Shown: one piece after another, positions 1 to 64,000 of the stretch | How positions within the stretch are numbered: the stretch's first letter is position 1 | How the letters are laid out: the number at the start of each line of letters is the position of its first letter | NCBI RefSeq assembly: GCF_028281565.1 | Contig: NZ_JANQJQ010000030.1 | Coordinates: forward strand, 124,001 to 188,000 | Direction: 5' to 3' | DNA length: 64,000 bases | Origin: Seonamhaeicola sp. | Lineage (GTDB): Bacteria; Bacteroidota; Bacteroidia; Flavobacteriales; Flavobacteriaceae | Translations under genes and position numbers: made by a program | Notes under the pieces: model-generated | What the model was told of the DNA's origin: nothing | What the model saw: only the letters and a program-made list of their open reading frames with translations | Databases searched by the model: none

Positions 1-16
1 TAAATATTTTAGATTA

Positions 17-634
17 GTGAAGGTTATTGATATAAATTCCTGGAACAGAAAAGCACATTACGAGCATTTTTGCAGTTTAAAAGACCCGTATTTCGCCATT
101 ACAATACCTTTTGATGTAACTAAAGCCTATAATTTCTCTAAAAAAAATGGTGTCAGTTTTTTTGCAAAGTATTTACACAACTGTATGCAAGCCATCAATG
201 CAGTGGAAAACCTAAAATATAGAATTGAGAACAATAATGTGGTTGAATACGAGGTTATTCATGCGTCGGCAACTATCATGAGAGAAGATAACACCTATGG
301 GTTTTCGTTTATAGATTTTGATGAAGACCTGAATGTATTTATTAAAAATATAGAAGCAGAAAAGAAACGAATTCAAAATTCGGTTGATTTATTTCCTCCT
401 AAAAACGGATTGGATTGCATTCATTGTTCGGCCATGCCCTGGTTACATTATACAGGACATAAAGAGCCGGTTTCAGGCGTGATGGATTCCGTTCCTAAAC
501 TGTCTTTTAGTAAAGCTGCTAAAATAGGAGATGAATTAAGTATGAATGTTTCTATCAGTGTGAACCATGCTTTGGTTGACGGATACCATATAGGATTATT
601 TTCTAAGAAATTTCAACAATATTTAAACCGGTAA
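17..634 (+). CDS. CatA-like (chloramphenicol acetyltransferase family) acyltransferase
   Basis: A 205-residue protein of the trimeric CAT family. It carries the catalytic HxxxDG motif near the C-terminus (H184, D188, G189, in VNHALVDGYH), and its length and N-terminal WNR motif fit the family. Members acetylate a small hydroxylated substrate from acetyl-CoA. Many chromosomal Bacteroidota copies are not proven resistance genes, so the substrate is unknown. The start used is a GTG at 17. The frame stays open to the left edge, so a start outside the window is possible, although family members begin about here. It lies 48 bp before kdnB on the same strand. Confidence 0.8.
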   Translation: MKVIDINSWNRKAHYEHFCSLKDPYFAITIPFDVTKAYNFSKKNGVSFFAKYLHNCMQAINAVENLKYRIENNNVVEYEVIHASATIMREDNTYGFSFIDFDEDLNVFIKNIEAEKKRIQNSVDLFPPKNGLDCIHCSAMPWLHYTGHKEPVSGVMDSVPKLSFSKAAKIGDELSMNVSISVNHALVDGYHIGLFSKKFQQYLNR

Positions 635-682
635 GATTTAAAATAGTATTATTTTTACACTTCGAAAAAGAAAACATAATAC

Positions 683-1765
683 ATGAGTTATAAAAACTTT
701 CCCATGGTGCCAAGGGTTATTTTTGGCAGAGGTAGTTTCAATCAGTTAAGCGATATTTTAGCCCCAAAACGCTTGAGTATAAATGCTCCGTTTATATTTT
801 TAGTAGATGATGTTTTTAAAGCTAATTCGTGGTTAACGCCAAGAATTCCAATATCTTATGACGATAAAATTATATATGTGTCAGCCGATGAAGAACCTAA
901 AACAGAGCAGGTTGACGCTTTAGTAGAGGATATTATATTAAATGCCAAGGAAAGGCCATCTGGTATTATAGGCATTGGAGGCGGCACCTTGTTAGATTTG
1001 GCAAAGGCGGTTTCGATCATGCTGACCAATGATGGTCAAGCCAAAGACTATCAAGGTTGGGATTTAGTTAAAAATGCAGGGGTGTACCATGTAGGTATTC
1101 CAACAATTTCAGGTACCGGTGCTGAAGTCTCAAGAACTACAGTGCTTACAGGTCCTAGTAGAAAACTGGGGATAAATTCGGATTTCACACCCTTTGATCA
1201 GGTTATTTTAGATTCGGAACTCACAAAAAATGTTCCTAAAGACCAGTGGTTTTATACAGGAATGGATTGCTATATTCATTGCATTGAGTCGTTAAACGGA
1301 ACCTATTTAAATGCGTTCAGTCAGAGTTATGGTGACATGGCACTATCCCTTTGCAAAGAAGTTTTCTTTGAAGGCAGGTTATCAAAAGCCCAATCACAGG
1401 AAAAGCTGATGATGGCCTCCTGGCACGGAGGCATGAGTATTGTTTACTCTCAGGTAGGTATTGCCCATGCTATGAGCTATGGCCTGTCGTATTTACTTGG
1501 TACTAAACATGGGATAGGTAATTGTATTGTTTTTGATCATTTAGAAGCGTTTTATCCGGAAGGGGTAAAGCTTTTTAAAGCCATGAAAGAAAAACACAAT
1601 ATTGTTTTACCTGCCGGCATTTGTGCCGATTTAAGTGACAAAGAGTTCGATATCATGATAGATGTTGCTTTAGACCTGGTCCCACTTTGGGAAAATGCAT
1701 TGGGGAAAAACTGGGAAAAAATAATGACTCGAAAAAAACTAAAAGAGCTATACCAAAAAATGTAA
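683..1765 (+). CDS. kdnB: 3-deoxy-alpha-D-manno-octulosonate 8-oxidase (KdnB)
   Basis: An iron-containing alcohol dehydrogenase fold of 360 residues. It resembles Shewanella KdnB along its length, for example the N-terminal VIFGRGSF, the GGGT nucleotide loop, GIPTISGTGAE and the block around MDCYIHC. The metal ligands are visible as D195, H199, H262 and H276. KdnB oxidises C8 of Kdo to an aldehyde, which KdnA then aminates to 8-amino-Kdo for the lipid A inner core. KdnA is not in the window and may lie upstream. The PlsC-type acyltransferase begins 2 bp downstream, consistent with an envelope operon. The family call is strong and the exact substrate is inferred from homology. Confidence 0.85.
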   Translation: MSYKNFPMVPRVIFGRGSFNQLSDILAPKRLSINAPFIFLVDDVFKANSWLTPRIPISYDDKIIYVSADEEPKTEQVDALVEDIILNAKERPSGIIGIGGGTLLDLAKAVSIMLTNDGQAKDYQGWDLVKNAGVYHVGIPTISGTGAEVSRTTVLTGPSRKLGINSDFTPFDQVILDSELTKNVPKDQWFYTGMDCYIHCIESLNGTYLNAFSQSYGDMALSLCKEVFFEGRLSKAQSQEKLMMASWHGGMSIVYSQVGIAHAMSYGLSYLLGTKHGIGNCIVFDHLEAFYPEGVKLFKAMKEKHNIVLPAGICADLSDKEFDIMIDVALDLVPLWENALGKNWEKIMTRKKLKELYQKM

Positions 1766-1766
1766 T

Positions 1767-2315
1767 ATGCGATGGTTAGCCAAATTTATCTATTTTAAAC
1801 TGCTTGGATGGAAAGTTACCGGTAACGTAAATTTATCTAAAGACGAGATCAAAAAGGCGGTCATTATTGCCGTTCCTCATACCAGTTGGCACGACTTTTA
1901 CATTGGTGTCTTATTACGTGCCGTTTTAGGGGTTAGAACAAATTTTGTTGGTAAAAAAAGTTTATTCAGGTTTCCTTATGGATGGTTCTTTAGGGCTTTG
2001 GGAGGTGCCCCGGTAAACAGATTTTCAAATGAAAATAAGGTAAAGGCTATTGCAAAAATATTTAACGAACGAGAAGAATTCAGAATGGCTATGGCTCCTG
2101 AAGGCACAAGAAGAAAGGTAAAAAACTGGAGAACAGGGTTTTATTATATCGCCAAAGAAGCGAAAGTACCTATTATTATGTTCACACTGGATTTTGAAAA
2201 CAAACAAAATAAGATCTCAGAGCCGTTTTACCCTACGGATGATGTGAAAACCGATTTTGAATTTATGCGTAATTTTTACAAAGGTGTCAAAGGAAGAATT
2301 CCCGAATATTCTTAA
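1767..2315 (+). CDS. 1-acyl-sn-glycerol-3-phosphate acyltransferase (PlsC/LPLAT family)
   Basis: A 182-residue lysophospholipid acyltransferase. The catalytic HX4D block is H38 to D43 (HTSWHD), and the second block EGTR starts at E112. Members transfer an acyl chain to lysophosphatidate at the inner membrane. The protein is short for the family and lacks an obvious long N-terminal anchor. It starts 2 bp after the kdnB stop, so the two are almost certainly co-transcribed. An alternative is an acyltransferase for another lipid such as an ornithine lipid. Confidence 0.85.
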   Translation: MRWLAKFIYFKLLGWKVTGNVNLSKDEIKKAVIIAVPHTSWHDFYIGVLLRAVLGVRTNFVGKKSLFRFPYGWFFRALGGAPVNRFSNENKVKAIAKIFNEREEFRMAMAPEGTRRKVKNWRTGFYYIAKEAKVPIIMFTLDFENKQNKISEPFYPTDDVKTDFEFMRNFYKGVKGRIPEYS

Positions 2316-2440
2316 AATATTTTCCTTCCGTGTAAAGAATGGCACAGAAATTGAATATATAATTAGTGTACTAGTACATGAAACATAAAGTAAACAAGTT
2401 TTGTCACTAAAAAGAAACATCGACTAATACACTAAAAGCA

Positions 2441-2472
2441 AAAAAGCTATTTCAATGAAATAGCTTTTTTTT
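2441..2472 (+). terminator. Rho-independent terminator after the kdnB-plsC unit
   Basis: A perfect hairpin, AGCTATTT / AAATAGCT (2446-2466), is followed by a run of T. The A-run on its left side lets it also end the leftward metalloprotease gene, which stops at 2495. Confidence 0.8.
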
Positions 2473-2494
2473 ATGCTGTTATATTATGGCTGCT

Positions 2495-5095
2495 TTATTT
2501 TATTTCCGTTAAAGCATTGTCTATCAAAGTTCTTAAATGTTGCTTATGTGCCCTGGAGGCTGTATTGCCGGACGGGCCAGCCATGGTTCTGATGCGCTTT
2601 AAATTATACAAGGCCATAGATTTTGAATTATAGGTAAACCTGTCTTTTTGTTTACCGGTTAGCATACCAATTAGCCTGTTGGTATACTCAAGCTGTAAAT
2701 TTTGTCTGAACGAATTAACATTACCATAAATATCCGTATTAAAAACAGCAGCATTTAGATCACTCATGAACTGGGATAGTTTATATTGGTTTCCATAAAG
2801 TTCAGAATCAGTAATACGTTGTAAAGTATTTGGATGCAGCAAGTGACTTAAAACATTCTTTTGATAGGATAACACCTGGTTATGGATTTTTGGATCTTCA
2901 GGCTCTCTGCCAAAATCAAAACCACGTCTTTGCATGGCTAAATAATTATACAGCTCTTTTGGCGCGTTAAAGGCATTGGGGGCAAACACATAATCCTTCA
3001 AGGCTTTCATGGCTCGCTTTTGATCACTCAAACTAACCGGAGTGTAAGGTTGTGTGCCACCTTTTTGTCCCGCCATAGCCCTGTCTACGTATACACCGCC
3101 TATATACCTGGAGATTATGTTAGCTGCACCACCTCTTTGACTACTCAATAGGCCATAAATACGTCTTAATTCTTCATAAGATTTACCGTCTTCAATAAAT
3201 TTTTCTTTAGCTGTTTTCATCAAATTATTGGCCAGTTCAATTCGGTCAACAGCATATTGTATTGCATCACTTGACTGGTCGTGTACCATGACTCTTGGGT
3301 CTATGGCTTTACCGGGAGAACGCATATCATCAGCATCATTTCCAAAGATCAATTCAGGTTCTGTAGATCTGTTCAATAGGGTTTCTTTTTCGTCATCAGA
3401 CTTAAATGGCGTGTATCCAAACTGAATGGCCCAAACATCATAAGGCCCAACAGCTACATCGTCATATTGCCCTTGTTTACTTCTGTCTTTGGTAATATTT
3501 AAAGTGGCATAATCCATAACCGATCCGGTAAGACATTTTCCTTCAATAAATTCAGGATTGGCAAGTTCTTCAGGTGAAAACAACTGACTGGCTTTCATAT
3601 TGTGGTTTAAACCTAGTGTATGCCCAATTTCATGCATGATTAAAGCGGTCATGGATTCTTTTTTAATACGCTTCATTTCAAGGTCTGAAGCACCTGTTGC
3701 GAAAGCTACTGCACTTGCGAACATCATGTCCTGATGTACCGCGTTTCCAAAAGAACAGAAGTTATGAGCATGATCCTCATGCGCCTTTCCATTTTCAAAA
3801 GGCTCCTGAACATCGGCCAGATTATAAACTTTATCATATAGAACTCTGTTAGTGAAGTGAACGTATTCCAACATGATATCGGCCCCTAAGATCTGTCCCG
3901 TCCTTGGGTTCACAAAACTAGGACCATAGCCACCAAATGGCGGTTGAGGCGAGGAGGTCCAGCGTAACACATTATAACGAATATCACCTGCATCCCAATT
4001 GGCATCATCCGGTTGTTGCTTAACCACCATGGCATTTTTAAAACCGGCTTTTTCAAACGCCTTGTTCCATTGTAAAACACCGGCTTTTATGGTTTCTCTC
4101 CATTCATGAGGAGTAGAGTTTTCCATCCACCAGATTATGGGTTCAACAGGTTCTGAAATAGCAGCATCAGGGTCTTTCTTTTTTAAGTTCCAACGGTGCA
4201 CTAAATCTCTGTAAGGTGTTGATGATGTAGACGTCTGATCATCTACCTGAGTGGTAAAAAAACCAACTCTCGGGTCGTCATACCTCGGCTCATAATCGTT
4301 ATCCGGCATAGCTATTAAACTGTGAAACACCTTAATACTGACGTTTCTGGCATCAGCCAAAGCATTAGAGCCACGACTTAAAACAGAAGGGTTTGAAAAT
4401 ACATATTCAATTTTTAGATTGGTGTTTTCCGGGTAGTTCTTTATACTGTTAATTTTTGTTTTATTTTTATCCAAACCACCAAGTTTGAAGGACGTGGGAG
4501 AACTTCCGGGCCTTGAAGGCGGCTTAATTCTGGAAAATGTTTCCTTTAAGAACAAATCGTTGGCTTTGATAAGGTACAATCCTTTCTTGGCATCATGAGC
4601 TTCAACTTTTATACTGGCCATATTCCCCTGACTTATGTTAGCATTTTCAGATTTTGAAATAGGGTTGTCCGGATCGTAATAAAACGACGTATTTTGTGTT
4701 ACAAACTCAATTTTATCAAAGTATCTTTCAATCTTAAAGATTTTAGAGCCCCGGTAAGAGCCCCGGTTTGTTCTTCCTGCATCCATAACGCCGTCAGCTA
4801 TCTGACTAAAATGAATGTACTCTTTACCAATCTGATCTTCCGAAATAAGCATTTGAAGTGAGCCGTTTACAGTATCCTGATAAATGGTAAAAAGGCCCTC
4901 TAGTTTTTTACTTGTTTTTACAAGATCTGCTATGGTTTTTTCCTTAGGAGTTTTTGGTTTTGGAGCTACAGCAGTCAGGTCATCTTTCTTCTTTTTATTT
5001 TTTCTTTGTGCGGTCATGTTTTGAGGCGCAAAGAAAACCACCAGCATTAAAGCAGATAAAATGAATTTAACTGATTTTTTTAATGTGAGATTCAT
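2495..5095 (-). CDS. Secreted zinc-dependent metalloprotease (DUF5117/DUF5118 type)
   Basis: An 866-residue protein with an N-terminal signal peptide (hydrophobic stretch near residues 10-28) and an extended metzincin motif H488-E-I-G-H492-T-L-G-L-N-H498. The layout, with a long N-terminal beta-rich region, a mid-protein zincin domain and a helical C-terminus, matches the large Bacteroidota family annotated as zinc-dependent metalloproteases with DUF5117/DUF4953. It probably acts in the periplasm or outside the cell on unknown protein substrates. It is monocistronic and separated from the upstream gene by 122 bp of AT-rich DNA. Confidence 0.85.
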   Translation of the reverse strand: MNLTLKKSVKFILSALMLVVFFAPQNMTAQRKNKKKKDDLTAVAPKPKTPKEKTIADLVKTSKKLEGLFTIYQDTVNGSLQMLISEDQIGKEYIHFSQIADGVMDAGRTNRGSYRGSKIFKIERYFDKIEFVTQNTSFYYDPDNPISKSENANISQGNMASIKVEAHDAKKGLYLIKANDLFLKETFSRIKPPSRPGSSPTSFKLGGLDKNKTKINSIKNYPENTNLKIEYVFSNPSVLSRGSNALADARNVSIKVFHSLIAMPDNDYEPRYDDPRVGFFTTQVDDQTSTSSTPYRDLVHRWNLKKKDPDAAISEPVEPIIWWMENSTPHEWRETIKAGVLQWNKAFEKAGFKNAMVVKQQPDDANWDAGDIRYNVLRWTSSPQPPFGGYGPSFVNPRTGQILGADIMLEYVHFTNRVLYDKVYNLADVQEPFENGKAHEDHAHNFCSFGNAVHQDMMFASAVAFATGASDLEMKRIKKESMTALIMHEIGHTLGLNHNMKASQLFSPEELANPEFIEGKCLTGSVMDYATLNITKDRSKQGQYDDVAVGPYDVWAIQFGYTPFKSDDEKETLLNRSTEPELIFGNDADDMRSPGKAIDPRVMVHDQSSDAIQYAVDRIELANNLMKTAKEKFIEDGKSYEELRRIYGLLSSQRGGAANIISRYIGGVYVDRAMAGQKGGTQPYTPVSLSDQKRAMKALKDYVFAPNAFNAPKELYNYLAMQRRGFDFGREPEDPKIHNQVLSYQKNVLSHLLHPNTLQRITDSELYGNQYKLSQFMSDLNAAVFNTDIYGNVNSFRQNLQLEYTNRLIGMLTGKQKDRFTYNSKSMALYNLKRIRTMAGPSGNTASRAHKQHLRTLIDNALTEIK

Positions 5096-5125
5096 AAGAT
5101 TTAAGTTAATTTTAAATAAGAATTA

Positions 5126-5146
5126 ATCATTTTTTTAAAAAATGAT
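5126..5146. repeat. AT-rich palindrome between two leftward genes
   Basis: A 21-base near-perfect palindrome with arms ATCATTTTTT / AAAAAATGAT. It may terminate transcription of the Gfo/Idh gene or simply be part of the promoter region of the metalloprotease. The sequence does not decide between these. Confidence 0.35.
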
Positions 5147-5217
5147 AGCTAAATTAAATAAACCTTATTAAAATTGTTACAATAAAATGTTAAAGTGCAG
5201 TTTTTTATAACTCCAAA

Positions 5218-6213
5218 CTATAGTTTTCCTAAAATTTTATCCATGACCCAATTAGTATGCAGGGCAGATGCTCCGGTAGAAGGGTGTGTATAGTTTTTAT
5301 AAATGAGCTCATCCCGCATACCTTCAACATGATACTGTTGAATATGCTTGGGGTTTTCAATCAGGATAGATTCATTTTTAGTTTCAGTATTAAGCATTAG
5401 AGGTTTATCATGAAAAACAGCAAATTCAATATGTCCTTTATTACCGTAAATAGTTACCTCATCTAAATGGTTATCCGATCCAAAATTCCAGGTACCGGAA
5501 CCGGTGATGCCGTTTTCATGGATCCAACTGGCGGTTACGGCATCCATAGCGCTGTACAAACCTTGTTGGTTGATGCAAAACCCTTTAGCATCTTTAATAT
5601 CGCCTAATAAATAAGAAAACAGATCCAATCCGTGGCTTGCCAGATCATCAAAATAGCCTCCCGGAGCTACATGGGCATCAGTTCTCCAATTGTAAGCTTT
5701 TGATTTGTCTAAATCACTGGCGGGTTTACTCAGATGCCAACTGATGTGTCGAACCGCTCCAATAAGGCCATCGTCCAACCAGGTTTTGACCTTTTTAAAG
5801 CGTGTTAAAGAGCGCCTGTAATATGCTACAAATAGCGGAAGCTCTTTTTCTTTAAACGTTTTATAGATTGCTAAGCTATCGTCATACGAAGAGGTCATTG
5901 GTTTTTCAATACAACAAATTTTTCCGGCTTCTGCCACTTTTAAAGCGTAGTATTTATGGCTGTCCGGAGGGGTGGTAATATATATGGCATCTACTTCAGG
6001 ATCATTGATTAATGCATCTGCATCCGTGTAGTGTTTTTTAATCTGGTGGCGTTCTGCATAGTTTCTGACTTTAGCTTCATCACGTCTCATGACAGCCACT
6101 AATTCAAAACCTTCAGTTAGTTTGTATGCCGGCCCACTTTTTACTTCGGTAACATTACCACATCCGATAATGCCCCATTTAATTGTTTTATTTGTTTTAG
6201 AGGCGTTGGACAT
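5218..6213 (-). CDS. Gfo/Idh/MocA family oxidoreductase
   Basis: A 331-residue NAD(P)-dependent oxidoreductase. It has an N-terminal Rossmann fold with a GCGNV nucleotide-binding loop near residue 16, the EKP motif (IEKPMTSS) near residue 103 that is typical of the family, and the C-terminal alpha/beta domain. Members act on sugars, inositols or other polyols. No neighbour indicates the substrate. It lies 28 bp after yebC on the same strand and could be read through from it. Confidence 0.85.
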   Translation of the reverse strand: MSNASKTNKTIKWGIIGCGNVTEVKSGPAYKLTEGFELVAVMRRDEAKVRNYAERHQIKKHYTDADALINDPEVDAIYITTPPDSHKYYALKVAEAGKICCIEKPMTSSYDDSLAIYKTFKEKELPLFVAYYRRSLTRFKKVKTWLDDGLIGAVRHISWHLSKPASDLDKSKAYNWRTDAHVAPGGYFDDLASHGLDLFSYLLGDIKDAKGFCINQQGLYSAMDAVTASWIHENGITGSGTWNFGSDNHLDEVTIYGNKGHIEFAVFHDKPLMLNTETKNESILIENPKHIQQYHVEGMRDELIYKNYTHPSTGASALHTNWVMDKILGKL

Positions 6214-6241
6214 TTCTGAAAGATTAAATTAAAGAGGATTG

Positions 6242-6961
6242 CTATTCGGTAAGTTCTTGCATGGTATGATATACATTCTGTACATCATCATCTTCCTCAA
6301 GCTTCTCTAAAAGCTTTTCAACATCGGCAGCTTGCTCAGGGTTTAGTTGTTTGGTAACCTGAGGAATACGTTCAAAGCCTGATGACAAAATTTCAACGTC
6401 CCTGGATTCTAATTCGGCCTGAATAGCTCCAAAGCTTTCAAACGGCGCATAAATTAAAATACCGTCATCATCAACAAAAACTTCTTCAGCGCCGTAATCT
6501 ATAAATTCAAGTTCGATTTCTTCCGGATCCAATCCTTCACCATTGATTCTAAAGTTACAAGTATGATCAAACATAAAGACCACAGAACCGGAAGTGCCTA
6601 AACTACCATCACATTTATTAAAATAACTACGCACATTGGCCACAGTACGTGTATTATTATCGGTAGCCGTTTCAACTAAAATGGCAATGCCGTGAGGTGC
6701 ATAGCCTTCAAAAATAACTTCTTTATAATCCCCCTGACTTTTATCAGAAGCACGTTTTATGGCACGCTCAATATTGTCCTTAGGCATATTTACGGACTTG
6801 GCGTTCTGTATAACCGCTCTTAAACGGGAATTGCTATCCGGATCGGGACCACCTTCTTTTACAGCCATTACAATATCTTTACCAATACGTGTAAAGGCTT
6901 TACTCATGGCCGACCAACGTTTCATTTTTCTTGCTTTTCTAAACTCAAAAGCTCTTCCCAT
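6242..6961 (-). CDS. yebC: YebC/PmpR (TACO1) family protein
   Basis: A 239-residue protein, the normal family length. The conserved N-terminal MGRAFEFRKARK and the block PDPDSNSRLRAVIQNAKS are present. Bacterial members were first described as DNA-binding regulators, and several are now linked to translation of difficult sequences such as polyproline stretches. The start is supported by a -7 element about 40 bp upstream (7002-7009, minus strand). Confidence 0.93.
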   Translation of the reverse strand: MGRAFEFRKARKMKRWSAMSKAFTRIGKDIVMAVKEGGPDPDSNSRLRAVIQNAKSVNMPKDNIERAIKRASDKSQGDYKEVIFEGYAPHGIAILVETATDNNTRTVANVRSYFNKCDGSLGTSGSVVFMFDHTCNFRINGEGLDPEEIELEFIDYGAEEVFVDDDGILIYAPFESFGAIQAELESRDVEILSSGFERIPQVTKQLNPEQAADVEKLLEKLEEDDDVQNVYHTMQELTE

Positions 6962-7001
6962 AATTTATAAAGTTATTTGTTGTTATTTGAAAATATAAAC
7001 G

Positions 7002-7009
7002 CAAAAATA
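7002..7009 (-). promoter_or_regulatory. Candidate Bacteroidota -7 box for yebC
   Basis: On the minus strand this reads TATTTTTG, matching the Bacteroidota primary-sigma consensus TAnnTTTG. It lies about 40 bp before the yebC start. Confidence 0.4.
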
Positions 7010-7106
7010 TAAAAAGTAAGCAGATATGAAAGTTCCTGAAAAAGTTACAGGTATAACTTTCAATAACCACCATTTAATAGTTTTGGCTATGACAATCTGC
7101 TATTTG

Positions 7107-7397
7107 TTACTCTATGGGCTCTACTATAGTTTCAATAGCATCTACCAGTTCGAAGTCTTTGTCGGTAACGCCTCCGGCATCATGCGTTGAAAGCGAAATA
7201 GTAAGTATATTATAAACATTACTCCAGTTTGGATGATGATTAAGTGCTTCGCATTCAAAGGCAATTCTACTCATGGCACTAAAGCAATCCCTGAAATTGT
7301 CAAATTCAAATTCGGCATGAATAGCGTTATCAAAGTATTCCCAATCCGGGTAGTGCAATAATTTTTTCTCAATATCCTGTTCTGATAATTTGCTCAT
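7107..7397 (-). CDS. phhB: 4a-hydroxytetrahydrobiopterin dehydratase (pterin-4a-carbinolamine dehydratase)
   Basis: A 96-residue protein with the active-site signature E-A-L-N-H54-H55-P-N-W58 followed by the VYN strand. The enzyme dehydrates 4a-hydroxytetrahydrobiopterin to recycle the pterin cofactor of aromatic amino acid hydroxylases. No hydroxylase gene is in the window. It is the last gene of a leftward run behind the Rossmann-fold gene, with a 60-bp gap. Confidence 0.9.
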   Translation of the reverse strand: MSKLSEQDIEKKLLHYPDWEYFDNAIHAEFEFDNFRDCFSAMSRIAFECEALNHHPNWSNVYNILTISLSTHDAGGVTDKDFELVDAIETIVEPIE

Positions 7398-7457
7398 TTT
7401 GGTATCGTGTTTTTTAAGATTAACAGTAATTAAAAATAACGAATATTACCCTATGAA

Positions 7458-8291
7458 TCAATTAATTTTTAACGCTTCCAGAATATTGGTACTTACAACT
7501 TGTAAATGTTTGGGAAGCTTATTGGTTTTAGGTAATACGGCCAGATAGCGTTCATCATTTGTAGTGTAAACCCGCTTATATATAGCTTTTTCATTAGTGA
7601 GTTCTGTAACAATTTCTTTGATAAAGTCATCGTGATGGACTAAATCATTACTACCCAAATGAAAAATACCCCATTTATTTCTATTGATAATATAATGGAT
7701 CTGCTGTGTTAGTTTATCATCATTAGTAACATTCATTACCAGGTTTGGGAACACTTCCACAGGTTCTTTATCCTTTATATTTTTAAGAATTTCCTGTACT
7801 CTTGGGGATTGTGACCCAAACACCATAGGCAATCTTAAAATGGCCACCTGCTTTTTAGGTAACCTCAGTAAGGTGTTTTCTATTTTTATTTTAAAGTGAC
7901 CGTAAATGCTGTTACTTAGGGTTTTGTCATCTTCATAACTCGGGTATTTACTATAAGCGTCAAAGACATTGGCGGATGATAAAAAGATAAGTTTGATCTT
8001 TTTTGAAAATATGTATTCCGCCAAATGTTGATGTAACATGACCTGTTTTGAAAAATCACCCCGGAGTGCGGAAACAATAATAGTGGGCTTTACGATGTCC
8101 AAAATTTCATAAACATCATCCTCTTCAAAATCATAATGAAAAAAGTTATTATTCTTTTCAAATTGTTTGCAGGGTGTCCTGTAGGTGCCAAACGTTTTGA
8201 AGTAGGAGCAAAGCTCTCTGTATATAGCATTCCCCAGGAATCCGCTGGCGCCCAGTATTAATATTCTATGCTTGCTTTCTCGTTTTATCAT
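7458..8291 (-). CDS. NAD-dependent epimerase/dTDP-4-dehydrorhamnose reductase-like protein
   Basis: A 277-residue extended short-chain dehydrogenase-like protein. The nucleotide-binding loop GASGFLGN starts near residue 14, and the RmlD-like middle region follows (SSANVFDAYSKYPSYE). The usual catalytic YxxxK is degenerate here (YGHFKIKIE has Y and K spaced as Y-G-H-F-K). The likely substrate is a nucleotide sugar, but none is implied by context. It sits 23 bp downstream of glsA. Confidence 0.7.
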   Translation of the reverse strand: MIKRESKHRILILGASGFLGNAIYRELCSYFKTFGTYRTPCKQFEKNNNFFHYDFEEDDVYEILDIVKPTIIVSALRGDFSKQVMLHQHLAEYIFSKKIKLIFLSSANVFDAYSKYPSYEDDKTLSNSIYGHFKIKIENTLLRLPKKQVAILRLPMVFGSQSPRVQEILKNIKDKEPVEVFPNLVMNVTNDDKLTQQIHYIINRNKWGIFHLGSNDLVHHDDFIKEIVTELTNEKAIYKRVYTTNDERYLAVLPKTNKLPKHLQVVSTNILEALKIN

Positions 8292-8314
8292 ACCTCACCT
8301 AAGCTAGAATACAC

Positions 8315-9226
8315 CTAGAAAATTGAAAGTTGGGTTTTGGTGGTAAACTGTTCCAGGGCCAGCATACCTAATTTAGAATTTCCTTTTTTATTAAGTCCTG
8401 GTGCCCAGGTGGTAATGACATAATTATCTGGTAAAAGCGCCACAATACCACCCCCAACACCACTTTTTCCGGGAAGTCCGACCTCAAAAGCAAATTCGCC
8501 CGCTTCATCATAAAAACCACAGGTTAGCATAATAGCATTGATACGTTTTACTTGTTGTTCTGTTAACCGAACTTTTTCTAACAGGCATTTTCCTTTATTG
8601 GCAAACATATGAAATGACCTGGTAATTTGAGTACAGGTCATTTCCAATGCACATTGCATAAAATAGCATTCCAGGACATCATCAACAGGATTATTAAGAT
8701 TACCAAAGGATTTTAGCAGGTTAGCTGCCGCATAGTTTCTAAACCCTGTTTCTTTTTCAGAACGGGCTATATCCATGTTGTAATTTATATTGTCATCACC
8801 GGCCAGATCTCTAACATAATTTAAAAAATGTTCTTTGGGGTTGTCAAATAGCGATACCAAAACGTCTGCAACCACAATGGCTCCTGAATTTATAAACGGG
8901 TTTCTGGGAATACCGTTTTCAATTTCTAAAAGTGCTAATTGATTAAAAGGGTGTCCGGAAGGTTCAACTCCTAATCTGTTCAAAATGCTACTTCCTTCTT
9001 TTGAAGCTGCCAGGGCAAGGGCTAAAACCTTAGAAATACTTTGAATAGAAAAAGGTGTATTGTAATGTCCAACACCATACTCTTGCTCGTCTTTTGTTCT
9101 TAAATGCAGGCCAAAATTATTGATATTTACATGCGCCAATTCCGGGATATAGGAAGCCACGGTTCCTTTGTCTTCAACAGAAACCACATGATCATGTATA
9201 TCATTTAAAATGGACTGATAGTTCAT
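8315..9226 (-). CDS. glsA: Glutaminase A
   Basis: A 303-residue serine-dependent beta-lactamase-fold glutaminase, the normal length. The catalytic S63-I-S-K66 is seen in the block SIQSISK, and the C-terminal GLPGKSGVGGGI loop is intact. It hydrolyses L-glutamine to glutamate and ammonia. It begins 2 bp after gcvT, which implies co-transcription, although the metabolic link with the glycine cleavage T-protein is only general nitrogen/one-carbon metabolism. Confidence 0.93.
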   Translation of the reverse strand: MNYQSILNDIHDHVVSVEDKGTVASYIPELAHVNINNFGLHLRTKDEQEYGVGHYNTPFSIQSISKVLALALAASKEGSSILNRLGVEPSGHPFNQLALLEIENGIPRNPFINSGAIVVADVLVSLFDNPKEHFLNYVRDLAGDDNINYNMDIARSEKETGFRNYAAANLLKSFGNLNNPVDDVLECYFMQCALEMTCTQITRSFHMFANKGKCLLEKVRLTEQQVKRINAIMLTCGFYDEAGEFAFEVGLPGKSGVGGGIVALLPDNYVITTWAPGLNKKGNSKLGMLALEQFTTKTQLSIF

Positions 9227-9228
9227 TG

Positions 9229-10311
9229 TTACCCCTTATAAAATGGTAATTTTACTACTGTTGCAGGAATTGTTTTTTTTCTGATTTGAATATTTATCTT
9301 GCTGCCGATTTCTGAAAAAATTATGGGAATATACCCTAAACCTATACCTTTACCAAGGCTGGGGGACATGGTGCCGGAGGTTATATGGCCTATTTTGGTG
9401 CCATTGCTATCAACAATATCATAACCTTGTCTTGGAATACCACGCTCGTCCAGTTCAAATGCAACAAGCTTGCGTTCCGGTCCGCGATGTTTTTCATCCT
9501 CCAGGGCCTGAGAATTTGTAAATGCTTTAGTGAATTTAGTGATCCAACCTAAACCGGCTTCAATAGGTGATGTGGTATCATCAATATCGTTGCCATATAA
9601 ACAGTACCCCATTTCTAAACGCAAGGTGTCACGAGCGGCCAATCCAATGGGTTTAATGCCAAAATCGGCTCCAGCTTCAAAAACCTTATCCCAAATTTGT
9701 TTTACTTCACTGTTCTTACAGTAAATTTCAAAGCCTCCGCTTCCGGTATAACCTGTTGCTGAAATGATGACATGTTCAATACCTGCAAAATCACCAACAA
9801 TAAAATTGTAAAACTTAATAGCGGCCAAATCATGACTACTCAGACTTTGCATGGCTTCAACAGCTTTAGGCCCTTGAACGGCAAGTAAGGAATAATCATC
9901 ACTTAAATCCCGTATGGTAGCACCCACATCATTTTTTGATTGAATCCAGTTCCAATCCTTTTCAATATTACTGGCGTTAACCACTAATAAATAGGTTTGT
10001 TCTTTAACCCGATAAATGATCAAATCATCAATAATACCACCGGTTTCATTAGGCATGCAACTATATTGCGCTTTACCGATAGTTAATTTAGACGCATCAT
10101 TGCTACTTACTTTCTGAATTAAATCCAAAGCATGTTCCCCTTCAATTAAAAACTCCCCCATATGGGATACATCAAATACGCCCACTGCGTTTCTAACAGT
10201 TTCGTGTTCCACATTTACACCTTCATATTGTACCGGCATATTAAAGCCTGCAAAAGGCACCATTTTAGCCCCTAATGCTTCATGAGTTGCAGATAAAGCG
10301 GTATTTTTCAT
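9229..10311 (-). CDS. gcvT: Glycine cleavage system T-protein (aminomethyltransferase)
   Basis: A 360-residue GcvT of ordinary length. It has the N-terminal [11 protein letters not shown] and [10 protein letters not shown] blocks and the C-terminal [16 protein letters not shown] block, which are diagnostic. It transfers the methylene carbon from the H-protein-bound aminomethyl group to tetrahydrofolate and releases ammonia. Other gcv genes are not in the window, as is common in Bacteroidota. It is first in the leftward glsA run, with a -7 box at 10343-10350. Confidence 0.95.
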
Positions 10312-10342
10312 ATTTACTTATTGAATTTTAAATTTTGCGGAA

Positions 10343-10350
10343 CAAAAGTA
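10343..10350 (-). promoter_or_regulatory. -7 promoter box of the gcvT operon
   Basis: The minus strand reads TACTTTTG, an exact TAnnTTTG match 32 bp before the gcvT ATG. The same octamer occurs in front of thrA, the 2OG oxygenase and the hxlR gene in this window. Confidence 0.6.
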
Positions 10351-10464
10351 CATAAATTCGTAAGATTCCTTTTGAAGAAGTTATATTAAATATTCAACAA
10401 TTAAATTAGACCTGTTAGAAACTAAAAACGTGGAAAATCTTTCTATTTTAGTGGAAAAAATAAA

Positions 10465-10779
10465 ATGGGACCGATAGTACATCATGTGTTTTTCTGGTTA
10501 AAACAGCCAGACTCCTTAGAAGACAGACAACAACTAATAGATGGTATTAAAACCTTGGGGGCTATTGAACAGGTAAATGATATACATGTTGGTGTTCCGG
10601 CGTCAACAGAAGAAAGAGGCGTAGTGGACAGTAGTTTTTCAGTGACAGAAATGTTAATATTTGCCAATGAAGAAAATGAAGCCATTTATCAAAATCATCC
10701 TATTCATTTGGAATTTGTTAAAAACCATGAACATTTATGGAATAAGGTTTTAGTATATGACAGTAAAAGTGTTTTGTAG
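10465..10779 (+). CDS. Dabb (stress-responsive A/B barrel) family protein
   Basis: A 104-residue single-domain protein with the characteristic start VHHVFFWLK, the helix-loop with GVPASTEERG, and a C-terminal block with EFVKNHEHLW. These small dimeric ferredoxin-like barrels have varied, mostly unknown roles in bacteria. It is an isolated rightward gene between the gcvT and thr units. Confidence 0.8.
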   Translation: MGPIVHHVFFWLKQPDSLEDRQQLIDGIKTLGAIEQVNDIHVGVPASTEERGVVDSSFSVTEMLIFANEENEAIYQNHPIHLEFVKNHEHLWNKVLVYDSKSVL

Positions 10780-10785
10780 GCTAAT

Positions 10786-10819
10786 AAAAAAAGCCCTTAC
10801 ACCGTAAACGACTCAAGGG
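10786..10819 (-). terminator. Possible terminator of the thr operon
   Basis: On the minus strand a 5-bp stem CCCTT / AAGGG with a 16-base loop is followed by C and a T-run, 23 bases after the thrC stop. The stem is short, so this is a weak call. Confidence 0.4.
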
Positions 10820-10841
10820 ATTAAAATTATAGTTGAATCTT

Positions 10842-12134
10842 TTAGTTCAGTAAAAATGATTTCAGATCCTCATAAGTAGAAATAACAACCGATACCTTTT
10901 CTTTACCCATGACTTCCTGAATTTGCTCCGGTAACGGCTGTTCTTTTTTGATAACTTCTTCAACCACATCTAAAAACTTGGTGGGGTGAGCCGTTTCTAA
11001 AAACACGCAATGAGCCTCCGGGTTTTCTTTTAGATATTCCTGGCTTCCCAAATAGCCAACAGCACCATGTGGGTCCGCTACATAGTTAAATTCATTATGC
11101 ATCTCTAACATAGCTTCTTTGGTCTCATCGTCTGTAAAGCTGTATGAAGACACATTTTTCTTTAGATTGTCGAATTGATTCTTGTAAATCTCCTGGATAC
11201 GAATAAAGTTACTGGGAGCGCCTACATCCATAGCATTACTTATAGTTTGAATAGATGGCTTTGGTTCGTATAATTGAGACTGCAAATAACGTGTTACCAC
11301 GTTGTTTACATTGTTTGAAGCCACAAAATGCTTTATAGGCAAGCCCAATTGTTGCGCCATCATTCCGGCACAAATGTTTCCAAAGTTTCCACTTGGCACG
11401 GAGAAAACTATATTATCGTACTTTTTATGAAGTTGCTTGTAAGCAAACATAAAGTAGAACAATTGCGGTAACCATCGTGCCACATTGATAGAGTTGGCAG
11501 ACGTTAACTGCATTTGGTTAGTCAGGTCTTCATCCAAAAAAGTGGTTTTGACCATGGCCTGACAATCGTCAAAAGTACCATTAACCTCTAAGGCCTTAAT
11601 ATTTTGTCCTAATGTAGTTAACTGCTTTTCCTGAATATCACTCACTTTTCCGCTAGGGTAGAGTATAACCACGTTTACGCCTTTTACTCCTAGAAATCCA
11701 TTCGCAACCGCACCGCCGGTATCTCCGGAGGTAGCAACTAATACGGTGACTTCATTGTCGTTATCCTTGTTGAAATACCCTAAACAGCGCGCCATGAAAC
11801 GAGCTCCTACGTCTTTAAAAGCCATCGTTGGCCCATGAAACAGTTCTAAAGTCGAAATGTTTTCATTAAGTTGTACTACAGGAAAATCAAATGACAGCGT
11901 TTCTTCAACAATGGTCTTTAAAACCGCTTCGGGAATTTCTGGAGACACAAATTGTTTAATGGCTTCAAAAGCGATTTCGGTGTTTGATAAACTATCAATA
12001 TTCTTAAAGAAATCTGCATTTAAAGGTGTAATACTTTCCGGAAAGTACAAGCCTTTATCCGGGGCTAATCCTTTTACAACAGCATTCTCAAACGTTGAAT
12101 CCGGGGCTTGTTTGTTTAGAGAGTAGTAATTCAT
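10842..12134 (-). CDS. thrC: Threonine synthase
   Basis: A 430-residue PLP enzyme. The cofactor lysine is K107 in the block HGPTMAFKDVG, and the glycine-rich phosphate loop is SGDTGGAVANG. It converts O-phosphohomoserine to threonine, the last step of the pathway. It is the last gene of the operon thrA-thrB-(four-helix-bundle)-thrC. Its start is 13 bases after the left heptad-repeat arm, so its translation initiation region lies next to that structure. Confidence 0.95.
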   Translation of the reverse strand: MNYYSLNKQAPDSTFENAVVKGLAPDKGLYFPESITPLNADFFKNIDSLSNTEIAFEAIKQFVSPEIPEAVLKTIVEETLSFDFPVVQLNENISTLELFHGPTMAFKDVGARFMARCLGYFNKDNDNEVTVLVATSGDTGGAVANGFLGVKGVNVVILYPSGKVSDIQEKQLTTLGQNIKALEVNGTFDDCQAMVKTTFLDEDLTNQMQLTSANSINVARWLPQLFYFMFAYKQLHKKYDNIVFSVPSGNFGNICAGMMAQQLGLPIKHFVASNNVNNVVTRYLQSQLYEPKPSIQTISNAMDVGAPSNFIRIQEIYKNQFDNLKKNVSSYSFTDDETKEAMLEMHNEFNYVADPHGAVGYLGSQEYLKENPEAHCVFLETAHPTKFLDVVEEVIKKEQPLPEQIQEVMGKEKVSVVISTYEDLKSFLLN

Positions 12135-12148
12135 TGGTTTTATTTTAT

Positions 12149-12173
12149 GACCATTGACCGAGGACCGAAGACC
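12149..12173 (+). repeat. Left arm of heptad inverted repeat (GACC core), thrC side
   Basis: Four GACC tetramers start at 12149, 12156, 12163 and 12170, an exact 7-base phase, with three variable bases between cores. The inverse complement of the arrangement, GGTC every 7 bases, is found at 12568-12592 on the other side of the four-helix-bundle gene. Confidence 0.85.
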
Positions 12174-12223
12174 AAAGAAGGAACATAGCCCAATGGTTTT
12201 ATAATTGTTATTTTATGTTTTTT

Positions 12224-12580
12224 CTAAATCATGTTCATTAGACTAAAAGACTCATTGTAAAATCTGAAAAACTCGTCTTTAGATATATAGTTTCTTTTTT
12301 GTGCTTTGAATAGACAGGTTACAACTTCGGCTAATGAACGGATGGCATACCCTATAAATTTCTTTTGCTCAGGGTTCGATTGGCCAATTGAGCCTTCAGA
12401 TATATTTAGAGCGACGGAATCAGAAGCTTTCCTTATTTGACTGGATAAATTGAACTTTTCCTTATCGGGGAAAGAATCTGCCATTTTATCAATCTCCTCT
12501 CCAAAGTCCATCGCTTTTTGCCAAATTGTGAGTTTCTCAAACTTAAACTTTCCAATTTTATCATTTTGGTCTTTGGTCAT
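12224..12580 (-). CDS. Four-helix-bundle protein (S23/23S rRNA intervening-sequence family)
   Basis: A 118-residue all-helical protein of the S23/IVP family. It shows the typical N-terminal FEKLTIWQKAMDF, the central SSQIRKASDSVALNISEG and the later RSLAEVVTCLFKAQ. In Salmonella, Leptospira and others this family is encoded inside 23S rRNA intervening sequences. Related Avd proteins serve diversity-generating retroelements. No rRNA or reverse transcriptase is here. The gene interrupts the thr operon between thrB and thrC. Its first codons, Met-Thr-Lys-Asp-Gln, are made from the heptad repeat itself, so it looks like part of a repeat-bounded cassette. Its molecular function is unknown. Confidence 0.85.
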   Translation of the reverse strand: MTKDQNDKIGKFKFEKLTIWQKAMDFGEEIDKMADSFPDKEKFNLSSQIRKASDSVALNISEGSIGQSNPEQKKFIGYAIRSLAEVVTCLFKAQKRNYISKDEFFRFYNESFSLMNMI

Positions 12581-12592
12581 AGGTCTTTGGTC
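12568..12592 (+). repeat. Right arm of heptad inverted repeat (GGTC core), thrB side
   Basis: GGTC tetramers start at 12568, 12575, 12582 and 12589, an exact 7-base phase. The arm overlaps the ATG (12578-12580, minus) and first codons of the four-helix-bundle gene. The tandem units have the form TTGGTCN. The arm can pair with 12149-12173 in the transcript. Confidence 0.85.
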
Positions 12593-12594
12593 CT

Positions 12595-13515
12595 TTAAAG
12601 AATTTTAATTCCTTGAGTATTAATTTTTGATACATGCATATCGAATTCAATACCAGTCTTAGAATATATTTTTTCTATAGCATCTTTCACATCTATAGCA
12701 GTTTCTTCTCCTTTACTTAATGAAAAAATTGAAGGTCCCGAGCCTGAAATTCCGGAACCTAAGGCACCGGCATCAATAGCAGCTTTGGTTACGTCATCAA
12801 AGTACGGAATTAACCTGCTTCTATGGGGTTCTACTATTACATCATGCAAAGACTTTTTAATAACTTCAAAATCACCGGTATGCAAGCCATGGACTAAACT
12901 TCCAAAATTGGCCCATTGGGTAATAGCATCTTCAAGTGCTACTTCTTTTGGTAAAAGGGCTCTTGATTCAGCGGTTTTTATTTCGATCTGAGGATGAATA
13001 ATCGTAGCATATAAATCATCAGGAGCAGGGATTTCTAAAATCTCCAACGGTGAGACGCTTTTTACCAATGCAAAACCTCCAAAGATAGCCGGGGCCAAAT
13101 TATCGGCATGTTCACATTTACTGGCTAAAGCCTCACCTTTAATAGCAAATTCTGTTAATTGGGTTTTGGTAAAGGGCCTGCCTAAAAGCTCATTCATACC
13201 AAAAACACTGCCAACGGCACTGGCTGCACTACTACCAATACCACTGCCCGGTTTAATCTTTTTATAGATCTCAATCTCGAAACCAAAATCCACGTCAATA
13301 GCATCATACATGGCTAAAGCCGATACTCCGGAAACATTTTTTTCGGTTTCATATGGCAAATCAAAACCTTCAATATGAGTGATACGAATCCCTTTTTTAT
13401 CGGTCTTTCTAATCACCATCTCATCTCCAACACTATCGAGGCAAAACCCCATAACGTCAAATCCGCAGGATACATTGGCGACGGTAGCCGGAGAAAATAG
13501 TCTTATTTCGTTCAT
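12595..13515 (-). CDS. thrB: Homoserine kinase
   Basis: A GHMP kinase of 306 residues from the chosen start. The ATP loop GSGIGSSAASAVG and the N-terminal SPATVANVSCGFD motif are intact, as is the C-terminal GSGISGSGPSIF. It phosphorylates homoserine for threonine synthase. The open frame extends to 13581, but the extra 22 residues (ELHEESSCFCSS...) do not belong to the family, and the ATG at 13515 gives the usual length. The gap to thrA holds a second heptad inverted repeat. Confidence 0.95.
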   Translation of the reverse strand: MNEIRLFSPATVANVSCGFDVMGFCLDSVGDEMVIRKTDKKGIRITHIEGFDLPYETEKNVSGVSALAMYDAIDVDFGFEIEIYKKIKPGSGIGSSAASAVGSVFGMNELLGRPFTKTQLTEFAIKGEALASKCEHADNLAPAIFGGFALVKSVSPLEILEIPAPDDLYATIIHPQIEIKTAESRALLPKEVALEDAITQWANFGSLVHGLHTGDFEVIKKSLHDVIVEPHRSRLIPYFDDVTKAAIDAGALGSGISGSGPSIFSLSKGEETAIDVKDAIEKIYSKTGIEFDMHVSKINTQGIKIL

Positions 13516-13589
13516 TTTTTCTATTAAATAGTTCTCGGCCGCACTAGAGCAAAAACAAGAACTTTCTTCGTGTAATTCCATTTTTTCAT

Positions 13590-13667
13590 AGAAAAAAGAA
13601 AATAGATAAAAGAGAAAAGACTTTTTGGTGGCCGTCTTTATTCTTGTTTCTATATTCTTGTGTCTTT
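13590..13667. repeat. Heptad inverted repeat in the thrA-thrB gap (AGA/TCT core)
   Basis: AGA trinucleotides recur at 13590, 13597, 13604, 13611 and 13618. After a short spacer, TCT recurs at 13635, 13642, 13649, 13656 and 13663. Both arms keep an exact 7-base phase and are inverted relative to each other. The AT-rich core makes this less specific than the GGTC element, but the phasing is complete over five units per arm. Confidence 0.7.
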
Positions 13668-16112
13668 TTAATCATTTCCTAATCTAATAATATCTGCAAA
13701 CAATCCAGAAGCAGTTACATCAGCACCCGCTCCGGCACCTTTTATAATCATAGGTTGTTCCGGATAACGATCCGTATAGAACATCACAATATTGTCTTTT
13801 CCTTCCAGGTTATAGAACGGATGGCCAACCGGTATTTCCTGTAAACCTACACTGGCCTTGCCATTATCAAATTTGGCTACATACTTCAACTGACACTCTT
13901 TGGATTTTGCTGAAGCATATAAATTTTGATAGTGCGCTTCATCTTCAACTAAGGTTTGGTAAAAATCATCAACAGAGTCACTTTTCAATCCTGAATCGGA
14001 AAGGAAGGAGGTATTTTCAATATCTTCCAAATTCATTTCCACACCACTTTCCCTGGCCAAGATCAATATTTTTCTGGCTACATCCACACCACTAAGGTCA
14101 ATTCTTGGATCCGGCTCCGTATAGCCTTCAGCAGCAGCTTGTTTCACAATATCGTAAAACTTGGTTGAATCGTTGAAGTTATTAAAAACAAAGTTTAGAC
14201 TTCCTGATAATACAGCTTGAATTGAATTCACCTTATCGCCTGAGGCAATTAAGTTACTCAAAGTGTCTATTACCGGTAAACCGGCTCCTACATTGGTTTC
14301 AAATAAGAAAGGGGCATTGTATTTAAGAGATAAACGCTTTAACTCTTTATAATCGATATAATCACTTGAGCAGGCTATTTTGTTACATGCTACTACCGAT
14401 ATACTTTCACGCAAATATTGCGGGTACAAGTCGGCTACCTCTTTATTAGCTGTTACATCTATAAAAATACTGTTGCGTAAATTCAATGCTTTAGCATTCT
14501 CAAAAAAGCCCTGCAAAGAAGCCTGTTCACCATCCGCTAACCGGTCTTTCCATGATTTCAGATCAATACCATTTTCATCAAAAACCATTTTTCTGGAATT
14601 TGATAATCCAATAACACGTAAATTGATCTTAAGGTTCTCCTTTAAATATTTGCGTTGTTGCTTTATTTGCTCAACTAAACGCTCCCCAACATTACCAACT
14701 CCTGTAATAAACACATTGAGTTGCTTGGTCTTTGATTCAAAAAACTGCTCATGCAATACGTTTAATGCCTTCTTAACATCATTTTCAGCTATAACAACTG
14801 AGATGTTCTTTTCAGAAGCGCCTTGTGCTATAGCTCTCACGTTCACGTTATTTTTTCCCAGAGCACTAAACAGTTTACCGCTAATACCCTGATGGTTTTT
14901 CATATTGTCGCCAACAAGCGCTACTATGGATAACTTGTCCTCAACAATGATCGGGTCAATTTTATTAAGAGCAATTTCGTTTTCAAAAGTAGCATCAATA
15001 GCTTCTTTAGCGGCTTCGGCATCTTTAGCGTCAATACCCAAACAAATAGAATGCTCTGATGATGCCTGCGTGATCAAAATGATGTTGATCTTCTCCTGGG
15101 ATAGCGTTTCAAATAATCGTTTTGAAAATCCGGGAATACCTATCATGCCACTACCTTCCAGTGTCAATAAAGCAATATTTCCGATATTACTGATACCCTT
15201 TACGGGTTTGTTTGAGTTTACAGCATCATTGGAAATGATCGTTCCTACAGCTTCCGGTTCCAGTGTGTTTTTAATATGAATAGGGATTTCAAGATCTAAA
15301 ACCGGTTGCACTGTTGGAGGGTACAATACTTTGGCTCCAAAATGGGACAATTCCATAGCTTCCTGATACGAAATCGCTTTTATAGGATAGGCATGTTTTA
15401 CTATTTTTGGATTGGTAGTGAACATACCGCTTACATCTGTCCAGATCTGTAATTGCTCCACTTTTAAAGCCGCTGCTATGATGGCAGCCGTGAAATCAGA
15501 ACCACCACGACCTAAAGTGGTTTGTTCACCGTTCACAGAGGTTGACACAAACCCGGGAAGGATAGTGATTTGCTGATTGGCAGCCTTAAAATAGTCTTTT
15601 ATATTCTTATTGGTAATGTTGTAATTTACTTCTGCTTTTGTGAAATTAGAGTTTGTTATAACAAGCTCCTGGGAGTTTTTGCGTTCTGCGGACATCCCCC
15701 TGTTCTTCATGGTTTCTGCGATGATAAATGAGGATAATAACTCTCCAAAGCCTACTAATTTATCAGATGTTTTAGGTGATAGTTCGTTTATTAAATAAAT
15801 CCCATCCAATAAGCTTTTTAGTTCGTCTAATCGTTTGTTAACAAAGTCGATAACAGTTTCGTTATTGCCCGGGATTAGTTCGTTGACAATATTTAAATGA
15901 ATATCTTTTATAGTATTAAAAACCTCTAAAAACTCCGAATCTTTATTTTGGGCTAATTTTCCCGCCAGGAGCAATTTATCTGTAATGCCTCCAACGGCAG
16001 AAACTACGCAGATCACAGCGTCGTTTTTAGAATAATCTTCTAAGATATTTATGACGTTATTTATATTTTTTGAAGAACCTACGGAAGTTCCTCCAAATTT
16101 TAAAACTTGCAT
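13668..16112 (-). CDS. thrA: Bifunctional aspartate kinase/homoserine dehydrogenase I
   Basis: An 814-residue fusion. The N-terminal aspartokinase starts with LKFGGTSVG (residues 4-12), followed by tandem ACT regulatory domains (about residues 300-460) and a C-terminal homoserine dehydrogenase with the Rossmann loop GVGNVGERL near residue 475. It catalyses the first and third steps of the aspartate pathway, and the ACT domains suggest feedback by threonine. It is the first structural gene of the operon, and a Thr-rich leader ORF lies upstream. Confidence 0.95.
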   Translation of the reverse strand: MQVLKFGGTSVGSSKNINNVINILEDYSKNDAVICVVSAVGGITDKLLLAGKLAQNKDSEFLEVFNTIKDIHLNIVNELIPGNNETVIDFVNKRLDELKSLLDGIYLINELSPKTSDKLVGFGELLSSFIIAETMKNRGMSAERKNSQELVITNSNFTKAEVNYNITNKNIKDYFKAANQQITILPGFVSTSVNGEQTTLGRGGSDFTAAIIAAALKVEQLQIWTDVSGMFTTNPKIVKHAYPIKAISYQEAMELSHFGAKVLYPPTVQPVLDLEIPIHIKNTLEPEAVGTIISNDAVNSNKPVKGISNIGNIALLTLEGSGMIGIPGFSKRLFETLSQEKINIILITQASSEHSICLGIDAKDAEAAKEAIDATFENEIALNKIDPIIVEDKLSIVALVGDNMKNHQGISGKLFSALGKNNVNVRAIAQGASEKNISVVIAENDVKKALNVLHEQFFESKTKQLNVFITGVGNVGERLVEQIKQQRKYLKENLKINLRVIGLSNSRKMVFDENGIDLKSWKDRLADGEQASLQGFFENAKALNLRNSIFIDVTANKEVADLYPQYLRESISVVACNKIACSSDYIDYKELKRLSLKYNAPFLFETNVGAGLPVIDTLSNLIASGDKVNSIQAVLSGSLNFVFNNFNDSTKFYDIVKQAAAEGYTEPDPRIDLSGVDVARKILILARESGVEMNLEDIENTSFLSDSGLKSDSVDDFYQTLVEDEAHYQNLYASAKSKECQLKYVAKFDNGKASVGLQEIPVGHPFYNLEGKDNIVMFYTDRYPEQPMIIKGAGAGADVTASGLFADIIRLGND

Positions 16113-16147
16113 TGTTTAATGAATTGATAATTGAAAATATATTTTTT

Positions 16148-16175
16148 GAGTTGTGATCCTTTTCTAAAATCACAA
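16148..16175 (-). promoter_or_regulatory. Candidate attenuator hairpin in the thr leader RNA
   Basis: In the minus-strand RNA, TTGTGAT (16169-16175) can pair with ATCACAA (16151-16157) over an 11-base loop. The 3' arm overlaps ACAACTC (16148-16154), which can instead pair, with one G-U, with GGGTTGT (16201-16207) at the end of the leader ORF. The two pairings exclude each other. No classic U-run follows the hairpin, so it may not be a standard intrinsic terminator. Confidence 0.5.
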
Positions 16176-16197
16176 AGATAGCCTGAAGTATATATAA

Positions 16198-16302
16198 TTA
16201 ACAACCCCAAAGGGTAGTAGTTGTAGTAGTACCAATAAAAGAAGTTGCTCCTTTAGTTAAAAGAGCCTGTGTAAATCTTCTATTTTGGTCTAAATGGTTC
16301 AT
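16198..16302 (-). CDS. thrL: Threonine operon leader peptide (six consecutive Thr codons)
   Basis: A 34-codon ORF that ends FIGTTTTTTLWGC and stops 85 bp before thrA. The codons of the run are ACT ACT ACA ACT ACT ACC. A longer frame to 16413 is possible, but a good -7 box at 16324-16331 places the transcript start inside that longer frame, so the ATG at 16302 is the likely start. By analogy with enterobacterial thrL it would sense charged tRNA-Thr. The gene symbol is used by function, not homology. Confidence 0.75.
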   Translation of the reverse strand: MNHLDQNRRFTQALLTKGATSFIGTTTTTTLWGC

Positions 16303-16323
16303 AAAAGCTATGATAATACAAGC

Positions 16324-16331
16324 CAAAAGTA
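16324..16331 (-). promoter_or_regulatory. -7 promoter box of the thr operon
   Basis: The minus strand reads TACTTTTG, an exact TAnnTTTG match. The predicted start of transcription falls about 15 bases before the leader ATG at 16302, which supports the short leader ORF. Confidence 0.6.
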
Positions 16332-16456
16332 TTACATTTAGACTAATAAAAAAACTAAAACTATTTTTTTGTAATATTCTTAAGCAGAACCCATTTTCTT
16401 TTAAGAAATGCAACGTATTTACAGAAGAATTAGAAATTCAATAATCAGATAATTTA

Positions 16457-18013
16457 ATGAAGATATTTTCAAGAGAACAGGTTTATGAAGGCGACAGATT
16501 AACCGCAGAACGGCAAAAAATCACTTCAACCGATTTAATGGAGCGTGCAGCTACCCAGATCTTTAATTGGATGCATATGCGTATGCAGGGGGCGCAGGTG
16601 CCGGTACATGTGTTTTGCGGTATTGGTAATAACGGAGGTGATGGTTTGGTTTTGTCAAGACATTTAATTATTCATGGCTATAATGTAAACACTTACGTGG
16701 TTAATTATAGTGATAAGCGTTCCAAAGATTTTTTAATTAATTACGATAGAATAAAAACCGTTACAAAAGAGTGGCCCATACTTCTGACCGGTGAAGCGGA
16801 TTTTCCTGAAATTCATCCGGACGATATTATTGTTGATGCCATTTTTGGTATTGGTTTAAACAGGCCGGTTGTAGATTGGGTTAAAAAACTTTTTAAACAT
16901 TTTAGAAATACCAAAGCCTTTACGCTTTCGGTTGATATCCCTTCCGGGTTAAGCACGGATAAAGTACCGGAACATGAGGATGACGTGGTTTGGGCCGGTT
17001 ACACCTTGAGTTTTGCTTCCCCCAAGATGGTATTCTTTTTGCCGGAAACAGCTAAATACACTGTACAATGGGAAGTTTTGGATATTGGTTTGGACCAGGC
17101 GTTTTTACACACTACAGAAACCGATGTTGAATTAATAGGAAAGTTTGAAGTTTTACCGGTTTACATCCCCAGGGATAAATTTTCACATAAAGGGCAGTTT
17201 GGTCATAGTTTAATTATTGGTGGTAGTTATGGCAAAATAGGCGCTTTGACTTTGGCGAGTAAAGGTGCGCTGTCTGCCGGAGCGGGTTTAGTATCTGTAT
17301 TCACCCCTAAATGTGGATATAATGTGCTTCAATCCGCTTTTCCAGAAGCTATGGTGATGACTGATACCAACGAGGAGCTTATTACTGATATTAATTTTGA
17401 TTTGGAACCAACGGTAATTGGCATTGGCGTGGGTATTGGAACAGATGCTAAAACCATAAGTGCTTTTGAATCGTTTTTAAAACGGAACAAAGCACCATTG
17501 GTTATTGATGCCGATGGGATAAACATACTCGCCAAAAAGAAAACCTTATTAAAACTATTGCCTGAAAATGCCGTTTTGACCCCACATCCAAAGGAATTAG
17601 AACGTTTGATAGGAAGTTGGAGTGATGATTTTGACAAGTTAAAAAAGGTAAAGGCTTTTTCAAAAAAACATAAAGTCATTGTAGTTATTAAAGGCGCCAA
17701 TACTATTACGGTTTTAGAGGATAAGCTTTATGTGAATACAACCGGAAACCCGGGCTTATCTACAGCCGGAAGCGGCGATGTTTTAACAGGCATTATTACC
17801 GGTTTAATATCGCAAGGTTACAATCCGTTGGTAGCTTCTATTTTCGGGGTTTATTTACATGGAAAATCGGCTGACATTGCTGTTGAAGATTTTGGATACC
17901 AAAGTTTGATAGCCAGTCATGTGATTGAGTATTTGGGAAAAGCTTTTTTGGATCTATTTAAGCAACCGGAGCAACCGCCACAGCAGGAAAACGAGGAAGA
18001 AGAACAAAGGTAA
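16457..18013 (+). CDS. nnr: Bifunctional NAD(P)H-hydrate epimerase/ADP-dependent dehydratase
   Basis: A 518-residue fusion of the YjeF N-terminal epimerase domain (GNNGGDGLVLSRH near residue 57) and the C-terminal ribokinase-like dehydratase (AGSGDVLTG near residue 437). It repairs hydrated NADH and NADPH. The C-terminus carries a short acidic, Gln-rich tail. It is divergent from the thr operon and stands alone. Confidence 0.93.
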   Translation: MKIFSREQVYEGDRLTAERQKITSTDLMERAATQIFNWMHMRMQGAQVPVHVFCGIGNNGGDGLVLSRHLIIHGYNVNTYVVNYSDKRSKDFLINYDRIKTVTKEWPILLTGEADFPEIHPDDIIVDAIFGIGLNRPVVDWVKKLFKHFRNTKAFTLSVDIPSGLSTDKVPEHEDDVVWAGYTLSFASPKMVFFLPETAKYTVQWEVLDIGLDQAFLHTTETDVELIGKFEVLPVYIPRDKFSHKGQFGHSLIIGGSYGKIGALTLASKGALSAGAGLVSVFTPKCGYNVLQSAFPEAMVMTDTNEELITDINFDLEPTVIGIGVGIGTDAKTISAFESFLKRNKAPLVIDADGINILAKKKTLLKLLPENAVLTPHPKELERLIGSWSDDFDKLKKVKAFSKKHKVIVVIKGANTITVLEDKLYVNTTGNPGLSTAGSGDVLTGIITGLISQGYNPLVASIFGVYLHGKSADIAVEDFGYQSLIASHVIEYLGKAFLDLFKQPEQPPQQENEEEEQR

Positions 18014-18016
18014 GGC

Positions 18017-18221
18017 TGTCACCCTGAACTTGTTTCAGGGTCTAAAGATTCTTATTTTATATTGAATTGCAAAGGAACTTCCTGCACCCTCAGCATGTCT
18101 TTCCATTCTATCATCTAAGCCACACTGGTTTGCCTATGTTTAAAACACTGTTAGGCTTATTGGATTGCTATTTCCATTTAATTAATGTAAATAGAGATGC
18201 TGAAACTAGTTCAGCATGACA
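18017..18221. repeat. Extragenic inverted repeat element between convergent genes
   Basis: The left end (18017-18042) and right end (18196-18221) are inverted copies that match at about 20 of 26 positions. Each contains the motif TGTCAnnCTGAACT. Each end is itself a small hairpin. The element fills the space between nnr and the tlpA-like gene, which converge. A relative with TGTCATTCTGA ends lies at 29171-29322. Confidence 0.7.
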
Positions 18222-18249
18222 AAACAATTTGGAATATAAAGTTTTACTT

Positions 18250-19299
18250 TTAAATTTTCAACTCCTCAAATAACTCAATAAGCTTAGGACTTGAAGGTCT
18301 TGGGGCATTGGCATCAACAACATTTCCTTCCGGGTCAATTAAAATAAACCTTGGGATTCCCATAATCTTATAGCCCTGAACAAAATCAGATTGCCAGGCT
18401 TTATCGGAAAGTAACTGAATACCACCCATATCTCTTTCGGCAATCATTTTTTTCCAGCCTTCTTTAGAAGCAGCTTTTTTAGCTTCCGGAGTATCGCCTT
18501 TAAAACCTCTGCCTTCATCAACAGAGATACTTACAAATTCAATATTTTTCCCATGGTATTTTGCTTCAACTTCTTTTAAAAACGGGATCTCTCTTTTACA
18601 TGGTCCACACCAGGTAGCCCAAACATCAATATAAACATATTTTCCCTTTAAATCACTCAAAGATGTTGTTCCTCCCTTGTAGTTTTCATAATTCACAAAA
18701 GTAGGAGAGGGCTTTCCAACCAGGTCATCATATTGACTGGCCATGGCTTTTTGTTGTTTGTACATATTTAATAGCCCTTCTTGCATTTTACTAAAGCTTT
18801 CTTTTTCTTTTGCAGCCACAGTAGAGTCCAAATTCTTAGTACTTTCAAATAATTCGGTAAAACTTTGATGCACACCGGCTACTTTCGCTTTAAAGGCCTC
18901 TTCATCTAAATCCAATAGATCCGGAGTTAACCCCTTTTCCTGAATTAAAGCTTTTTTAGCCAAATAAGTACTGGTTTCAGAACCTTTACCTGTAAAAGTG
19001 ATCGTTTCATCAAACTCCTTTGCGTCCAGGGTCAAGTTAATATCAACATCATCTTTCAGGAATAAATAAGTGGATTCAACACCATCAAAAAGGTTGTAAA
19101 CACCTGCTTCCACTTTTAGTGTATCACTAAAAGTGCCATCTTCATTTACTTTAATAGTTTTGGTATATGTTCTGCTTCTAACCATTAAGGAATCACTATT
19201 CTTATTGATTATTGTCCCCGAAAATGTTGCATAATCTTTTGGGGCTTCTTTACAAGCTACCAAAGCTATTGCTAAGGTTATAAAAAGTAATTTTTTCAT
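18250..19299 (-). CDS. TlpA-family thioredoxin-like lipoprotein (DUF4369 N-terminal domain)
   Basis: A 349-residue lipoprotein with lipobox LVAC (Cys near residue 16). The N-terminal half resembles DUF4369, and the C-terminal half is a TlpA/AhpC-like thioredoxin with the redox pair C231-G-P-C234 in WATWCGPCKRE. Such proteins maintain thiols of exported proteins, including cytochrome c maturation. It is a single leftward gene. A perfect palindrome lies about 35 bp upstream. Confidence 0.88.
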   Translation of the reverse strand: MKKLLFITLAIALVACKEAPKDYATFSGTIINKNSDSLMVRSRTYTKTIKVNEDGTFSDTLKVEAGVYNLFDGVESTYLFLKDDVDINLTLDAKEFDETITFTGKGSETSTYLAKKALIQEKGLTPDLLDLDEEAFKAKVAGVHQSFTELFESTKNLDSTVAAKEKESFSKMQEGLLNMYKQQKAMASQYDDLVGKPSPTFVNYENYKGGTTSLSDLKGKYVYIDVWATWCGPCKREIPFLKEVEAKYHGKNIEFVSISVDEGRGFKGDTPEAKKAASKEGWKKMIAERDMGGIQLLSDKAWQSDFVQGYKIMGIPRFILIDPEGNVVDANAPRPSSPKLIELFEELKI

Positions 19300-19331
19300 G
19301 TGTGTTTTAACTTTTAGAGGTCATACTTTAG

Positions 19332-19346
19332 CTGTGCTCAGCACAG
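19332..19346. repeat. Palindrome CTGTGCTCAGCACAG upstream of the tlpA-like gene
   Basis: A 15-base palindrome with 7-base arms around one central base, 33 bp before the start of the leftward thioredoxin gene. It could be an operator or a 5'-UTR hairpin. Confidence 0.5.
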
Positions 19347-19501
19347 GCATGTAACCTTTTTTTAAATTTCAATTATCTGCCAAAAATAAACATTTGAATA
19401 GCTTTTCAATCAATTTTGGATTATTATTAACATTTCAAAACGTGACTACTAGTATGTAATTTTTCCGATTTAAAACTGTATTTTTATATTAAAAGATACT
19501 T

Positions 19502-20332
19502 ATGAAAGAGATGTCCTTACTTATGAAGACAATATGCTTACTGATTATTGTGCTCCTAACAGATTGCAGCAAGCGTGAAAATTCAAGCAATTCTGAACCT
19601 GTAGAAGCGGATGATAAATTGATATTTTCTGATGAATTTGATGTTGATGGGGCTTTAGATACCGGTAAATGGAAGTTAGAGACCATTCCTCCCAATAATG
19701 GCAGTTGGTGGAATGGAGAAAAACAACATTATACAGACAGACCAGATAATGTTTACATAAGCAATGGTACTTTGAAGATCGTAGCAAAGAAAGAAAGCTA
19801 TACGTTTCAAGGATCTACTAAAAGTTATACCTCTGCCCGCTTAAATTCAAAATTCTCTTTTACATATGGTCGTGTGGATGTTAGAGCAAAACTCCCTTCA
19901 GGTGAGGGAACATGGCCCGCCATATGGACTCTTGGATCCAATATAACAGATGTTGGCTGGCCGAAATGTGGAGAGATTGACATCATGGAGCATTGGGGAC
20001 ATGACCCTACTATTGTGTCCAGTGCAACCCATAATCCCGCTTGTTTTGGTGGTTGTCCTGATGTAACGGTAGGCAAAACTATAATTGATGATTTTGACAC
20101 TGAGTTCCATGTATATTCCATAATATGGAATGAAAATGAAATTCGTTTTTTAATAGATGATATTCATAAATACACCTACAGTCCAACCGTTAAAAATGCT
20201 GATAACTGGCCTTATACAGCAGATCAGTTTATCCTATTGAATGTGGCTATGGGAGGCAGTTGGTTTTCTATTGATCCTAATTTCCAAAAAGCCCAAATGG
20301 AAATAGATTACGTAAGAGTTTATAAAAATTAA
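19502..20332 (+). CDS. Glycoside hydrolase family 16 lipoprotein (laminarinase-like)
   Basis: A 276-residue lipoprotein (lipobox LLTDC). The GH16 active site is E158-I-D160-I-M-E163, with E158 as nucleophile and E163 as acid/base. The nearby motifs W-N-G-E and W-P-A-I-W also fit beta-1,3-glucanases. It would cleave beta-glucans such as algal laminarin at the cell surface. No SusCD pair or other CAZyme is adjacent, so this is not a polysaccharide utilisation locus. The start could be the ATG at 19502 or one of two ATGs 9 and 21 bases further. Confidence 0.9.
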   Translation: MKEMSLLMKTICLLIIVLLTDCSKRENSSNSEPVEADDKLIFSDEFDVDGALDTGKWKLETIPPNNGSWWNGEKQHYTDRPDNVYISNGTLKIVAKKESYTFQGSTKSYTSARLNSKFSFTYGRVDVRAKLPSGEGTWPAIWTLGSNITDVGWPKCGEIDIMEHWGHDPTIVSSATHNPACFGGCPDVTVGKTIIDDFDTEFHVYSIIWNENEIRFLIDDIHKYTYSPTVKNADNWPYTADQFILLNVAMGGSWFSIDPNFQKAQMEIDYVRVYKN

Positions 20333-20339
20333 AGCCTGT

Positions 20340-21197
20340 TTAAATGGCAAGTGTTAACTGATCATAATCTACAATTTCCGGGATAATATTAAGATTATAA
20401 AGCTCTTTCTGAACTTTGGAGATAGTTTCTTTATCAATAATGTCTTGAGACCATTCCGTAAGCCCCAACCATTCCTGAACATCTTCTAATTTTTGTTGGT
20501 ATCTATTGGCAATGGTCCTGTCAATACTGGGAATGTTCTTAAAGTCAATTGTAGTATTATTGATAATTTCCAAAATGGTTTTTAAAGTTTCCTTTTCCGA
20601 ATCAATGAAATCTTCTCTCACGGCAATGACAAAACAGGGCCAGGGTGACGGGCAATTACCAATACTCCTAAACGTACCGTCATCAACTAAAGGTTTGGTC
20701 GTGAATTTTTCCCAAAGAAAATAATCTGCATTACCATTTGTTAAGCCTTCAACGGCTCCGTCAAGATTCTTAATAACTTCAAAGTCCAGATCCTTTTCTA
20801 AATCCCAATGGTTATTCTCGGCATTAATGTAAGCCATTAAATGCGAACCGGAACCATATCTGCTAATAGCAGCCTTGGTGCCTTTTAAATCTTCAACAGT
20901 TTTGTATTTTGACCGGGCAGCAACATGGATTCCCCATATCAATGGTGTTTGCACAAAAGTTTGAACTATTTTACTGGGGTTACCGGCAATAATATCTTTG
21001 ATGATACCTTCTGTGAGGATAACAGCTATATCAATGTCTTTGTCACGGAGGGCTTTACACATAGCACCTGTGCCACCATAGTAATCATGCCATCTTAAGT
21101 TAATGCCTTCTTCTTTATATTCGCCATTTTTAAGCGTTAAATACCAGGCTAAATTAAAATGCTCCGGAACACCGCCTATGTTAACCTGCTTCATCAA
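20340..21197 (-). CDS. Periplasmic-binding-fold protein without signal peptide (NMT1/THI5-like)
   Basis: A 285-residue type-2 substrate-binding fold related to NMT1/THI5 and SsuA-type proteins (N-terminal GGVPEHFNLAWYLTLKNGEY, ligand-lip motif YYGGTGAMCKALRDKDIDIAVI). No signal peptide or lipobox is present and no permease or ATPase gene is adjacent, so it may act in the cytoplasm as an enzyme or sensor. It begins 5 bp after the nucleoside phosphorylase gene, the last gene of a coupled four-gene operon. Confidence 0.7.
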   Translation of the reverse strand: MMKQVNIGGVPEHFNLAWYLTLKNGEYKEEGINLRWHDYYGGTGAMCKALRDKDIDIAVILTEGIIKDIIAGNPSKIVQTFVQTPLIWGIHVAARSKYKTVEDLKGTKAAISRYGSGSHLMAYINAENNHWDLEKDLDFEVIKNLDGAVEGLTNGNADYFLWEKFTTKPLVDDGTFRSIGNCPSPWPCFVIAVREDFIDSEKETLKTILEIINNTTIDFKNIPSIDRTIANRYQQKLEDVQEWLGLTEWSQDIIDKETISKVQKELYNLNIIPEIVDYDQLTLAI

Positions 21198-21202
21198 TCG
21201 GT

Positions 21203-22072
21203 CTATTCAACAATTTTATTTAGAGTGTAAATGATAAGCTCTTCAACAGTTTTAGCAGGATTTTCACTAAAGTTACCTGTGGCTCTGTTGGCAATAATAG
21301 CATTCAGTGACACCGCATGATGCCCTAAGAGTTTTGACAATCCAAAAATGGCAGATGTTTCCATTTCAAGATTGGTAACTCGTAAACCATTAAAATTGAA
21401 GGTATCCATATTATGATTGAGCTGAGGGTCCTGAACCGGTAGCCTTAAAACACGTCCTTGTGGTCCATAAAATCCACCTGCTGTGGCGGTCATACCTTTA
21501 AAAGTTTTACTGCTTTCCAGTTTTTTCTCTAACGAGGGACTGTTTTGAATCACTATGGGTGTAGCTTTATCAGAACTCCAATTGGTTTTCTCAATAAATG
21601 CCTGTTCAATGCCTGGGTTTTTAATGTCCTCTATTTGATAACAATGTAGCATACCATTAAGATCCAAACCATATTGACTTAAAACAAAGGCATCAACGGG
21701 AATATCCTTTTGAAGAGAGCCTGAAGTTCCAACCCTGATAATATTCAGGCTTGTGAGCGTTTCTTTCGGCTTTCTGGTGCTTAAATCAATATTTACCAGG
21801 GCATCTAATTCGTTTAAAACAATGTCTATATTGTCAGGCCCAATACCTGTGGATAATACCGAAATCCGCTTACCCTTGTAATGACCCGTATGTGTTTTAA
21901 ATTCTCGCTTTTGCGTTTCAAACTCAATAGTATCGAAATGTTTTGATATTTTGTCTACTCGGTTTTGATCGCCGACAAAGATAATGGTGTCAGCTATATC
22001 TTCAGGTTTTAAATTTAGATGATAGACACTACCATCCGGATTTAAAATGAGTTCAGATTCTTTAATGGGCAT
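21203..22072 (-). CDS. Nucleoside phosphorylase (PNP/UDP family)
   Basis: A 289-residue member of the PNP/UDP family. It has the phosphate/ribose-binding segment LNIIRVGTSGSLQ and the LEMETSAIFGLS block, in which M and E bind ribose. Uridine phosphorylase is the closest guess, but purine activity cannot be excluded. It overlaps the DUF1835 gene by 11 bp, implying translational coupling. Confidence 0.85.
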   Translation of the reverse strand: MPIKESELILNPDGSVYHLNLKPEDIADTIIFVGDQNRVDKISKHFDTIEFETQKREFKTHTGHYKGKRISVLSTGIGPDNIDIVLNELDALVNIDLSTRKPKETLTSLNIIRVGTSGSLQKDIPVDAFVLSQYGLDLNGMLHCYQIEDIKNPGIEQAFIEKTNWSSDKATPIVIQNSPSLEKKLESSKTFKGMTATAGGFYGPQGRVLRLPVQDPQLNHNMDTFNFNGLRVTNLEMETSAIFGLSKLLGHHAVSLNAIIANRATGNFSENPAKTVEELIIYTLNKIVE

Positions 22073-23003
22073 TTATAACTGTTTTTACAAGCTTATTTTC
22101 TTGTTTGTTAAATTGGAAATCTAATTTTTTTACACCACCAAATACAGTGGTGTCGTTTATTTCAGAAGAAAAATTGTGCTGCCCTAATAAGGCTTCATGT
22201 CCTTTTCTGTTGAGTTTGATTTGGTTTTCACTTTCTGTGTAAAAAATAGACAATTGATCTATAATCCTGCCTAATTGCATGTCACCAAAACCATAAAATC
22301 CCTGATAATTCAAGGCATAGCCTAACAAATGATGTTTAGACTTTATAGTGTTTTTCTCGAGGATCTCTAAAATATTGCTTTCTATGGTACTCAACCCGCT
22401 TTTACTATCTGGAAAGCGTTTTAAATGCGCCTTTAAACAATTACTTAAATAATCAAAAGAGGAGCTTTGAACAATAAAAGGCTTGAACAAATTATGGTCT
22501 TTACCATTATAAATTTGCCAAAGTGTTTCTGCCAGTTCAATATCTTCTTGTTTTAATTTAACTCTGTTTGTGTAATGAACCGTTAATTCTTCCGAACTTA
22601 ATTCGGATAAGCCTTTTAAGTTTTTACTACCGTGAACCCGACCGCTACAAACCAGATACATGGGGAGCTTTATCTTTTTCTGCCGAATCAAACTTATGAC
22701 GGCTATCAGATTGATGTGGCAGAACAAATCATATTCAAACCAAAGGACTATTTCTGAATAATTATCGGCGCTATCCAGTTTGCTTATTTCTGTTTTAAAA
22801 GCTTCAACATCCAGGTAAACATTATAAGTGTCACTAAAGAAATTGGTCCTTGCCTGAAAAAACGCTTCAGACAAGATGTTAACATGCGTAGGGCCTTCAC
22901 ACAGCATTTCGTGCCATGTAATGATATCACCTTTATAACCGGAATCATTAAGATAATTGGTTAACGCACCGCCATTGGTAATATGTAATTGTTTTCTATC
23001 CAT
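22062..23003 (-). CDS. DUF1835 domain-containing protein
   Basis: A 313-residue protein. The N-terminal DUF1835 block reads LHITNGGALTNYL...DIITWHEMLCEGP, and a helical C-terminal region of the DUF3658 type follows. The function is unknown. The start overlaps the SUI1 stop in a TAATG arrangement, and the 3' end overlaps the nucleoside phosphorylase by 11 bp. The tight coupling suggests a shared, perhaps RNA- or nucleotide-linked, process. Confidence 0.8.
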   Translation of the reverse strand: MDRKQLHITNGGALTNYLNDSGYKGDIITWHEMLCEGPTHVNILSEAFFQARTNFFSDTYNVYLDVEAFKTEISKLDSADNYSEIVLWFEYDLFCHINLIAVISLIRQKKIKLPMYLVCSGRVHGSKNLKGLSELSSEELTVHYTNRVKLKQEDIELAETLWQIYNGKDHNLFKPFIVQSSSFDYLSNCLKAHLKRFPDSKSGLSTIESNILEILEKNTIKSKHHLLGYALNYQGFYGFGDMQLGRIIDQLSIFYTESENQIKLNRKGHEALLGQHNFSSEINDTTVFGGVKKLDFQFNKQENKLVKTVINAH

Positions 23004-23335
23004 TAGCCACCCACTCGTTTTACCCTAAAGCCTTTATCTTTAAGAATGTCCATTATTTTATCTCTATAATCACCCTGAATAATGATCTTATCATCTTTAA
23101 AACTACCTCCAACGCTTAATCTGGTCTTTAAATCTTTGGCTAATGATTTAAAGTCTTCAGTAGCACCGGTATAGCCCTCAAGAATGGTAACAGGCTTTCC
23201 TTTTCGCTTCTCGTATTTACAAATGATCGGGTCGTCCTGGATCCAAAGATCATCACCTTCATCTTGTGTTTCTTTCGAAACATCTTCCGATACATGATCC
23301 GGGAATAAATTTTTAAGTTGATCCTGTAAATCCAT
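23003..23335 (-). CDS. SUI1/eIF1-like (YciH) translation factor
   Basis: A 110-residue protein with the eIF1/SUI1 core: KTRLSVGGSFKDDKIIIQGDY followed by I-M-D-I-L-K-D-K-G-F-R-V-K. The bacterial homologue YciH binds near the ribosomal P site and affects initiation fidelity. It is the first gene of a four-gene leftward operon, and upstream lies a heptad inverted repeat. Confidence 0.88.
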   Translation of the reverse strand: MDLQDQLKNLFPDHVSEDVSKETQDEGDDLWIQDDPIICKYEKRKGKPVTILEGYTGATEDFKSLAKDLKTRLSVGGSFKDDKIIIQGDYRDKIMDILKDKGFRVKRVGG

Positions 23336-23342
23336 ATTTACT

Positions 23343-23414
23343 CAGTATTCAGTATTCAGTTGGCAGTACGCAGTTCAGTAACGATAATGACTGAAAACTG
23401 AGTACAGTTGACCG
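23343..23414. repeat. Heptad inverted repeat (CAGT/ACTG core)
   Basis: CAGT recurs at 23343, 23350, 23357, 23364 and 23371 in exact 7-base phase, then at 23376. After a short loop, ACTG occurs at 23390 and 23397, with variants ACAG at 23404 and ACCG at 23411. The inverted arms can form a long hairpin. It fills the space between the SUI1 and 2OG-oxygenase genes, both leftward. Confidence 0.85.
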
Positions 23415-23415
23415 C

Positions 23416-24366
23416 TTACTTCTTTATTAACCCTAATTCTACCAGTCGTTCATTTAAAAATTCGCCGGCTGTGATATCTTCAAATTGCCTGGGGTTATCT
23501 TCATCAACACAACTTTCCAATACATTCAGCTTCATATCGCTGATAGGATGCATAAAGAACGGAATAGAATAGCGTGACGTTCCCCAAAGTTCTTTTGGTG
23601 GATTGACCACACGGTGAATGGTAGATTTTAGTTTGTTGTTGGAATGTCTGGATAACATATCTCCAACATTAATCATCAATTCATCCGGTTGCGCAATGGC
23701 ATCAATCCATTCCCCTTTATGATTTTGTACCTGCAACCCTTTACCTTGCGCCCCCATTAAAAGTGTAATTAAATTGATATCACCATGGGCCGCAGCTCTA
23801 ACCGCTTCTTTTGGTTCTTCTGTGATTGGCGGGTAATGAATAGGCCTTAAAATGGAATTTCCATTATGAATATATTCATCAAAATACGTTTCTTCCAGAC
23901 CCAGGTGCAGTGCTAAAGCCCTAAGGACATATTTAGCTGTTTTTTCTAACATTCTATAGGTCTCTTTACCCACTTTGTTGAACTCCGGAAGCTCCTCTAC
24001 AAGGACATTATCCGGGTATTCGGCCTTTAACTTTTCGTCATTCTCAACATACTGCCCAAAGTGCCAAAACTCTTTTAAATCACCTTCCTTTTTGCCTTTG
24101 GCACTTTCTTTTCCAAAAGACACATAGCCGCGTTGTCCGCCAATGTCCGGAATTTCATATTTATGCTTGGTTTCCAATGGCAGATTAAAAAAGTTCTTAA
24201 CTTCGCTATAAAGCCTTTCTACCAAAGCATCATCTAAAAAATGCCCTTTAAGTGCCACAAAACCAATATCCTCATAGGCTTTGCCAATAGCATCAACAAA
24301 GCTTTGTTTTCTGCCGGGGTCATCAGAAAGAAAATCTTTTAAATTAACACTGGGTATACTATTCAT
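23416..24366 (-). CDS. 2-oxoglutarate/Fe(II)-dependent oxygenase (isopenicillin N synthase family)
   Basis: A 316-residue non-haem iron oxygenase. The facial triad is visible as H-G-D in AAAHGDINLITLL and a distal His in KSTIHRVVNPP, and 2-oxoglutarate binding is marked by RYSIPFF. The ATG at 24366 is chosen. The frame runs open to 24495, but that extension would read through the palindromic promoter region and its -7 box. The substrate is unknown. It is divergent from the E1 dehydrogenase gene, with which it shares upstream sequence elements. Confidence 0.88.
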   Translation of the reverse strand: MNSIPSVNLKDFLSDDPGRKQSFVDAIGKAYEDIGFVALKGHFLDDALVERLYSEVKNFFNLPLETKHKYEIPDIGGQRGYVSFGKESAKGKKEGDLKEFWHFGQYVENDEKLKAEYPDNVLVEELPEFNKVGKETYRMLEKTAKYVLRALALHLGLEETYFDEYIHNGNSILRPIHYPPITEEPKEAVRAAAHGDINLITLLMGAQGKGLQVQNHKGEWIDAIAQPDELMINVGDMLSRHSNNKLKSTIHRVVNPPKELWGTSRYSIPFFMHPISDMKLNVLESCVDEDNPRQFEDITAGEFLNERLVELGLIKK

Positions 24367-24393
24367 GAGGTGTGTGTTTATAAGTGAGTAATA

Positions 24394-24401
24394 CAAAAGT
24401 A
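24394..24401 (-). promoter_or_regulatory. -7 promoter box of the 2OG-oxygenase gene
   Basis: The minus strand reads TACTTTTG, 28 bp before the ATG at 24366. It is directly preceded by the segment GAAAAAAAATCATG, which also precedes the -7 box of the divergent gene in a near-identical form. Confidence 0.6.
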
Positions 24402-24457
24402 CATGATTTTTTTTCATTTGAAAATGCAAAAAGCTAAATGAAAAAAAATCATGTACT
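24398..24457. repeat. Perfect 22-bp inverted repeat in a divergent promoter
   Basis: The arms 24398-24419 and 24436-24457 are exact inverse complements over 22 bases, separated by 16 bases. The left arm overlaps the -7 box of the 2OG-oxygenase gene. A hairpin or a paired regulator-binding site are both possible. Confidence 0.9.
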
Positions 24458-24484
24458 AACGTAGGGGTTACTGAAGTAAAACTA

Positions 24485-24527
24485 AATTTTTTCATTTGGT
24501 ATTTATGAATCCATAAACGAAAAAATT
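24485..24527. repeat. Second, nested inverted repeat in the same divergent promoter
   Basis: The outer arms AATTTTTTC (24485-24493) and GAAAAAATT (24519-24527) enclose inner arms TTTATG / CATAAA (24502-24517). The right outer arm abuts the -7 box of the rightward dehydrogenase gene. Confidence 0.75.
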
Positions 24528-24531
24528 CATG

Positions 24532-24539
24532 TACATTTG
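24532..24539 (+). promoter_or_regulatory. -7 promoter box of the E1 dehydrogenase gene
   Basis: TACATTTG matches TAnnTTTG, 19 bases before the ATG. The preceding bases GAAAAAATTCATG resemble those before the divergent -7 box. Confidence 0.6.
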
Positions 24540-24558
24540 ATTAGCTCGATATTTAACT

Positions 24559-26562
24559 ATGGATAACAATTTTTCTTCAGACAATTTAAGTTTCGATATC
24601 GGTGATTTTAAGAGAAAATTACTGATCAGGCTTTATAAAGGCATGTTAAAACCCAGGCTGATAGAGGAGAAGATGCTGGTGTTGCTTCGCCAGGGAAAAA
24701 TAAGCAAATGGTTCTCTGGTATTGGACAGGAAGCTATTGCCGTTGGTGTCACTATGGCCTTAAAAAATGATGAATACATTTTACCTATGCACCGGAATTT
24801 AGGTGTTTTTACTACCAGGGGCATTCCGTTATACAGACTATTTAGTCAGTGGCAGGGAAAAGCATCAGGTTTTACTAATGGGCGTGACAGATCATTTCAC
24901 TTTGGAACACAGCAGTATAACATTGTTGGCATGATATCGCATTTAGGGCCGCAGCTTGGTGTTGCCGATGGCATTGCGCTCGCCAGTAAATTAAAACAAA
25001 CGGATCAGGTTACAGCTGTTTTTACAGGCGAGGGCGGTACCAGTGAAGGCGATTTTCATGAAGCTTTAAACGTGGCTTCGGTATGGCAATTACCGGTTAT
25101 ATTTTGTGTTGAAAATAATGGTTATGGCCTTTCAACACCAACCAATGAGCAATACCGTTGCAACAATATAGCCGACAGAGGTGCAGGCTATGGCATGGAA
25201 TCGCATATAGTGGATGGAAATAATATTATTGAAGTTTATAAAACCGTTAAAAAAGTGGCTGATAGTATTCGTAAAGATCCACATCCGGTTTTGTTGGAAT
25301 TCAAAACATTTAGAATGCGAGGCCATGAAGAGGCGAGTGGCACCAAATATGTACCTGCGGAATTATTAGAAGCATGGGCTAAAAAAGACCCTGTGGAGAA
25401 CTATCTGAGTTTCCTGAGATCTGAGCATATTATTGATGACGCTTTTGATGCCAAATTAAAAGAAGACATTAATGCTGAAATCAATGAACATCTGGAGGTA
25501 GTTTTCAACGAGGAAGCTATTATTTCAGATGAAACTAATGAATTAAATGATGTTTTTGAACCATTTGTATATCAGGAAGTTAAAAACGAATCAAGTTTAA
25601 AAGAGATTCGATTGGTTGATGCTGTTTCCGAGGCCTTAAAACAAAGCATGGAGCGCTATGATGACCTTGTTATTATGGGGCAGGATATTGCGGCGTACGG
25701 AGGTGTTTTTAAAATCACGGAGGGCTTTGTAGCTCAGTTTGGAAAAGAACGGGTACGTAACACACCCATTTGTGAATCGGCCATTATTGAAACGGCCATG
25801 GGATTGTCTATTGCCGGTATAAAAAGCGTTGTGGAATTGCAATTTGCAGATTTTATTAGTTCCGGATTTAATCCGGTGGTTAACTATTTAGCCAAATCTC
25901 ATTACAGATGGGAGCAAAATGCTGATGTGGTTTTGCGCATGCCTTGCGGAGGCGATGTTGGAGCAGGGCCATTCCACTCACAAACTAACGAAGCGTGGTT
26001 TACCAAAACCCCGGGTTTAAAAGTGGTGTATCCGGCATTTCCCTACGATGCAAAGGGCTTATTGGCAACTGCCATAAATGACCCTAATCCGGTATTATTT
26101 TTTGAACACAAAGCTTTATACAGAAGCATCCGCCAGGAAGTACCAACAGATTATTATACACTGCCTTTTGGAAAGGCTTCGGTTTTAAAAGAAGGAAACG
26201 ATATTACTGTCATTTCTTATGGTGCTGCAGTACATTGGGCACTGGAAACATTAGAAAAGTACCCTGATATGTCAGTTGATATGATCGATTTGAGAACCCT
26301 TCAGCCTTTAGATACCGAAACTATTTTTAATTCGGTAAAAAGAACCGGTAAAGCTATTATATTGCAGGAAGACACCTTGTTTGGAGGGGTTGCCAGTGAT
26401 ATTTCAGCTTTAATCACTGAGCATTGTTTTGAGTATTTAGATGCCCCGGTGAAGCGTGTTGCCAGTTTAGAAACGCCCGTTCCGTTTGCTAAACCATTAG
26501 AAAGTCAGTTTTTACCGAAAGACAGGTTTGAAACCGCTTTAAAAGCATTGCTGGCATATTAA
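24559..26562 (+). CDS. Fused alpha-beta E1 component of a 2-oxoacid (branched-chain type) dehydrogenase
   Basis: A 667-residue TPP enzyme. The alpha part (to about residue 335) carries the TPP/Mg motif GEGGTSEGDFHEALN...ENNGYG. The beta part (from about residue 350) starts EIRLVDAVSEALKQSM and includes GQDIAAYGGVFKITEG. The alpha-beta fusion is common in Bacteroidota. It decarboxylates branched-chain 2-oxoacids and passes the acyl group to an E2 component, which is not encoded here. It may supply primers for branched fatty acids. Confidence 0.9.
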   Translation: MDNNFSSDNLSFDIGDFKRKLLIRLYKGMLKPRLIEEKMLVLLRQGKISKWFSGIGQEAIAVGVTMALKNDEYILPMHRNLGVFTTRGIPLYRLFSQWQGKASGFTNGRDRSFHFGTQQYNIVGMISHLGPQLGVADGIALASKLKQTDQVTAVFTGEGGTSEGDFHEALNVASVWQLPVIFCVENNGYGLSTPTNEQYRCNNIADRGAGYGMESHIVDGNNIIEVYKTVKKVADSIRKDPHPVLLEFKTFRMRGHEEASGTKYVPAELLEAWAKKDPVENYLSFLRSEHIIDDAFDAKLKEDINAEINEHLEVVFNEEAIISDETNELNDVFEPFVYQEVKNESSLKEIRLVDAVSEALKQSMERYDDLVIMGQDIAAYGGVFKITEGFVAQFGKERVRNTPICESAIIETAMGLSIAGIKSVVELQFADFISSGFNPVVNYLAKSHYRWEQNADVVLRMPCGGDVGAGPFHSQTNEAWFTKTPGLKVVYPAFPYDAKGLLATAINDPNPVLFFEHKALYRSIRQEVPTDYYTLPFGKASVLKEGNDITVISYGAAVHWALETLEKYPDMSVDMIDLRTLQPLDTETIFNSVKRTGKAIILQEDTLFGGVASDISALITEHCFEYLDAPVKRVASLETPVPFAKPLESQFLPKDRFETALKALLAY

Positions 26563-26594
26563 CTTAACTTAAAAAGCATTTTAAGAACATATTT

Positions 26595-27815
26595 ATGAAG
26601 CGTAAAACATTCATAAAAAATACTTTTTTGGGAATTGCCGCCTCCATGGTTGGTGCTGAGATTGTTTTTTCCGAATCTATTCCTGAGCATTACAGACCAT
26701 TAATTTTAGAAGAACCGGATCCATACAAGTTGTTTAATAAATCTAAAGAGATGACGGTTTTAAACAACAGGCCATGGAATATGGAGGCTAAGGCCCATTT
26801 ACTGGATGATAAGATTACGCCTAATAAGTATATGTTTATTAGAAATAATGGACTGATTCCAAAAGATCCGGATGCTTCAAACTGGAAACTGGTGATTGAC
26901 GGGGAATCTGTTATAAAGCCTAAAACTTTCACGCTTAATGAGCTAAAATCAAAATTCAAACAGTATACGTATCAACTAACTTTGGAATGTGGCGGTAACG
27001 GACGAAGCGAATTTAATCCGCCTGCAAAAGGAAATCAATGGACGGTTGGGGCCGTATCCTGTGCACAATGGACCGGTGTTAGATTACGGGATGTCTTAGA
27101 TGATGTGGGCCTTAAAAATGATGCCGTCTATATTGGGTATCATGCCGCTGATACGCATTTAAGCGGAGACACAAGTAAGGCACCCATCTCCAGAGGAGTT
27201 CCCATGTATAAAGCATTACAGGAAGAAACACTTATAGCATTTAAAATGAATGGCGAAGCTATTCCTTTGGCACATGGATATCCGTTGCGATTGGTCGCCG
27301 GAGGTTGGCCGGCATCTGCTTCGGGAAAATGGATCAACAAGATAAGTGTTAGAAATAAAGTACATGACGGCACTAAAATGAAAGCGCCTTCGTATTGTGT
27401 TCCCTGTAAGCCTGTTGCACCGGGAGAAAAGGTGAAAGCGGAGGACATGTGCATAATTGAAAGCATGCCGGTTAAGTCATTAATCACCTATCCAAAAACG
27501 GGAGCCATGATACAAGAAGCCAGGGTATTGGAAATTAGAGGGCATGCCTGGGCGGGCGAACTGGAAGTTAAGAGCGTTGCCTATTCTATAGATTTTGGAG
27601 CTACATGGCACACGTGTTCTTTAGAATCTCCGGTAAATCGTTTAGCATGGCAACATTTTAGTGCCAGGATCAAGTTTCCTCAAAAAGGATATTATGAAGT
27701 TTGGGCCAAAGCCACGGATAGTGAGGGCGTAAGTCAGCCTATGTTGTTACCCGGCTGGAACCCTAAAGGATACTTAAATAATGCCTGTCATAGGATTGCA
27801 GTAAAGGTCAAGTAG
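26595..27815 (+). CDS. Sulfite oxidase-like molybdopterin oxidoreductase
   Basis: A 406-residue protein of the sulfite oxidase/SoxC family. The molybdenum-ligand Cys is C132 in LECGGNGRSEF. The pterin-binding segment GYPLRLVAGGWPASASGKWI and the C-terminal dimerisation domain (RGHAWAGELEVKSVAYS) are intact. The N-terminus (KRKTFIKN plus a hydrophobic run) suggests export, but a full twin-arginine is missing. The adjacent cytochrome c gene suggests a SorAB-like electron path from sulfite to cytochrome. Confidence 0.85.
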   Translation: MKRKTFIKNTFLGIAASMVGAEIVFSESIPEHYRPLILEEPDPYKLFNKSKEMTVLNNRPWNMEAKAHLLDDKITPNKYMFIRNNGLIPKDPDASNWKLVIDGESVIKPKTFTLNELKSKFKQYTYQLTLECGGNGRSEFNPPAKGNQWTVGAVSCAQWTGVRLRDVLDDVGLKNDAVYIGYHAADTHLSGDTSKAPISRGVPMYKALQEETLIAFKMNGEAIPLAHGYPLRLVAGGWPASASGKWINKISVRNKVHDGTKMKAPSYCVPCKPVAPGEKVKAEDMCIIESMPVKSLITYPKTGAMIQEARVLEIRGHAWAGELEVKSVAYSIDFGATWHTCSLESPVNRLAWQHFSARIKFPQKGYYEVWAKATDSEGVSQPMLLPGWNPKGYLNNACHRIAVKVK

Positions 27816-28273
27816 TGGATAGTAAGGAGTTCAGAAATAAAATTAGAAGGATCTATGCCGCGCTATTTGCGTTCTTTGGATTATTATTGCTAGTATCTGG
27901 AGTGTTGGTATATGCGGTATTGAATCCGTCATTTCTCAAATTTGAGAATACCGACTACGTAGAGACTGAAGCTATTAATAATGGCATTGAGAATGGCATA
28001 CATACAGAGACCGGGTTCATTTATGATGAGGGCATGCAAACCGTCATAACAAGTTGTACGTCTTGCCATTCTGCTAAGTTGGTCACTCAAAACAGGGCCA
28101 CAAAGGAAGGTTGGATCGGTATTATCAGGTGGATGCAGGATACGCAAAACCTTTGGGATCTTGGTGAGAACGAAGCTGTCATCGTAAATTATTTAGCAAA
28201 AAATTATGCGCCCGAAGCCAGGGGCAGGCGTGATAATCTGGAAGCTGTTGAATGGTACGATCTGGTTGAATAA
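27815..28273 (+). CDS. Membrane-anchored monohaem cytochrome c (SorB-like)
   Basis: A 152-residue protein with one N-terminal membrane helix (about residues 14-36) and a single CxxCH haem site, C81-T-S-C84-H85. A distal Met for the haem is plausible at WMQDTQNLW. The start is a GTG that overlaps the last base of the preceding stop codon, so translation is coupled to the molybdoenzyme. It is the likely electron acceptor for that enzyme. Confidence 0.85.
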   Translation: MDSKEFRNKIRRIYAALFAFFGLLLLVSGVLVYAVLNPSFLKFENTDYVETEAINNGIENGIHTETGFIYDEGMQTVITSCTSCHSAKLVTQNRATKEGWIGIIRWMQDTQNLWDLGENEAVIVNYLAKNYAPEARGRRDNLEAVEWYDLVE

Positions 28274-28295
28274 TTAGTGTTTGCTATCTGAAGAC

Positions 28296-29168
28296 ATGAA
28301 ATATTTTGATGCATTTAAAGACGCCCTTACAGGATCGGTTGACTGGACCTGGAATTCCATACTGTTCCATGTGCCCTGGCAGCATAATTTCTTTTGGGGT
28401 CTGATGGTGATTTCTATAGCGGTTTGGCTGCTGGAAATTGCATTTCCGTGGCGAAAAGAACAAGCCGTTTTCAGAAAAGACTTTTGGCTGGATGCGTTTT
28501 ATATGTTCTTCAATTTCTTTATTTTCACTATCGTAATCAGTGGGTTTTATAAAGTTTTGGAGCTTTTATTTTCAGAAATCGGATTGAGTATGTCGTCAAT
28601 GGCATTAATAGACCTTTCAAACTTACCAATATGGACTGAACTGCTCATTTTCTTTTTGATCCTTGATTTTGTACAGTGGTTTACTCACGTTTTACTACAC
28701 CGATTTGAATTTTTATGGCGGTTTCACAAAGTGCACCATTCTGTAAAGGAAATGGGCTTTGCCGCTCATTTGCGTTACCACTGGATGGAAAATATCTTAT
28801 ACAAGCCCTTAAAAGTGTTTGCTGTTATGCTAATAGGAGGTTTTGAACCGGAACAAGCGTTTATCATTCATTTTGTAGCTATTTCCATTGGGCACTTAAA
28901 TCATGCCAACATCAAGCTTACTTATGGTCCGTTAAAATATATTTTCAATAATCCGGTCATGCATTTGTATCACCATGCTTACACCTTGCCGAAAGTGCGT
29001 AAGCACGGTGTTAATTTTGGAATAAGCCTCAGTTTATGGGATTATATTTTTAAGACCTATTACGTCCCTGAGAGTAGTGGCAGTATAGAATTAGGTTACC
29101 CGGGTGATTCCAAAATGCCCAAAAACTTTTTTGCACAACTTCTCTATGGTTTTAGAAAAAAGCATTGA
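28296..29168 (+). CDS. Sterol desaturase/fatty acid hydroxylase superfamily membrane protein
   Basis: A 290-residue membrane protein with several helices and the di-iron histidine clusters HVLLH, HKVHH, HLNH and HLYHH typical of the fatty acid hydroxylase superfamily. The start ATG at 28296 is preferred to the in-frame TTG at 28281. It follows the cytochrome gene by 22 bp and is probably in the same operon. The substrate is unknown and could be a lipid of the envelope. Confidence 0.85.
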   Translation: MKYFDAFKDALTGSVDWTWNSILFHVPWQHNFFWGLMVISIAVWLLEIAFPWRKEQAVFRKDFWLDAFYMFFNFFIFTIVISGFYKVLELLFSEIGLSMSSMALIDLSNLPIWTELLIFFLILDFVQWFTHVLLHRFEFLWRFHKVHHSVKEMGFAAHLRYHWMENILYKPLKVFAVMLIGGFEPEQAFIIHFVAISIGHLNHANIKLTYGPLKYIFNNPVMHLYHHAYTLPKVRKHGVNFGISLSLWDYIFKTYYVPESSGSIELGYPGDSKMPKNFFAQLLYGFRKKH

Positions 29169-29170
29169 TT

Positions 29171-29322
29171 TGTCATTCTGACACTGAGGTCTCGAAGTGG
29201 AAGAATCTCAATCTCATTGCGAAAAGAGATGTTTCGACTGCGCTCAACATGACAAACAACTGGCATTCTGAGGGAAACGAAGAATCTTATCTGATAGATT
29301 ACTCACTATATTCAGAATGACA
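29171..29322. repeat. Extragenic repeat element with 11-bp inverted ends
   Basis: The ends TGTCATTCTGA (29171-29181) and TCAGAATGACA (29312-29322) are exact inverse complements. Inside, a second boundary (TGACA then TGGCATTCTGAG near 29250-29272) suggests two hairpin units in tandem. It lies between convergent genes, as does the relative at 18017-18221. Confidence 0.7.
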
Positions 29323-29880
29323 TTATTTAGTTTCTGCTTCCGATAAAATAAAAGGATAGGCCTCTCTTACCTGTTTTAACTCACCTTTAGTCAGCTTATC
29401 AGCAGACTTATTCATTACATTAAGTGAATATGCATTTCTCAGCTCATAATACGCTTTAGTCAGTTCGTTTTGAACTGCTATGTATTGCCTGTAACTGGTT
29501 TGCTTCATATTTTGTAACGAAATAACAGCTTTTTTGGGATTATCAGAGGAAGCGGAATCCCCATTACCGCTGCAATAAGTACAGGAACCATCACCATTGT
29601 TGTCCAGAAAATCTTTGGCAATGTCTTTTAATGCTTCAAGTGAAATCAATTCGTTGTCTACCATGATCTCATCATTATTGTTGATCATGACCCGTAAAAT
29701 GTTCTTGTCGTTAATAGGTGTTGAGCAATCCATACCCGGAGGGCACTCTTTAGGAAGTAACCTGTTAATACCTTCATCTGTTGAAATGGTTGCTGTTACC
29801 AGGAAAAAGATCAGTAGTAAAAAAGCAATGTCTGCCATGGACCCGGCGTTGATCTCAGGTCTGAATTTTGAACGTCTCAT
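29323..29880 (-). CDS. ExbD/TolR-family biopolymer transport protein
   Basis: A 185-residue protein with the cytoplasmic start RRSKFRPEINAGSMADIAF, one membrane helix (about residues 17-35) that contains the conserved Asp, and a periplasmic domain of the Bacteroidota ExbD type. A Cys-containing Gly/Ser loop (CTYCSGNGDSASS) interrupts the domain. ExbD works with ExbB/TolQ to couple proton flow to outer-membrane transport. No ExbB or TonB gene is adjacent. Two micro-ORFs precede it on the same strand. Confidence 0.88.
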   Translation of the reverse strand: MRRSKFRPEINAGSMADIAFLLLIFFLVTATISTDEGINRLLPKECPPGMDCSTPINDKNILRVMINNNDEIMVDNELISLEALKDIAKDFLDNNGDGSCTYCSGNGDSASSDNPKKAVISLQNMKQTSYRQYIAVQNELTKAYYELRNAYSLNVMNKSADKLTKGELKQVREAYPFILSEAETK

Positions 29881-29898
29881 AAATTATAGTTTAAATGC

Positions 29899-30022
29899 CC
29901 GCCTGACGGCCGGCAGGTTAATGTGAATCCTGGTCACAAAAACAATACCATAACCAATTGACTTAGATTCCCATTTTCATGGGAATGACAATTTTAAAGG
30001 AAGCCCGACGCAAAACGTCGGG
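29899..30022. repeat. GC-rich palindromes upstream of exbD
   Basis: Two small palindromes are embedded in AT-rich DNA: CCTGACGGCCGGCAGG around 29902-29917, and CCCGACG / CGTCGGG at 30004-30022 with a 5-base loop. They resemble common extragenic palindromes of flavobacterial genomes. They separate exbD from the micro-ORFs. Confidence 0.5.
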
Positions 30023-30036
30023 AAATTCTTTTCGAA

Positions 30037-30171
30037 TTAATGGGCGTATCGCTTAGATCCTTTCCAAACAATATCATTTGAAGATTTAAAACTGATATAG
30101 CGCCTGGAAGGCAGGAAGTGTTCTTGAGTGATGCTGTTTAAGTGGTTCGATATTTTAATAACTGTTCGCAT
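30037..30171 (-). CDS. Small basic ORF (44 aa) with MRT start and SKRY end
   Basis: An uninterrupted 44-codon frame that starts MRTVIKISNHL and ends IVWKGSKRYAH. It is very basic (His, Arg and Lys rich). The start lies in an A-rich context typical of the phylum. Its ends resemble those of the 28-codon ORF just upstream (MRT... and W..SKR.Y), which argues that both are real. No function or family is recognised. Confidence 0.5.
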   Translation of the reverse strand: MRTVIKISNHLNSITQEHFLPSRRYISFKSSNDIVWKGSKRYAH

Positions 30172-30200
30172 TTTGATTTTTTGATTATTGATGAAAGTCT

Positions 30201-30230
30201 AAAAGACGTTACTTATCTGTAACGTCTTTT
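30201..30230. terminator. Strong hairpin at the end of the 28-codon ORF
   Basis: The arms AAAAGACGTTAC (30201-30212) and GTAACGTCTTTT (30219-30230) are exact inverse complements over 12 bases with a 6-base loop. It reads as a bidirectional terminator. The last codons and stop of the small ORF at 30213-30299 lie inside the stem and loop. Confidence 0.7.
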
Positions 30231-30299
30231 ACTGTTCCAATGGTTACTTTTAGTGTTACTTAAAGTTCCTGAAATTTGATTGTTGTCTAAAGTTCTCAT
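30213..30299 (-). CDS. Micro-ORF (28 aa) with MRT start and SKRRY end
   Basis: A 28-codon frame, MRTLDNNQIS at the N-terminus and NHWNSKRRYR at the C-terminus, ending inside the terminator hairpin. The start codon follows the A-rich segment AAAAAAACAAACAATT. It lies about 33 bases after an ECF-type promoter. Its resemblance to the next small ORF (MRT start, Trp then SKR and Tyr at the end) suggests a duplicated micro-protein. The function is unknown. Confidence 0.5.
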   Translation of the reverse strand: MRTLDNNQISGTLSNTKSNHWNSKRRYR

Positions 30300-30331
30300 A
30301 ATTGTTTGTTTTTTTATTGATTTATACTAGA

Positions 30332-30359
30332 TAGACGACCACGAATCAAAAATGTTACA
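30332..30359 (-). promoter_or_regulatory. Candidate ECF sigma-factor promoter
   Basis: On the minus strand TGTAAC (30354-30359) and CGTCTA (30332-30337) are separated by exactly 16 bases. This is the layout of ECF-type -35 and -10 elements and is unlike the TAnnTTTG boxes elsewhere in the window. It would drive the two micro-ORFs and perhaps exbD. Confidence 0.55.
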
Positions 30360-30515
30360 GTACTATGCATAACAAAGTAGTAATTTAACAATTTTTAACT
30401 TTTTTTACCGGTTTTAAGCAGGGTAGAAGGTTATTTAGATCATTATTTAACAGGTTAGGAACAGTTTTTGTGTTAAATGAATACAAATATTTATTAGTTT
30501 AGTAAGAGAAAGAAA

Positions 30516-30523
30516 TATCTTTG
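30516..30523 (+). promoter_or_regulatory. -7 promoter box of the secreted-protein gene
   Basis: TATCTTTG matches TAnnTTTG. Its position overlaps the in-frame TTG at 30521, so that codon cannot be the start. The ATG at 30542 or 30554 must be used. Confidence 0.6.
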
Positions 30524-30541
30524 ACCTGTGATTGCCAAATC

Positions 30542-31240
30542 ATGATCATTGCTATGATACCGAAACAGTTTAAAACATATCTAACGGTTTTTATTATACT
30601 TATTTTTTCCGGATTGATGCATGCGCAAATTGATTCTAAGAAAAAATCGGTAGCCATTCCTGCTGTGGAAAATGAAAATGATACTTTAGATGCTTCGCCA
30701 TTAACACCTTCAAAGCCCATTGACAGTGATAATTCAAGCGGGTTAAATACGCCTAAAGCAGCACAGAAGCTTAAAATACCTAAAAAGGAATTTTCCATGT
30801 TTGGCGAAAAATTCGGGAATCCCGGTGAATTGTACACAGACCGGTTAAAAAAACATGAGAGTAACATAAAACAGGGTGAAGGCTTGGGAACAAAGGGCAG
30901 TAAAATAGATGTGTTTTTTGGAAATCACAGAACCAAATCCAAGTTTGTACGTGTTTTATACAGGGATTATGGTCTGGAAGATGGTGATTTGGTCAGGGTT
31001 TCTGTCAATGATGAAGTCATTAGCTACAGGGTGGTATTGACCAATGCCTTTAAAGGTTTTAAAATTGAACTAAAAGAAGGCATAAACACCATTGAGTTCC
31101 TGGCATTAAATGAAGGCTATGCGCTTCCAAATACTGCACACTTTAGAATTGTTGATGAAAACGATAAAATTATTGCTGCCGACCTTTGGGCTCTTTCAGT
31201 AAATGTAAAGGGATCGGTCAATATAATTAAGGATCCATAA
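30542..31240 (+). CDS. Secreted protein of unknown function
   Basis: About 232 residues with a signal peptide (hydrophobic core LTVFIILIFSGL ending HAQ). A proline/serine-rich linker follows, then a C-terminal beta-rich domain (from about residue 120: KIDVFFGNHRTKSKFVRVLYRDYG, and ELKEGINTIEFLALNEGYALPNTAHFR). The domain looks like a carbohydrate- or ligand-binding beta sandwich. No named family is recognised. The ATG at 30542 is chosen because of the -7 box just upstream; 30554 is possible. Confidence 0.7.
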   Translation: MIIAMIPKQFKTYLTVFIILIFSGLMHAQIDSKKKSVAIPAVENENDTLDASPLTPSKPIDSDNSSGLNTPKAAQKLKIPKKEFSMFGEKFGNPGELYTDRLKKHESNIKQGEGLGTKGSKIDVFFGNHRTKSKFVRVLYRDYGLEDGDLVRVSVNDEVISYRVVLTNAFKGFKIELKEGINTIEFLALNEGYALPNTAHFRIVDENDKIIAADLWALSVNVKGSVNIIKDP

Positions 31241-31245
31241 AATAT

Positions 31246-32274
31246 ATGAAGTTTTGCCATTATATTTTCTTATCCGCAATTCTTACTTTTACTTTTGAAA
31301 GCTGTAAAACCGAATCTAAAGAACACGATTATTCCCCTGAAAAGCTGGCTATTTTTAAGCAATTAGAATCTTACCCAGATAGCATTCAAATAGGAGGCAT
31401 TAATTTTCAATACGGTTTTAAAAACCAAATGTTAGCACATTTGAAAGGTAATTATGATTCAACATTAATTACTGAAAAATTCCATAAACCGAATCAATAT
31501 TTATTTGATTCTTGTTTTAATTTTTTTCCTGACAAAATCTACACTTTACCTGAAGTCATTAAGTGGAATAAAACGTATTTGATAGATAATGATAGTATTG
31601 TTTGGAAGCAAATAAAGTTCTTGTTAGAAAAAAATATTGACAGCCTTATTAGAAGTCATGCGAAAGGTGTCCAGGATTTAACTGGTATTGTAAGTGATGC
31701 AAAATTTTTATTGTATTTACCACCTTATGGCTTTGGTATTTCTGGTGGTTGCAATACTATGTCAATGTCTTTCGATATGATGTATAAGATAGAAGACGAA
31801 AAATATATTCAACAAGTTATACCGCATGAAGTTGAGCATACAGTTTACGAGAACATGATGGGTGATGACCCCTATTTTTCTACAGGAATAGGAGTGATTA
31901 TAGATGAAGGGCTTGCATCATTTTTTGAGCACAAATATTTGAATATTTCTGCTTTTGATGTATTGAATGAACATGAATGGTTTATGGAAAATGAAAAAGA
32001 AATTTTTGAAAAGCTTTCTCCTTATTTTTTAAAACCAAACACTGAAGACAACAGGATTTTATATCATGTAAATAGGAATAACAATTTAGAACCATTGATT
32101 GATAACGCGCCATCAAAATTAGCAGTTCAGAATTTAGGATATAATTTGGGCTTTCGAATAGTTGAATCTTATGAAAAAATCAATGGAACTGACTCTTGGA
32201 AAGATGTTTATATGTTATCTCCAAAAGAATTCTTAGAAAAAAGTGGTTATGAGGATTATATTAAAAGTTTATAA
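31246..32274 (+). CDS. Putative zinc-dependent protease lipoprotein (DUF2268-like)
   Basis: A 342-residue lipoprotein (lipobox FESC, Cys20). A zinc-binding HExxH motif is present, H194-E-V-E-H198, followed by a downstream acidic DEGLASFFEH segment near residue 222 that may hold the third ligand. This layout resembles DUF2268-type predicted Zn proteases. It lies 5 bp after the secreted-protein gene. It may act on proteins at the cell surface. Confidence 0.7.
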   Translation: MKFCHYIFLSAILTFTFESCKTESKEHDYSPEKLAIFKQLESYPDSIQIGGINFQYGFKNQMLAHLKGNYDSTLITEKFHKPNQYLFDSCFNFFPDKIYTLPEVIKWNKTYLIDNDSIVWKQIKFLLEKNIDSLIRSHAKGVQDLTGIVSDAKFLLYLPPYGFGISGGCNTMSMSFDMMYKIEDEKYIQQVIPHEVEHTVYENMMGDDPYFSTGIGVIIDEGLASFFEHKYLNISAFDVLNEHEWFMENEKEIFEKLSPYFLKPNTEDNRILYHVNRNNNLEPLIDNAPSKLAVQNLGYNLGFRIVESYEKINGTDSWKDVYMLSPKEFLEKSGYEDYIKSL

Positions 32275-32279
32275 ATATT

Positions 32280-33293
32280 CTAACCAACTATCCCATCAAT
32301 CAACTGTAATTCTTCTTCAGAAAAATCAAGATTATCTAAGGCCTTTAAATTTTCTTTTAACTGATTGGCAGAACTGGCACCTAAAAGTACTGATGCCACA
32401 GCCGGTTGTCTAAGAATCCACGCCACAGCCATTTGCGATAATTTCTGTCCGCGTTCCTGCGCTATAGTGTTTAATTTCTGAATCTTTACGAGATTACTAT
32501 TTACGGTATCCGTATTAAGATAAGACATGTTCTTAGCCGCCCTGGAGCCTTCCGGAATACCTTTTAAGTATTTATCGGTCAACATCCCTTGAGCCAATGG
32601 TGAAAACGCAATACAACCAACGCCATTTTGTTCCAAAGTCTCTAAAAGCCCGTTTTCAACCCAACGGTCAAACATGGAGTACCGTGCCTGGTGCAAAATA
32701 AACGGTACATTTAAATCTTTAAGAAGGTTAGCGGCCTGTTGTGTTTCTTCCGGTTTATAATTAGAAATACCTACATATAAAGCTTTTCCCTGCCTCACTA
32801 TATCGGCTAAAGCCCCCATGGTTTCTTCCAAAGGGGTTTCAGGATCCGGTCTGTGGTGGTAAAAAATATCAACATAATCCAATCCCATGCGTTTTAAACT
32901 TTGGTCTAAGCTGGAGATTAAATATTTTCTCGACCCTAAATTACCATAAGGCCCGGGCCACATGTCAAAACCAGCTTTGGTAGCCATAAACAACTCGTCT
33001 CTGTAGTTCTTAAAATCCTGTTTTAAAATGGTCCCGAAGTTTTCTTCAGCAGAGCCGTATGGAGGCCCGTAATTGTTTGCTAAATCAAAGTGTGTAATGC
33101 CTAAATCGAAGGCACATCGAATGATGTCCCGTCCGTTTTGAAGACTGTCTACAAAACCAAAATTATGCCATAACCCAAGTGAAATAGCCGGTAATAGCAC
33201 ACCGCTTTTACCAGTGCGGTTATAGGTCATGGTATTATAGCGTTCCTGAGACGCTTTGTATTCTGTAACTCCTGATTTATCGTTGATTTGCAT
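32280..33293 (-). CDS. Aldo/keto reductase (YghZ/glyceraldehyde-3-phosphate reductase type)
   Basis: A 337-residue AKR14-like enzyme. The catalytic region HFDLANNYGPPYGSAEENFG holds the Asp and Tyr, Lys and His follow in ATKAGFDMWPGPYG and DIFYHHRPDP. The likely start is the first Met of MTYNRTGKSG (about residue 22), since the first 21 residues are not typical. YghZ reduces L-glyceraldehyde-3-phosphate and methylglyoxal with NADPH. It stands alone, and a terminator of the next gene lies upstream. Confidence 0.85.
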   Translation of the reverse strand: MQINDKSGVTEYKASQERYNTMTYNRTGKSGVLLPAISLGLWHNFGFVDSLQNGRDIIRCAFDLGITHFDLANNYGPPYGSAEENFGTILKQDFKNYRDELFMATKAGFDMWPGPYGNLGSRKYLISSLDQSLKRMGLDYVDIFYHHRPDPETPLEETMGALADIVRQGKALYVGISNYKPEETQQAANLLKDLNVPFILHQARYSMFDRWVENGLLETLEQNGVGCIAFSPLAQGMLTDKYLKGIPEGSRAAKNMSYLNTDTVNSNLVKIQKLNTIAQERGQKLSQMAVAWILRQPAVASVLLGASSANQLKENLKALDNLDFSEEELQLIDGIVG

Positions 33294-33345
33294 AACTTGT
33301 ATTTTGAGACGGTAAAAGTATTAATTTTTGTTTTAAAACGACTAT

Positions 33346-33378
33346 AAAAAAAAGCCTTTAGAGATTAAATCTAAAGGC
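33346..33378 (-). terminator. Terminator of the S9 peptidase gene
   Basis: On the minus strand a 9-bp stem GCCTTTAGA / TCTAAAGGC with a 7-base loop is followed by a T-run. It ends 28 bp after the peptidase stop. Confidence 0.8.
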
Positions 33379-33405
33379 CTTATTATTTTTTAAGCAACTA
33401 GAAGG

Positions 33406-35712
33406 TCAATCTTTCAATGGCTGCTTTATTTCTTTCTTTAAATGTTTAGCATAAAAGCCCATCATTGACTTATACAACGCAATTCGGTTTTCTTCTTTAC
33501 CAAAACCGTGACCCTCATCGTATTTTACCATATAAGGTACGTCAACCCCTTTGGCACGTAAGGCACTAACAATCTGATCTGACTCATCAATGTTAACCCT
33601 GGGATCATTGGCGCCCTGAACAACAAATAAAGGCTTTTTTATTTTATCTATATGATAAGCCGGAGATACTTCTTCCATGATAGCTTTTTCTTCCGGTACG
33701 TCTTCATCATACCAGATCTCCTTGATAATTTTTAAATAGGGTTTCCAATACGGCGGAATGGTTTTCATAAAGGTGAACAGGTTTGAAACTCCAACATAGT
33801 CAACCCCACAAGCGTAGAGGTCCGGTGTTTTTGTTAAGCCTCTTAAAACGGCATAGCCACCATGGCTACCACCATAAATAGCTGCATTGTCTTTATCTAC
33901 CCATCCCTGGTCTATAACGTATTGAAGTCCGTCTTCAACATCATCCATGGCTTTTCTTCCTATTTGTTTAAACCCGGATTCCAGAAAGGCTCTACCGTAT
34001 CCTCCGGAAATCCTAAAATTAACCTGTAGTGTTGCATAACCTCTGCTGGCAAACAATTGGGCTTCCGGGTTAAATCCCCAGGAGTCTCTGATCCCTTGCG
34101 GACCGCCATGTGGATTTACAATTACCGGAACTCTTTGACCTTCCAAAGCTTCTTTTGGCAATGTAATGTAGCCGTGGATGGTTATGCCGTCCCTGCTTTT
34201 AAATTTAATGGGACGCATTTCTGCCATATCACTTTCTATAAGATTAGGCATTAAATTGTATAATAATTCAAATTTATCTTTTACGGGATCATAAGAATAA
34301 TAGGTGCCATATAATCTATCACTTTGAATAAATATTAAATATTTGCTTTCATCATCGGTAGCATCAGCCACAGAGATGTTGTATCCGGGGAATTTAGAGG
34401 TTAATCTTTTGTGCATCTTTTTTGCATAATCACTAACCGGTACAATAACCCTTTTTTGGCCTTCATAAGAGAAATAATCCAGTTCATAGCCCCGGTGCCT
34501 TGATAGACCAAGCCCTGAAACATCATATTCATCATGTGAAAACAGCTTTTTAATGACTTTGTCTTCTTTTAAATCATATAAGAAAATCTGCGTTTTATCG
34601 GTCTCCAGGTTCGAAGTAACATAGGCTTCATGAGGATTATCGGAAGCATAGTTAAAGGATGAAATACTGAAATTATCCTTCCAGCTCAACTCCTTTTTTA
34701 ATTCAAAGTTTTCACCATCAATAGTGTAATAAAAATCTAAATTCACACCATCTCTTAATCTGAAAAATCCACGTAAATTGCCATCCTTATCAAAAACGTA
34801 GCTATTAATAGGATTGGCAGCATCGTCGTTTTTATACAACTGTTTAATGTCTCCGGAAACAATATTAATTTTATAAGGCTCGAAAATTTGAGGATTGTTC
34901 TGATTCATTGAAATGATCATGTGGTCTTTATCGTCTTTCAAACCATTAAGGATATTAACTTTAACGCCGTCAAAAGGTGTTAGCTCTTTTTGATTAGAAC
35001 CATCCAGGTTTACTGCAAACAGGTGGTAGTCTTCATTTCCGCCTTTATCCATAACATAGACCAACCGGGTGTCGTTTGCCCAACCAAATCCTCTGATCAG
35101 TTCTTCTTTTTCTTCAATAACTCTTTTAACATCACCTGTTTTCAGGTTCTTTACATAGACATGATTTTTAGCGTTCTCATCTTTCTCTCTGTAAGACATA
35201 TAATCGCCATTAGGTGATAAATTAAATGATCTTGCTTTTGGCCTGGCAAAATAATCTTCAACGGAATACTTGTAATTCGTAGGATTCCAGTTTGCTAATT
35301 GTTCCAAATCTGCATCTGAAGTGGGCAATGCCGTGTTACCTGGAAGCGTTTTTTCAGTTTTCGCAAGTGTTAAAGGCAATTCCATACCACCTTGATAAAA
35401 CGTACCGTTAAGAGCGGATTCGTTCAATGTTGCCACATATTTGATGCCGGCTTTACTGAATTTTATCGTCAGGGTATCGTTGGCAAATGTAGTTACATCC
35501 ATGGGGATACCGGTAGCTCCTTGTGACGGACTGTCCATTGTAGAAGTATAGCCGTCGTCACTGGTTTTGATGTCAAAAACCAATGGCACTTCGGTTCCCT
35601 GAACCGATAACTTTCCTTTCCAGGACCCTGTTATGTCCTGTGCTTTTACCTGAGTAGCCATACATAGAAAAAGCGTAATGGCCACGCTTAATTTAGAAAT
35701 TGTAAGTTTCAT
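33406..35712 (-). CDS. S9 family peptidase (prolyl oligopeptidase-like), secreted
   Basis: A 768-residue protein with a signal peptide, a beta-propeller region in the middle, and a C-terminal alpha/beta hydrolase. The catalytic Ser is S616 in YGGSHGGYAV; the Asp (GANDPRV) and His (DEGHGFG) lie downstream. An extra N-terminal domain of about 110 residues (GSWKGKLSVQGTEVPLVFDI) precedes the propeller. It cleaves peptides, often after proline, in the periplasm. It is a single leftward gene. Confidence 0.9.
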   Translation of the reverse strand: MKLTISKLSVAITLFLCMATQVKAQDITGSWKGKLSVQGTEVPLVFDIKTSDDGYTSTMDSPSQGATGIPMDVTTFANDTLTIKFSKAGIKYVATLNESALNGTFYQGGMELPLTLAKTEKTLPGNTALPTSDADLEQLANWNPTNYKYSVEDYFARPKARSFNLSPNGDYMSYREKDENAKNHVYVKNLKTGDVKRVIEEKEELIRGFGWANDTRLVYVMDKGGNEDYHLFAVNLDGSNQKELTPFDGVKVNILNGLKDDKDHMIISMNQNNPQIFEPYKINIVSGDIKQLYKNDDAANPINSYVFDKDGNLRGFFRLRDGVNLDFYYTIDGENFELKKELSWKDNFSISSFNYASDNPHEAYVTSNLETDKTQIFLYDLKEDKVIKKLFSHDEYDVSGLGLSRHRGYELDYFSYEGQKRVIVPVSDYAKKMHKRLTSKFPGYNISVADATDDESKYLIFIQSDRLYGTYYSYDPVKDKFELLYNLMPNLIESDMAEMRPIKFKSRDGITIHGYITLPKEALEGQRVPVIVNPHGGPQGIRDSWGFNPEAQLFASRGYATLQVNFRISGGYGRAFLESGFKQIGRKAMDDVEDGLQYVIDQGWVDKDNAAIYGGSHGGYAVLRGLTKTPDLYACGVDYVGVSNLFTFMKTIPPYWKPYLKIIKEIWYDEDVPEEKAIMEEVSPAYHIDKIKKPLFVVQGANDPRVNIDESDQIVSALRAKGVDVPYMVKYDEGHGFGKEENRIALYKSMMGFYAKHLKKEIKQPLKD

Positions 35713-35803
35713 TTTATTGATTGAAGTTTAAGTAATTAATGCGCTTTATATTTTAGTATAAAACACATCATAACACGATGTTATTTTAAGTTAGAAGACA
35801 AAA

Positions 35804-35828
35804 AATGGGTTTCGTTACAAAACCCATT
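35804..35828 (-). terminator. Terminator of the sulfatase gene
   Basis: On the minus strand AATGGGTTT / AAACCCATT with a 7-base loop is followed by a short T-run. It lies 26 bp after the sulfatase stop. Confidence 0.75.
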
Positions 35829-35853
35829 GAAATTTTAACATCTATTTAAGATT

Positions 35854-37194
35854 CTAATTTAAAAGCGCATTCAATTTAGAAACCAAAGCGTCCTTCATAT
35901 CACTATTGGAAGTGCTTAAAGGCAATTGGTTTGGATGCAGTAAATTGGGGGTTTCCAAAGGGTTGTCAGATAGGCCATATAAAGCTTCAGAGCCATCGCC
36001 GAATAGCATGTACTTGTGAGTAGCATTTCTAATGGTGACATCCGAAGTTCCGTCAGTATTTCCAACTTCGGTATAAACATAATCCCGTTTAACAGCATTG
36101 GCATCCGAAAATAAGGGTTTAAAGCTTTTACTATCATTTATCTCGGTAGTTCCTGTTTCGGCAATATCAGCCACAGTGGCAAAAATATCGGTGGTATTAA
36201 TTAAAGCATCTTCAACTGCATTCATTCTATTTACCCCTTTTCCGGCAATTACCATGGGCACATTAATACCGCCCTGATAGACACTTCCTTTAGCTCTTCT
36301 TGAATCGTGAACCTGAACTACCTGGTTTGGGGTCCCGTTATCGCCAATGAATATGATGATGGTATTTTCCTTTTCTTCCGGAGACCAGGTGCTGATAAGT
36401 CTTCCCAATTCCGTGTCCATTGCTTCAATAGCTGCTAAATAGTAGGGGAGTGGATTCGCATCAATACTAGCTTGGTCTGTGGGTAAAACGCCCTGCGAGT
36501 GCAAATTATTTGGTGGTAAATGAAACGGGGTATGTGGCGCATTGTATGACAGCCATAAAAACCAGGGCTGCGTTTGATTTCCTATCCAATCAATAGCCAA
36601 ATTGGTTAGTTTGGTAGTAACGTATTCAGAAGATGCTGATGTTGTTCCGTTTGTGTTTAAAGTCCAGCTGGTATAGGAGGGAATCCCACCACCGGTTATT
36701 CCTGCAAAATAATTTACGCCCATGGTATTGGGGTGACTGGCATTTCTGCTCAGATGCCATTTACCTATAACGGCATGATTGTATGTACGGCCGGTATGAT
36801 CATCTAAAAACTTTTGAATGGAGGTTTCCGATGTGGATAACGGGTCATCTACTTTAGTAACGCCGGTTCTAAAACCATATTTACCGGTAAGTATCCCGGC
36901 TCTGGTAGGTGTACAGGTAGGATTGGACCATACATTGTTAAACCGAATCCCGTTATTGATCAAATTTTGAAGATTAGGCATATTGGGTTTTGTAGTTCCG
37001 ATGGTATATCCCGGACAGGCGTCCAGTCCCATATCATCCGCTATAACTAATAAAATATTTGGTCTAGTTTGTATTGGAGTTGGCGTAGGAGTTTCTTCTA
37101 AAGGGGTATTATTATCGTCATTAAGGTCTTCTGCATTAGAACTGCAAGCAACCAGACATGCAAAAAAGTAAAGGCATAAGAAAAAGGGTCTCAT
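35854..37194 (-). CDS. Sulfatase (S1 family) lipoprotein
   Basis: A 446-residue lipoprotein (lipobox LVAC). The formylglycine signature C94-T-P-T-R98 is intact, and metal ligands appear in IADDMGLDACPG and FIGDNGTPN. It would remove sulfate esters from glycans such as algal polysaccharides, provided a maturation enzyme exists elsewhere. A Thr/Pro-rich linker follows the lipid anchor. No other polysaccharide gene is adjacent. Confidence 0.9.
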   Translation of the reverse strand: MRPFFLCLYFFACLVACSSNAEDLNDDNNTPLEETPTPTPIQTRPNILLVIADDMGLDACPGYTIGTTKPNMPNLQNLINNGIRFNNVWSNPTCTPTRAGILTGKYGFRTGVTKVDDPLSTSETSIQKFLDDHTGRTYNHAVIGKWHLSRNASHPNTMGVNYFAGITGGGIPSYTSWTLNTNGTTSASSEYVTTKLTNLAIDWIGNQTQPWFLWLSYNAPHTPFHLPPNNLHSQGVLPTDQASIDANPLPYYLAAIEAMDTELGRLISTWSPEEKENTIIIFIGDNGTPNQVVQVHDSRRAKGSVYQGGINVPMVIAGKGVNRMNAVEDALINTTDIFATVADIAETGTTEINDSKSFKPLFSDANAVKRDYVYTEVGNTDGTSDVTIRNATHKYMLFGDGSEALYGLSDNPLETPNLLHPNQLPLSTSNSDMKDALVSKLNALLN

Positions 37195-37293
37195 AGGTCG
37201 TTTTTTTGATTTAGGACTTCGTTTTTTACGGATGGTTTAAAACTTCGTTAATATTTTTAGGAAAAACATTCGTTTTAAACCTAATAAAGATGC

Positions 37294-37301
37294 TATTTTT
37301 G
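37294..37301 (+). promoter_or_regulatory. Candidate -7 box of the helicase gene
   Basis: TATTTTTG matches TAnnTTTG, 19 bases before the ATG. Confidence 0.5.
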
Positions 37302-37320
37302 CTGGGTCAAAATTATTTGC

Positions 37321-38877
37321 ATGTCTGTTGTATCTCAAATCGAATTAGAAGAAAGGAAAACCGGTAAGGACCTTTATAGTTACCAAAAAGGAGCCATCAA
37401 CAAAATCTTTAAAAGCTTTGATGAATCGCCATCAGATTATCACCTATTGTACCAGCTGCCAACCGGAGGCGGGAAAACGGTCATCTTCTCCGAAATTGTC
37501 AGGCAATACCTAAAAAATCACCAAAAGAAGGTACTCGTCATGACACATCGTATCGAGTTGTGTAAACAGACTTCTAACATGCTTACGGAATTTGGTGTGG
37601 TTAATAAAGTAGTTGATAGTAAAGCAGATCTAAGTGATCAGGCCGAATATAGCTGCTTTGTGGCTATGGTAGAAACGTTGAATAACAGGTTGCATGATGA
37701 CAAATTGGATATATCGGACATTGGCTTAGTCATTATCGACGAGGCCCATTATAACTCATTCACTAAATTATTTAAGTTTTTTAGTCAGTCCTTTATTTTA
37801 GGTGTTACGGCCACCCCTTTAAGTTCCAGTATTGAATTACCCATGACCGACAATTATGACGAACTAATTGTTGGTGAAAGTATTGAGTCCTTAATTGAAA
37901 ACGGCTTTTTGGCCCGGGCCGAAATGTTTAGTTATAACGTAGGCCTAACATCGTTAGTTGTTGGAGCTAACGGTGATTATACCGTGAAATCATCGGAAGA
38001 CCTGTATACTGATGATAACATGCTTTCAAAGCTAATAAGAGCTTATGAAGAACGTTCCAAAGGCAAGAAGACCCTGATCTTTAATAACGGTATTAACACC
38101 TCATTACACGTTTACGATACCTTTAGAAGAGCAGGTTACCCCATAGCGCATTTAGATAATACGCACTCTAAAAAAGAGCGAGCCTATATTTTAAAATGGT
38201 TCAAAGAAACACCGGATGCTATTTTAACGTCGGTGAGTATTTTAACAACCGGTTTTGATGAACCAACGGTAGAGAGTATCATTTTGAACAGAGCCACCAA
38301 ATCACTTACACTTTATTATCAAATGATTGGTAGAGGGTCGCGGGTTTTAGAGCATAAAAAATCGTTTTTAGTAATTGATCTGGGAAATAATTTCCACCGA
38401 TTCGGCCCCTGGGGCGATAACCTGGATTGGCAACGTATTTTCAGGTCGCCAAACTATTACCTGGATTCGCTGTTGAGTGATGAAGAATTAGAAAGTAATT
38501 TCAGGTATGAAATGCCGGATGAATTAAGGGCAGAATTTGGTAATTCCGAAGATGTGCATTTCGATATTCAAAAAACTTATGTAGACTCTATCAGGGCAGG
38601 TGAATCGTCTAAGGTTGTATTAGAGCGTTCTATTGCACAACATGCTAAAATATGTATTGAAAACAGTGAGGATGTTTATGATGCACTCACTTTAGCAAGA
38701 AAGTTGGGTGATGATATAGATTTCAGGATCAATCGCTATACCAAATGCATCAGTAAGAGTACCTTTAATTTTGTAGAGTGGTTAAAAGGCGAATATCGTA
38801 AAAAGCTTAATTCGTATATACGGGTAAACTTTGATGAAGTTTTTGAAACGGTTCACGGATACCCTCCGGAGGACTAA
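37321..38877 (+). CDS. Superfamily II DEAD/DEAH-box helicase
   Basis: A 518-residue SF2 helicase. Walker A is LPTGGGKT (about residues 47-54), motif II is D140-E-A-H143, motif III is TAT, and motif VI is the QMIGRGSR segment near residue 335. The C-terminal 120 residues are a separate helical region with no visible domain. The architecture is that of SSL2/RAD25-type DNA helicases found in most Bacteroidota. No nuclease or methylase gene is adjacent, so a restriction or defence role is not supported. Confidence 0.88.
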   Translation: MSVVSQIELEERKTGKDLYSYQKGAINKIFKSFDESPSDYHLLYQLPTGGGKTVIFSEIVRQYLKNHQKKVLVMTHRIELCKQTSNMLTEFGVVNKVVDSKADLSDQAEYSCFVAMVETLNNRLHDDKLDISDIGLVIIDEAHYNSFTKLFKFFSQSFILGVTATPLSSSIELPMTDNYDELIVGESIESLIENGFLARAEMFSYNVGLTSLVVGANGDYTVKSSEDLYTDDNMLSKLIRAYEERSKGKKTLIFNNGINTSLHVYDTFRRAGYPIAHLDNTHSKKERAYILKWFKETPDAILTSVSILTTGFDEPTVESIILNRATKSLTLYYQMIGRGSRVLEHKKSFLVIDLGNNFHRFGPWGDNLDWQRIFRSPNYYLDSLLSDEELESNFRYEMPDELRAEFGNSEDVHFDIQKTYVDSIRAGESSKVVLERSIAQHAKICIENSEDVYDALTLARKLGDDIDFRINRYTKCISKSTFNFVEWLKGEYRKKLNSYIRVNFDEVFETVHGYPPED

Positions 38878-38905
38878 AACACCGCTACTACATAAACACT
38901 AACTT

Positions 38906-39754
38906 TTGGATATAAAAAAAGCTTTAAAATTTATGCTTATCAGTACATTGTCTTTTGCATGTATGAATAGCATTGTAAAGCATTTAGCCCATATTAGTGC
39001 CTACCAGATAGTATTTTTCAGGGCTATCTCTACTTTAATTTTTACCATGGTATTTCTTTTAAAACATCAGGTCCCTATCTTGGGTAATAATAAGAAGTTA
39101 TTGATTATAAGAGGCCTGGTGGGTGTTACGTCCATGACTTTCTTTTTTATGTCAACCAAGTATTTACCTATAGGAACGGCCGTTTCTTTAAGATACCTGG
39201 CGCCCATTTTTGCAGCCATTTTTGCCATTTTTCTTTTGAAGGAGCACGTTAAGCCCATACAATGGTTCTTTTTCTGTATGGCATTTAGCGGCGTTGTTAT
39301 TCTAAAAGGGTTTGATATGCAGCTGAATAGTTACGGGCTTTTACTTATTTTAATATCAGCGGTTTTTAGTGGATTGGTATACGTAATATTAAGCAAGATC
39401 GGAAAAAGTGAACATCCGGTGGTGGTTGTTAATTATTTTATGGTTATTTCTGTTATTACCGGTGGTCTGTTGTCTATTGGCAATTGGGTTAACCCCATAG
39501 GTTTTGAATGGGTTATGCTGCTTGGTTTGGGAGTTTTTGGGTATTTTGGACAAGTATATATGACCAAAGCCTTTCAAACAGCCTCTTCAACAAGTCAAAT
39601 AGCGCCGTTAAAATATTTGGAAACCATTTTTACAGTACTGTTCGGTGTGTTTATATTTGCCGAAGTATATACATTTTGGAGCTTATTGGGAATAGGGTTG
39701 ATCATTATCGGATTGATCCTAAATGCCCGGTTTAAAGAAAAAAGTAAGGTATAG
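38906..39754 (+). CDS. EamA/DMT-superfamily transporter
   Basis: A 282-residue membrane protein with about ten hydrophobic helices in two EamA repeats. Such proteins export metabolites or exchange nucleotide sugars. The start is a TTG at 38906, and an ATG at 38933 is also possible. It overlaps no helicase sequence. The glycosyltransferase gene begins 1 bp after its stop. Confidence 0.85.
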   Translation: MDIKKALKFMLISTLSFACMNSIVKHLAHISAYQIVFFRAISTLIFTMVFLLKHQVPILGNNKKLLIIRGLVGVTSMTFFFMSTKYLPIGTAVSLRYLAPIFAAIFAIFLLKEHVKPIQWFFFCMAFSGVVILKGFDMQLNSYGLLLILISAVFSGLVYVILSKIGKSEHPVVVVNYFMVISVITGGLLSIGNWVNPIGFEWVMLLGLGVFGYFGQVYMTKAFQTASSTSQIAPLKYLETIFTVLFGVFIFAEVYTFWSLLGIGLIIIGLILNARFKEKSKV

Positions 39755-39755
39755 T

Positions 39756-40802
39756 ATGAGTTTTAAAGACCGAATTAACGGAATCAGAAGAAAACTAATG
39801 GGTCGTCTGACAAAGGGTGTTGGCCGTTCTTATTCCATGCCCAAGGAAGGGGATCTAAAAATAGAGGACGTTAAAAATGTGCTGATCATACGCCCAAATC
39901 ACCGTTTGGGGAATCAATTGTTGTTAACACCAATAGTGCAGGAGGTTCTGAATACATTTCCAAATTGTACTGTAGACTTATTTGTTAAAGGTGGTGTGGC
40001 ACATCCCGTTTTTGAAAATTACGAAAGAGTTGACAGGATTATTAAACTACCCAGAAAACCTTTTAACAACCTGTTTAAATACCTTAGAAGCTGGATATCC
40101 GTAAAAGGCAAGTCCTATGATTTGGTTATTAATGGTGATAAAAGCTCGTCCTCGGGCAGATTATTGACGCAACACGCCAAGGCAAAATTCAAAATTTTCG
40201 GAGAGGTCACTGGTGACATCGAAAATAAATATTCTGATTACAGGCATATCTCAAAATACCCGGTTTATAATTTGAGACGTTATTTAGAGCTATTAGGATT
40301 TGATAACCATGAAACAGACATGCCTCTACTCGATATAAAACTAAATGCCCCTGAAATTGCCAATGGTAAAAAGATATTGGACGATTTAGTTAAGAACGCT
40401 AAAAAAACTATTTGCATTTATACCAATGCCACAGGAGATAAGTGCTATTCCGAAGCCTGGTGGGAAACATTTTATGAGCGCTTAAAAAAGGAATTTCCGG
40501 ATTATAATATCATAGAGATGCTGCCAATTGAAAACATTTCCAAAATTAACTTTAAGGCACCCCATTTTTACAGTAAAGATATCAGAGAAATGGGAGGTGT
40601 TCTAAGGAACGTCTCTATATTTATTGCTGCCGATAATGGTGTGATGCATTTGGCAAGTGCCTCCTTAGTGCCTACGGTTGGTTTCTTTTCCATAACCAAA
40701 GAGGCCGTTTACGGGCCTTATGGGAATGGAAGTCTGGCATTTAATACCAATCACACCAATATTGAGGATTGGATAGCCGGAATTAAGAATATTCTGAATT
40801 AG
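39756..40802 (+). CDS. Glycosyltransferase family 9 (heptosyltransferase-like)
   Basis: A 348-residue GT9 protein. The N-terminal VLIIRPNHRLGNQLLLTPIV block and the C-terminal ADNGVMHLASASLVPTVGFF block (ADP-sugar binding) are typical. It would add a sugar to lipopolysaccharide or another envelope glycan. The ATG at 39756 is chosen; the upstream in-frame start overlaps the transporter gene. Coupling with the transporter (1-bp spacing) suggests linked expression. Confidence 0.85.
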   Translation: MSFKDRINGIRRKLMGRLTKGVGRSYSMPKEGDLKIEDVKNVLIIRPNHRLGNQLLLTPIVQEVLNTFPNCTVDLFVKGGVAHPVFENYERVDRIIKLPRKPFNNLFKYLRSWISVKGKSYDLVINGDKSSSSGRLLTQHAKAKFKIFGEVTGDIENKYSDYRHISKYPVYNLRRYLELLGFDNHETDMPLLDIKLNAPEIANGKKILDDLVKNAKKTICIYTNATGDKCYSEAWWETFYERLKKEFPDYNIIEMLPIENISKINFKAPHFYSKDIREMGGVLRNVSIFIAADNGVMHLASASLVPTVGFFSITKEAVYGPYGNGSLAFNTNHTNIEDWIAGIKNILN

Positions 40803-40888
40803 GCACCTTAAGTTGATAAAAATTTGTTAATCTACGCCTGAAATACATTATTGTATTGTAACTTTATAGTATGTTTAATTGTTTCAAT

Positions 40889-41443
40889 ATGAAAGGCTTA
40901 GGTTTTTGTTTTGGCATTGTTCTTTGTGGATGGCTGTTTGCTTGCGGTGGCTCAAAGTCTTCGACAAAACAGGCTGAAAAAGAGGCCTTGAAAACACTTA
41001 TCAATGAAAGGCATTTTACGGTAGAATACGATTGGGCATATCCATTCCCCAGGGCTGCCGTGCAACAGATATCGGGATTGTTAAGGCCGGGAGATACACC
41101 AAATTCAATTAATTTAATTGGAAACAGCAACTTTTTGACCATTTCCGGCGATAGTATCAAGTCTCATTTGCCTTTTTACGGGGAACGTTTTTTCAATGCG
41201 GGTTATAGTGATACGGATGGCCCCATTACCTTTAACGGGCTCATTAGTGATTATCAGCTAAAGGAAAACAAGAACGGTAGTTATGATATGTCCTTTGATG
41301 CCAAAAACTCAGATGAAAATTTTAATGTGGTTATAACTCTTTTTCCAGGATTAAGGTCCCATTTGCTTTTAAGAGGAAATACCAGGGCTCAGATCAGATA
41401 TTCGGGTAGGGCACAGGCTATTAAAGATGAGACCCCGGAATAA
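40889..41443 (+). CDS. DUF4251 domain-containing lipoprotein
   Basis: A 184-residue lipoprotein (lipobox LFAC). The body matches DUF4251 proteins of Bacteroidota: TVEYDWAYPFPRAAVQQI, a GDSI...LPFYGERF strand and a final beta strand with ALR-type RSHLLLRGN. The ATG at 40889 is preferred to that at 40871. The function is unknown, and the fold is likely a small beta barrel in the periplasm. Confidence 0.8.
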   Translation: MKGLGFCFGIVLCGWLFACGGSKSSTKQAEKEALKTLINERHFTVEYDWAYPFPRAAVQQISGLLRPGDTPNSINLIGNSNFLTISGDSIKSHLPFYGERFFNAGYSDTDGPITFNGLISDYQLKENKNGSYDMSFDAKNSDENFNVVITLFPGLRSHLLLRGNTRAQIRYSGRAQAIKDETPE

Positions 41444-41447
41444 TTAA

Positions 41448-41819
41448 TTACCCTTCAATAACTTCCCCGTTTTCTTCAATAACGGTCATACCCCAATTGG
41501 CAATGGAATTTAACACCGGCGTTAAGCTTTCACCAAAAGGCGTTAATGCATATTCAACCTTAAGTGGTGGTTTTTTTGTATATACTTTCCGGCTAATTAA
41601 TCCGTCCTTTTCCAATTGTTTCAGTTGAAGACTTAAAGTGCGTTCCGTGATGGTAGAGATCAATTTACGCAATTCACTATAGCGCTTACTGCCGTCAACC
41701 AGATAAATAAGAATGACACTTTTCCATTTACCTCCAATTAATTCCATAGCTACACTGGTAGCACAGGAAAAGAGCTTGTCATTATATTTTATCAACCGTC
41801 TTTTATGTTCAACTTCCAT
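41448..41819 (-). CDS. HxlR-family transcriptional regulator
   Basis: A 123-residue winged-helix protein of the HxlR/YodB family, with MELIGGKWKSVILIYL and the wing TLSLQLKQLEKDGLISRK. The N-terminal region keeps a Cys (FSCATSVAMEL), the position used for thiol or quinone sensing in YodB and QorR. It faces a redox operon across three operator-like sites and is likely its regulator and its own. Confidence 0.9.
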   Translation of the reverse strand: MEVEHKRRLIKYNDKLFSCATSVAMELIGGKWKSVILIYLVDGSKRYSELRKLISTITERTLSLQLKQLEKDGLISRKVYTKKPPLKVEYALTPFGESLTPVLNSIANWGMTVIEENGEVIEG

Positions 41820-41837
41820 GTCAATGTATTATTTATA

Positions 41838-41845
41838 CAAAAGTA
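41838..41845 (-). promoter_or_regulatory. -7 promoter box of the hxlR gene
   Basis: The minus strand reads TACTTTTG, 19 bases before the ATG. An operator-like palindrome lies just upstream. Confidence 0.6.
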
Positions 41846-41865
41846 ATAAAACTATATTAAATAAT

Positions 41866-41890
41866 GTCACTATAAAAAATATAGTATAAT
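41866..41890. promoter_or_regulatory. HxlR operator-like site 1
   Basis: Starts GTCACTATAAAAA and continues to ATAGTATAAT. It holds the inverted halves ACTATA / TATAGT. It is near-identical to site 3 at 41991-42014. Confidence 0.65.
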
Positions 41891-41939
41891 TTTTATATTT
41901 TAATTATTTGATTATCAGGTTTTTAAATAAAAAATGTGC

Positions 41940-41955
41940 TACTATCATTTTTGAC
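41940..41955. promoter_or_regulatory. HxlR operator-like site 2 (inverted)
   Basis: TACTATCATTTTTGAC is the inverse complement of a core of site 3 with a 4-base gap (GTCA...AAAATGATAGTA). It lies midway between the two promoters. Confidence 0.5.
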
Positions 41956-41983
41956 CGTTATTGTACAGTACAAATACTATACA

Positions 41984-41991
41984 TAATTTTG
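41984..41991 (+). promoter_or_regulatory. -7 promoter box of the redox operon
   Basis: TAATTTTG matches TAnnTTTG. Site 3 starts at its last base, so regulator binding there would cover the transcription start. Confidence 0.55.
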
Positions 41992-42014
41992 TCACTATAA
42001 AAATGATAGTATAA
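41991..42014. promoter_or_regulatory. HxlR operator-like site 3
   Basis: Starts GTCACTATAAAAATGATAGT and runs to TATAA. It overlaps the end of the -7 box and ends 4 bases before the ATG at 42019. Confidence 0.65.
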
Positions 42015-42018
42015 TAAA

Positions 42019-42891
42019 ATGAAACCCTTAATTTTTAAAATTATAATAATTGCAGGCCTATGTTTCCTTACCGCTTGCCAAAAAGGTAATAAAGAAAGGG
42101 ATCTGACAAAAGGGCCGTCAGTAAATAATACTATTCCGGACTCCATCCATAATTCAAGTGTGAAAATTGTTTTAGCCTCAGAGGTAGATTGGACATATCT
42201 TAACCCCAAAAGAAAGGACAAAGCTCCTATGGCAGGTACGCTTTGGGGGGACAGAACGGCTAGTGGGCCTACCGGATTTCTACTTAAGCCAAAAGATAGT
42301 TTTTCGTCACCACCACATATCCATAATGTGTCCTACAGAGGCCTGGTAATTAGCGGGCTTATTCACAATGATGATCCCAATGCTGAAAACATGTGGATGC
42401 CATCGGGTTCCTTTTGGACACAGCCGAAAGGCCACGTGCATATTACTTCCGCTAAGGGTGTAAATACCATGGCTTATATAGAAATTGAAGAAGGCCCCTA
42501 TTTGGTGCTTCCCAAGGAAGACGCTTTTGATAGTGGAGAGCGCCCGGTAAATCAGGATAAATCCAATATGGTTTGGTTGGATGCCTCTGAAATAAGCTGG
42601 TCTGAAGTTAATGGTTCTCAAATGGCTTTTCTTTGGAAAGAGCATCAATTACACGGAACACTTTTAAAGCTACCTGAAGGTTTTAAAGGACACCTTTACA
42701 CGAAGGCTTCAACTTTTGGGGCTGTGGTAATTAAGGGACAACCAAAGTATGCAGGAGAGGAAACAACGATTCTGGAAACAGGGAGTTTTTTCAGTTCTAA
42801 AGGGGAAGTTTTACATCGAATTTCAACAAAAAACGAAACTATTCTTTATATAAGAACCAGTGACAAATACAAAGTAATTTTAAATAAATAA
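42019..42891 (+). CDS. DUF4437 cupin-like lipoprotein
   Basis: A 290-residue lipoprotein (lipobox LTAC). Two cupin-like repeats appear: the first with [18 protein letters not shown] and the matching [13 protein letters not shown], the second with [20 protein letters not shown]. The motif layout matches DUF4437 proteins. It is the first gene of an HxlR-controlled operon, which suggests a role in handling reactive small molecules. The exact function is unknown. Confidence 0.75.
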
Positions 42892-42903
42892 ACGTAAAAA
42901 ACT

Positions 42904-43890
42904 ATGAAAGCAATGACTATTAACAAATATGGCGAAGAGGCCGTATTTGAAGCAAAAGAAGTAGAAACGCCTGTATTAAAGAGCGGGGAGGTGTTAGTTA
43001 AAATTGCGGCATCCAGTGTTAATACGGTGGATACCATGATAAGAAAAATGGGGAAGGATTTACCATTATCGCCTGATACCCCGGCTATTTTAGGGATGGA
43101 TTTTGCCGGAATCGTAGAAGCTGTGGCCGATGATGTAAAGGCGTACACTGTTGGTGATGAAGTTTATGGATGCGCCGGTGGGTTAGCGGATTTACCCGGA
43201 ACTTTAGCCGAGTATATTGCGGCTGACAGTAAGTTAATTGCACATAAACCTAAAAACCTATCCATGAAAGAAGCTGCAGCCATTCCATTGGTTGGTATAA
43301 CGGCCTACGAAGGTTTAGAGCGCGCCGGTATTACATCCGGACAAAAAGTTTTGGTTCATGGAGGATCCGGAGGTGTTGGTCATATAGCTTTACAGCTGGC
43401 GAAGCATTTTGGTGCCGAGGTGTATGCTACCGGTGGTGGCGAAAGACAATTAGCACTTATAGAAGAACTGGGCGCTAAAGCCATTAATTATAAAACCGAA
43501 ACTGTGGAAGACTATGTTCAAAAACATACCAACGGAGCCGGTTTTGACATTGTATACGATTCTGTAGGCGCCAAAAATCTTATTAATTCGTTTAATGCAG
43601 CGGCCCTTAACGGGCATGTAGCAACTACGGTGTCTATGGTTGAGTTAGATCTTTCAGTGGCACATTTTAAAGGTTTGTCGCTTCATGTTGTGTTTATGTT
43701 GATCCCAATGCTATATAATCACAAACGAGAAGATCACGGCGAAATTCTTAGAAATATTGCCAATGTTGTTGAAGCAGGCGCTTTAAAACCAATTTTAGAT
43801 GAACAACAATTTTCACTTGATGAAGCCGGTAAAGCCCATGCGCGTTTGGAAAGTGGTCGGGCTATGGGAAAAGTTGTTATCGAGAATTAA
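42904..43890 (+). CDS. NADP-dependent zinc-type alcohol dehydrogenase/quinone reductase-like
   Basis: A 328-residue medium-chain dehydrogenase. The nucleotide loop VLVHGGSGGVGHIALQLAKHFGA is typical of quinone oxidoreductases, and no catalytic Cys-rich zinc motif is obvious. It likely reduces quinones or activated alkenes with NADPH. It lies 12 bp after the cupin gene in the HxlR-controlled operon, a common partner of quinone-sensing HxlR regulators. Confidence 0.85.
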   Translation: MKAMTINKYGEEAVFEAKEVETPVLKSGEVLVKIAASSVNTVDTMIRKMGKDLPLSPDTPAILGMDFAGIVEAVADDVKAYTVGDEVYGCAGGLADLPGTLAEYIAADSKLIAHKPKNLSMKEAAAIPLVGITAYEGLERAGITSGQKVLVHGGSGGVGHIALQLAKHFGAEVYATGGGERQLALIEELGAKAINYKTETVEDYVQKHTNGAGFDIVYDSVGAKNLINSFNAAALNGHVATTVSMVELDLSVAHFKGLSLHVVFMLIPMLYNHKREDHGEILRNIANVVEAGALKPILDEQQFSLDEAGKAHARLESGRAMGKVVIEN

Positions 43891-43909
43891 TATTAGACAA
43901 AAGAGCAAC

Positions 43910-44887
43910 ATGAAGTCATTTGAATCGATCAATAAAGCCTATAATTCAGTATTTCAACCTGATAAGTTGAGTATCGGACTGGTAGTGCCTATTGAAAACT
44001 ATAGTTTGGGGCCCATTCCTACTATGGAAGATCACTTAAAGCGTGTTCAGCAAATAGAACAATTGGGGTTTAAGGCCTTATGGATCAGGGATATTCCGTT
44101 TCACGTACCCTCATTTGGAGATGCCGGACAACTGTTCGACCCTTTTACCTATTTGGGATATCTGGCCGGGCAAACTTCTGAGATTGCGTTGGGAATAGCC
44201 AGTATTGCATTGCCGCTACACCATCCGGTACATGTGGCTAAAAGTGCTGCGTCTATTGATCAATTGTCTAACGGACGACTTATTCTGGGCGTAGCTTCAG
44301 GTGACAGGCCGGACGAATATCCGGCAATGGGTATCGATTATGAAAAACGAGGGGTGTTGTTTCGGGAATCTTTTGATTATATCCGAAAAGTGCAAAGCAG
44401 TTTTCCAACTTTAGAAACCAACAATTATGGCCAGTTAAAAGGGCATATGAATATGTTGCCCAAAGCCAGTGGTCCTAAAATCCCCATGCTTATTACCGGC
44501 AATAGCCGCCAGACTATAGATTGGAATGTAGCACATGCCGACGGTTGGATGTCCTATCCAAAGGATCTGTACAATCAAAAACAGACCATTGACAAATGGC
44601 GAAAGCTGATTCATGAGTCACAAACTTATGACAAACCGTTTATGCAACCTTTATACCTGGATTTACAGGAGGAAGATGATTTCAAGCCACAGCCTATTCC
44701 ATTAGGTTTTAAAATAGGGGTCAATTTCTTAGTGGACTATTTTAAAAGACTGGAAGACATTGGGGTTAACCATGTAGCTTTAAACTTAAGATTTAATGCT
44801 GCGAACATGGATGACACTTTAAATCGATTGGCAACAAACGTATTGCCTCATTTTCATTCAACAAAAAAAGAAACCGTTACAATATGA
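43910..44887 (+). CDS. LLM-class flavin-dependent oxidoreductase
   Basis: A 325-residue luciferase-like monooxygenase. It has LSIGLVVPIENY at the N-terminus and the QLSNGRLILGVASGDRPDEYPAMG block that binds the flavin, resembling the luciferase-type family typified by BA3436. The ATG at 43910 is chosen; the longer frame overlaps the previous gene. It likely oxidises or reduces a small organic compound with FMN. Third gene in the HxlR operon. Confidence 0.85.
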   Translation: MKSFESINKAYNSVFQPDKLSIGLVVPIENYSLGPIPTMEDHLKRVQQIEQLGFKALWIRDIPFHVPSFGDAGQLFDPFTYLGYLAGQTSEIALGIASIALPLHHPVHVAKSAASIDQLSNGRLILGVASGDRPDEYPAMGIDYEKRGVLFRESFDYIRKVQSSFPTLETNNYGQLKGHMNMLPKASGPKIPMLITGNSRQTIDWNVAHADGWMSYPKDLYNQKQTIDKWRKLIHESQTYDKPFMQPLYLDLQEEDDFKPQPIPLGFKIGVNFLVDYFKRLEDIGVNHVALNLRFNAANMDDTLNRLATNVLPHFHSTKKETVTI

Positions 44888-45690
44888 ACAAGACCGTATT
44901 AATTACAGGAAGTACTGATGGTATAGGGAAATTAGCCGCTATTAAGTTAGCTAAAGAGGGGCATCAGGTTTATATTCATGGGAGACATCAGGAGAAACTG
45001 AAAACCGTTATTGATGACATAAAAAAGGCATCAAACAATGATTTGGTAAACGGATTCATTGCTGATTTTTCAGATTTGAAAACCGTCAAAATACTTGCTG
45101 ATACAATTAAAAATGAATTGCCAAAGCTTGATGTACTGATAAACAATGCCGGTGTTTATAAAAGCAGAATAAATACAACACCTGAAGGGTTGGACATACG
45201 ATTCGTTGTAAATTATTTAGCACCGTTTGTTTTTACTAATGCTCTCATACCGCTATTAAAAAAAGGAGATCACCCCAGGGTTATTAATTTGAGCTCTGCA
45301 GCCCAATCGTCTTTTTCATTGGATGAGTTATCCGGAAAACAGGATGTACTCCCAAATGAAGCTTATGCAAAAAGCAAACTGGCTTTAACTATGTGGAGTT
45401 TTGATCTGGCTAAAAATCAAAAAAATATTCAGGTCATTGCTGTAAACCCGGGCTCCCTTTTAAATACCAATATGGTAAAAGAAGCGTTCGGGCACCATTG
45501 GTCGTCAGCAGATAAAGGGGCTTCTATTCTATATGAATTAGCTGTTTCCGAAGCGTTTAATGGTGTTAGCGGACAGTATTTTGATAACGACCGGGGCGGT
45601 TTTGGAAATGCCCATGCCAATGCATATAATGAAGTCAAAATAAATGAGCTTATTAGTGCAACCCATCAGATCTGTGATAGCTCATATTGA
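44884..45690 (+). CDS. Short-chain dehydrogenase/reductase
   Basis: A 268-residue SDR. The cofactor loop is TGSTDGIGK near residue 8, the structural motif is NNAG (LDVLINNAG), and the catalytic pair is Y161 and K165 in YAKSK. It starts 4 bp inside the LLM gene (ATGA overlap), and its 3' end overlaps the convergent nucleotidase by 25 bp. It completes the HxlR operon of carbonyl/quinone enzymes. Confidence 0.88.
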   Translation: MNKTVLITGSTDGIGKLAAIKLAKEGHQVYIHGRHQEKLKTVIDDIKKASNNDLVNGFIADFSDLKTVKILADTIKNELPKLDVLINNAGVYKSRINTTPEGLDIRFVVNYLAPFVFTNALIPLLKKGDHPRVINLSSAAQSSFSLDELSGKQDVLPNEAYAKSKLALTMWSFDLAKNQKNIQVIAVNPGSLLNTNMVKEAFGHHWSSADKGASILYELAVSEAFNGVSGQYFDNDRGGFGNAHANAYNEVKINELISATHQICDSSY

Positions 45691-46214
45691 GGTTTTAGCA
45701 GTATATTACCAATCTCTTCCCAGTTAGAAACACGTTTATAACCGGTTTCAGTACTATTATGTGGATTTGTGAACAAAAGGGTGTCGCCTTTAAATTTTTC
45801 AAGGTTGTAAGTTCTGTCGTCTATGAGCAGATCACCTCTTAAAATAAACTTGTGCCCGCACATAATCTGATGTTGCCAATCAATAAAAGGAAAATATTTG
45901 GCTAACCATATACTCTTTTCTTTTAAAGAATTAGGAAACTGGGTTGCAGCGGTAGCAACATACACCTCATGCCTATGGTAGAGGGCTTCCATGACTTCAA
46001 TACTGCCGGGTAAAGGCTCTAATTCAGTGAAAAACCCTGGAGTCCAGGCATGCTGTCGAACGCTTTCTTTATGGGCTTCAGGGACATTGTCATAAACTTC
46101 TCCTGAAATGATATCGTCTCGTTTTAAATTTTGATTGAAGTCTCTGTTATACCATGCAATGTGTTTACCAAAAGTGTCGGCCAGCACATCATCCATATCA
46201 ACAAATATTGTCAT
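45666..46214 (-). CDS. 5'(3')-deoxyribonucleotidase-like HAD phosphatase
   Basis: A 182-residue HAD protein. The catalytic Asp pair is D6 and D8 in FVDMDDVLAD, and the rest matches the NT5C-type 5'(3')-deoxyribonucleotidase family (LLIDDRTYNLEKFKG near residue 130). It removes phosphate from deoxynucleotides. Its 3' end overlaps the SDR gene, so the two genes converge. Confidence 0.85.
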   Translation of the reverse strand: MTIFVDMDDVLADTFGKHIAWYNRDFNQNLKRDDIISGEVYDNVPEAHKESVRQHAWTPGFFTELEPLPGSIEVMEALYHRHEVYVATAATQFPNSLKEKSIWLAKYFPFIDWQHQIMCGHKFILRGDLLIDDRTYNLEKFKGDTLLFTNPHNSTETGYKRVSNWEEIGNILLKPQYELSQI

Positions 46215-46448
46215 AAAAAAGTTTTAATCTAAGTACGCTATTTTTTTTATATTAAAAAAATATTGGACGCAAGATTTAATGGTTTTATAAAGTTAATTTA
46301 AACGCTTCGTGACATTGAAAATAACGGTTTTTAATCGATGATTTTTGCAAAAAAGAACAATTCATCGTTTTATTTTAAAGTTCATATAGTATTTATGCGA
46401 ACTATGATGTAAAACCCTAATTTTAAATAAATTAAAAGCCCAAGCCCC

Positions 46449-47072
46449 ATGAAATATTTAAAAGCCCTTTTTAGTATCACCTTTTTACTGGCCACCTGTT
46501 TTACAGTCGTTGCCCAGGAACCTGCTGATGTTTTAGCTGATATCCCTCAGGATTATAAAAAACGAAGCCCTATTTATGATTTTTCAGAAAAGAACTTAAA
46601 TAGCGTAGATACCATTCCCGATTTTGCTTCCAAAAAGAACAAATTAAAGATTACCGGAACCATTTATGAAAGTGATGGTGTAACTCCGGCAAAAAATGTA
46701 TTGTTATTCATTCACCAAACCGATGAAAACGGTGATTTTGAATTGAAAAGACATAACAAAAAGCGTTATGTACACCACAGAGGCTGGGTGAGAACCGATG
46801 CCGATGGTAAATACACCCTGTATACTTTTGTGCCCGGAAGCTATATTTACGGAAATGAATTAAAGCAAATTTACCCCATAGTTAAAGAACCTAACAAACC
46901 GGAATATAAAATTGAGACCTTCCTTTTTGACGACGATCCTTTATTAACCGATAAATGTCGTACCAAAGTAGAACAAACCGACCCTCAGAGAATCCTAAAG
47001 TTAGATAAAAAAGAAGGTTTGTGGGTGGCCACCAGAGACATTGTTCTAGGTAAAGAAATAGACTCTTATTAG
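46449..47072 (+). CDS. Secreted intradiol-dioxygenase-like protein without the usual iron-ligand motif
   Basis: A 207-residue exported protein (signal peptide ending VVAQ). It matches the C-terminal dioxygenase domain of protocatechuate/catechol dioxygenases: KITGTIYESDGVTPAKNVLLFIHQTDENG and GWVRTDADGKYTLYTFVPGSY. Catalytic members next have Pro-x-His-Ile-His; here the aligned segment is NKPEYKIETFLF, so two His iron ligands are missing. It may therefore be structural or bind something else. It stands alone with an AT-rich upstream region. Confidence 0.8.
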   Translation: MKYLKALFSITFLLATCFTVVAQEPADVLADIPQDYKKRSPIYDFSEKNLNSVDTIPDFASKKNKLKITGTIYESDGVTPAKNVLLFIHQTDENGDFELKRHNKKRYVHHRGWVRTDADGKYTLYTFVPGSYIYGNELKQIYPIVKEPNKPEYKIETFLFDDDPLLTDKCRTKVEQTDPQRILKLDKKEGLWVATRDIVLGKEIDSY

Positions 47073-47107
47073 TGGATACCGTTCACATTCCGGTCGTTTT
47101 AAGAATT

Positions 47108-47143
47108 AAAAAGTTCAGGATTTAACAATCCTGGACTTTTTCT
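47108..47143. terminator. Terminator overlapping the 3' end of the slipin gene
   Basis: A 14-bp stem with one G-U-type mismatch (AAAAAGTTCAGGAT / ATCCTGGACTTTTT) and a short loop. T-runs on both sides suit both the rightward dioxygenase-like gene and the leftward slipin gene. The slipin stop codon lies inside it. Confidence 0.75.
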
Positions 47144-47870
47144 TTTTTTGGGGCAGCACTTCTTCAGGAAACGGAAACAGGATGGTAGAATTCTTCTCTG
47201 CGGCAATGTTAGACAAAGTCTGGTATAAACGTAATTTAATAGCTGATGGCGACTGGTCAATCAGTTTACCTGCTTCCAAAAGCTTAGAGGCAGCCTGCTC
47301 TTCTGCAAGGGCCAGAATGATCCGGGCCCTCCTGGAACGTTCCGCTTCTGCCTGATTGGCCATCATTCTACGCATATTCTCGGGTAACTGGATGTCTTTT
47401 ATTTTAACGTCAATGATCTCAATACCCCATTCCTTGGTTTCCTGTTCTACAATACCTTTAATATTCTTACCCATTTCCTCACGTTTTGAAAGTATGGTAT
47501 CTAATTCTACCTTACCGCAAACATCTCTAAGGGCTGCCTGGGCCAACTGTGTGATGGCAAATTTATATTCTTCTACTTCCAAAACCGCCCTTTCCGGGTC
47601 GTTAATTTTAAAGAACACCACGCCGTCTATACTGCAGGGCACATTATCTTCGGTCATTACTTCCTGGGAATCTATATTAAAGGTGATCACCCGGATATCT
47701 ACTATTTGTATGGTTTCAATGATCGGGATGATCCATCTGAATCCCGGGTTAAGTGTTTTAACAAATTTTCCAAATCTAAATTTAATGGCTCTTTTATATT
47801 CAAAAACGATTCGGATACCGGCCAGTAACAGGATTCCAATCAGAACTAAAATTATGGTTGATGCATGCAT
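47115..47870 (-). CDS. SPFH/stomatin-like slipin
   Basis: A 251-residue membrane protein with one N-terminal helix (about residues 5-22) and a Band 7 domain (YKRAIKFRFGKFVKTLNPGFRWIIPI, and REEMGKNIKGIVEQETKEWGIEI). Such proteins scaffold membrane microdomains. The Lys-rich C-terminus (QKKKKSRIVKS) is encoded by the terminator sequence. The usual NfeD partner is not adjacent. Confidence 0.88.
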   Translation of the reverse strand: MHASTIILVLIGILLLAGIRIVFEYKRAIKFRFGKFVKTLNPGFRWIIPIIETIQIVDIRVITFNIDSQEVMTEDNVPCSIDGVVFFKINDPERAVLEVEEYKFAITQLAQAALRDVCGKVELDTILSKREEMGKNIKGIVEQETKEWGIEIIDVKIKDIQLPENMRRMMANQAEAERSRRARIILALAEEQAASKLLEAGKLIDQSPSAIKLRLYQTLSNIAAEKNSTILFPFPEEVLPQKKKKSRIVKS

Positions 47871-48129
47871 GATACAATGTATTTAAGTTTGTACGGTTAT
47901 ATTATAAGAAAAGGCCATGAACCGAAGTGTAAAATAAGGTTCGATGCCTCAAGTGCTACTTGGTCGTAACGTATGATACGATGTTAAGGTTCCTTATAAA
48001 TTTACGAATTTTTAATAAGAAAAACCAGTAATCCAGCCAGTACACTATAAACCTGATTAGCAAATAATTATGCATATCAATGAAACGCATTATAATAATT
48101 TGTAACTTACTGTTTTATAAAATATTACA

Positions 48130-48564
48130 ATGAAGTATTATGCTGTTTTTGTCTTTATGGTTTTAACTCAATTTATGTGTGGTGAACCCCTTAATGCACA
48201 GGTTAATCCCTCTGTTGATGAGTTACATCGCTTCTTTAATAATCAACAACTACTTATTACGTATAGGGAAGGCGAGGTGCTGTACGGTACTTATTATTTC
48301 CTGGAGGTTCATTATTGCCCCAACGGATATTACGGCTTATACGGGAATACGGTAAAGCGCACGGTACTTGGAAATGAACAAAAAAGCAATTGGCAGGAAT
48401 ACGGTTCCTGGAAAATCACAACCCAAAATGGGGTCAATGGTATTTTTTATGCTGCTACCAACGGAAACAGGCAGTTTTATCCGTTATATAAGCTTGCCAA
48501 TGGCGATCTTTTTATCAGAGAAGGCGTAACCATTGTAAAGAAAGGTACAGCCATTTGTCAATAG
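48130..48564 (+). CDS. Secreted protein of unknown function
   Basis: A 144-residue exported protein (signal peptide ending LNAQ). It is rich in Tyr and Gly with two Cys, one near residue 63 (HYCPNGYYG) and the other near the C-terminus, which could form a disulfide. It likely folds as a small beta barrel. No family recognised. Confidence 0.65.
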   Translation: MKYYAVFVFMVLTQFMCGEPLNAQVNPSVDELHRFFNNQQLLITYREGEVLYGTYYFLEVHYCPNGYYGLYGNTVKRTVLGNEQKSNWQEYGSWKITTQNGVNGIFYAATNGNRQFYPLYKLANGDLFIREGVTIVKKGTAICQ

Positions 48565-48578
48565 TTTTGGAGTAGCCA

Positions 48579-49484
48579 CTATTTCTCAATCAATAACTTC
48601 TGGCCAATTCTGATAACTGCGTTTCGTCTTATATGATTGACCTCACAAATAGAGGCAATAGTAACATTATTGTTTCTGGATATTCTGGATAGCGTATCAC
48701 CGGGCCTTACTATATAAATGGAACGCTGTTTTATCAAGCTTGCCAACGCTTCTTCCTCTGTCAACAAGGGTTTTATATTGCTTTGCCTCCTGGAATTGTG
48801 AAAGGCCGGCTGGGTCCATTTTTTAGTGACCCAAAGTTCTTTGGCTCTGATGGTATTATTGTCATTAAATTTAAATAAATACTCCGGGTTTATAGACACA
48901 CCTTTGTAATTCACAGCTAAGTGCAAATGGCTGCCACGTGCATTACCGGATACACCACCTTTGCCTAGATAAGCCCCTTTGGGTACCGTGTCGTTTTCTT
49001 TAACTCCATATCTCGATAAATGGGCGTAGACTGTTTCCAAACCGTTATAATGTCTTACCACGACTGTTCTTCCGTGTCCACTGGTGTACCTGGCCATTCT
49101 AACCACACCGTCAAACATGGCAAAAATACTATCACCGGTTATTAGGTCAATATCAATACCTCTGTGTGGCCGTCCCCATCTCCAGCCATAACGGGATGTT
49201 ACTACCTTATGTTTGCCTATAGGCGAAAAATAGGTAGAATCCTTAAATTGTATTTGTAATGGAAATTGAAGTTTCAGTTCCTTATAAGGGTTATAAACGG
49301 TTTGGTCCCAATATTCTGCCTTTATATCCGGTCTGACAGAAACCTCGGGTAGGGTATCCGACACTATAGAATCTTTAACAATTAACTCTATAGCTTTGGA
49401 AGCCTTTAAGATATCATTTAATCGCCCCTGACTAAACGTACTTATAGAAACAAGAAATAAGAAGCCCGTAATTAAAAATTTCAT
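48579..49484 (-). CDS. M23 family endopeptidase with LysM domain
   Basis: A 301-residue exported peptidoglycan hydrolase. The M23 zinc site is H107...D111 (HRGIDID) and H186-L-H188, with a helper His (H155). A LysM domain occupies the C-terminus (about residues 256-300, YIVRPGDTLSRISRNN). It cleaves peptide cross-links in peptidoglycan. It is a single leftward gene. Confidence 0.92.
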   Translation of the reverse strand: MKFLITGFLFLVSISTFSQGRLNDILKASKAIELIVKDSIVSDTLPEVSVRPDIKAEYWDQTVYNPYKELKLQFPLQIQFKDSTYFSPIGKHKVVTSRYGWRWGRPHRGIDIDLITGDSIFAMFDGVVRMARYTSGHGRTVVVRHYNGLETVYAHLSRYGVKENDTVPKGAYLGKGGVSGNARGSHLHLAVNYKGVSINPEYLFKFNDNNTIRAKELWVTKKWTQPAFHNSRRQSNIKPLLTEEEALASLIKQRSIYIVRPGDTLSRISRNNNVTIASICEVNHIRRNAVIRIGQKLLIEK

Positions 49485-49802
49485 CCCAGAAACCTAACCT
49501 ATATAATTTTTCAGATTTGCGAATATAATTATTAGTAACGTCAGTTTTATGTTGGTATTGCCTGAGTTATTAACAGACGGGTGTTTTTAACATAATTTAT
49601 AAATAACCTCCTAACAGCCTGAAAGAGAATGTGATTAATACTGAATTATAAATAATTGGAATTTTAACAATTTCACTTACATATTTTTCTGTTTTACCAC
49701 AAAATATATTCATTTTTTGATTTTTGTGGTTAAACCACAATATAAAATGAAAGGCTATTTATAATTTGTGCGAATTAAATGACTAATTCAAATTATTAAA
49801 TT
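49485..49802. promoter_or_regulatory. Upstream region of the subtilase gene with palindromes
   Basis: No gene seen. A 17-base palindrome TTGTGGTTAAACCACAA sits at 49724-49740, with a related half-site (TTTTACCACAAAA) at 49692-49704. A second palindrome GAATTA / TAATTC lies around 49771-49788, just before the subtilase start. These look like regulator-binding sites for the subtilase gene. Confidence 0.5.
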
Positions 49803-51146
49803 ATGATGAAAAAAATTTTAACAAGATCTGCCCTGATGTTATCTATGAGTTTACTAACGTTTTGTGCTTCACCTGAAGACACCGAAGTCCGGGACACCGT
49901 ATCTGAACTGGAAAATTTAGAAGTGAAATTGGACAATGTTTATAAAACCAGTTCAACACCCATCCAAGGACAATACATTGTTGTTTTAAATGATGGTGTT
50001 TTACCAAATCCTAAAGATTTAAGCTTCACTAACAAAGGAAGCCAAAAGCAAGCCTATTTTCAGCAAATTGACGCGGCAAAAGCAAGTATGGTAGCTACAG
50101 CTAAAGGGCCGGAGCCTTTTGCTTTTGATGTTAAAAAAATTAAATCGGTCTACACCTTTGCCTTAGATGGTTTTGTGGCAAACCTGACTGATGATGAAGT
50201 TGAAATGCTTAGAAAAGATCCCAGAGTAAAAAGTATAGACCAGGACCGCCTGGTTACTTTGAAAAAGCCTCGTGGGGGAGGTGGAGGAGGATCTGCTACT
50301 CAGCAAATACCTTATGGCATTACAAGAGTTGGTGGTGCCGGTGACGGTACCGGAAAAACGGCCTGGGTACTGGATACCGGTATTGACTTAGATCATGAGG
50401 ACCTGAATGTTGACGTTGCCAGAAGTGTATCTTTTACCGGAGACAATAACCCTAATGACGTAGATGGCCATGGAACACATGTTGCGGGTACCATTGCGGC
50501 TATAGACAATAACATTGGTGTTGTTGGTGTGGCTGCCGGTGCTTCTGTGGTAGCATGTAAAGTTCTGGGAGATGACGGAACCGGTGCTTTTTCATGGACC
50601 GTCCAGGCTTTGGATTATGTCAGGGCCGTAGGAAGTAATGGGGATGTGGCCAATATGAGCTTAGGACCACAATCCAGATTCATTGATTCTGCAACCGATA
50701 ATGCTACTGCCGCGTTAGGTGCAAGTGGTATTAAAGTGGCTATTGCTGCAGGTAATAGCTATGATGATTGTTCTTTCTACTCGCCCGCAAGAACAAATCA
50801 GGCTAATGTATTTACCATTTCCGGTATTGGAGAAGGGGATGTGGTTTACTGGTTTTCAAACTATGGAAGCCCTGTAGATTACGCAGCACCAGGCGTTAAT
50901 GTGCTTTCTACCACTCCCGGTAATACCTATGCATCTTTTAGTGGTACCTCTATGGCCAGCCCGCATGCTGCCGGTGTATTGCTTTTGGGAAGTTATACAA
51001 CAGATGGCGTGAGATTGGGGGGCTATTTTCAAGTTAGAGGAAACTATATTCTTTTAAATAATTATTCTGCTACGGATGACTTTAACAGAAGTGTTTATAG
51101 AGAAGATCCGGATGGTGTTGACGATCCTATCATTGTTAGGAATTAA
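49803..51146 (+). CDS. S8 subtilase lipoprotein with I9-type propeptide
   Basis: A 447-residue lipoprotein (lipobox LTFC, Cys21). An inhibitor-I9-like propeptide (about residues 55-150) is joined by a Gly-rich linker (residues 158-163) to a proteinase-K-like subtilase. The catalytic triad is D191 (LDTGID), H223 (GHGTHVAGT) and S383 (GTSMASPH). It would be a surface protease. Confidence 0.93.
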   Translation: MMKKILTRSALMLSMSLLTFCASPEDTEVRDTVSELENLEVKLDNVYKTSSTPIQGQYIVVLNDGVLPNPKDLSFTNKGSQKQAYFQQIDAAKASMVATAKGPEPFAFDVKKIKSVYTFALDGFVANLTDDEVEMLRKDPRVKSIDQDRLVTLKKPRGGGGGGSATQQIPYGITRVGGAGDGTGKTAWVLDTGIDLDHEDLNVDVARSVSFTGDNNPNDVDGHGTHVAGTIAAIDNNIGVVGVAAGASVVACKVLGDDGTGAFSWTVQALDYVRAVGSNGDVANMSLGPQSRFIDSATDNATAALGASGIKVAIAAGNSYDDCSFYSPARTNQANVFTISGIGEGDVVYWFSNYGSPVDYAAPGVNVLSTTPGNTYASFSGTSMASPHAAGVLLLGSYTTDGVRLGGYFQVRGNYILLNNYSATDDFNRSVYREDPDGVDDPIIVRN

Positions 51147-51172
51147 TTAGTACTTAGTTTTTTGTTATTAAG

Positions 51173-51199
51173 AAGGCCCATGTTATTGGGTCTTTTTTT
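51173..51199 (+). terminator. Terminator of the subtilase gene
   Basis: A stem GGCCCA / TGGGTC with one G-U pair and a 6-base loop is followed by a T-run, 27 bp after the stop codon. Confidence 0.75.
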
Positions 51200-51249
51200 A
51201 TAAGGTTAAGAAATTACCACCTTCGGAAGGGGGGGCTTGGCATTGCTAA

Positions 51250-51639
51250 TTACTTAAAAACCGCTTTCATCTGTCGGTTATTCTTTTTATCAAGGATTAA
51301 ATGTAGTTGCTGTTGTTGGTCAATAAAAGCTATACCCGTCATACTTTTGTCATCATTATAAACCTGGTAGGAGGTATCGGTTTCTTTTTTCCAGTTTAGT
51401 TTATGGATGTGATAGGATGGCACGGAATCTAATTTGGAATATTCGCAGTGATAAGATAACATGATATGATCATCCCTGACATCCAAATAGTCTTCGCTGG
51501 TACAGCTATCCAGAGCCACCGGTTCATCATTGAATTGTAATGCAGTGATGGACCAAAATCTTACAATAGGATCTTTATCGCTACTTTGGTTGCAAGCTAA
51601 GCCTAAACCAAATACTAACACTAGAACTATGAATCTCAT
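51250..51639 (-). CDS. Lipoprotein of unknown function
   Basis: A 129-residue lipoprotein (lipobox LGLAC, Cys16) with a beta-rich body (RFWSITALQFND, LDSCTSEDYLDVRDDHIMLSY). It resembles the many small lipocalin-like lipoproteins of Bacteroidota, but no named family is certain. Confidence 0.65.
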   Translation of the reverse strand: MRFIVLVLVFGLGLACNQSSDKDPIVRFWSITALQFNDEPVALDSCTSEDYLDVRDDHIMLSYHCEYSKLDSVPSYHIHKLNWKKETDTSYQVYNDDKSMTGIAFIDQQQQLHLILDKKNNRQMKAVFK

Positions 51640-51951
51640 AACTAAATGAATTATACGTTACTGCAAGTTATCATTTTAAAAGGTTTCCACAAATGCAGAT
51701 ATATTATAATGTGAAGTATTTCCGGTAATGCCGGTGTAAACTTAATAATAGTCATTTATGGCCGTTTGAGGATGTAACAAATGAGTAACTATATTGAAAT
51801 ATTTTTCTTATATTTACGTAATCACTTTATTTTAGTGATCACTCTCCCTATTTAATTAAAGATAAAAACACAACTGTAATCGCCATTTGTTTGGTGTGTT
51901 ACGGCAGATAACTTTGTTTTAAGTTCACCTGTATAATTAAACCATACTACT
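51640..51951. promoter_or_regulatory. Intergenic region upstream of a lipoprotein cluster
   Basis: No gene seen. It holds a small hairpin CCGG / CCGG near 51721-51735, and an inverted repeat ATCACT / AGTGAT at 51821-51839. A similar inverted repeat occurs at 53960-53979 on the far side of the following three-gene cluster. Confidence 0.45.
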
Positions 51952-52575
51952 ATGAAAAAAACGGCATTTGTTTTACTAACCAGTTTGTTAATAGCTTCTT
52001 GTTCAAGCTTTCATGAAGTACACTATTTTAAGGACTCTCTAAAACCTACAGCAAACTATTATAAAGTGGAAGTGCAGGGTTACGCCCTTCTTTCAAGTTC
52101 CAGATATGTTTCCGGTTACTACGATAGAGGTGCTGTACAAGCCTATTTTGGTGAGATCACGCAACCTGCCAAAGGTACTTTTGTACCCTTACTTGCAGAT
52201 GACCCCAAAAAAACAGGGCATAAGGAACTGGTATTGTTGTTGTCTACTAATTCGGATGCTATTTCTACCAGTATTGGGAATTTGGCCAAAAGCCGAACAG
52301 TGATCAATTCGCTATCACTTATTGCGAATAAGGATAAATTGGAAGAAGCCAAAACCGTTGCTTCCGAATTATCAGGGCTTGAAACGGATATCCAATTATT
52401 TATTTCCGAAGCGGATACCTACCTCGATATGGATACGACTTCTGATACTTTTAATGAACAAACATCAAAAGCACAATTACAACAATTTTTGAAATTGGAA
52501 TTATTGGGCCTGTCGAAGGACGTTTCCCCTAAAACATTCGCCGAACTTCAAACCTGGTATTTACAAAATAATTAA
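51952..52575 (+). CDS. Lipoprotein of unknown function
   Basis: A 207-residue lipoprotein (lipobox LIASC, Cys17). The N-terminal half has Tyr-rich strands (VEVQGYALLSSSRYVSGYYDRGAVQAYFG), and the C-terminal half is helical. It starts a three-gene unit with the next lipoprotein (4-bp gap). No family recognised. Confidence 0.65.
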   Translation: MKKTAFVLLTSLLIASCSSFHEVHYFKDSLKPTANYYKVEVQGYALLSSSRYVSGYYDRGAVQAYFGEITQPAKGTFVPLLADDPKKTGHKELVLLLSTNSDAISTSIGNLAKSRTVINSLSLIANKDKLEEAKTVASELSGLETDIQLFISEADTYLDMDTTSDTFNEQTSKAQLQQFLKLELLGLSKDVSPKTFAELQTWYLQNN

Positions 52576-52579
52576 GACT

Positions 52580-53617
52580 ATGAAACAGTTAATTACATTC
52601 TTCATAATCGTCATTAGTTTAAGCTCCTTTCATAGTTGTGCCCGCATGGTAGTTAATGTGAGTACCGCCGATAGCGATCGTGTACAGGAAGAAGGGGAGA
52701 AGTATATTGACCGTATGAAAGCCTATGCTTTTGTAGAAATTAAACCTTTGGTCTTTGCTTGCGATCTTTTCGATTCGGATAAAATGAATACCTATATCTC
52801 TAAGGATATCAAAGAAGGTATTGCCGTGGGAACCATAGCCAGTGATGATGAAGCAATTCTGAAGACCAACATCAAGTCTTTTACGGATGCAGCAATAAAA
52901 GTTATTCAAAACACCTATAAACAAGCAACTGCACTAACCGAACAGAAAAAATACAGTGAAGCCGTTGACAGATTTTGGGACTCCTATAACCTGGTGGAAC
53001 AGTTGAAAAAAGACATTAAACATGAACTGGATAATTCTGATGCGGCCAACTCCATAGAAGCCATTGAATGTTTTAGTGTTTTATATGCCGAAGCGGCCAG
53101 TGGAGACCGCTTTAATCTATTAGGTGATCCGATGGTGTCTTATATCACCAAGGAAGAGAATCTGCCGCTTTGGGAAAGCACGTATAACCGTACTAAATCT
53201 TCCACCTTTTTTGGCAATGCCGATATTGCCGTCGTATTACAGGAAGACCCTGAAAGTTACAATAATAACTATGCCATAAAAGGGGTTAGGGTAGATGCCG
53301 ATAAACTCATACAATCCAGCTTTGATGTATTGGCTCAGTCTATTAATGTAGTAGCTTCTTCACAGGGCATTGCATTGCCGGATAAAGGAGAACAAAATTA
53401 TTTCTATCCTGATGTCATTCCTGAAATACAAAATCTTGCTACAGAGAAAAATAAGTTAGCAGACAAGCGCAAGGAATATGAAGCCTATAGAAAATTACTG
53501 ATAGTAAATATTCTTAACAAGAACCTAGATAATAAATCCGGAGAAGAATTAAAAACAGCCATTGATGAAATAAAAGCACTTTGGGCTACTTATAAAGCAA
53601 AAATGGCCTCTAATTAA
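52580..53617 (+). CDS. Lipoprotein with helical body, unknown function
   Basis: A 345-residue protein with a signal peptide and a likely lipobox (FHSC, Cys20). The body is mostly helical, with a TPR-like middle (KQATALTEQKKYSEAVDRFWDSYNLVEQ) and a coiled-coil C-terminus (EIQNLATEKNKLADKRKEYEAY). It follows the previous gene by 4 bp and likely acts with it at the cell envelope. Confidence 0.65.
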   Translation: MKQLITFFIIVISLSSFHSCARMVVNVSTADSDRVQEEGEKYIDRMKAYAFVEIKPLVFACDLFDSDKMNTYISKDIKEGIAVGTIASDDEAILKTNIKSFTDAAIKVIQNTYKQATALTEQKKYSEAVDRFWDSYNLVEQLKKDIKHELDNSDAANSIEAIECFSVLYAEAASGDRFNLLGDPMVSYITKEENLPLWESTYNRTKSSTFFGNADIAVVLQEDPESYNNNYAIKGVRVDADKLIQSSFDVLAQSINVVASSQGIALPDKGEQNYFYPDVIPEIQNLATEKNKLADKRKEYEAYRKLLIVNILNKNLDNKSGEELKTAIDEIKALWATYKAKMASN

Positions 53618-53627
53618 TTATCATATC

Positions 53628-53816
53628 ATGAAATATTCAATAGGAGATTGTGTAAAAAACACAAGAGTTAAAAAGTACAGTAATGGAGATATTATTGCTT
53701 TAGGCACCCCGGGTGATGTTCGGAAGGTGTATAAAGCCAGTAAAAGCTATTCTATTATGTTTCAGGGCGCACAGGCCGTACACCGTGTACTGGAAAAGGA
53801 TTTAGAGGCTTGCTGA
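53628..53816 (+). CDS. Small protein (62 aa), unknown function
   Basis: A 62-residue protein with no signal peptide. The pattern of alternating strands (IGDCVKNTRVKKYSNGDIIALGTPGDVRKVYKA) fits an SH3-like small barrel. It lies 10 bp after the lipoprotein gene in the same direction and ends the unit. Confidence 0.6.
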   Translation: MKYSIGDCVKNTRVKKYSNGDIIALGTPGDVRKVYKASKSYSIMFQGAQAVHRVLEKDLEAC

Positions 53817-53959
53817 TATTTCTTTGCGATGGTTAATGCAACACGCTTTTACGAAGTGACGCTAAGAGCGTAGTGGCATGTATGCGGAATGCCATACTGA
53901 TTTTTACAATTATTAACATGTATAATTTATTTCTTGTTAAATTTTTAGTGTATTACCTG

Positions 53960-53979
53960 ATCACTTAATAATAAGTGAT
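53960..53979. repeat. Inverted repeat ATCACTT/AAGTGAT
   Basis: ATCACTTAATAATAAGTGAT has 7-base arms and a 6-base centre. It resembles the inverted repeat at 51821-51839 upstream of the same gene cluster. Confidence 0.6.
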
Positions 53980-54026
53980 TTTTATTCTTCCCCTGAAAAA
54001 TTTCAATAGCAAAAGTTTTTACTAAT

Positions 54027-54042
54027 TACCCGGTATCGGGTA
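54027..54042. promoter_or_regulatory. Palindromic site TACCCG....CGGGTA upstream of a DUF1737 gene
   Basis: TACCCGGTATCGGGTA has perfect 6-base arms. A close relative (TACCTGATACTGGGTA) lies at 61937-61952, upstream of the gene at 62066. Both are followed by a GGGTATnTT segment. Confidence 0.5.
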
Positions 54043-54106
54043 TGTTTTGGCTTTGAGTGAAGTTATAATATTGTTTAGTGTAGAACTAATTTTAAAAAAA
54101 TCAATT

Positions 54107-54259
54107 ATGAAATACGAAATTTTATCACATGGTAGCAGGAGCCAGTTAGAAAATGTAGTAAGAAGCTATTTAAGAAATGGGTGGTTACTACAAGGTGGTG
54201 TGGCAGTTGCTGTTAAAGATGGTGTTGAAGCCTATTTTCAAGTAGTAATTAAGAGTTAG
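54107..54259 (+). CDS. DUF1737 domain-containing small protein
   Basis: A 50-residue protein from the ATG at 54107 (the open frame begins earlier, but family members start with M-K-Y-E). It shows the short DUF1737 pattern: SQLENVVRSYLRNGWLLQGGVAV. The function is unknown. Confidence 0.65.
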   Translation: MKYEILSHGSRSQLENVVRSYLRNGWLLQGGVAVAVKDGVEAYFQVVIKS

Positions 54260-54276
54260 TTTGATCTCATAAAGTT

Positions 54277-54471
54277 TTGGTCAAAACAATAGAATGTGGA
54301 GGTTTTACAATTCATATGTATAAAGATAATGAACGATTTTTTAACAGTGAGTTGATTCAAAAACAAACTGGTACAACAGGCACATCCGGGAGATGTTTGT
54401 TTCAGCGTAAAAAAATACTAAGAAATTTGTCAAATGTTATCTCTGGTTTGTCTTTACCAATAAGCAACTAA
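54277..54471 (+). CDS. Possible small ORF, uncertain
   Basis: A 64-codon frame from a TTG, GGFTIHMYKDNERFFNSEL at the start. The C-terminal half looks unstructured. It may be a remnant of a larger gene or chance. It lies between the DUF1737 and M43 genes on the same strand. Confidence 0.2.
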   Translation: MVKTIECGGFTIHMYKDNERFFNSELIQKQTGTTGTSGRCLFQRKKILRNLSNVISGLSLPISN

Positions 54472-54489
54472 TACTTTAAATATTTAATT

Positions 54490-55542
54490 ATGAAAAAAAA
54501 CATCTTATTTTTTTTAGTCCCCATTTTAATTTTTTCTTGTAAATCTTCTGAAAATTCAAATGCGCAGAAATTGGAGTATCTCCTTGATCAGTATGGTAAT
54601 TTTAACGATATTCAAAACATAGATAGTGTTTTTCAAAATGACATACTCGATTTGAGAGCAACTGCTATGGAAAAAGATGATGATGCCGTAGTAACTAAAA
54701 TAGATTCTATTTTACTGGAAGGTGAATCCGCCTCAAAATTTATGCAAAGTGGCGAACCGCCTATTAATCCTTCTGATTCTGATAATGTAGGGGGCAGAAA
54801 ATGCAGGACTGTAGATAATGCTCCGGCTAATGTTGTAAGAGTAAAGAGTAATTCATTGAGATTACCAAAGCAACCTATAGAAGTTAATGTAGCGTTTCAT
54901 GTAATAAAGTTTGATAATAATATTGGCGCAATTGAAGATTCAGTTCTTCAGAAGCAGCTTAAAGTTCTAAATGATAATTTTTCAAATACTCTATTCTCAT
55001 TTAAGCTGGAAACCATTACACGCACCGTTAACAAGGATTGGTATTATAAAGTTGATATGGAAACAAAAGAAGAAAAGGAAATGCACAGAGCATTAGCTGT
55101 TGATCCCAAAACTACTTTAAATGTGTATTTTGTGGGTAATAATAGTTATCTGGGCTATGCCCAATTTCCATGGGAAGATAAAAGTAACTTTGATGGAGTG
55201 GTCATTTATAATGGTTCTATCCCAGGAGGAGTTTCCACCAACTATAATGAAGGTAAAACTTTAACCCATGAAGCTGGCCATTATTTAGGTTTATGGCATA
55301 CATTTCATAAAGGCTGTTCTGTAGGTGATAATGTTGCCGATACTCCTGCTCAGGCGTTAAGTACTGAAGGGTGTCCGCAAGGCAAAGACACATGTCCTAA
55401 TCTACCGGGATTGGATCCAATCCATAATTATATGGATTATTCATACGATAGCTGTATGCGAGAGTTTACAGCCGGTCAAAACAACAGAATGAACTGGGCA
55501 GTTAGAAAGTTTAGAAAAGAGCTAATTATAAATCCAACATAA
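54490..55542 (+). CDS. M43 (pappalysin-like) zinc metalloprotease lipoprotein
   Basis: A 350-residue lipoprotein (lipobox IFSC, Cys17). The extended zinc motif is H260-E-A-G-H264-Y-L-G-L-W-H270, followed by the Met-turn (NYMDYSYDSC) near residue 316. The Cys-rich loops (GCSVGDNVADTPAQ) are typical of M43. It would degrade extracellular proteins. The next gene overlaps its stop codon by one base. Confidence 0.9.
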   Translation: MKKNILFFLVPILIFSCKSSENSNAQKLEYLLDQYGNFNDIQNIDSVFQNDILDLRATAMEKDDDAVVTKIDSILLEGESASKFMQSGEPPINPSDSDNVGGRKCRTVDNAPANVVRVKSNSLRLPKQPIEVNVAFHVIKFDNNIGAIEDSVLQKQLKVLNDNFSNTLFSFKLETITRTVNKDWYYKVDMETKEEKEMHRALAVDPKTTLNVYFVGNNSYLGYAQFPWEDKSNFDGVVIYNGSIPGGVSTNYNEGKTLTHEAGHYLGLWHTFHKGCSVGDNVADTPAQALSTEGCPQGKDTCPNLPGLDPIHNYMDYSYDSCMREFTAGQNNRMNWAVRKFRKELIINPT

Positions 55543-55970
55543 TGTTCATTGTGAAGTGTTCATACTATCATAGAACAAATGCTATTCTTTTTAGTTTGGT
55601 CACCTTTTTAGTGCTTAGCTGTAATGCTCAGAGAACTAAACAAAGTAAGCAAAAAACGTTAGATAATACTGCATGGATAATTGTTGATTCTAGAGATGCA
55701 GCTGAATACGATTCTATAAAGGCTTCTGATGTAGCAGGTACAAAAACAATCCTATTTAGTAATGATACGATCAAAGAGTTTTTTGGCACTTCTCAACAAA
55801 ACCCAGCCAGACAATTATTATATACAACAAAAGGTGATAAGTTGCAACTACAAAAAGATAACAGAATTTTTGCACAGTACACTTTTAAAATACATTCAGA
55901 CACGCTTATCATTTTCAGACAAGGCAGACATGGAATTGTTCAGGATATATATACTTTGTTAAAGAATTAG
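55542..55970 (+). CDS. Lipoprotein of unknown function
   Basis: A 142-residue protein with a hydrophobic N-terminal stretch ending in a lipobox (VLSC, Cys27). The body is beta-rich (TAWIIVDSRDAAEYDSIKASDVAGTKTILF). It overlaps the M43 protease by one base, so it is likely co-translated with it. Confidence 0.6.
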   Translation: MFIVKCSYYHRTNAILFSLVTFLVLSCNAQRTKQSKQKTLDNTAWIIVDSRDAAEYDSIKASDVAGTKTILFSNDTIKEFFGTSQQNPARQLLYTTKGDKLQLQKDNRIFAQYTFKIHSDTLIIFRQGRHGIVQDIYTLLKN

Positions 55971-56083
55971 TATTTGTATTATAATACGATTGTACGTATA
56001 CTGCCTGCCCTGAACGAATTCGAAAAGTAACTTGAACTTTATTCGCATGATCTCTATTTTATATTCCGGAACACTACTTATAT

Positions 56084-56100
56084 CTCAAATAGGAGCGGAG
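56084..56100. repeat. Intergenic repeat CTCAAATAGGAGCGGAG
   Basis: A related sequence, CTCAAAATAGGAGAGGAG, occurs at 61780-61797. Both lie in AT-rich intergenic DNA. Confidence 0.4.
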
Positions 56101-56178
56101 TAGGCAACCACGCTTTTACCCTAAGCAACGATAGGAGTAGCAAAAGGTGCTTAATGCCTAAATTCACCTCTGTTTTTA

Positions 56179-56238
56179 CATGACTAATGTCATGAAAAAT
56201 GGCAGCATTCTTTTTTAACTTTAGGTCATTCTAAAGTT
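56179..56238. promoter_or_regulatory. Two tandem inverted repeats upstream of the VKAI-repeat gene
   Basis: The first is CATGAC / GTCATG with a 4-base centre (56179-56194). The second is AACTTTAG / CTAAAGTT with a 6-base centre (56217-56238), ending 10 bases before the ATG. They may form RNA hairpins at the start region or bind regulators. Confidence 0.6.
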
Positions 56239-56247
56239 ACATTAATC

Positions 56248-57405
56248 ATGAAAAATTCAAATCATTCAGTCGCTAAAACTATATGCTATTATTTATTTAT
56301 TCTTGGTTTTTTATTTTTATTAACAGCCTGTAAGGACGGGGCTTCAAAAGATAAAACAACTCAAACCGAAACGGCCGACGTTGCAACATTTGAGAACATT
56401 TTGTGGAATGTTAAAGCCATCCATCCAAATGGACAAAGCCTGGATATTAAAATATTTGATAATGCCGGAAAACCTTTCGATATAAAGGCCATTCAAAACT
56501 CCGATCAGGATAACTTATTAGACGTTAAGGCCATTGTAAATGGAGAGCAGTTACCCGTTAAGATATTAGTGAGTAAAAATCAGTTTGCTCCGGTTGTAGC
56601 CATTACTCCTTCAGGCAGTGCCTACAAACTCAGAGCCATAACTCAGGAAGGGGAGAAAATAGATGTCATAGGCGTTGTCAGGTATGGAAATATTGTCATT
56701 ATGAAAGCCGTTACCAAAAAGGGGAAGTTCTATGGTGTAAAAGCCATCTCACCTACAGGAAAGCTTAATGATATTAAAGGCATAAAAATTAATTTTCAGG
56801 ATAGAGAGATGAGTTTAAAAGGCCATAGCATCTATGCACATGTCAAAGCCATGCATCCGTCTCCCAATGAAGATAACTTTGTAATGCCAAAGAAAAATAT
56901 AGCAAAAGGCCTTTATACAAGTAATTTTAATAAAATTACCTGGAATATTAAAGCCGTAACGCCCGATGGTAAAAACCTGGATGTAAAAGCTATTGATGCC
57001 GAAGGCAATGCATTTGACGTAAAAGCTATGCAGGATTCTAAACAACATAGCTTTATGAACATTAAGGCCTTTGTAGAGGGCACGGAATTACCCGTTAAAA
57101 TAATGCAACGTTCAGAATCAGAAGACTATGCACCTATTAAGGCTATTGGAACAGACGGTGCTATTTACGACATTAAAGCAATAACGGAAGATGGTGTCAA
57201 ACTGGACGTAAAAGGCATTGATAGATTGGGTAACATTATAAATGTAAAAGCCGTTAATGAAAATGGTGATCTCTATGGTGTTAAAGCGTTTGCTCCGGAT
57301 GGGAAACTGAATGCGGTAAAAGGTATCAAGATCTTTGACAGAGAAGTAGAGATGCGGGTACAGGGAAATCCGGTACATGCGCATTTAAAGGCTATTAGTC
57401 AATGA
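56248..57405 (+). CDS. VKAI-repeat lipoprotein with two homologous halves
   Basis: A 385-residue lipoprotein (lipobox LTAC, Cys28). The body has two homologous halves, about residues 50-205 and 228-385. Each contains many copies of [VI]KA[IVMF] spaced 12-16 residues apart, usually after a G-x-x-[FYL]-x-[VI] strand. This suggests a regular beta structure such as a propeller or solenoid. It may belong to a recently named DUF family, but I cannot name it with confidence. It stands alone. Confidence 0.7.
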   Translation: MKNSNHSVAKTICYYLFILGFLFLLTACKDGASKDKTTQTETADVATFENILWNVKAIHPNGQSLDIKIFDNAGKPFDIKAIQNSDQDNLLDVKAIVNGEQLPVKILVSKNQFAPVVAITPSGSAYKLRAITQEGEKIDVIGVVRYGNIVIMKAVTKKGKFYGVKAISPTGKLNDIKGIKINFQDREMSLKGHSIYAHVKAMHPSPNEDNFVMPKKNIAKGLYTSNFNKITWNIKAVTPDGKNLDVKAIDAEGNAFDVKAMQDSKQHSFMNIKAFVEGTELPVKIMQRSESEDYAPIKAIGTDGAIYDIKAITEDGVKLDVKGIDRLGNIINVKAVNENGDLYGVKAFAPDGKLNAVKGIKIFDREVEMRVQGNPVHAHLKAISQ

Positions 57406-57438
57406 TCTGCTTCACATAAAGAAAAATGCATTTGTGCT

Positions 57439-57470
57439 AAAACGAGGACCTAATAAGTCCTCGTTTTTAT
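57439..57470 (+). terminator. Terminator of the VKAI-repeat gene
   Basis: An 11-bp stem AAAACGAGGAC / GTCCTCGTTTT with a 7-base loop is followed by more T. Confidence 0.8.
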
Positions 57471-57629
57471 TTTTCTAAATACGCGGTATAAAATTGGGAT
57501 GGTGCCCCTGTATTGTATAACCGAAAAGGGGAGAGGCTCCATAGGAATTATTCCCATGTTAAGAGATTATGGTTTTAAATGTATAGATGACATCAAAATC
57601 TTCTATTTTTCCACTGCTACCAAAACCGT

Positions 57630-58430
57630 TTACGCCTTTATAATAAGCCATTCTGAAACCTGAGATTTGGGAATCTCAATGAAATAATTGCCGGAATAAA
57701 CCGGACATATGACACAGTCATCAAAATAAAATTTTATAGAAGTTTTATCTATCACAAAGTTATTCTTGTACGCTTCAAAAGTACTTGGTGTTAATTGAGA
57801 ACATTCTTCATATTTTGGTTCCGCATTTACTTTTTTCTCCAGTAACCGATTCAATTGTTTTAACACAGACCATTCCGAACCTGGTTTGAAGACCGAGTCA
57901 TATGACAGAAACTGACCCTTTTCCATATCAAAATTAAGCGTTTTAAACAAATAGGAGTTCTGCTTCTTGTCTGTATAGTGGTTTGCCTTGTACATGAGTA
58001 TACTAAGCATATGATCATCTATGGTGTAAATTTTATAGTCAACCACTCTTTTCATACGCTCAAGTTTGTCATAACCAACATGACATGGTAATTCCGTTTC
58101 ATTCAAAATATTTCTTACGGAATTATCCAGGTCTAAATACTCGTTCCTAATGAAGTCATTGAATACTTTAAATGACGGATTAAACTTTGGATCCAGGAAA
58201 GGATATCTGTAGAAGATCTCGTAATTGCCCTCTTCCTTCTGGAATAATTTTGTTTGAATAAACCGAGACGTGTTTTCCTTGTCCACGGCCATGGTTTTAT
58301 TATTTTCCTCATATATTGAAGTGGTATTTTGACCGGTCAAATCTTCGTTAGGTTTGGTTTCAGAAGACATCAGCATAAAAACTAATAGAGTTCCTAGTAT
58401 TGGTAGTAACAAACTGCTTTTCTTTTTCAT
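57630..58430 (-). CDS. DUF3298/RsiV-like exported protein
   Basis: A 266-residue protein from the ATG at 58430 with an N-terminal hydrophobic stretch. The C-terminal part resembles the DUF3298/RsiV fold found in anti-sigma factors and deacetylase-associated proteins (KFYFDDCVICPVYSGNYFIEIP). No sigma factor is adjacent, so a regulatory role is not supported here. Confidence 0.55.
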   Translation of the reverse strand: MKKKSSLLLPILGTLLVFMLMSSETKPNEDLTGQNTTSIYEENNKTMAVDKENTSRFIQTKLFQKEEGNYEIFYRYPFLDPKFNPSFKVFNDFIRNEYLDLDNSVRNILNETELPCHVGYDKLERMKRVVDYKIYTIDDHMLSILMYKANHYTDKKQNSYLFKTLNFDMEKGQFLSYDSVFKPGSEWSVLKQLNRLLEKKVNAEPKYEECSQLTPSTFEAYKNNFVIDKTSIKFYFDDCVICPVYSGNYFIEIPKSQVSEWLIIKA

Positions 58431-58876
58431 AATTGTGATTTTTAAAAGTTTATGACACAAAATTCCATATTATTTTTCATTTATTTTTATTTATAATTTT
58501 TATATTAAACATAAATATATCTAATACTTAATTAAAATATGCTTTTGAAGGCAATTAAGTTATCAGATTTCATAAACAGAATGTATAGCCAAAATAATTA
58601 AGACCGAATATTGTAAAAACACTAATAAAATAATGGATTAAGGGGGTATTTTCTTTGGTTGTTGTCCTAATGATAGGATAGCTGTTCGATGGTATTTTTG
58701 ATAAGGAACTTATATTTGCTTTACTTAATCATAAAAATAATTTATAATAATCATCATTAATATAAATGAAAATATATGATATGGTTTTTGTAATTTTATG
58801 AAAGAAAAGAAAGTATAAAACCAAACTATTAATACAAAGTTCGTGGGTTTATATTAAGAATTTAAAAAAAATTGCT
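58431..58876. promoter_or_regulatory. Long AT-rich intergenic region with promoter-like boxes
   Basis: No gene is seen. TAnnTTTG matches occur at 58693-58700 and 58711-58718 on the plus strand, but they lie about 160-180 bp before the next ATG, so a long 5'-UTR or chance is possible. A short hairpin (GTCCTA...TAGGA) sits near 58664-58680. Confidence 0.35.
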
Positions 58877-59176
58877 ATGAAAATGATTTTTAAACATGAA
58901 GAGACCAAAAAAAGCGACTACCTAAGGCAGTATGCCATTGGTAAATTACAGGCTTTAACAAGAAGGTATCCTTTCGCGATCAAGGCCGCGGTAACTTTGA
59001 AAAAGGTACCTAAAGACTATGATAAAGGTAATATTTGTGGTATAAAATTAAGTCTTCCGGGACCTGAAATTTATGCGTCATCAAATGAAAACAACTTTAT
59101 ACGTGCCATAAACAATACTGTAAAAAATTTAGGAGTTTTGTTAGAAAAACGAAAATTGATCCTGGTCCATAAATGA
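58877..59176 (+). CDS. Ribosome hibernation factor (HPF/RaiA family)-like
   Basis: A 99-residue protein with the core of the HPF/YfiA family: PGPEIYASSNENNFIRAINNTVKNL, and basic residues throughout. Members bind the ribosome decoding centre in stationary phase. The N-terminal strand is less typical, so the call rests on the second half. A 54-codon ORF follows after 8 bp. Confidence 0.7.
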   Translation: MKMIFKHEETKKSDYLRQYAIGKLQALTRRYPFAIKAAVTLKKVPKDYDKGNICGIKLSLPGPEIYASSNENNFIRAINNTVKNLGVLLEKRKLILVHK

Positions 59177-59184
59177 ATTAAGCC

Positions 59185-59349
59185 ATGTTAAAACCGGAAT
59201 ACTTAATAAAAACCAATGAGGAATACTACCAATGGGTTACCAAAGGAGATACCTTTTTTAAGTACTCCTTATTCTCATTTAACAATGCCGTTTTATGGCG
59301 ATACCTGGATAAATTGGGTATAAAAGAATGTAAAAGTCATGAGTCATAG
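59185..59349 (+). CDS. Small protein (54 aa) downstream of the HPF-like gene
   Basis: An uninterrupted 54-codon frame that starts MLKPEYLIKTNEEYYQWV and continues FFKYSLFSFNNAVLWRYLDKLG. It is Tyr- and Phe-rich and begins 8 bp after the HPF-like gene, so co-translation is likely. No family recognised. Confidence 0.5.
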   Translation: MLKPEYLIKTNEEYYQWVTKGDTFFKYSLFSFNNAVLWRYLDKLGIKECKSHES

Positions 59350-59387
59350 GATGACTAAAGGCATTAAATCAAGCATGGTTTAGCTCA

Positions 59388-61586
59388 TTAAGCCAAAATA
59401 CTTTCATGGCCGGAATCCTTAACAAATAAGCAGCTACTATTGGTTTTAGCGGTCATATTACTAATAAAATTATAAGGCAGGGTGTCCTGCATACCAAAAA
59501 TATTCAGATCTGCGGCAGGTGCCTGTGTGACGAAGTCATTAAAAACACCAACGTACACTTCGGTTAAGGTGTTCGGTAATCTGGCTAGACCGGTCAATCG
59601 CTTCAGGAAATCTTTGGCATTTGCTTCTTCATTAGGATCCTCAACAACAATGATCAACCGGATACGGGCTTTCCAGTTCATTTTCAGTTTGTAGGCTATT
59701 AAAATGGATAGATCCAAATTCCCTATATCCCAGCCACCAAGTTCCCAGTTCCCGCTCCGGTCGCTTACCCAGACATTAATAGTATTACGCTGTCCTAATA
59801 AAGCAGTGGTATGGAGGTTAAAGAGCAAAATACCAATTTCCAACCGTATGGACTCTTTCATAACGGGCTTGATCTCATTATTATAATCATCATGGTCCTG
59901 TAAATTCAGAAACAGGATATTGGGTTTAAAAAAAGCGCCCTGCAATGCCTGGCTTGCGTAGTTAATGCCATTGGCAAATTGTTCGGTATGAATGACCGTA
60001 GACGATGAAAACACCCCTTTTTCCCTAAAGGACGTGGAAATGTTTTCCAGTTGTATGGCTAATTTACTATGCTCCGTAAATGGCTCAATACCTAACAATT
60101 TAATAGATCCCTTAGGGCGCGCAATATTCCTGAGAAACTCAAAAGTCCCTTTTAAACCGTTTACATCCCTAACAGGTACCATAAGATTAGCTTTCCAGGC
60201 ACGTTGCTGCATTTTTTTCATGCCCCAGGTGTGTTTCGCTGCCCATTCGGCAAATGATACAAAAAGCCCGGAACGTACATCTTCAAAAGGTGTTTTAAGA
60301 TTTTGACGGGACAAGTACCAATAGACCATCAATACAATGGAAAAAGAGATCAAACTTACTGACGGATTAATAATGAACATGGCGAAAATGGAAGAGATAA
60401 GCCCTAACCATGGGACCCATTTATGGATCTTAAACACAGGGCGATAACTTATCAGCCCCAAACGCTGTTCAATGATCACCACAATATTGATCATGGCATA
60501 GGTAATGAGGAAAAACAGTGTTACCAAAGGGGCCACGGCATTAATGTTGCGTAATAATAAGGTCAGGAAGATCAATATGCCGGTAACCATCATAGCATTA
60601 CGTGGCTGACCGCTATCACTTGTTCCGGCCAGTATTTTAGAGTAGGGCAGTACCCGATGTTGGCCCATAGCAAACAAAATACGGGAAGACCCCACAATGG
60701 AAGCCAAAGCAGAGGAAAAGGTAGCCCCTAAAATACCGGCAATAATTAAAGGCCCAAAGTAAGCTTTGTCTACCATAACGTAATAGTTGGTTAGAAGTTC
60801 TTCCTCAGAAGCACTTCTTGAGATCCAAAAGGCCAGTAACATATAGATCACAAAACTCACGCCGATGGCCCAAAGGGTTCCTGTTGGAATGCTTTTCTTT
60901 GGATCTTTTAATTCTCCGGACATGTTTGCTCCGGCCATAATACCGGTAGCAGCCGGAAAAAAGACTGCAAAAACAATCCAGAAACTACTGCCTTTAAAGC
61001 CATTTTCAACTGACCCTTTAAAAGCTCCCCAACTTAAAGAATCACTTAAAGGCAATTGCATAGAGCCATTATAAGCAGCAATGATTATGGAAATAAATGA
61101 TGCCAGGATCACTCCCATAATGATATATTGGGTTTTAATAGCCAGATTGGCGCTTATATAGGCTATTATAAAAAGCGAGGCGAACACAATAATATCTACC
61201 AAAAATGCATTATGCTCCGGAAAAATAGCGATCCAGCCTTCCCTGAAACCAAAAATATACATGGTAACGGCTAGCCCCTGCGATATATATCGGGGAATAC
61301 CCAAACTGCCACCAACTTCTAAGCCTAAAGCCTGAGATACAAGAGCGTAAGCACCACCGGCACCAATACGTATATTGGTGGTTATGGCAGACATGGACAG
61401 GGCCGTACATAAGGTGATTAAAAAGGAAACTAAAATGATTAACCAGGCGCCCAATAAACCTGCGTTACCAACAACCCAGCCTAAACGTAAATACATAATG
61501 ACCCCAAGAATGGTTAGGAAGGTTGGTGTAAAAACACCGCCAAAAGTTCCAAATTTTTTAATTTTTTTAGGAGTCTCTCCGTTCAT
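59388..61586 (-). CDS. SLC12-type (cation-chloride cotransporter-like) APC transporter
   Basis: A 732-residue membrane protein. About twelve helices occupy residues 15-430, starting FGGVFTPTFLTILGVIMYLRLGW, which is typical of the SLC12-like branch of the APC superfamily. A large soluble C-terminal domain follows (VPVRDVNGLKGTFEFLRNIARP). Bacterial members may move amino acids or ions. It is a single leftward gene. Confidence 0.85.
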   Translation of the reverse strand: MNGETPKKIKKFGTFGGVFTPTFLTILGVIMYLRLGWVVGNAGLLGAWLIILVSFLITLCTALSMSAITTNIRIGAGGAYALVSQALGLEVGGSLGIPRYISQGLAVTMYIFGFREGWIAIFPEHNAFLVDIIVFASLFIIAYISANLAIKTQYIIMGVILASFISIIIAAYNGSMQLPLSDSLSWGAFKGSVENGFKGSSFWIVFAVFFPAATGIMAGANMSGELKDPKKSIPTGTLWAIGVSFVIYMLLAFWISRSASEEELLTNYYVMVDKAYFGPLIIAGILGATFSSALASIVGSSRILFAMGQHRVLPYSKILAGTSDSGQPRNAMMVTGILIFLTLLLRNINAVAPLVTLFFLITYAMINIVVIIEQRLGLISYRPVFKIHKWVPWLGLISSIFAMFIINPSVSLISFSIVLMVYWYLSRQNLKTPFEDVRSGLFVSFAEWAAKHTWGMKKMQQRAWKANLMVPVRDVNGLKGTFEFLRNIARPKGSIKLLGIEPFTEHSKLAIQLENISTSFREKGVFSSSTVIHTEQFANGINYASQALQGAFFKPNILFLNLQDHDDYNNEIKPVMKESIRLEIGILLFNLHTTALLGQRNTINVWVSDRSGNWELGGWDIGNLDLSILIAYKLKMNWKARIRLIIVVEDPNEEANAKDFLKRLTGLARLPNTLTEVYVGVFNDFVTQAPAADLNIFGMQDTLPYNFISNMTAKTNSSCLFVKDSGHESILA

Positions 61587-62065
61587 AAATGTTGCCTGGG
61601 AAATATGGGAGTAATTTACTAATAATCCGTAAATTTTGAATAGGGAATGGATTCTTTTTGTTGGACTTGTATGGCATCCATATACTTTCTAGGTTTTCAT
61701 GTCAATTATTATAAAAATTCTTTTTAAATGCTTTTTTAAAAAATGTAATGAAACCCGAAGGGTTCACAAGTACCTCTTCCTCAAAATAGGAGAGGAGCGT
61801 AAGAAATGTGTGTGGAATGAAATCCTGGGCTTTTTTGCAATTATTTTACATTGGTATTTAATTTCATATTAAATTTTTGATATATTTACTAATCCCTTCC
61901 TTACAATTATTTAATAGTATTTTTTGAAATTAAATTTACCTGATACTGGGTATTTTATGATATTACTTTACCAACTATTATTGATTTATTAAAAATCATT
62001 GGTAAGGCATTTAGATCATATAAACCAATAGGATTATAAATATTAATAAATAAAAATATATTAAA
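61587..62065. promoter_or_regulatory. Intergenic region with repeats
   Basis: No gene seen. It holds a small hairpin AACCC / GGGTT (61752-61764), the repeat at 61780-61797, and a palindromic site TACCTGATACTGGGTA at 61937-61952 related to that at 54027-54042. Confidence 0.4.
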
Positions 62066-62941
62066 ATGGAAGACCAACCCACCAACCTCACAGACAACAA
62101 TCCAACTTCTGATACCCAACAGACTACGGCATCGGATAAATTTTATCAATCTTCTAGGTTTTGGCTAGCTGTGGTACTTATTGCCATTTATCTGGGCTTT
62201 GTGATTTTTTTAATGAAAAAAGTAGATTTATTCGAGCTTACTAAAGATACTTTGAAAAATTCTTCAGATAATTTGAAATGGGCAAGATATCTATTTCTTT
62301 TTACTGGTATTGAAGCAATTGTATTTACAGCAGTTGGATATGTCTTTGGAAGAGACGTAAGTCGTAAATCAGAACAAAAGGCTGAGCAAAGGGCTGAAGA
62401 AGAGAAAAATGAAAAGCAGAAGGCTCAACAAGAAAAGGATGAAGTCCAGAAAGAGGCTCAAAAGAACAAAGAGAACCTTATCAAACTTCAAGAGGCTGTA
62501 ATAGGGGAAGCAAGTAAAAGTAATCCTAATAGTTTTAATCTCTTTAAGGGATATAAAGCTCAAGTTGATGCTGATGACGGTGAAAGAGCAGATTTTACTA
62601 AATCAGATTCATTTATTGTTGAAAGTAGAGCCTTTGAATTAGCCAAGACATTAGAAGCCGGTTTCAATTCTGTAACCTATGTCAAAATGAACTACGAAGT
62701 TAAAGCCAGCGGTTTTATTAAAGTAGTTATTGATGGGAAATTACAACATTCGGCAAAAGGGTATCTTCCCAAGGTAGCATCTACAAGTTCAGGAATACCT
62801 GTCACCGTTCACTGGGATGGTAAAGGTCAATGGGAATTTATAGCGAGTAATATCAGAAACCTCGAAACTGGTAATTCTATGCAGATGTCACCAAATCCAT
62901 TGAAAAGTAACGGAAACACATCATCATTCAAAGTTGTTTAA
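62066..62941 (+). CDS. Membrane protein with coiled coil, unknown function
   Basis: A 291-residue protein. It has two membrane helices (about residues 32-50 and 74-93), a Lys/Glu/Gln-rich coiled coil (about residues 98-145) and a beta-rich C-terminal domain (ASGFIKVVIDGKLQHSAKG, VTVHWDGKGQWEFIASNI). The helical hairpin suggests that both ends face the cytoplasm. The following gene starts 1 bp after its stop. Confidence 0.65.
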   Translation: MEDQPTNLTDNNPTSDTQQTTASDKFYQSSRFWLAVVLIAIYLGFVIFLMKKVDLFELTKDTLKNSSDNLKWARYLFLFTGIEAIVFTAVGYVFGRDVSRKSEQKAEQRAEEEKNEKQKAQQEKDEVQKEAQKNKENLIKLQEAVIGEASKSNPNSFNLFKGYKAQVDADDGERADFTKSDSFIVESRAFELAKTLEAGFNSVTYVKMNYEVKASGFIKVVIDGKLQHSAKGYLPKVASTSSGIPVTVHWDGKGQWEFIASNIRNLETGNSMQMSPNPLKSNGNTSSFKVV

Positions 62942-62942
62942 A

Positions 62943-64000
62943 ATGGTAAAAAAATATTCCTTTTTAGTTTGCTTGTTTAGTACATACTTCAGTTTTGGAC
63001 AATCCTTGGGTCAAGATAGTGATGGTTTTAGTTCCATACTATTACCTTCAACAAGCATTAATATCGATAGTAAAAATAACGTAACAAATTTATCGTTCTA
63101 CAAACTCACAAGGCTTACAGAATTTACTTCCCTCGATGACGTAAGTTTTGGTGAAAGTTTTGATCCTGATACATATAACAATATTACTTTTAATTTGCCT
63201 AATATAGTGAGTAGAATAGAAAGTGTACAGGATGATGTTGAATCAGCAAGCAGAGATAGTCGTTTATTATTAGGACTTGAGATCACTGGATCTTCGAAGA
63301 ACGGACTTGCCCTGATATTTGGTGAAGGTACACTATCTAACAGCGCAAATGTAAATGCAGTTATCGGATGGCACAAAAGTAAGTTAAGATACAATCGCAA
63401 CGATAATAATTCTTATGTATACAACGTCATGAAAATGGATACCATAAACCGAGCGATATCAGAAATTGAAGCTGAGATCAATGAAGAGGTACAACTTCTC
63501 ATTTCCCCTGAAACTGTTACATCTGGAATAGCATTTTTATTAACTGACCCATTGAATCAAAAGACAACTAAGGACAAGATTGCAGATGCGGAAGAATTAC
63601 TAAATAGGCTGGATGACGGTAATAAACTGGCCAGGAAATCAGAACGTTTAACAGAGCTCAGAGACTATATTTCCGAATTGGACGATATAATTGACCAAAT
63701 CGATATCGTAACATCTATTCCTGATAGAAAATTTCCACTTTACAAAAAAGCTAGTGAGGATGATATGAAAAAGGTTCACAAAGCAAGAAATTCTGTCAAA
63801 TATGAAGTATTTGAATTTAATGAATTACGAAAGAAAGCTAAATACGAAGTACTTGAAGAGTTAAAGGTGGATTTAGACAATTTATTCGAAAAAGATACAT
63901 GGAAAACTGCTGAAACAGAATTAGTTAAAAAAATGGCAGAGATTAAAGCAAAGAAAAATCGAGTTGTAGATTTGGATGATGACTTAAGTAGTGATTTCGA
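62943..64000 (+). CDS. Secreted coiled-coil protein, partial (runs off the window)
   Basis: An open frame of at least 352 codons with a signal peptide (SFLVCLFSTYFSFGQ). The N-terminal part is beta-rich (NLSFYKLTRLTEFTSLDDVSFG), and long coiled-coil segments follow (for example the Glu/Leu-rich AEELLNRLDDGNKLARK). It begins 1 bp after the previous gene, so translation is coupled. The 3' end is outside the window. No family recognised. Confidence 0.65.
   Translation, partial: MVKKYSFLVCLFSTYFSFGQSLGQDSDGFSSILLPSTSINIDSKNNVTNLSFYKLTRLTEFTSLDDVSFGESFDPDTYNNITFNLPNIVSRIESVQDDVESASRDSRLLLGLEITGSSKNGLALIFGEGTLSNSANVNAVIGWHKSKLRYNRNDNNSYVYNVMKMDTINRAISEIEAEINEEVQLLISPETVTSGIAFLLTDPLNQKTTKDKIADAEELLNRLDDGNKLARKSERLTELRDYISELDDIIDQIDIVTSIPDRKFPLYKKASEDDMKKVHKARNSVKYEVFEFNELRKKAKYEVLEELKVDLDNLFEKDTWKTAETELVKKMAEIKAKKNRVVDLDDDLSSDF

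What the first reader, a model, noticed from the sequence alone, without database searches (positions are those of the whole stretch)
12135..12600. Four-helix-bundle (IVP-like) cassette bounded by 7-bp-phased inverted repeats inside the thr operon
Seen: GACC at 12149, 12156, 12163 and 12170, and GGTC at 12568, 12575, 12582 and 12589. Both arms hold an exact 7-base phase with three free bases per unit, and the arms are inverted. They enclose one gene of the S23/23S-rRNA-intervening-sequence family, and the right arm provides its ATG and first codons. Known: in 23S rRNA the same family is encoded by IVS elements whose ends pair with each other. Inference: this may be an IVS-like cassette that moved into a protein operon, whose mRNA end-pairing could be bound or processed by its own product or by RNase III.
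Basis: partly seen in the sequence, partly recalled or inferred. Interest (0 to 1): 0.78.

Follow-up and report, generated by a model that had tools for sequence, protein, structure and literature searches.

The report
Operon gene cassettes with 7-bp inverted arms
A small four-helix-bundle gene inside a threonine operon sits between two mirror-image arrays of 7-base repeats; the same arrangement, with a different repeat core in each cassette, surrounds many relatives of this gene in several bacterial phyla and looks like an undescribed kind of mobile cassette.

Summary
It is also general. In 81 IVP loci the best flank period is 7 on about 56 left and 55 right sides (about 9 expected). Arms of one cassette match each other in inverted orientation (0 of 10,000 permutations reach it), while the ~4-nt core differs between cassettes. 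A test calibrated on swapped flanks gives 77 of 189 loci at 7 bp and 24 of 189 at 8 bp (about 4 expected), in Bacteroidota, Cyanobacteria, Planctomycetota, Patescibacteria, Clostridia, Campylobacterota and others; 90 of 189 pass neither. In seven genomes of the genus the thr cassette is present in 3, cleanly absent in 3, and another insert lies there in 1. Gene-less versions occur, one in this operon. RNA pairing as the selected feature is weakened: spacers do not pair in register and G·U-type differences are not favoured. Best explanation: a mobile-element-like, IVS-related cassette whose ends are inverted arrays of a recognition motif that travels with the gene. What moves it is unknown. Published heptamer arrays fit, but no paper I found links heptamer arms to IVP genes outside rRNA.

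The parts
12135..12594 (-). IVP cassette between the thrB stop and the thrC ATG
   Evidence: absent in three genomes of the genus, where the two genes are 2-3 nt apart
12224..12580 (-). IVP / S23 / four-helix-bundle gene, 118 aa
   Evidence: PF05635 E 5e-30, TIGR02436 E 1.1e-26; AF2 mean pLDDT 91.4; Foldseek 2gsc TM 0.80, Avd 4dwl TM 0.72
12565..12592 (.). 5' arm in gene sense: four 7-bp units, core GACC; supplies the ATG and first codons
12149..12176 (.). 3' arm in gene sense: four 7-bp units, core GGTC, the inverse of the 5' arm
   Evidence: TRF reports 12156-12178
10842..12134 (-). thrC, threonine synthase
   Evidence: TIGR00260
12595..13581 (-). thrB, homoserine kinase
   Evidence: TIGR00191 and NF002288
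13668..16112 (-). thrA, bifunctional aspartate kinase / homoserine dehydrogenase
   Evidence: NF006959
13588..13665 (.). gene-less mini-element in the thrA-thrB spacer: AGANAAA-type array (13588-13621) and inverted TCTT-type array (13634-13665), 7-bp phase
   Evidence: fold z -3.8; spacer clean in 5 of 6 other genomes of the genus
23339..23405 (.). second gene-less mini-element: CAGT units at 7 bp, then inverted ACTG units

Best explanation
This is one copy of a widespread mobile-element-like cassette. Each cassette carries one IVP gene, whose product should be a toroidal pentamer like that of X. campestris (PMC4990558, passages), and is bounded by two inverted arrays of usually 4-5 units of 7 bp (a minority 8 bp). 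Each unit has a roughly 4-nt conserved core and a roughly 3-nt free spacer. The core is private to the cassette, the same in both arms, and carried along when gene and arms move together. Shown: the architecture, its generality, the match between own arms, presence/absence in operon spacers, gene-less versions, co-directional placement in operons, and purifying selection on the thr-site protein. Inferred: the arms are kept as a recognition motif (for the IVP ring or a partner) at both ends of a DNA element, rather than as an RNA stem; gene-less versions are deletion or non-autonomous derivatives; 23S rRNA IVS elements that encode S23p are relatives that landed in rRNA. The enzyme that moves the cassette is not known.
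For: Period 7 is best in 56.2 of 81 left and 55.1 of 81 right flanks, about 9 expected. Own arms match inverted: mean 4.32 vs 3.16, 0 of 10,000 permutations reach it, own arm ranks first in 29 of 81 and in the top five in 50 of 81; direct orientation shows no signal. Second set: 37 of 89 with both arms at 7 bp. Calibrated against swapped flanks: 7 bp 77 of 189, 8 bp 24 of 189, periods 5, 6, 9, 10 at 3, 7, 5, 8 of 189. Column conservation is correlated between the two arms (0.44 vs 0.09 swapped) and conserved columns agree across arms at 0.89 vs 0.58 swapped: a functional core rather than drifting slippage. Filled and empty sites at four IVP sites in seven genomes of the genus. At the fad site two IVPs only 44% identical sit in the same spacer with different cores. 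At different sites cores are shared above about 70% protein identity and rarely below. 5' arm G-rich in 86 of 102, 3' arm C-rich in 93 of 108; flanking genes both co-directional in 151 of 162. dN 0.08 with dS about 1-1.9 at the thr site.
Against: No transposase or other catalytic domain was found in the cassette; no target-site duplication seen by eye at the thr site. 90 of 189 loci pass neither the 7- nor the 8-bp test, and the loci include orthologous copies at one site, so they are not independent. 13% of control gene boundaries also reach the period-7 threshold. A few cassettes appear to have direct instead of inverted arms (one L010 copy, L029, L085). At the L006 site a stretch resembling the native spacer lies between the gene and the far 3' array. 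Neither core nor unit length is tied to protein phylogeny at depth, which argues against a fixed protein-motif code. The filled thr sites are scattered on the genus tree while IVP and thrC divergence are alike, so long residence with repeated clean loss is as possible as repeated gain. Gene-less arrays do not match the genome's own IVP cores significantly (117 of 2000 random sets do as well).
Confidence: 0.55

Rival explanations
1. RNA-level IVS-like element: in the operon mRNA the two arms pair into a long stem that exposes the gene in a loop, and RNase III or the IVP protein processes or protects it.
For: Own arms pair far better than swapped arms (-26.6 vs -11.1 kcal/mol, below the swap median in 117 of 125). 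Predicted folds of the cassette (z -2.0) and the mini-element (z -3.8) form core helices separated by internal loops. Flanking genes co-directional in 151 of 162. The arms are C-poor and G-poor respectively, so they can pair with each other better than with themselves. The Coxiella IVS is excised by RNase III (PMC4990558, passages).
Against: Unit-order permutation null (53 of 106, p 0.63). G·U-compatible differences are fewer than A·C ones (1 vs 7 columns, p 0.07; unit-level ratio 0.75, CI 0.62-0.90; 8-bp class 1 vs 2). Variable columns agree across arms no better than in swapped pairs (0.35 vs 0.33).
Confidence: 0.25
2. Autoregulation: the IVP pentamer wraps the 5' arm of its own mRNA as TRAP wraps its repeats, one 7-8 nt unit per subunit, and controls translation from the start codon just downstream.
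For: 4-5 units per arm is the usual count (4 is the minimum scored). The array ends a median 15 nt before the start codon (115 cassettes). The fold is that of 2gsc and Avd. Ring-wrapping by TRAP is recalled.
Against: It does not explain an equally conserved, inverted 3' arm or gene-less elements; cores are not tied to protein lineage below about 70% identity.
Confidence: 0.12
3. Neutral tandem repeats: 7-bp slippage arrays arise often in these genomes and merely accumulate near a tolerated gene.
For: Thirty-one intergenic non-IVP blocks in 1.16 Mb of the same genome; 13% of 543 control gene boundaries also reach the period-7 threshold.
Against: Arms match each other inverted and own-specific; the same columns are conserved in both arms; IVP flanks are at 52% and 60% against 13% for controls.
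Confidence: 0.05

Closest known systems
23S rRNA intervening sequences (IVS) with an S23p/IVP ORF (Coxiella, Leptospira)
   Same: Same protein family; ends that pair (recalled and PMC4990558); the Coxiella IVS has two or three tandem GACAGAT heptamers just upstream of the S23p start (PMC4990558, passages).
   Different: Here the element lies between protein-coding genes; excision from RNA is not shown; both arms of a cassette share a cassette-specific core.
Avd, accessory protein of diversity-generating retroelements
   Same: Same fold (4dwl TM 0.72/0.79, rmsd 1.9, but Foldseek E 0.63); PMC10053308 (passages) notes the PF05635-Avd resemblance.
   Different: The neighbours scanned here are thr genes; reverse transcriptase or template repeats were not searched for.
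Heptamer repeat arrays: GGGAATC (Xanthomonas), GGGGA(C/T)T (Nostoc), TAACTGA (Beggiatoaceae, Cyanobacteria, five Bacteroidetes)
   Same: Intergenic 7-bp arrays; in Xanthomonas 70-75 convergent close pairs per genome (PMC4692102, passages; PMC4679880, abstract and passages).
   Different: The word S23 has no hit in the first paper, and 23S, helix bundle and intervening have none in the second; here the arrays bound a gene cassette and differ in core from cassette to cassette.
MITE/transposase and REP/RAYT pairs (recalled)
   Same: Gene-bearing element plus gene-less versions with similar ends.
   Different: No transposase; ends are variable-core arrays of short units rather than a fixed terminal inverted repeat.

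Membership tests
PF05635 / TIGR02436 IVP four-helix-bundle family | profile match over the family cut-off | tested here: met
   104.3 bits vs 33.8; 93.2 vs 24
PF05635 / TIGR02436 IVP four-helix-bundle family | four-helix-bundle fold of 2gsc / 2rld | tested here: met
   AF2 mean pLDDT 91.4; TM 0.80 and 0.78
PF05635 / TIGR02436 IVP four-helix-bundle family | homopentameric torus | not testable with these tools
   only a monomer was modelled; pentamer of the X. campestris protein from PMC4990558 (passages)
23S rRNA IVS element | located in a 23S rRNA helix | tested here: not met
   lies between thrB and thrC
23S rRNA IVS element | inverted, mutually complementary ends | tested here: met
23S rRNA IVS element | excised from the transcript by RNase III | not testable with these tools
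   needs RNA-end mapping
Insertion sequence / MITE | transposase in the gene-bearing copy | tested here: not met
   the only ORF of 60 aa or more inside the cassette is the IVP gene
Insertion sequence / MITE | terminal inverted repeats | tested here: met
   inverted arrays at both ends, but with variable core and unit count
Insertion sequence / MITE | target-site duplication | tested here: inconclusive
   none obvious by eye between filled and empty thr sites; the flanks differ too much between species
Diversity-generating retroelement | reverse transcriptase with template and variable repeats nearby | not tested
   only the four ORFs at the site were scanned against families

The most novel reading that the evidence does not exclude
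IVP genes define a class of mobile element not previously recognised, found in many bacterial phyla. Its toroidal five-subunit protein recognises 4-5 iterated 7- or 8-bp units at both ends; the core turns over quickly but in concert in both arms. 23S rRNA IVS elements and the long-known heptanucleotide repeats of cyanobacteria and xanthomonads are its offshoots.
Probability: 0.35. Interest if true: 0.92.

Novelty: new variant of a known kind. Interest (0 to 1): 0.8.

Why it matters
It gives a protein family of unknown function (IVP/S23) a recurrent genetic companion, and so a testable substrate: its own 7-8 bp arms. It offers an origin for heptamer repeat arrays that two 2015 papers described without a known cause, and connects rRNA intervening sequences to elements in ordinary operons. 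Both arms sharing one core while the core differs between cassettes is an unusual evolutionary pattern that calls for a mechanism.

Tried and rejected
RNA stem as the selected feature: tested by unit-order permutation and by wobble bias; not supported. Unit length set by protein phylogeny: looked significant on the full tree (1 of 1000; nearest neighbours under 65% identity 0.75 vs 0.65, p 0.016, but 8-bp to 8-bp only p 0.125) and vanished after collapsing relatives at 65% identity (584 of 2000) and 55%. Core set by protein: rank correlation 0.17 over different-site pairs, sharing limited to pairs above about 70% identity. Gene-less arrays as trans-partners of the genome's own IVP cores: suggestive pairs, not significant (117 of 2000); that call also put the thrA-thrB mini-element outside its 31 intergenic blocks, so its coding/intergenic sorting is rough. 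A census of inverted pairs with a direct-orientation control did not separate mini-elements cleanly: at high scores direct pairs outnumber inverted ones (18 vs 2 at 0.84), because long perfect arrays score in both. Xanthomonas chromosomes and rRNA-borne IVS loci were not reached, so the links to GGGAATC and to the Coxiella IVS rest on papers. Foldseek gives Avd only at E 0.63 (probability 1.00), and the sequence-profile search of solved structures found only 2gsc and 2rld.

Rows dropped before counts: one search used 81 of 84 HMM hits (two short second domains, and one copy of the window protein); 4 of the 83 loci then held had no IVP, as expected of empty thr sites. Of the family matches (list itself cut) only those given loci plus the stretches were examined. 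One search used 89 of 90; three loci gave no ORF hit. One search used 189 of 192; 9 of its 30 new loci gave no new ORF hit, and L126 (Acidobacteriota), which has matching arms, is absent from its tally.

Full report
Observation. The neighbours are thrC, thrB and thrA, all on the same strand. The right arm lies 2 nt from the thrB stop codon and contains the start codon of the gene; the left arm lies 14 nt from the thrC start codon.

It is not a peculiarity of this site. The same genome has seven PF05635 genes. By eye their flanks carry short repeats with inverted cores: GACC here, CAGT in L002, GAAG in L005, AGA in L004, ATTA-type in L006. Within about 250 nt, four of the seven (L002, L003, L004, L006) have a clear period-7 maximum on both sides, L005 on one side with a tie on the other; L001 and L007 do not stand out at period 7.

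Statistics, first set. From 60 family-level genomes (45 with a match), further stretches and the genus search 83 loci were held; an HMM gave 84 hits, of which 81 unique were used. The best period among 4-12 is 7 in 56.2 of 81 left flanks and 55.1 of 81 right flanks (ties shared), against about 9 in shuffles. Both flanks reach 15/21 at period 7 in 31 of 81, and in at most 2 of 81 at any other period. The heptad profile of a cassette's left arm matches the reverse complement of its own right arm (mean 4.32) better than those of other cassettes (3.16); none of 10,000 permutations reaches the observed mean; the own arm ranks first in 29 of 81 and in the top five in 50 of 81. In direct orientation there is no signal.

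Statistics, second set. A genome-contig search with a different IVP returned 80 named loci, and plasmid records added cyanobacterial, Gemmatirosa and Azospirillum copies (20 of 36 plasmid hits were opened). Of 89 usable cassettes, 37 have both arms at period 7, 9 at period 8, none at other periods. A test calibrated on swapped flanks (98% threshold, so about 4 of 189 expected) gives 77 of 189 at period 7 and 24 of 189 at period 8, and 3, 7, 5 and 8 of 189 at periods 5, 6, 9 and 10. Seven- or eight-bp calls by group: Bacteroidota 63 of 139, Cyanobacteria 12 of 17, Patescibacteria 6 of 9, Planctomycetota 5 of 7, Deltaproteobacteria 4 of 5, Campylobacterota 2 of 4, Clostridia 2 of 2, Ignavibacteria 1 of 2, and one of one each for Azospirillum, Gemmatirosa, a Sumerlaeota and an unnamed bacterium. 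In all 99 of 189 pass one or the other and 90 pass neither; the loci include orthologous copies at one site, so they are not independent. At 543 control gene boundaries in the same loci the period-7 rate is 13%, against 52% and 60% for IVP flanks; 13% is itself above other periods, so arrays also occur away from IVP genes.

Anatomy of the arms. On average four of seven columns are fully conserved within the best four units. Arms usually hold 4-5 units; four is the minimum scored. Conserved columns agree across arms at 0.89 (swapped 0.58), the least conserved columns at 0.35 (swapped 0.33), and column conservation is correlated between the two arms (0.44 vs 0.09 swapped; also higher when matched for register score). 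This pattern is expected of a functional core with a free spacer, not of unconstrained slippage. The 5' arm is G-rich (86 of 102 arms with G>C) and the 3' arm C-rich (93 of 108). Both flanking genes point the same way as the IVP gene in 151 of 162 cassettes with two flanks called. The array ends a median 15 nt before the start codon.

Does the RNA pair? Own arms form better duplexes than swapped ones (-26.6 vs -11.1 kcal/mol; below the swap median in 117 of 125), and the predicted folds have core helices broken by internal loops. But any two inverted arrays with one core would do that. Two tests separate selection for pairing from selection for the motif. Permuting the order of units in one arm does not change the energy on average (actual order better in 53 of 106, p 0.63), so spacers are not kept in register. 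Where both arms are conserved but differ, G·U-compatible differences are not favoured (1 vs 7 columns, p 0.07; unit-level ratio 0.75, bootstrap CI 0.62-0.90; 8-bp class 1 vs 2). I therefore do not take an RNA stem to be what selection maintains, although a stem may form.

Presence and absence. In seven genomes of the genus (own included) the thrB-thrC spacer holds the cassette with GACC arms in three (G000, G061, G065), is clean with the genes 2-3 nt apart in three (G060, G063, G064), and holds another short insert in one (G062). In 28 other genera whose thrB lies beside thrC none has the gene there; in 11 of the 28 the two genes overlap and in 16 of the 28 they overlap or are within 1 nt. The IVP copies at this site are 84-87% identical over the domain with dN about 0.08 and dS about 1-1.9. 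Their nucleotide identity (0.80-0.83) is like that of thrC (0.79-0.82), while the filled genomes are scattered on the thrC+thrB tree. So either the cassette is old in the genus and was lost cleanly several times, or related copies were gained repeatedly; the data do not decide. At the fad site G000 and G065 carry IVPs that are only 44% identical, with different cores, in the same spacer, while four genomes are clean and one has another spacer. At ffh-folD, G000 and G065 carry cassettes with CAGT units; by eye G063 has a gene-less stretch with degenerate CAGT/ACTG units, and four genomes have TTAGAAG-type arrays (TTAAAAG in G060) next to a MITE-like sequence. At the L006 site only G000 has the gene; G063 has what looks by eye like a gene-less array pair, and five are clean.

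Gene-less versions. The thrA-thrB spacer of this same operon holds an inverted pair of AGANAAA-type arrays without a gene (13588-13665); the spacer is clean in five of the six other genomes, and G064 has a different insert. A second one lies at 23339-23405. In 1.164 Mb of this genome there are 66 seven-bp blocks of at least 23/28, of which 8 lie near IVP genes, 23 were sorted as inside long ORFs and 31 as other intergenic blocks with a G or C in the core (the sorting is rough, since the thrA-thrB element is not among the 31). Their resemblance to the genome's own IVP cores is not significant (117 of 2000 random sets do as well).

Core and protein. At different sites, cassettes share cores mainly when the proteins are about 70% identical or more (38% of 34 pairs at 70-80%, 3 of 3 above 80%, against 0.9% at baseline). 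Arms thus travel with the gene, and cores turn over quickly. Unit length is not tied to deep protein phylogeny once close relatives are collapsed.

Protein. The AF2 model of the window IVP has mean pLDDT 91.4. Foldseek finds XCC0516 (2gsc, TM 0.80), BT_0352 (2rld, 0.78) and, at E 0.63 but probability 1.00, Bordetella phage Avd (4dwl, TM 0.72/0.79), and DGR ribonucleoprotein chains (8ube, E 0.91). The X. campestris protein is a homopentameric torus according to PMC4990558 (passages). PMC10053308 (passages) notes the PF05635-Avd resemblance.

Literature. PMC4990558 (passages) reports two or three tandem GACAGAT heptamers upstream of S23p in the Coxiella 23S IVS. PMC4692102 (passages) describes GGGAATC arrays in Xanthomonas, many as convergent close pairs, and GGGGA(C/T)T in Nostoc, without a known function; PMC4679880 (abstract and passages) describes TAACTGA arrays. 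'S23' has no hit in the first; '23S', 'helix bundle' and 'intervening' have none in the second. The listings of eight library searches showed no paper that I recognised as linking heptamer arms to IVP genes outside rRNA; subscription papers are mostly not held. Passages of PMC8700078, PMC10910872 and PMC5524665 mention four-helix-bundle or IVP genes but no such repeats.

Conclusion. I file the gene as an IVP-family member and the cassette as a new variant related to rRNA IVS elements, not as an IVS proper (not in rRNA) nor as an insertion sequence (no transposase). The most likely reading is a mobile-element-like cassette whose ends are arrays of a recognition motif; the moving enzyme and the binding partner remain to be found.

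Noticed in passing
L090 (Picosynechococcus plasmid), L085 and L285 (Pseudanabaena, Anabaena plasmids): IVP genes sit inside CRISPR-Cas operons: between cas10 and cmr3, and between cas6 and cas4.
   Followed up: no
L308 (G000:C29, L006 site): A stretch resembling the native spacer of the other genomes lies between the IVP stop codon and a far 3' array, so the arrays enclose host-like DNA as well as the gene.
   Followed up: partly
L010 (one copy), L029, L085: Cassettes whose two arms appear to be in direct rather than inverted orientation.
   Followed up: no
G000:C17 about 88950 and 145331; C24 about 25927-26080: Long perfect heptamer arrays (TTCTAAC, AGTTCCG) and composite arrays away from the seven IVP genes.
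   Followed up: partly
L303, L306, L307 and, as a variant, L304 (ffh-folD spacers): A MITE-like sequence (GTCATGCTGAGCG-type) follows TTAGAAG-type arrays in four genomes of the genus; G062 has another short insert at thrB-thrC (L040).
   Followed up: no
window 13634-13665: The 14-bp period reported by TRF is two 7-bp units of the mini-element's second arm.
   Followed up: yes
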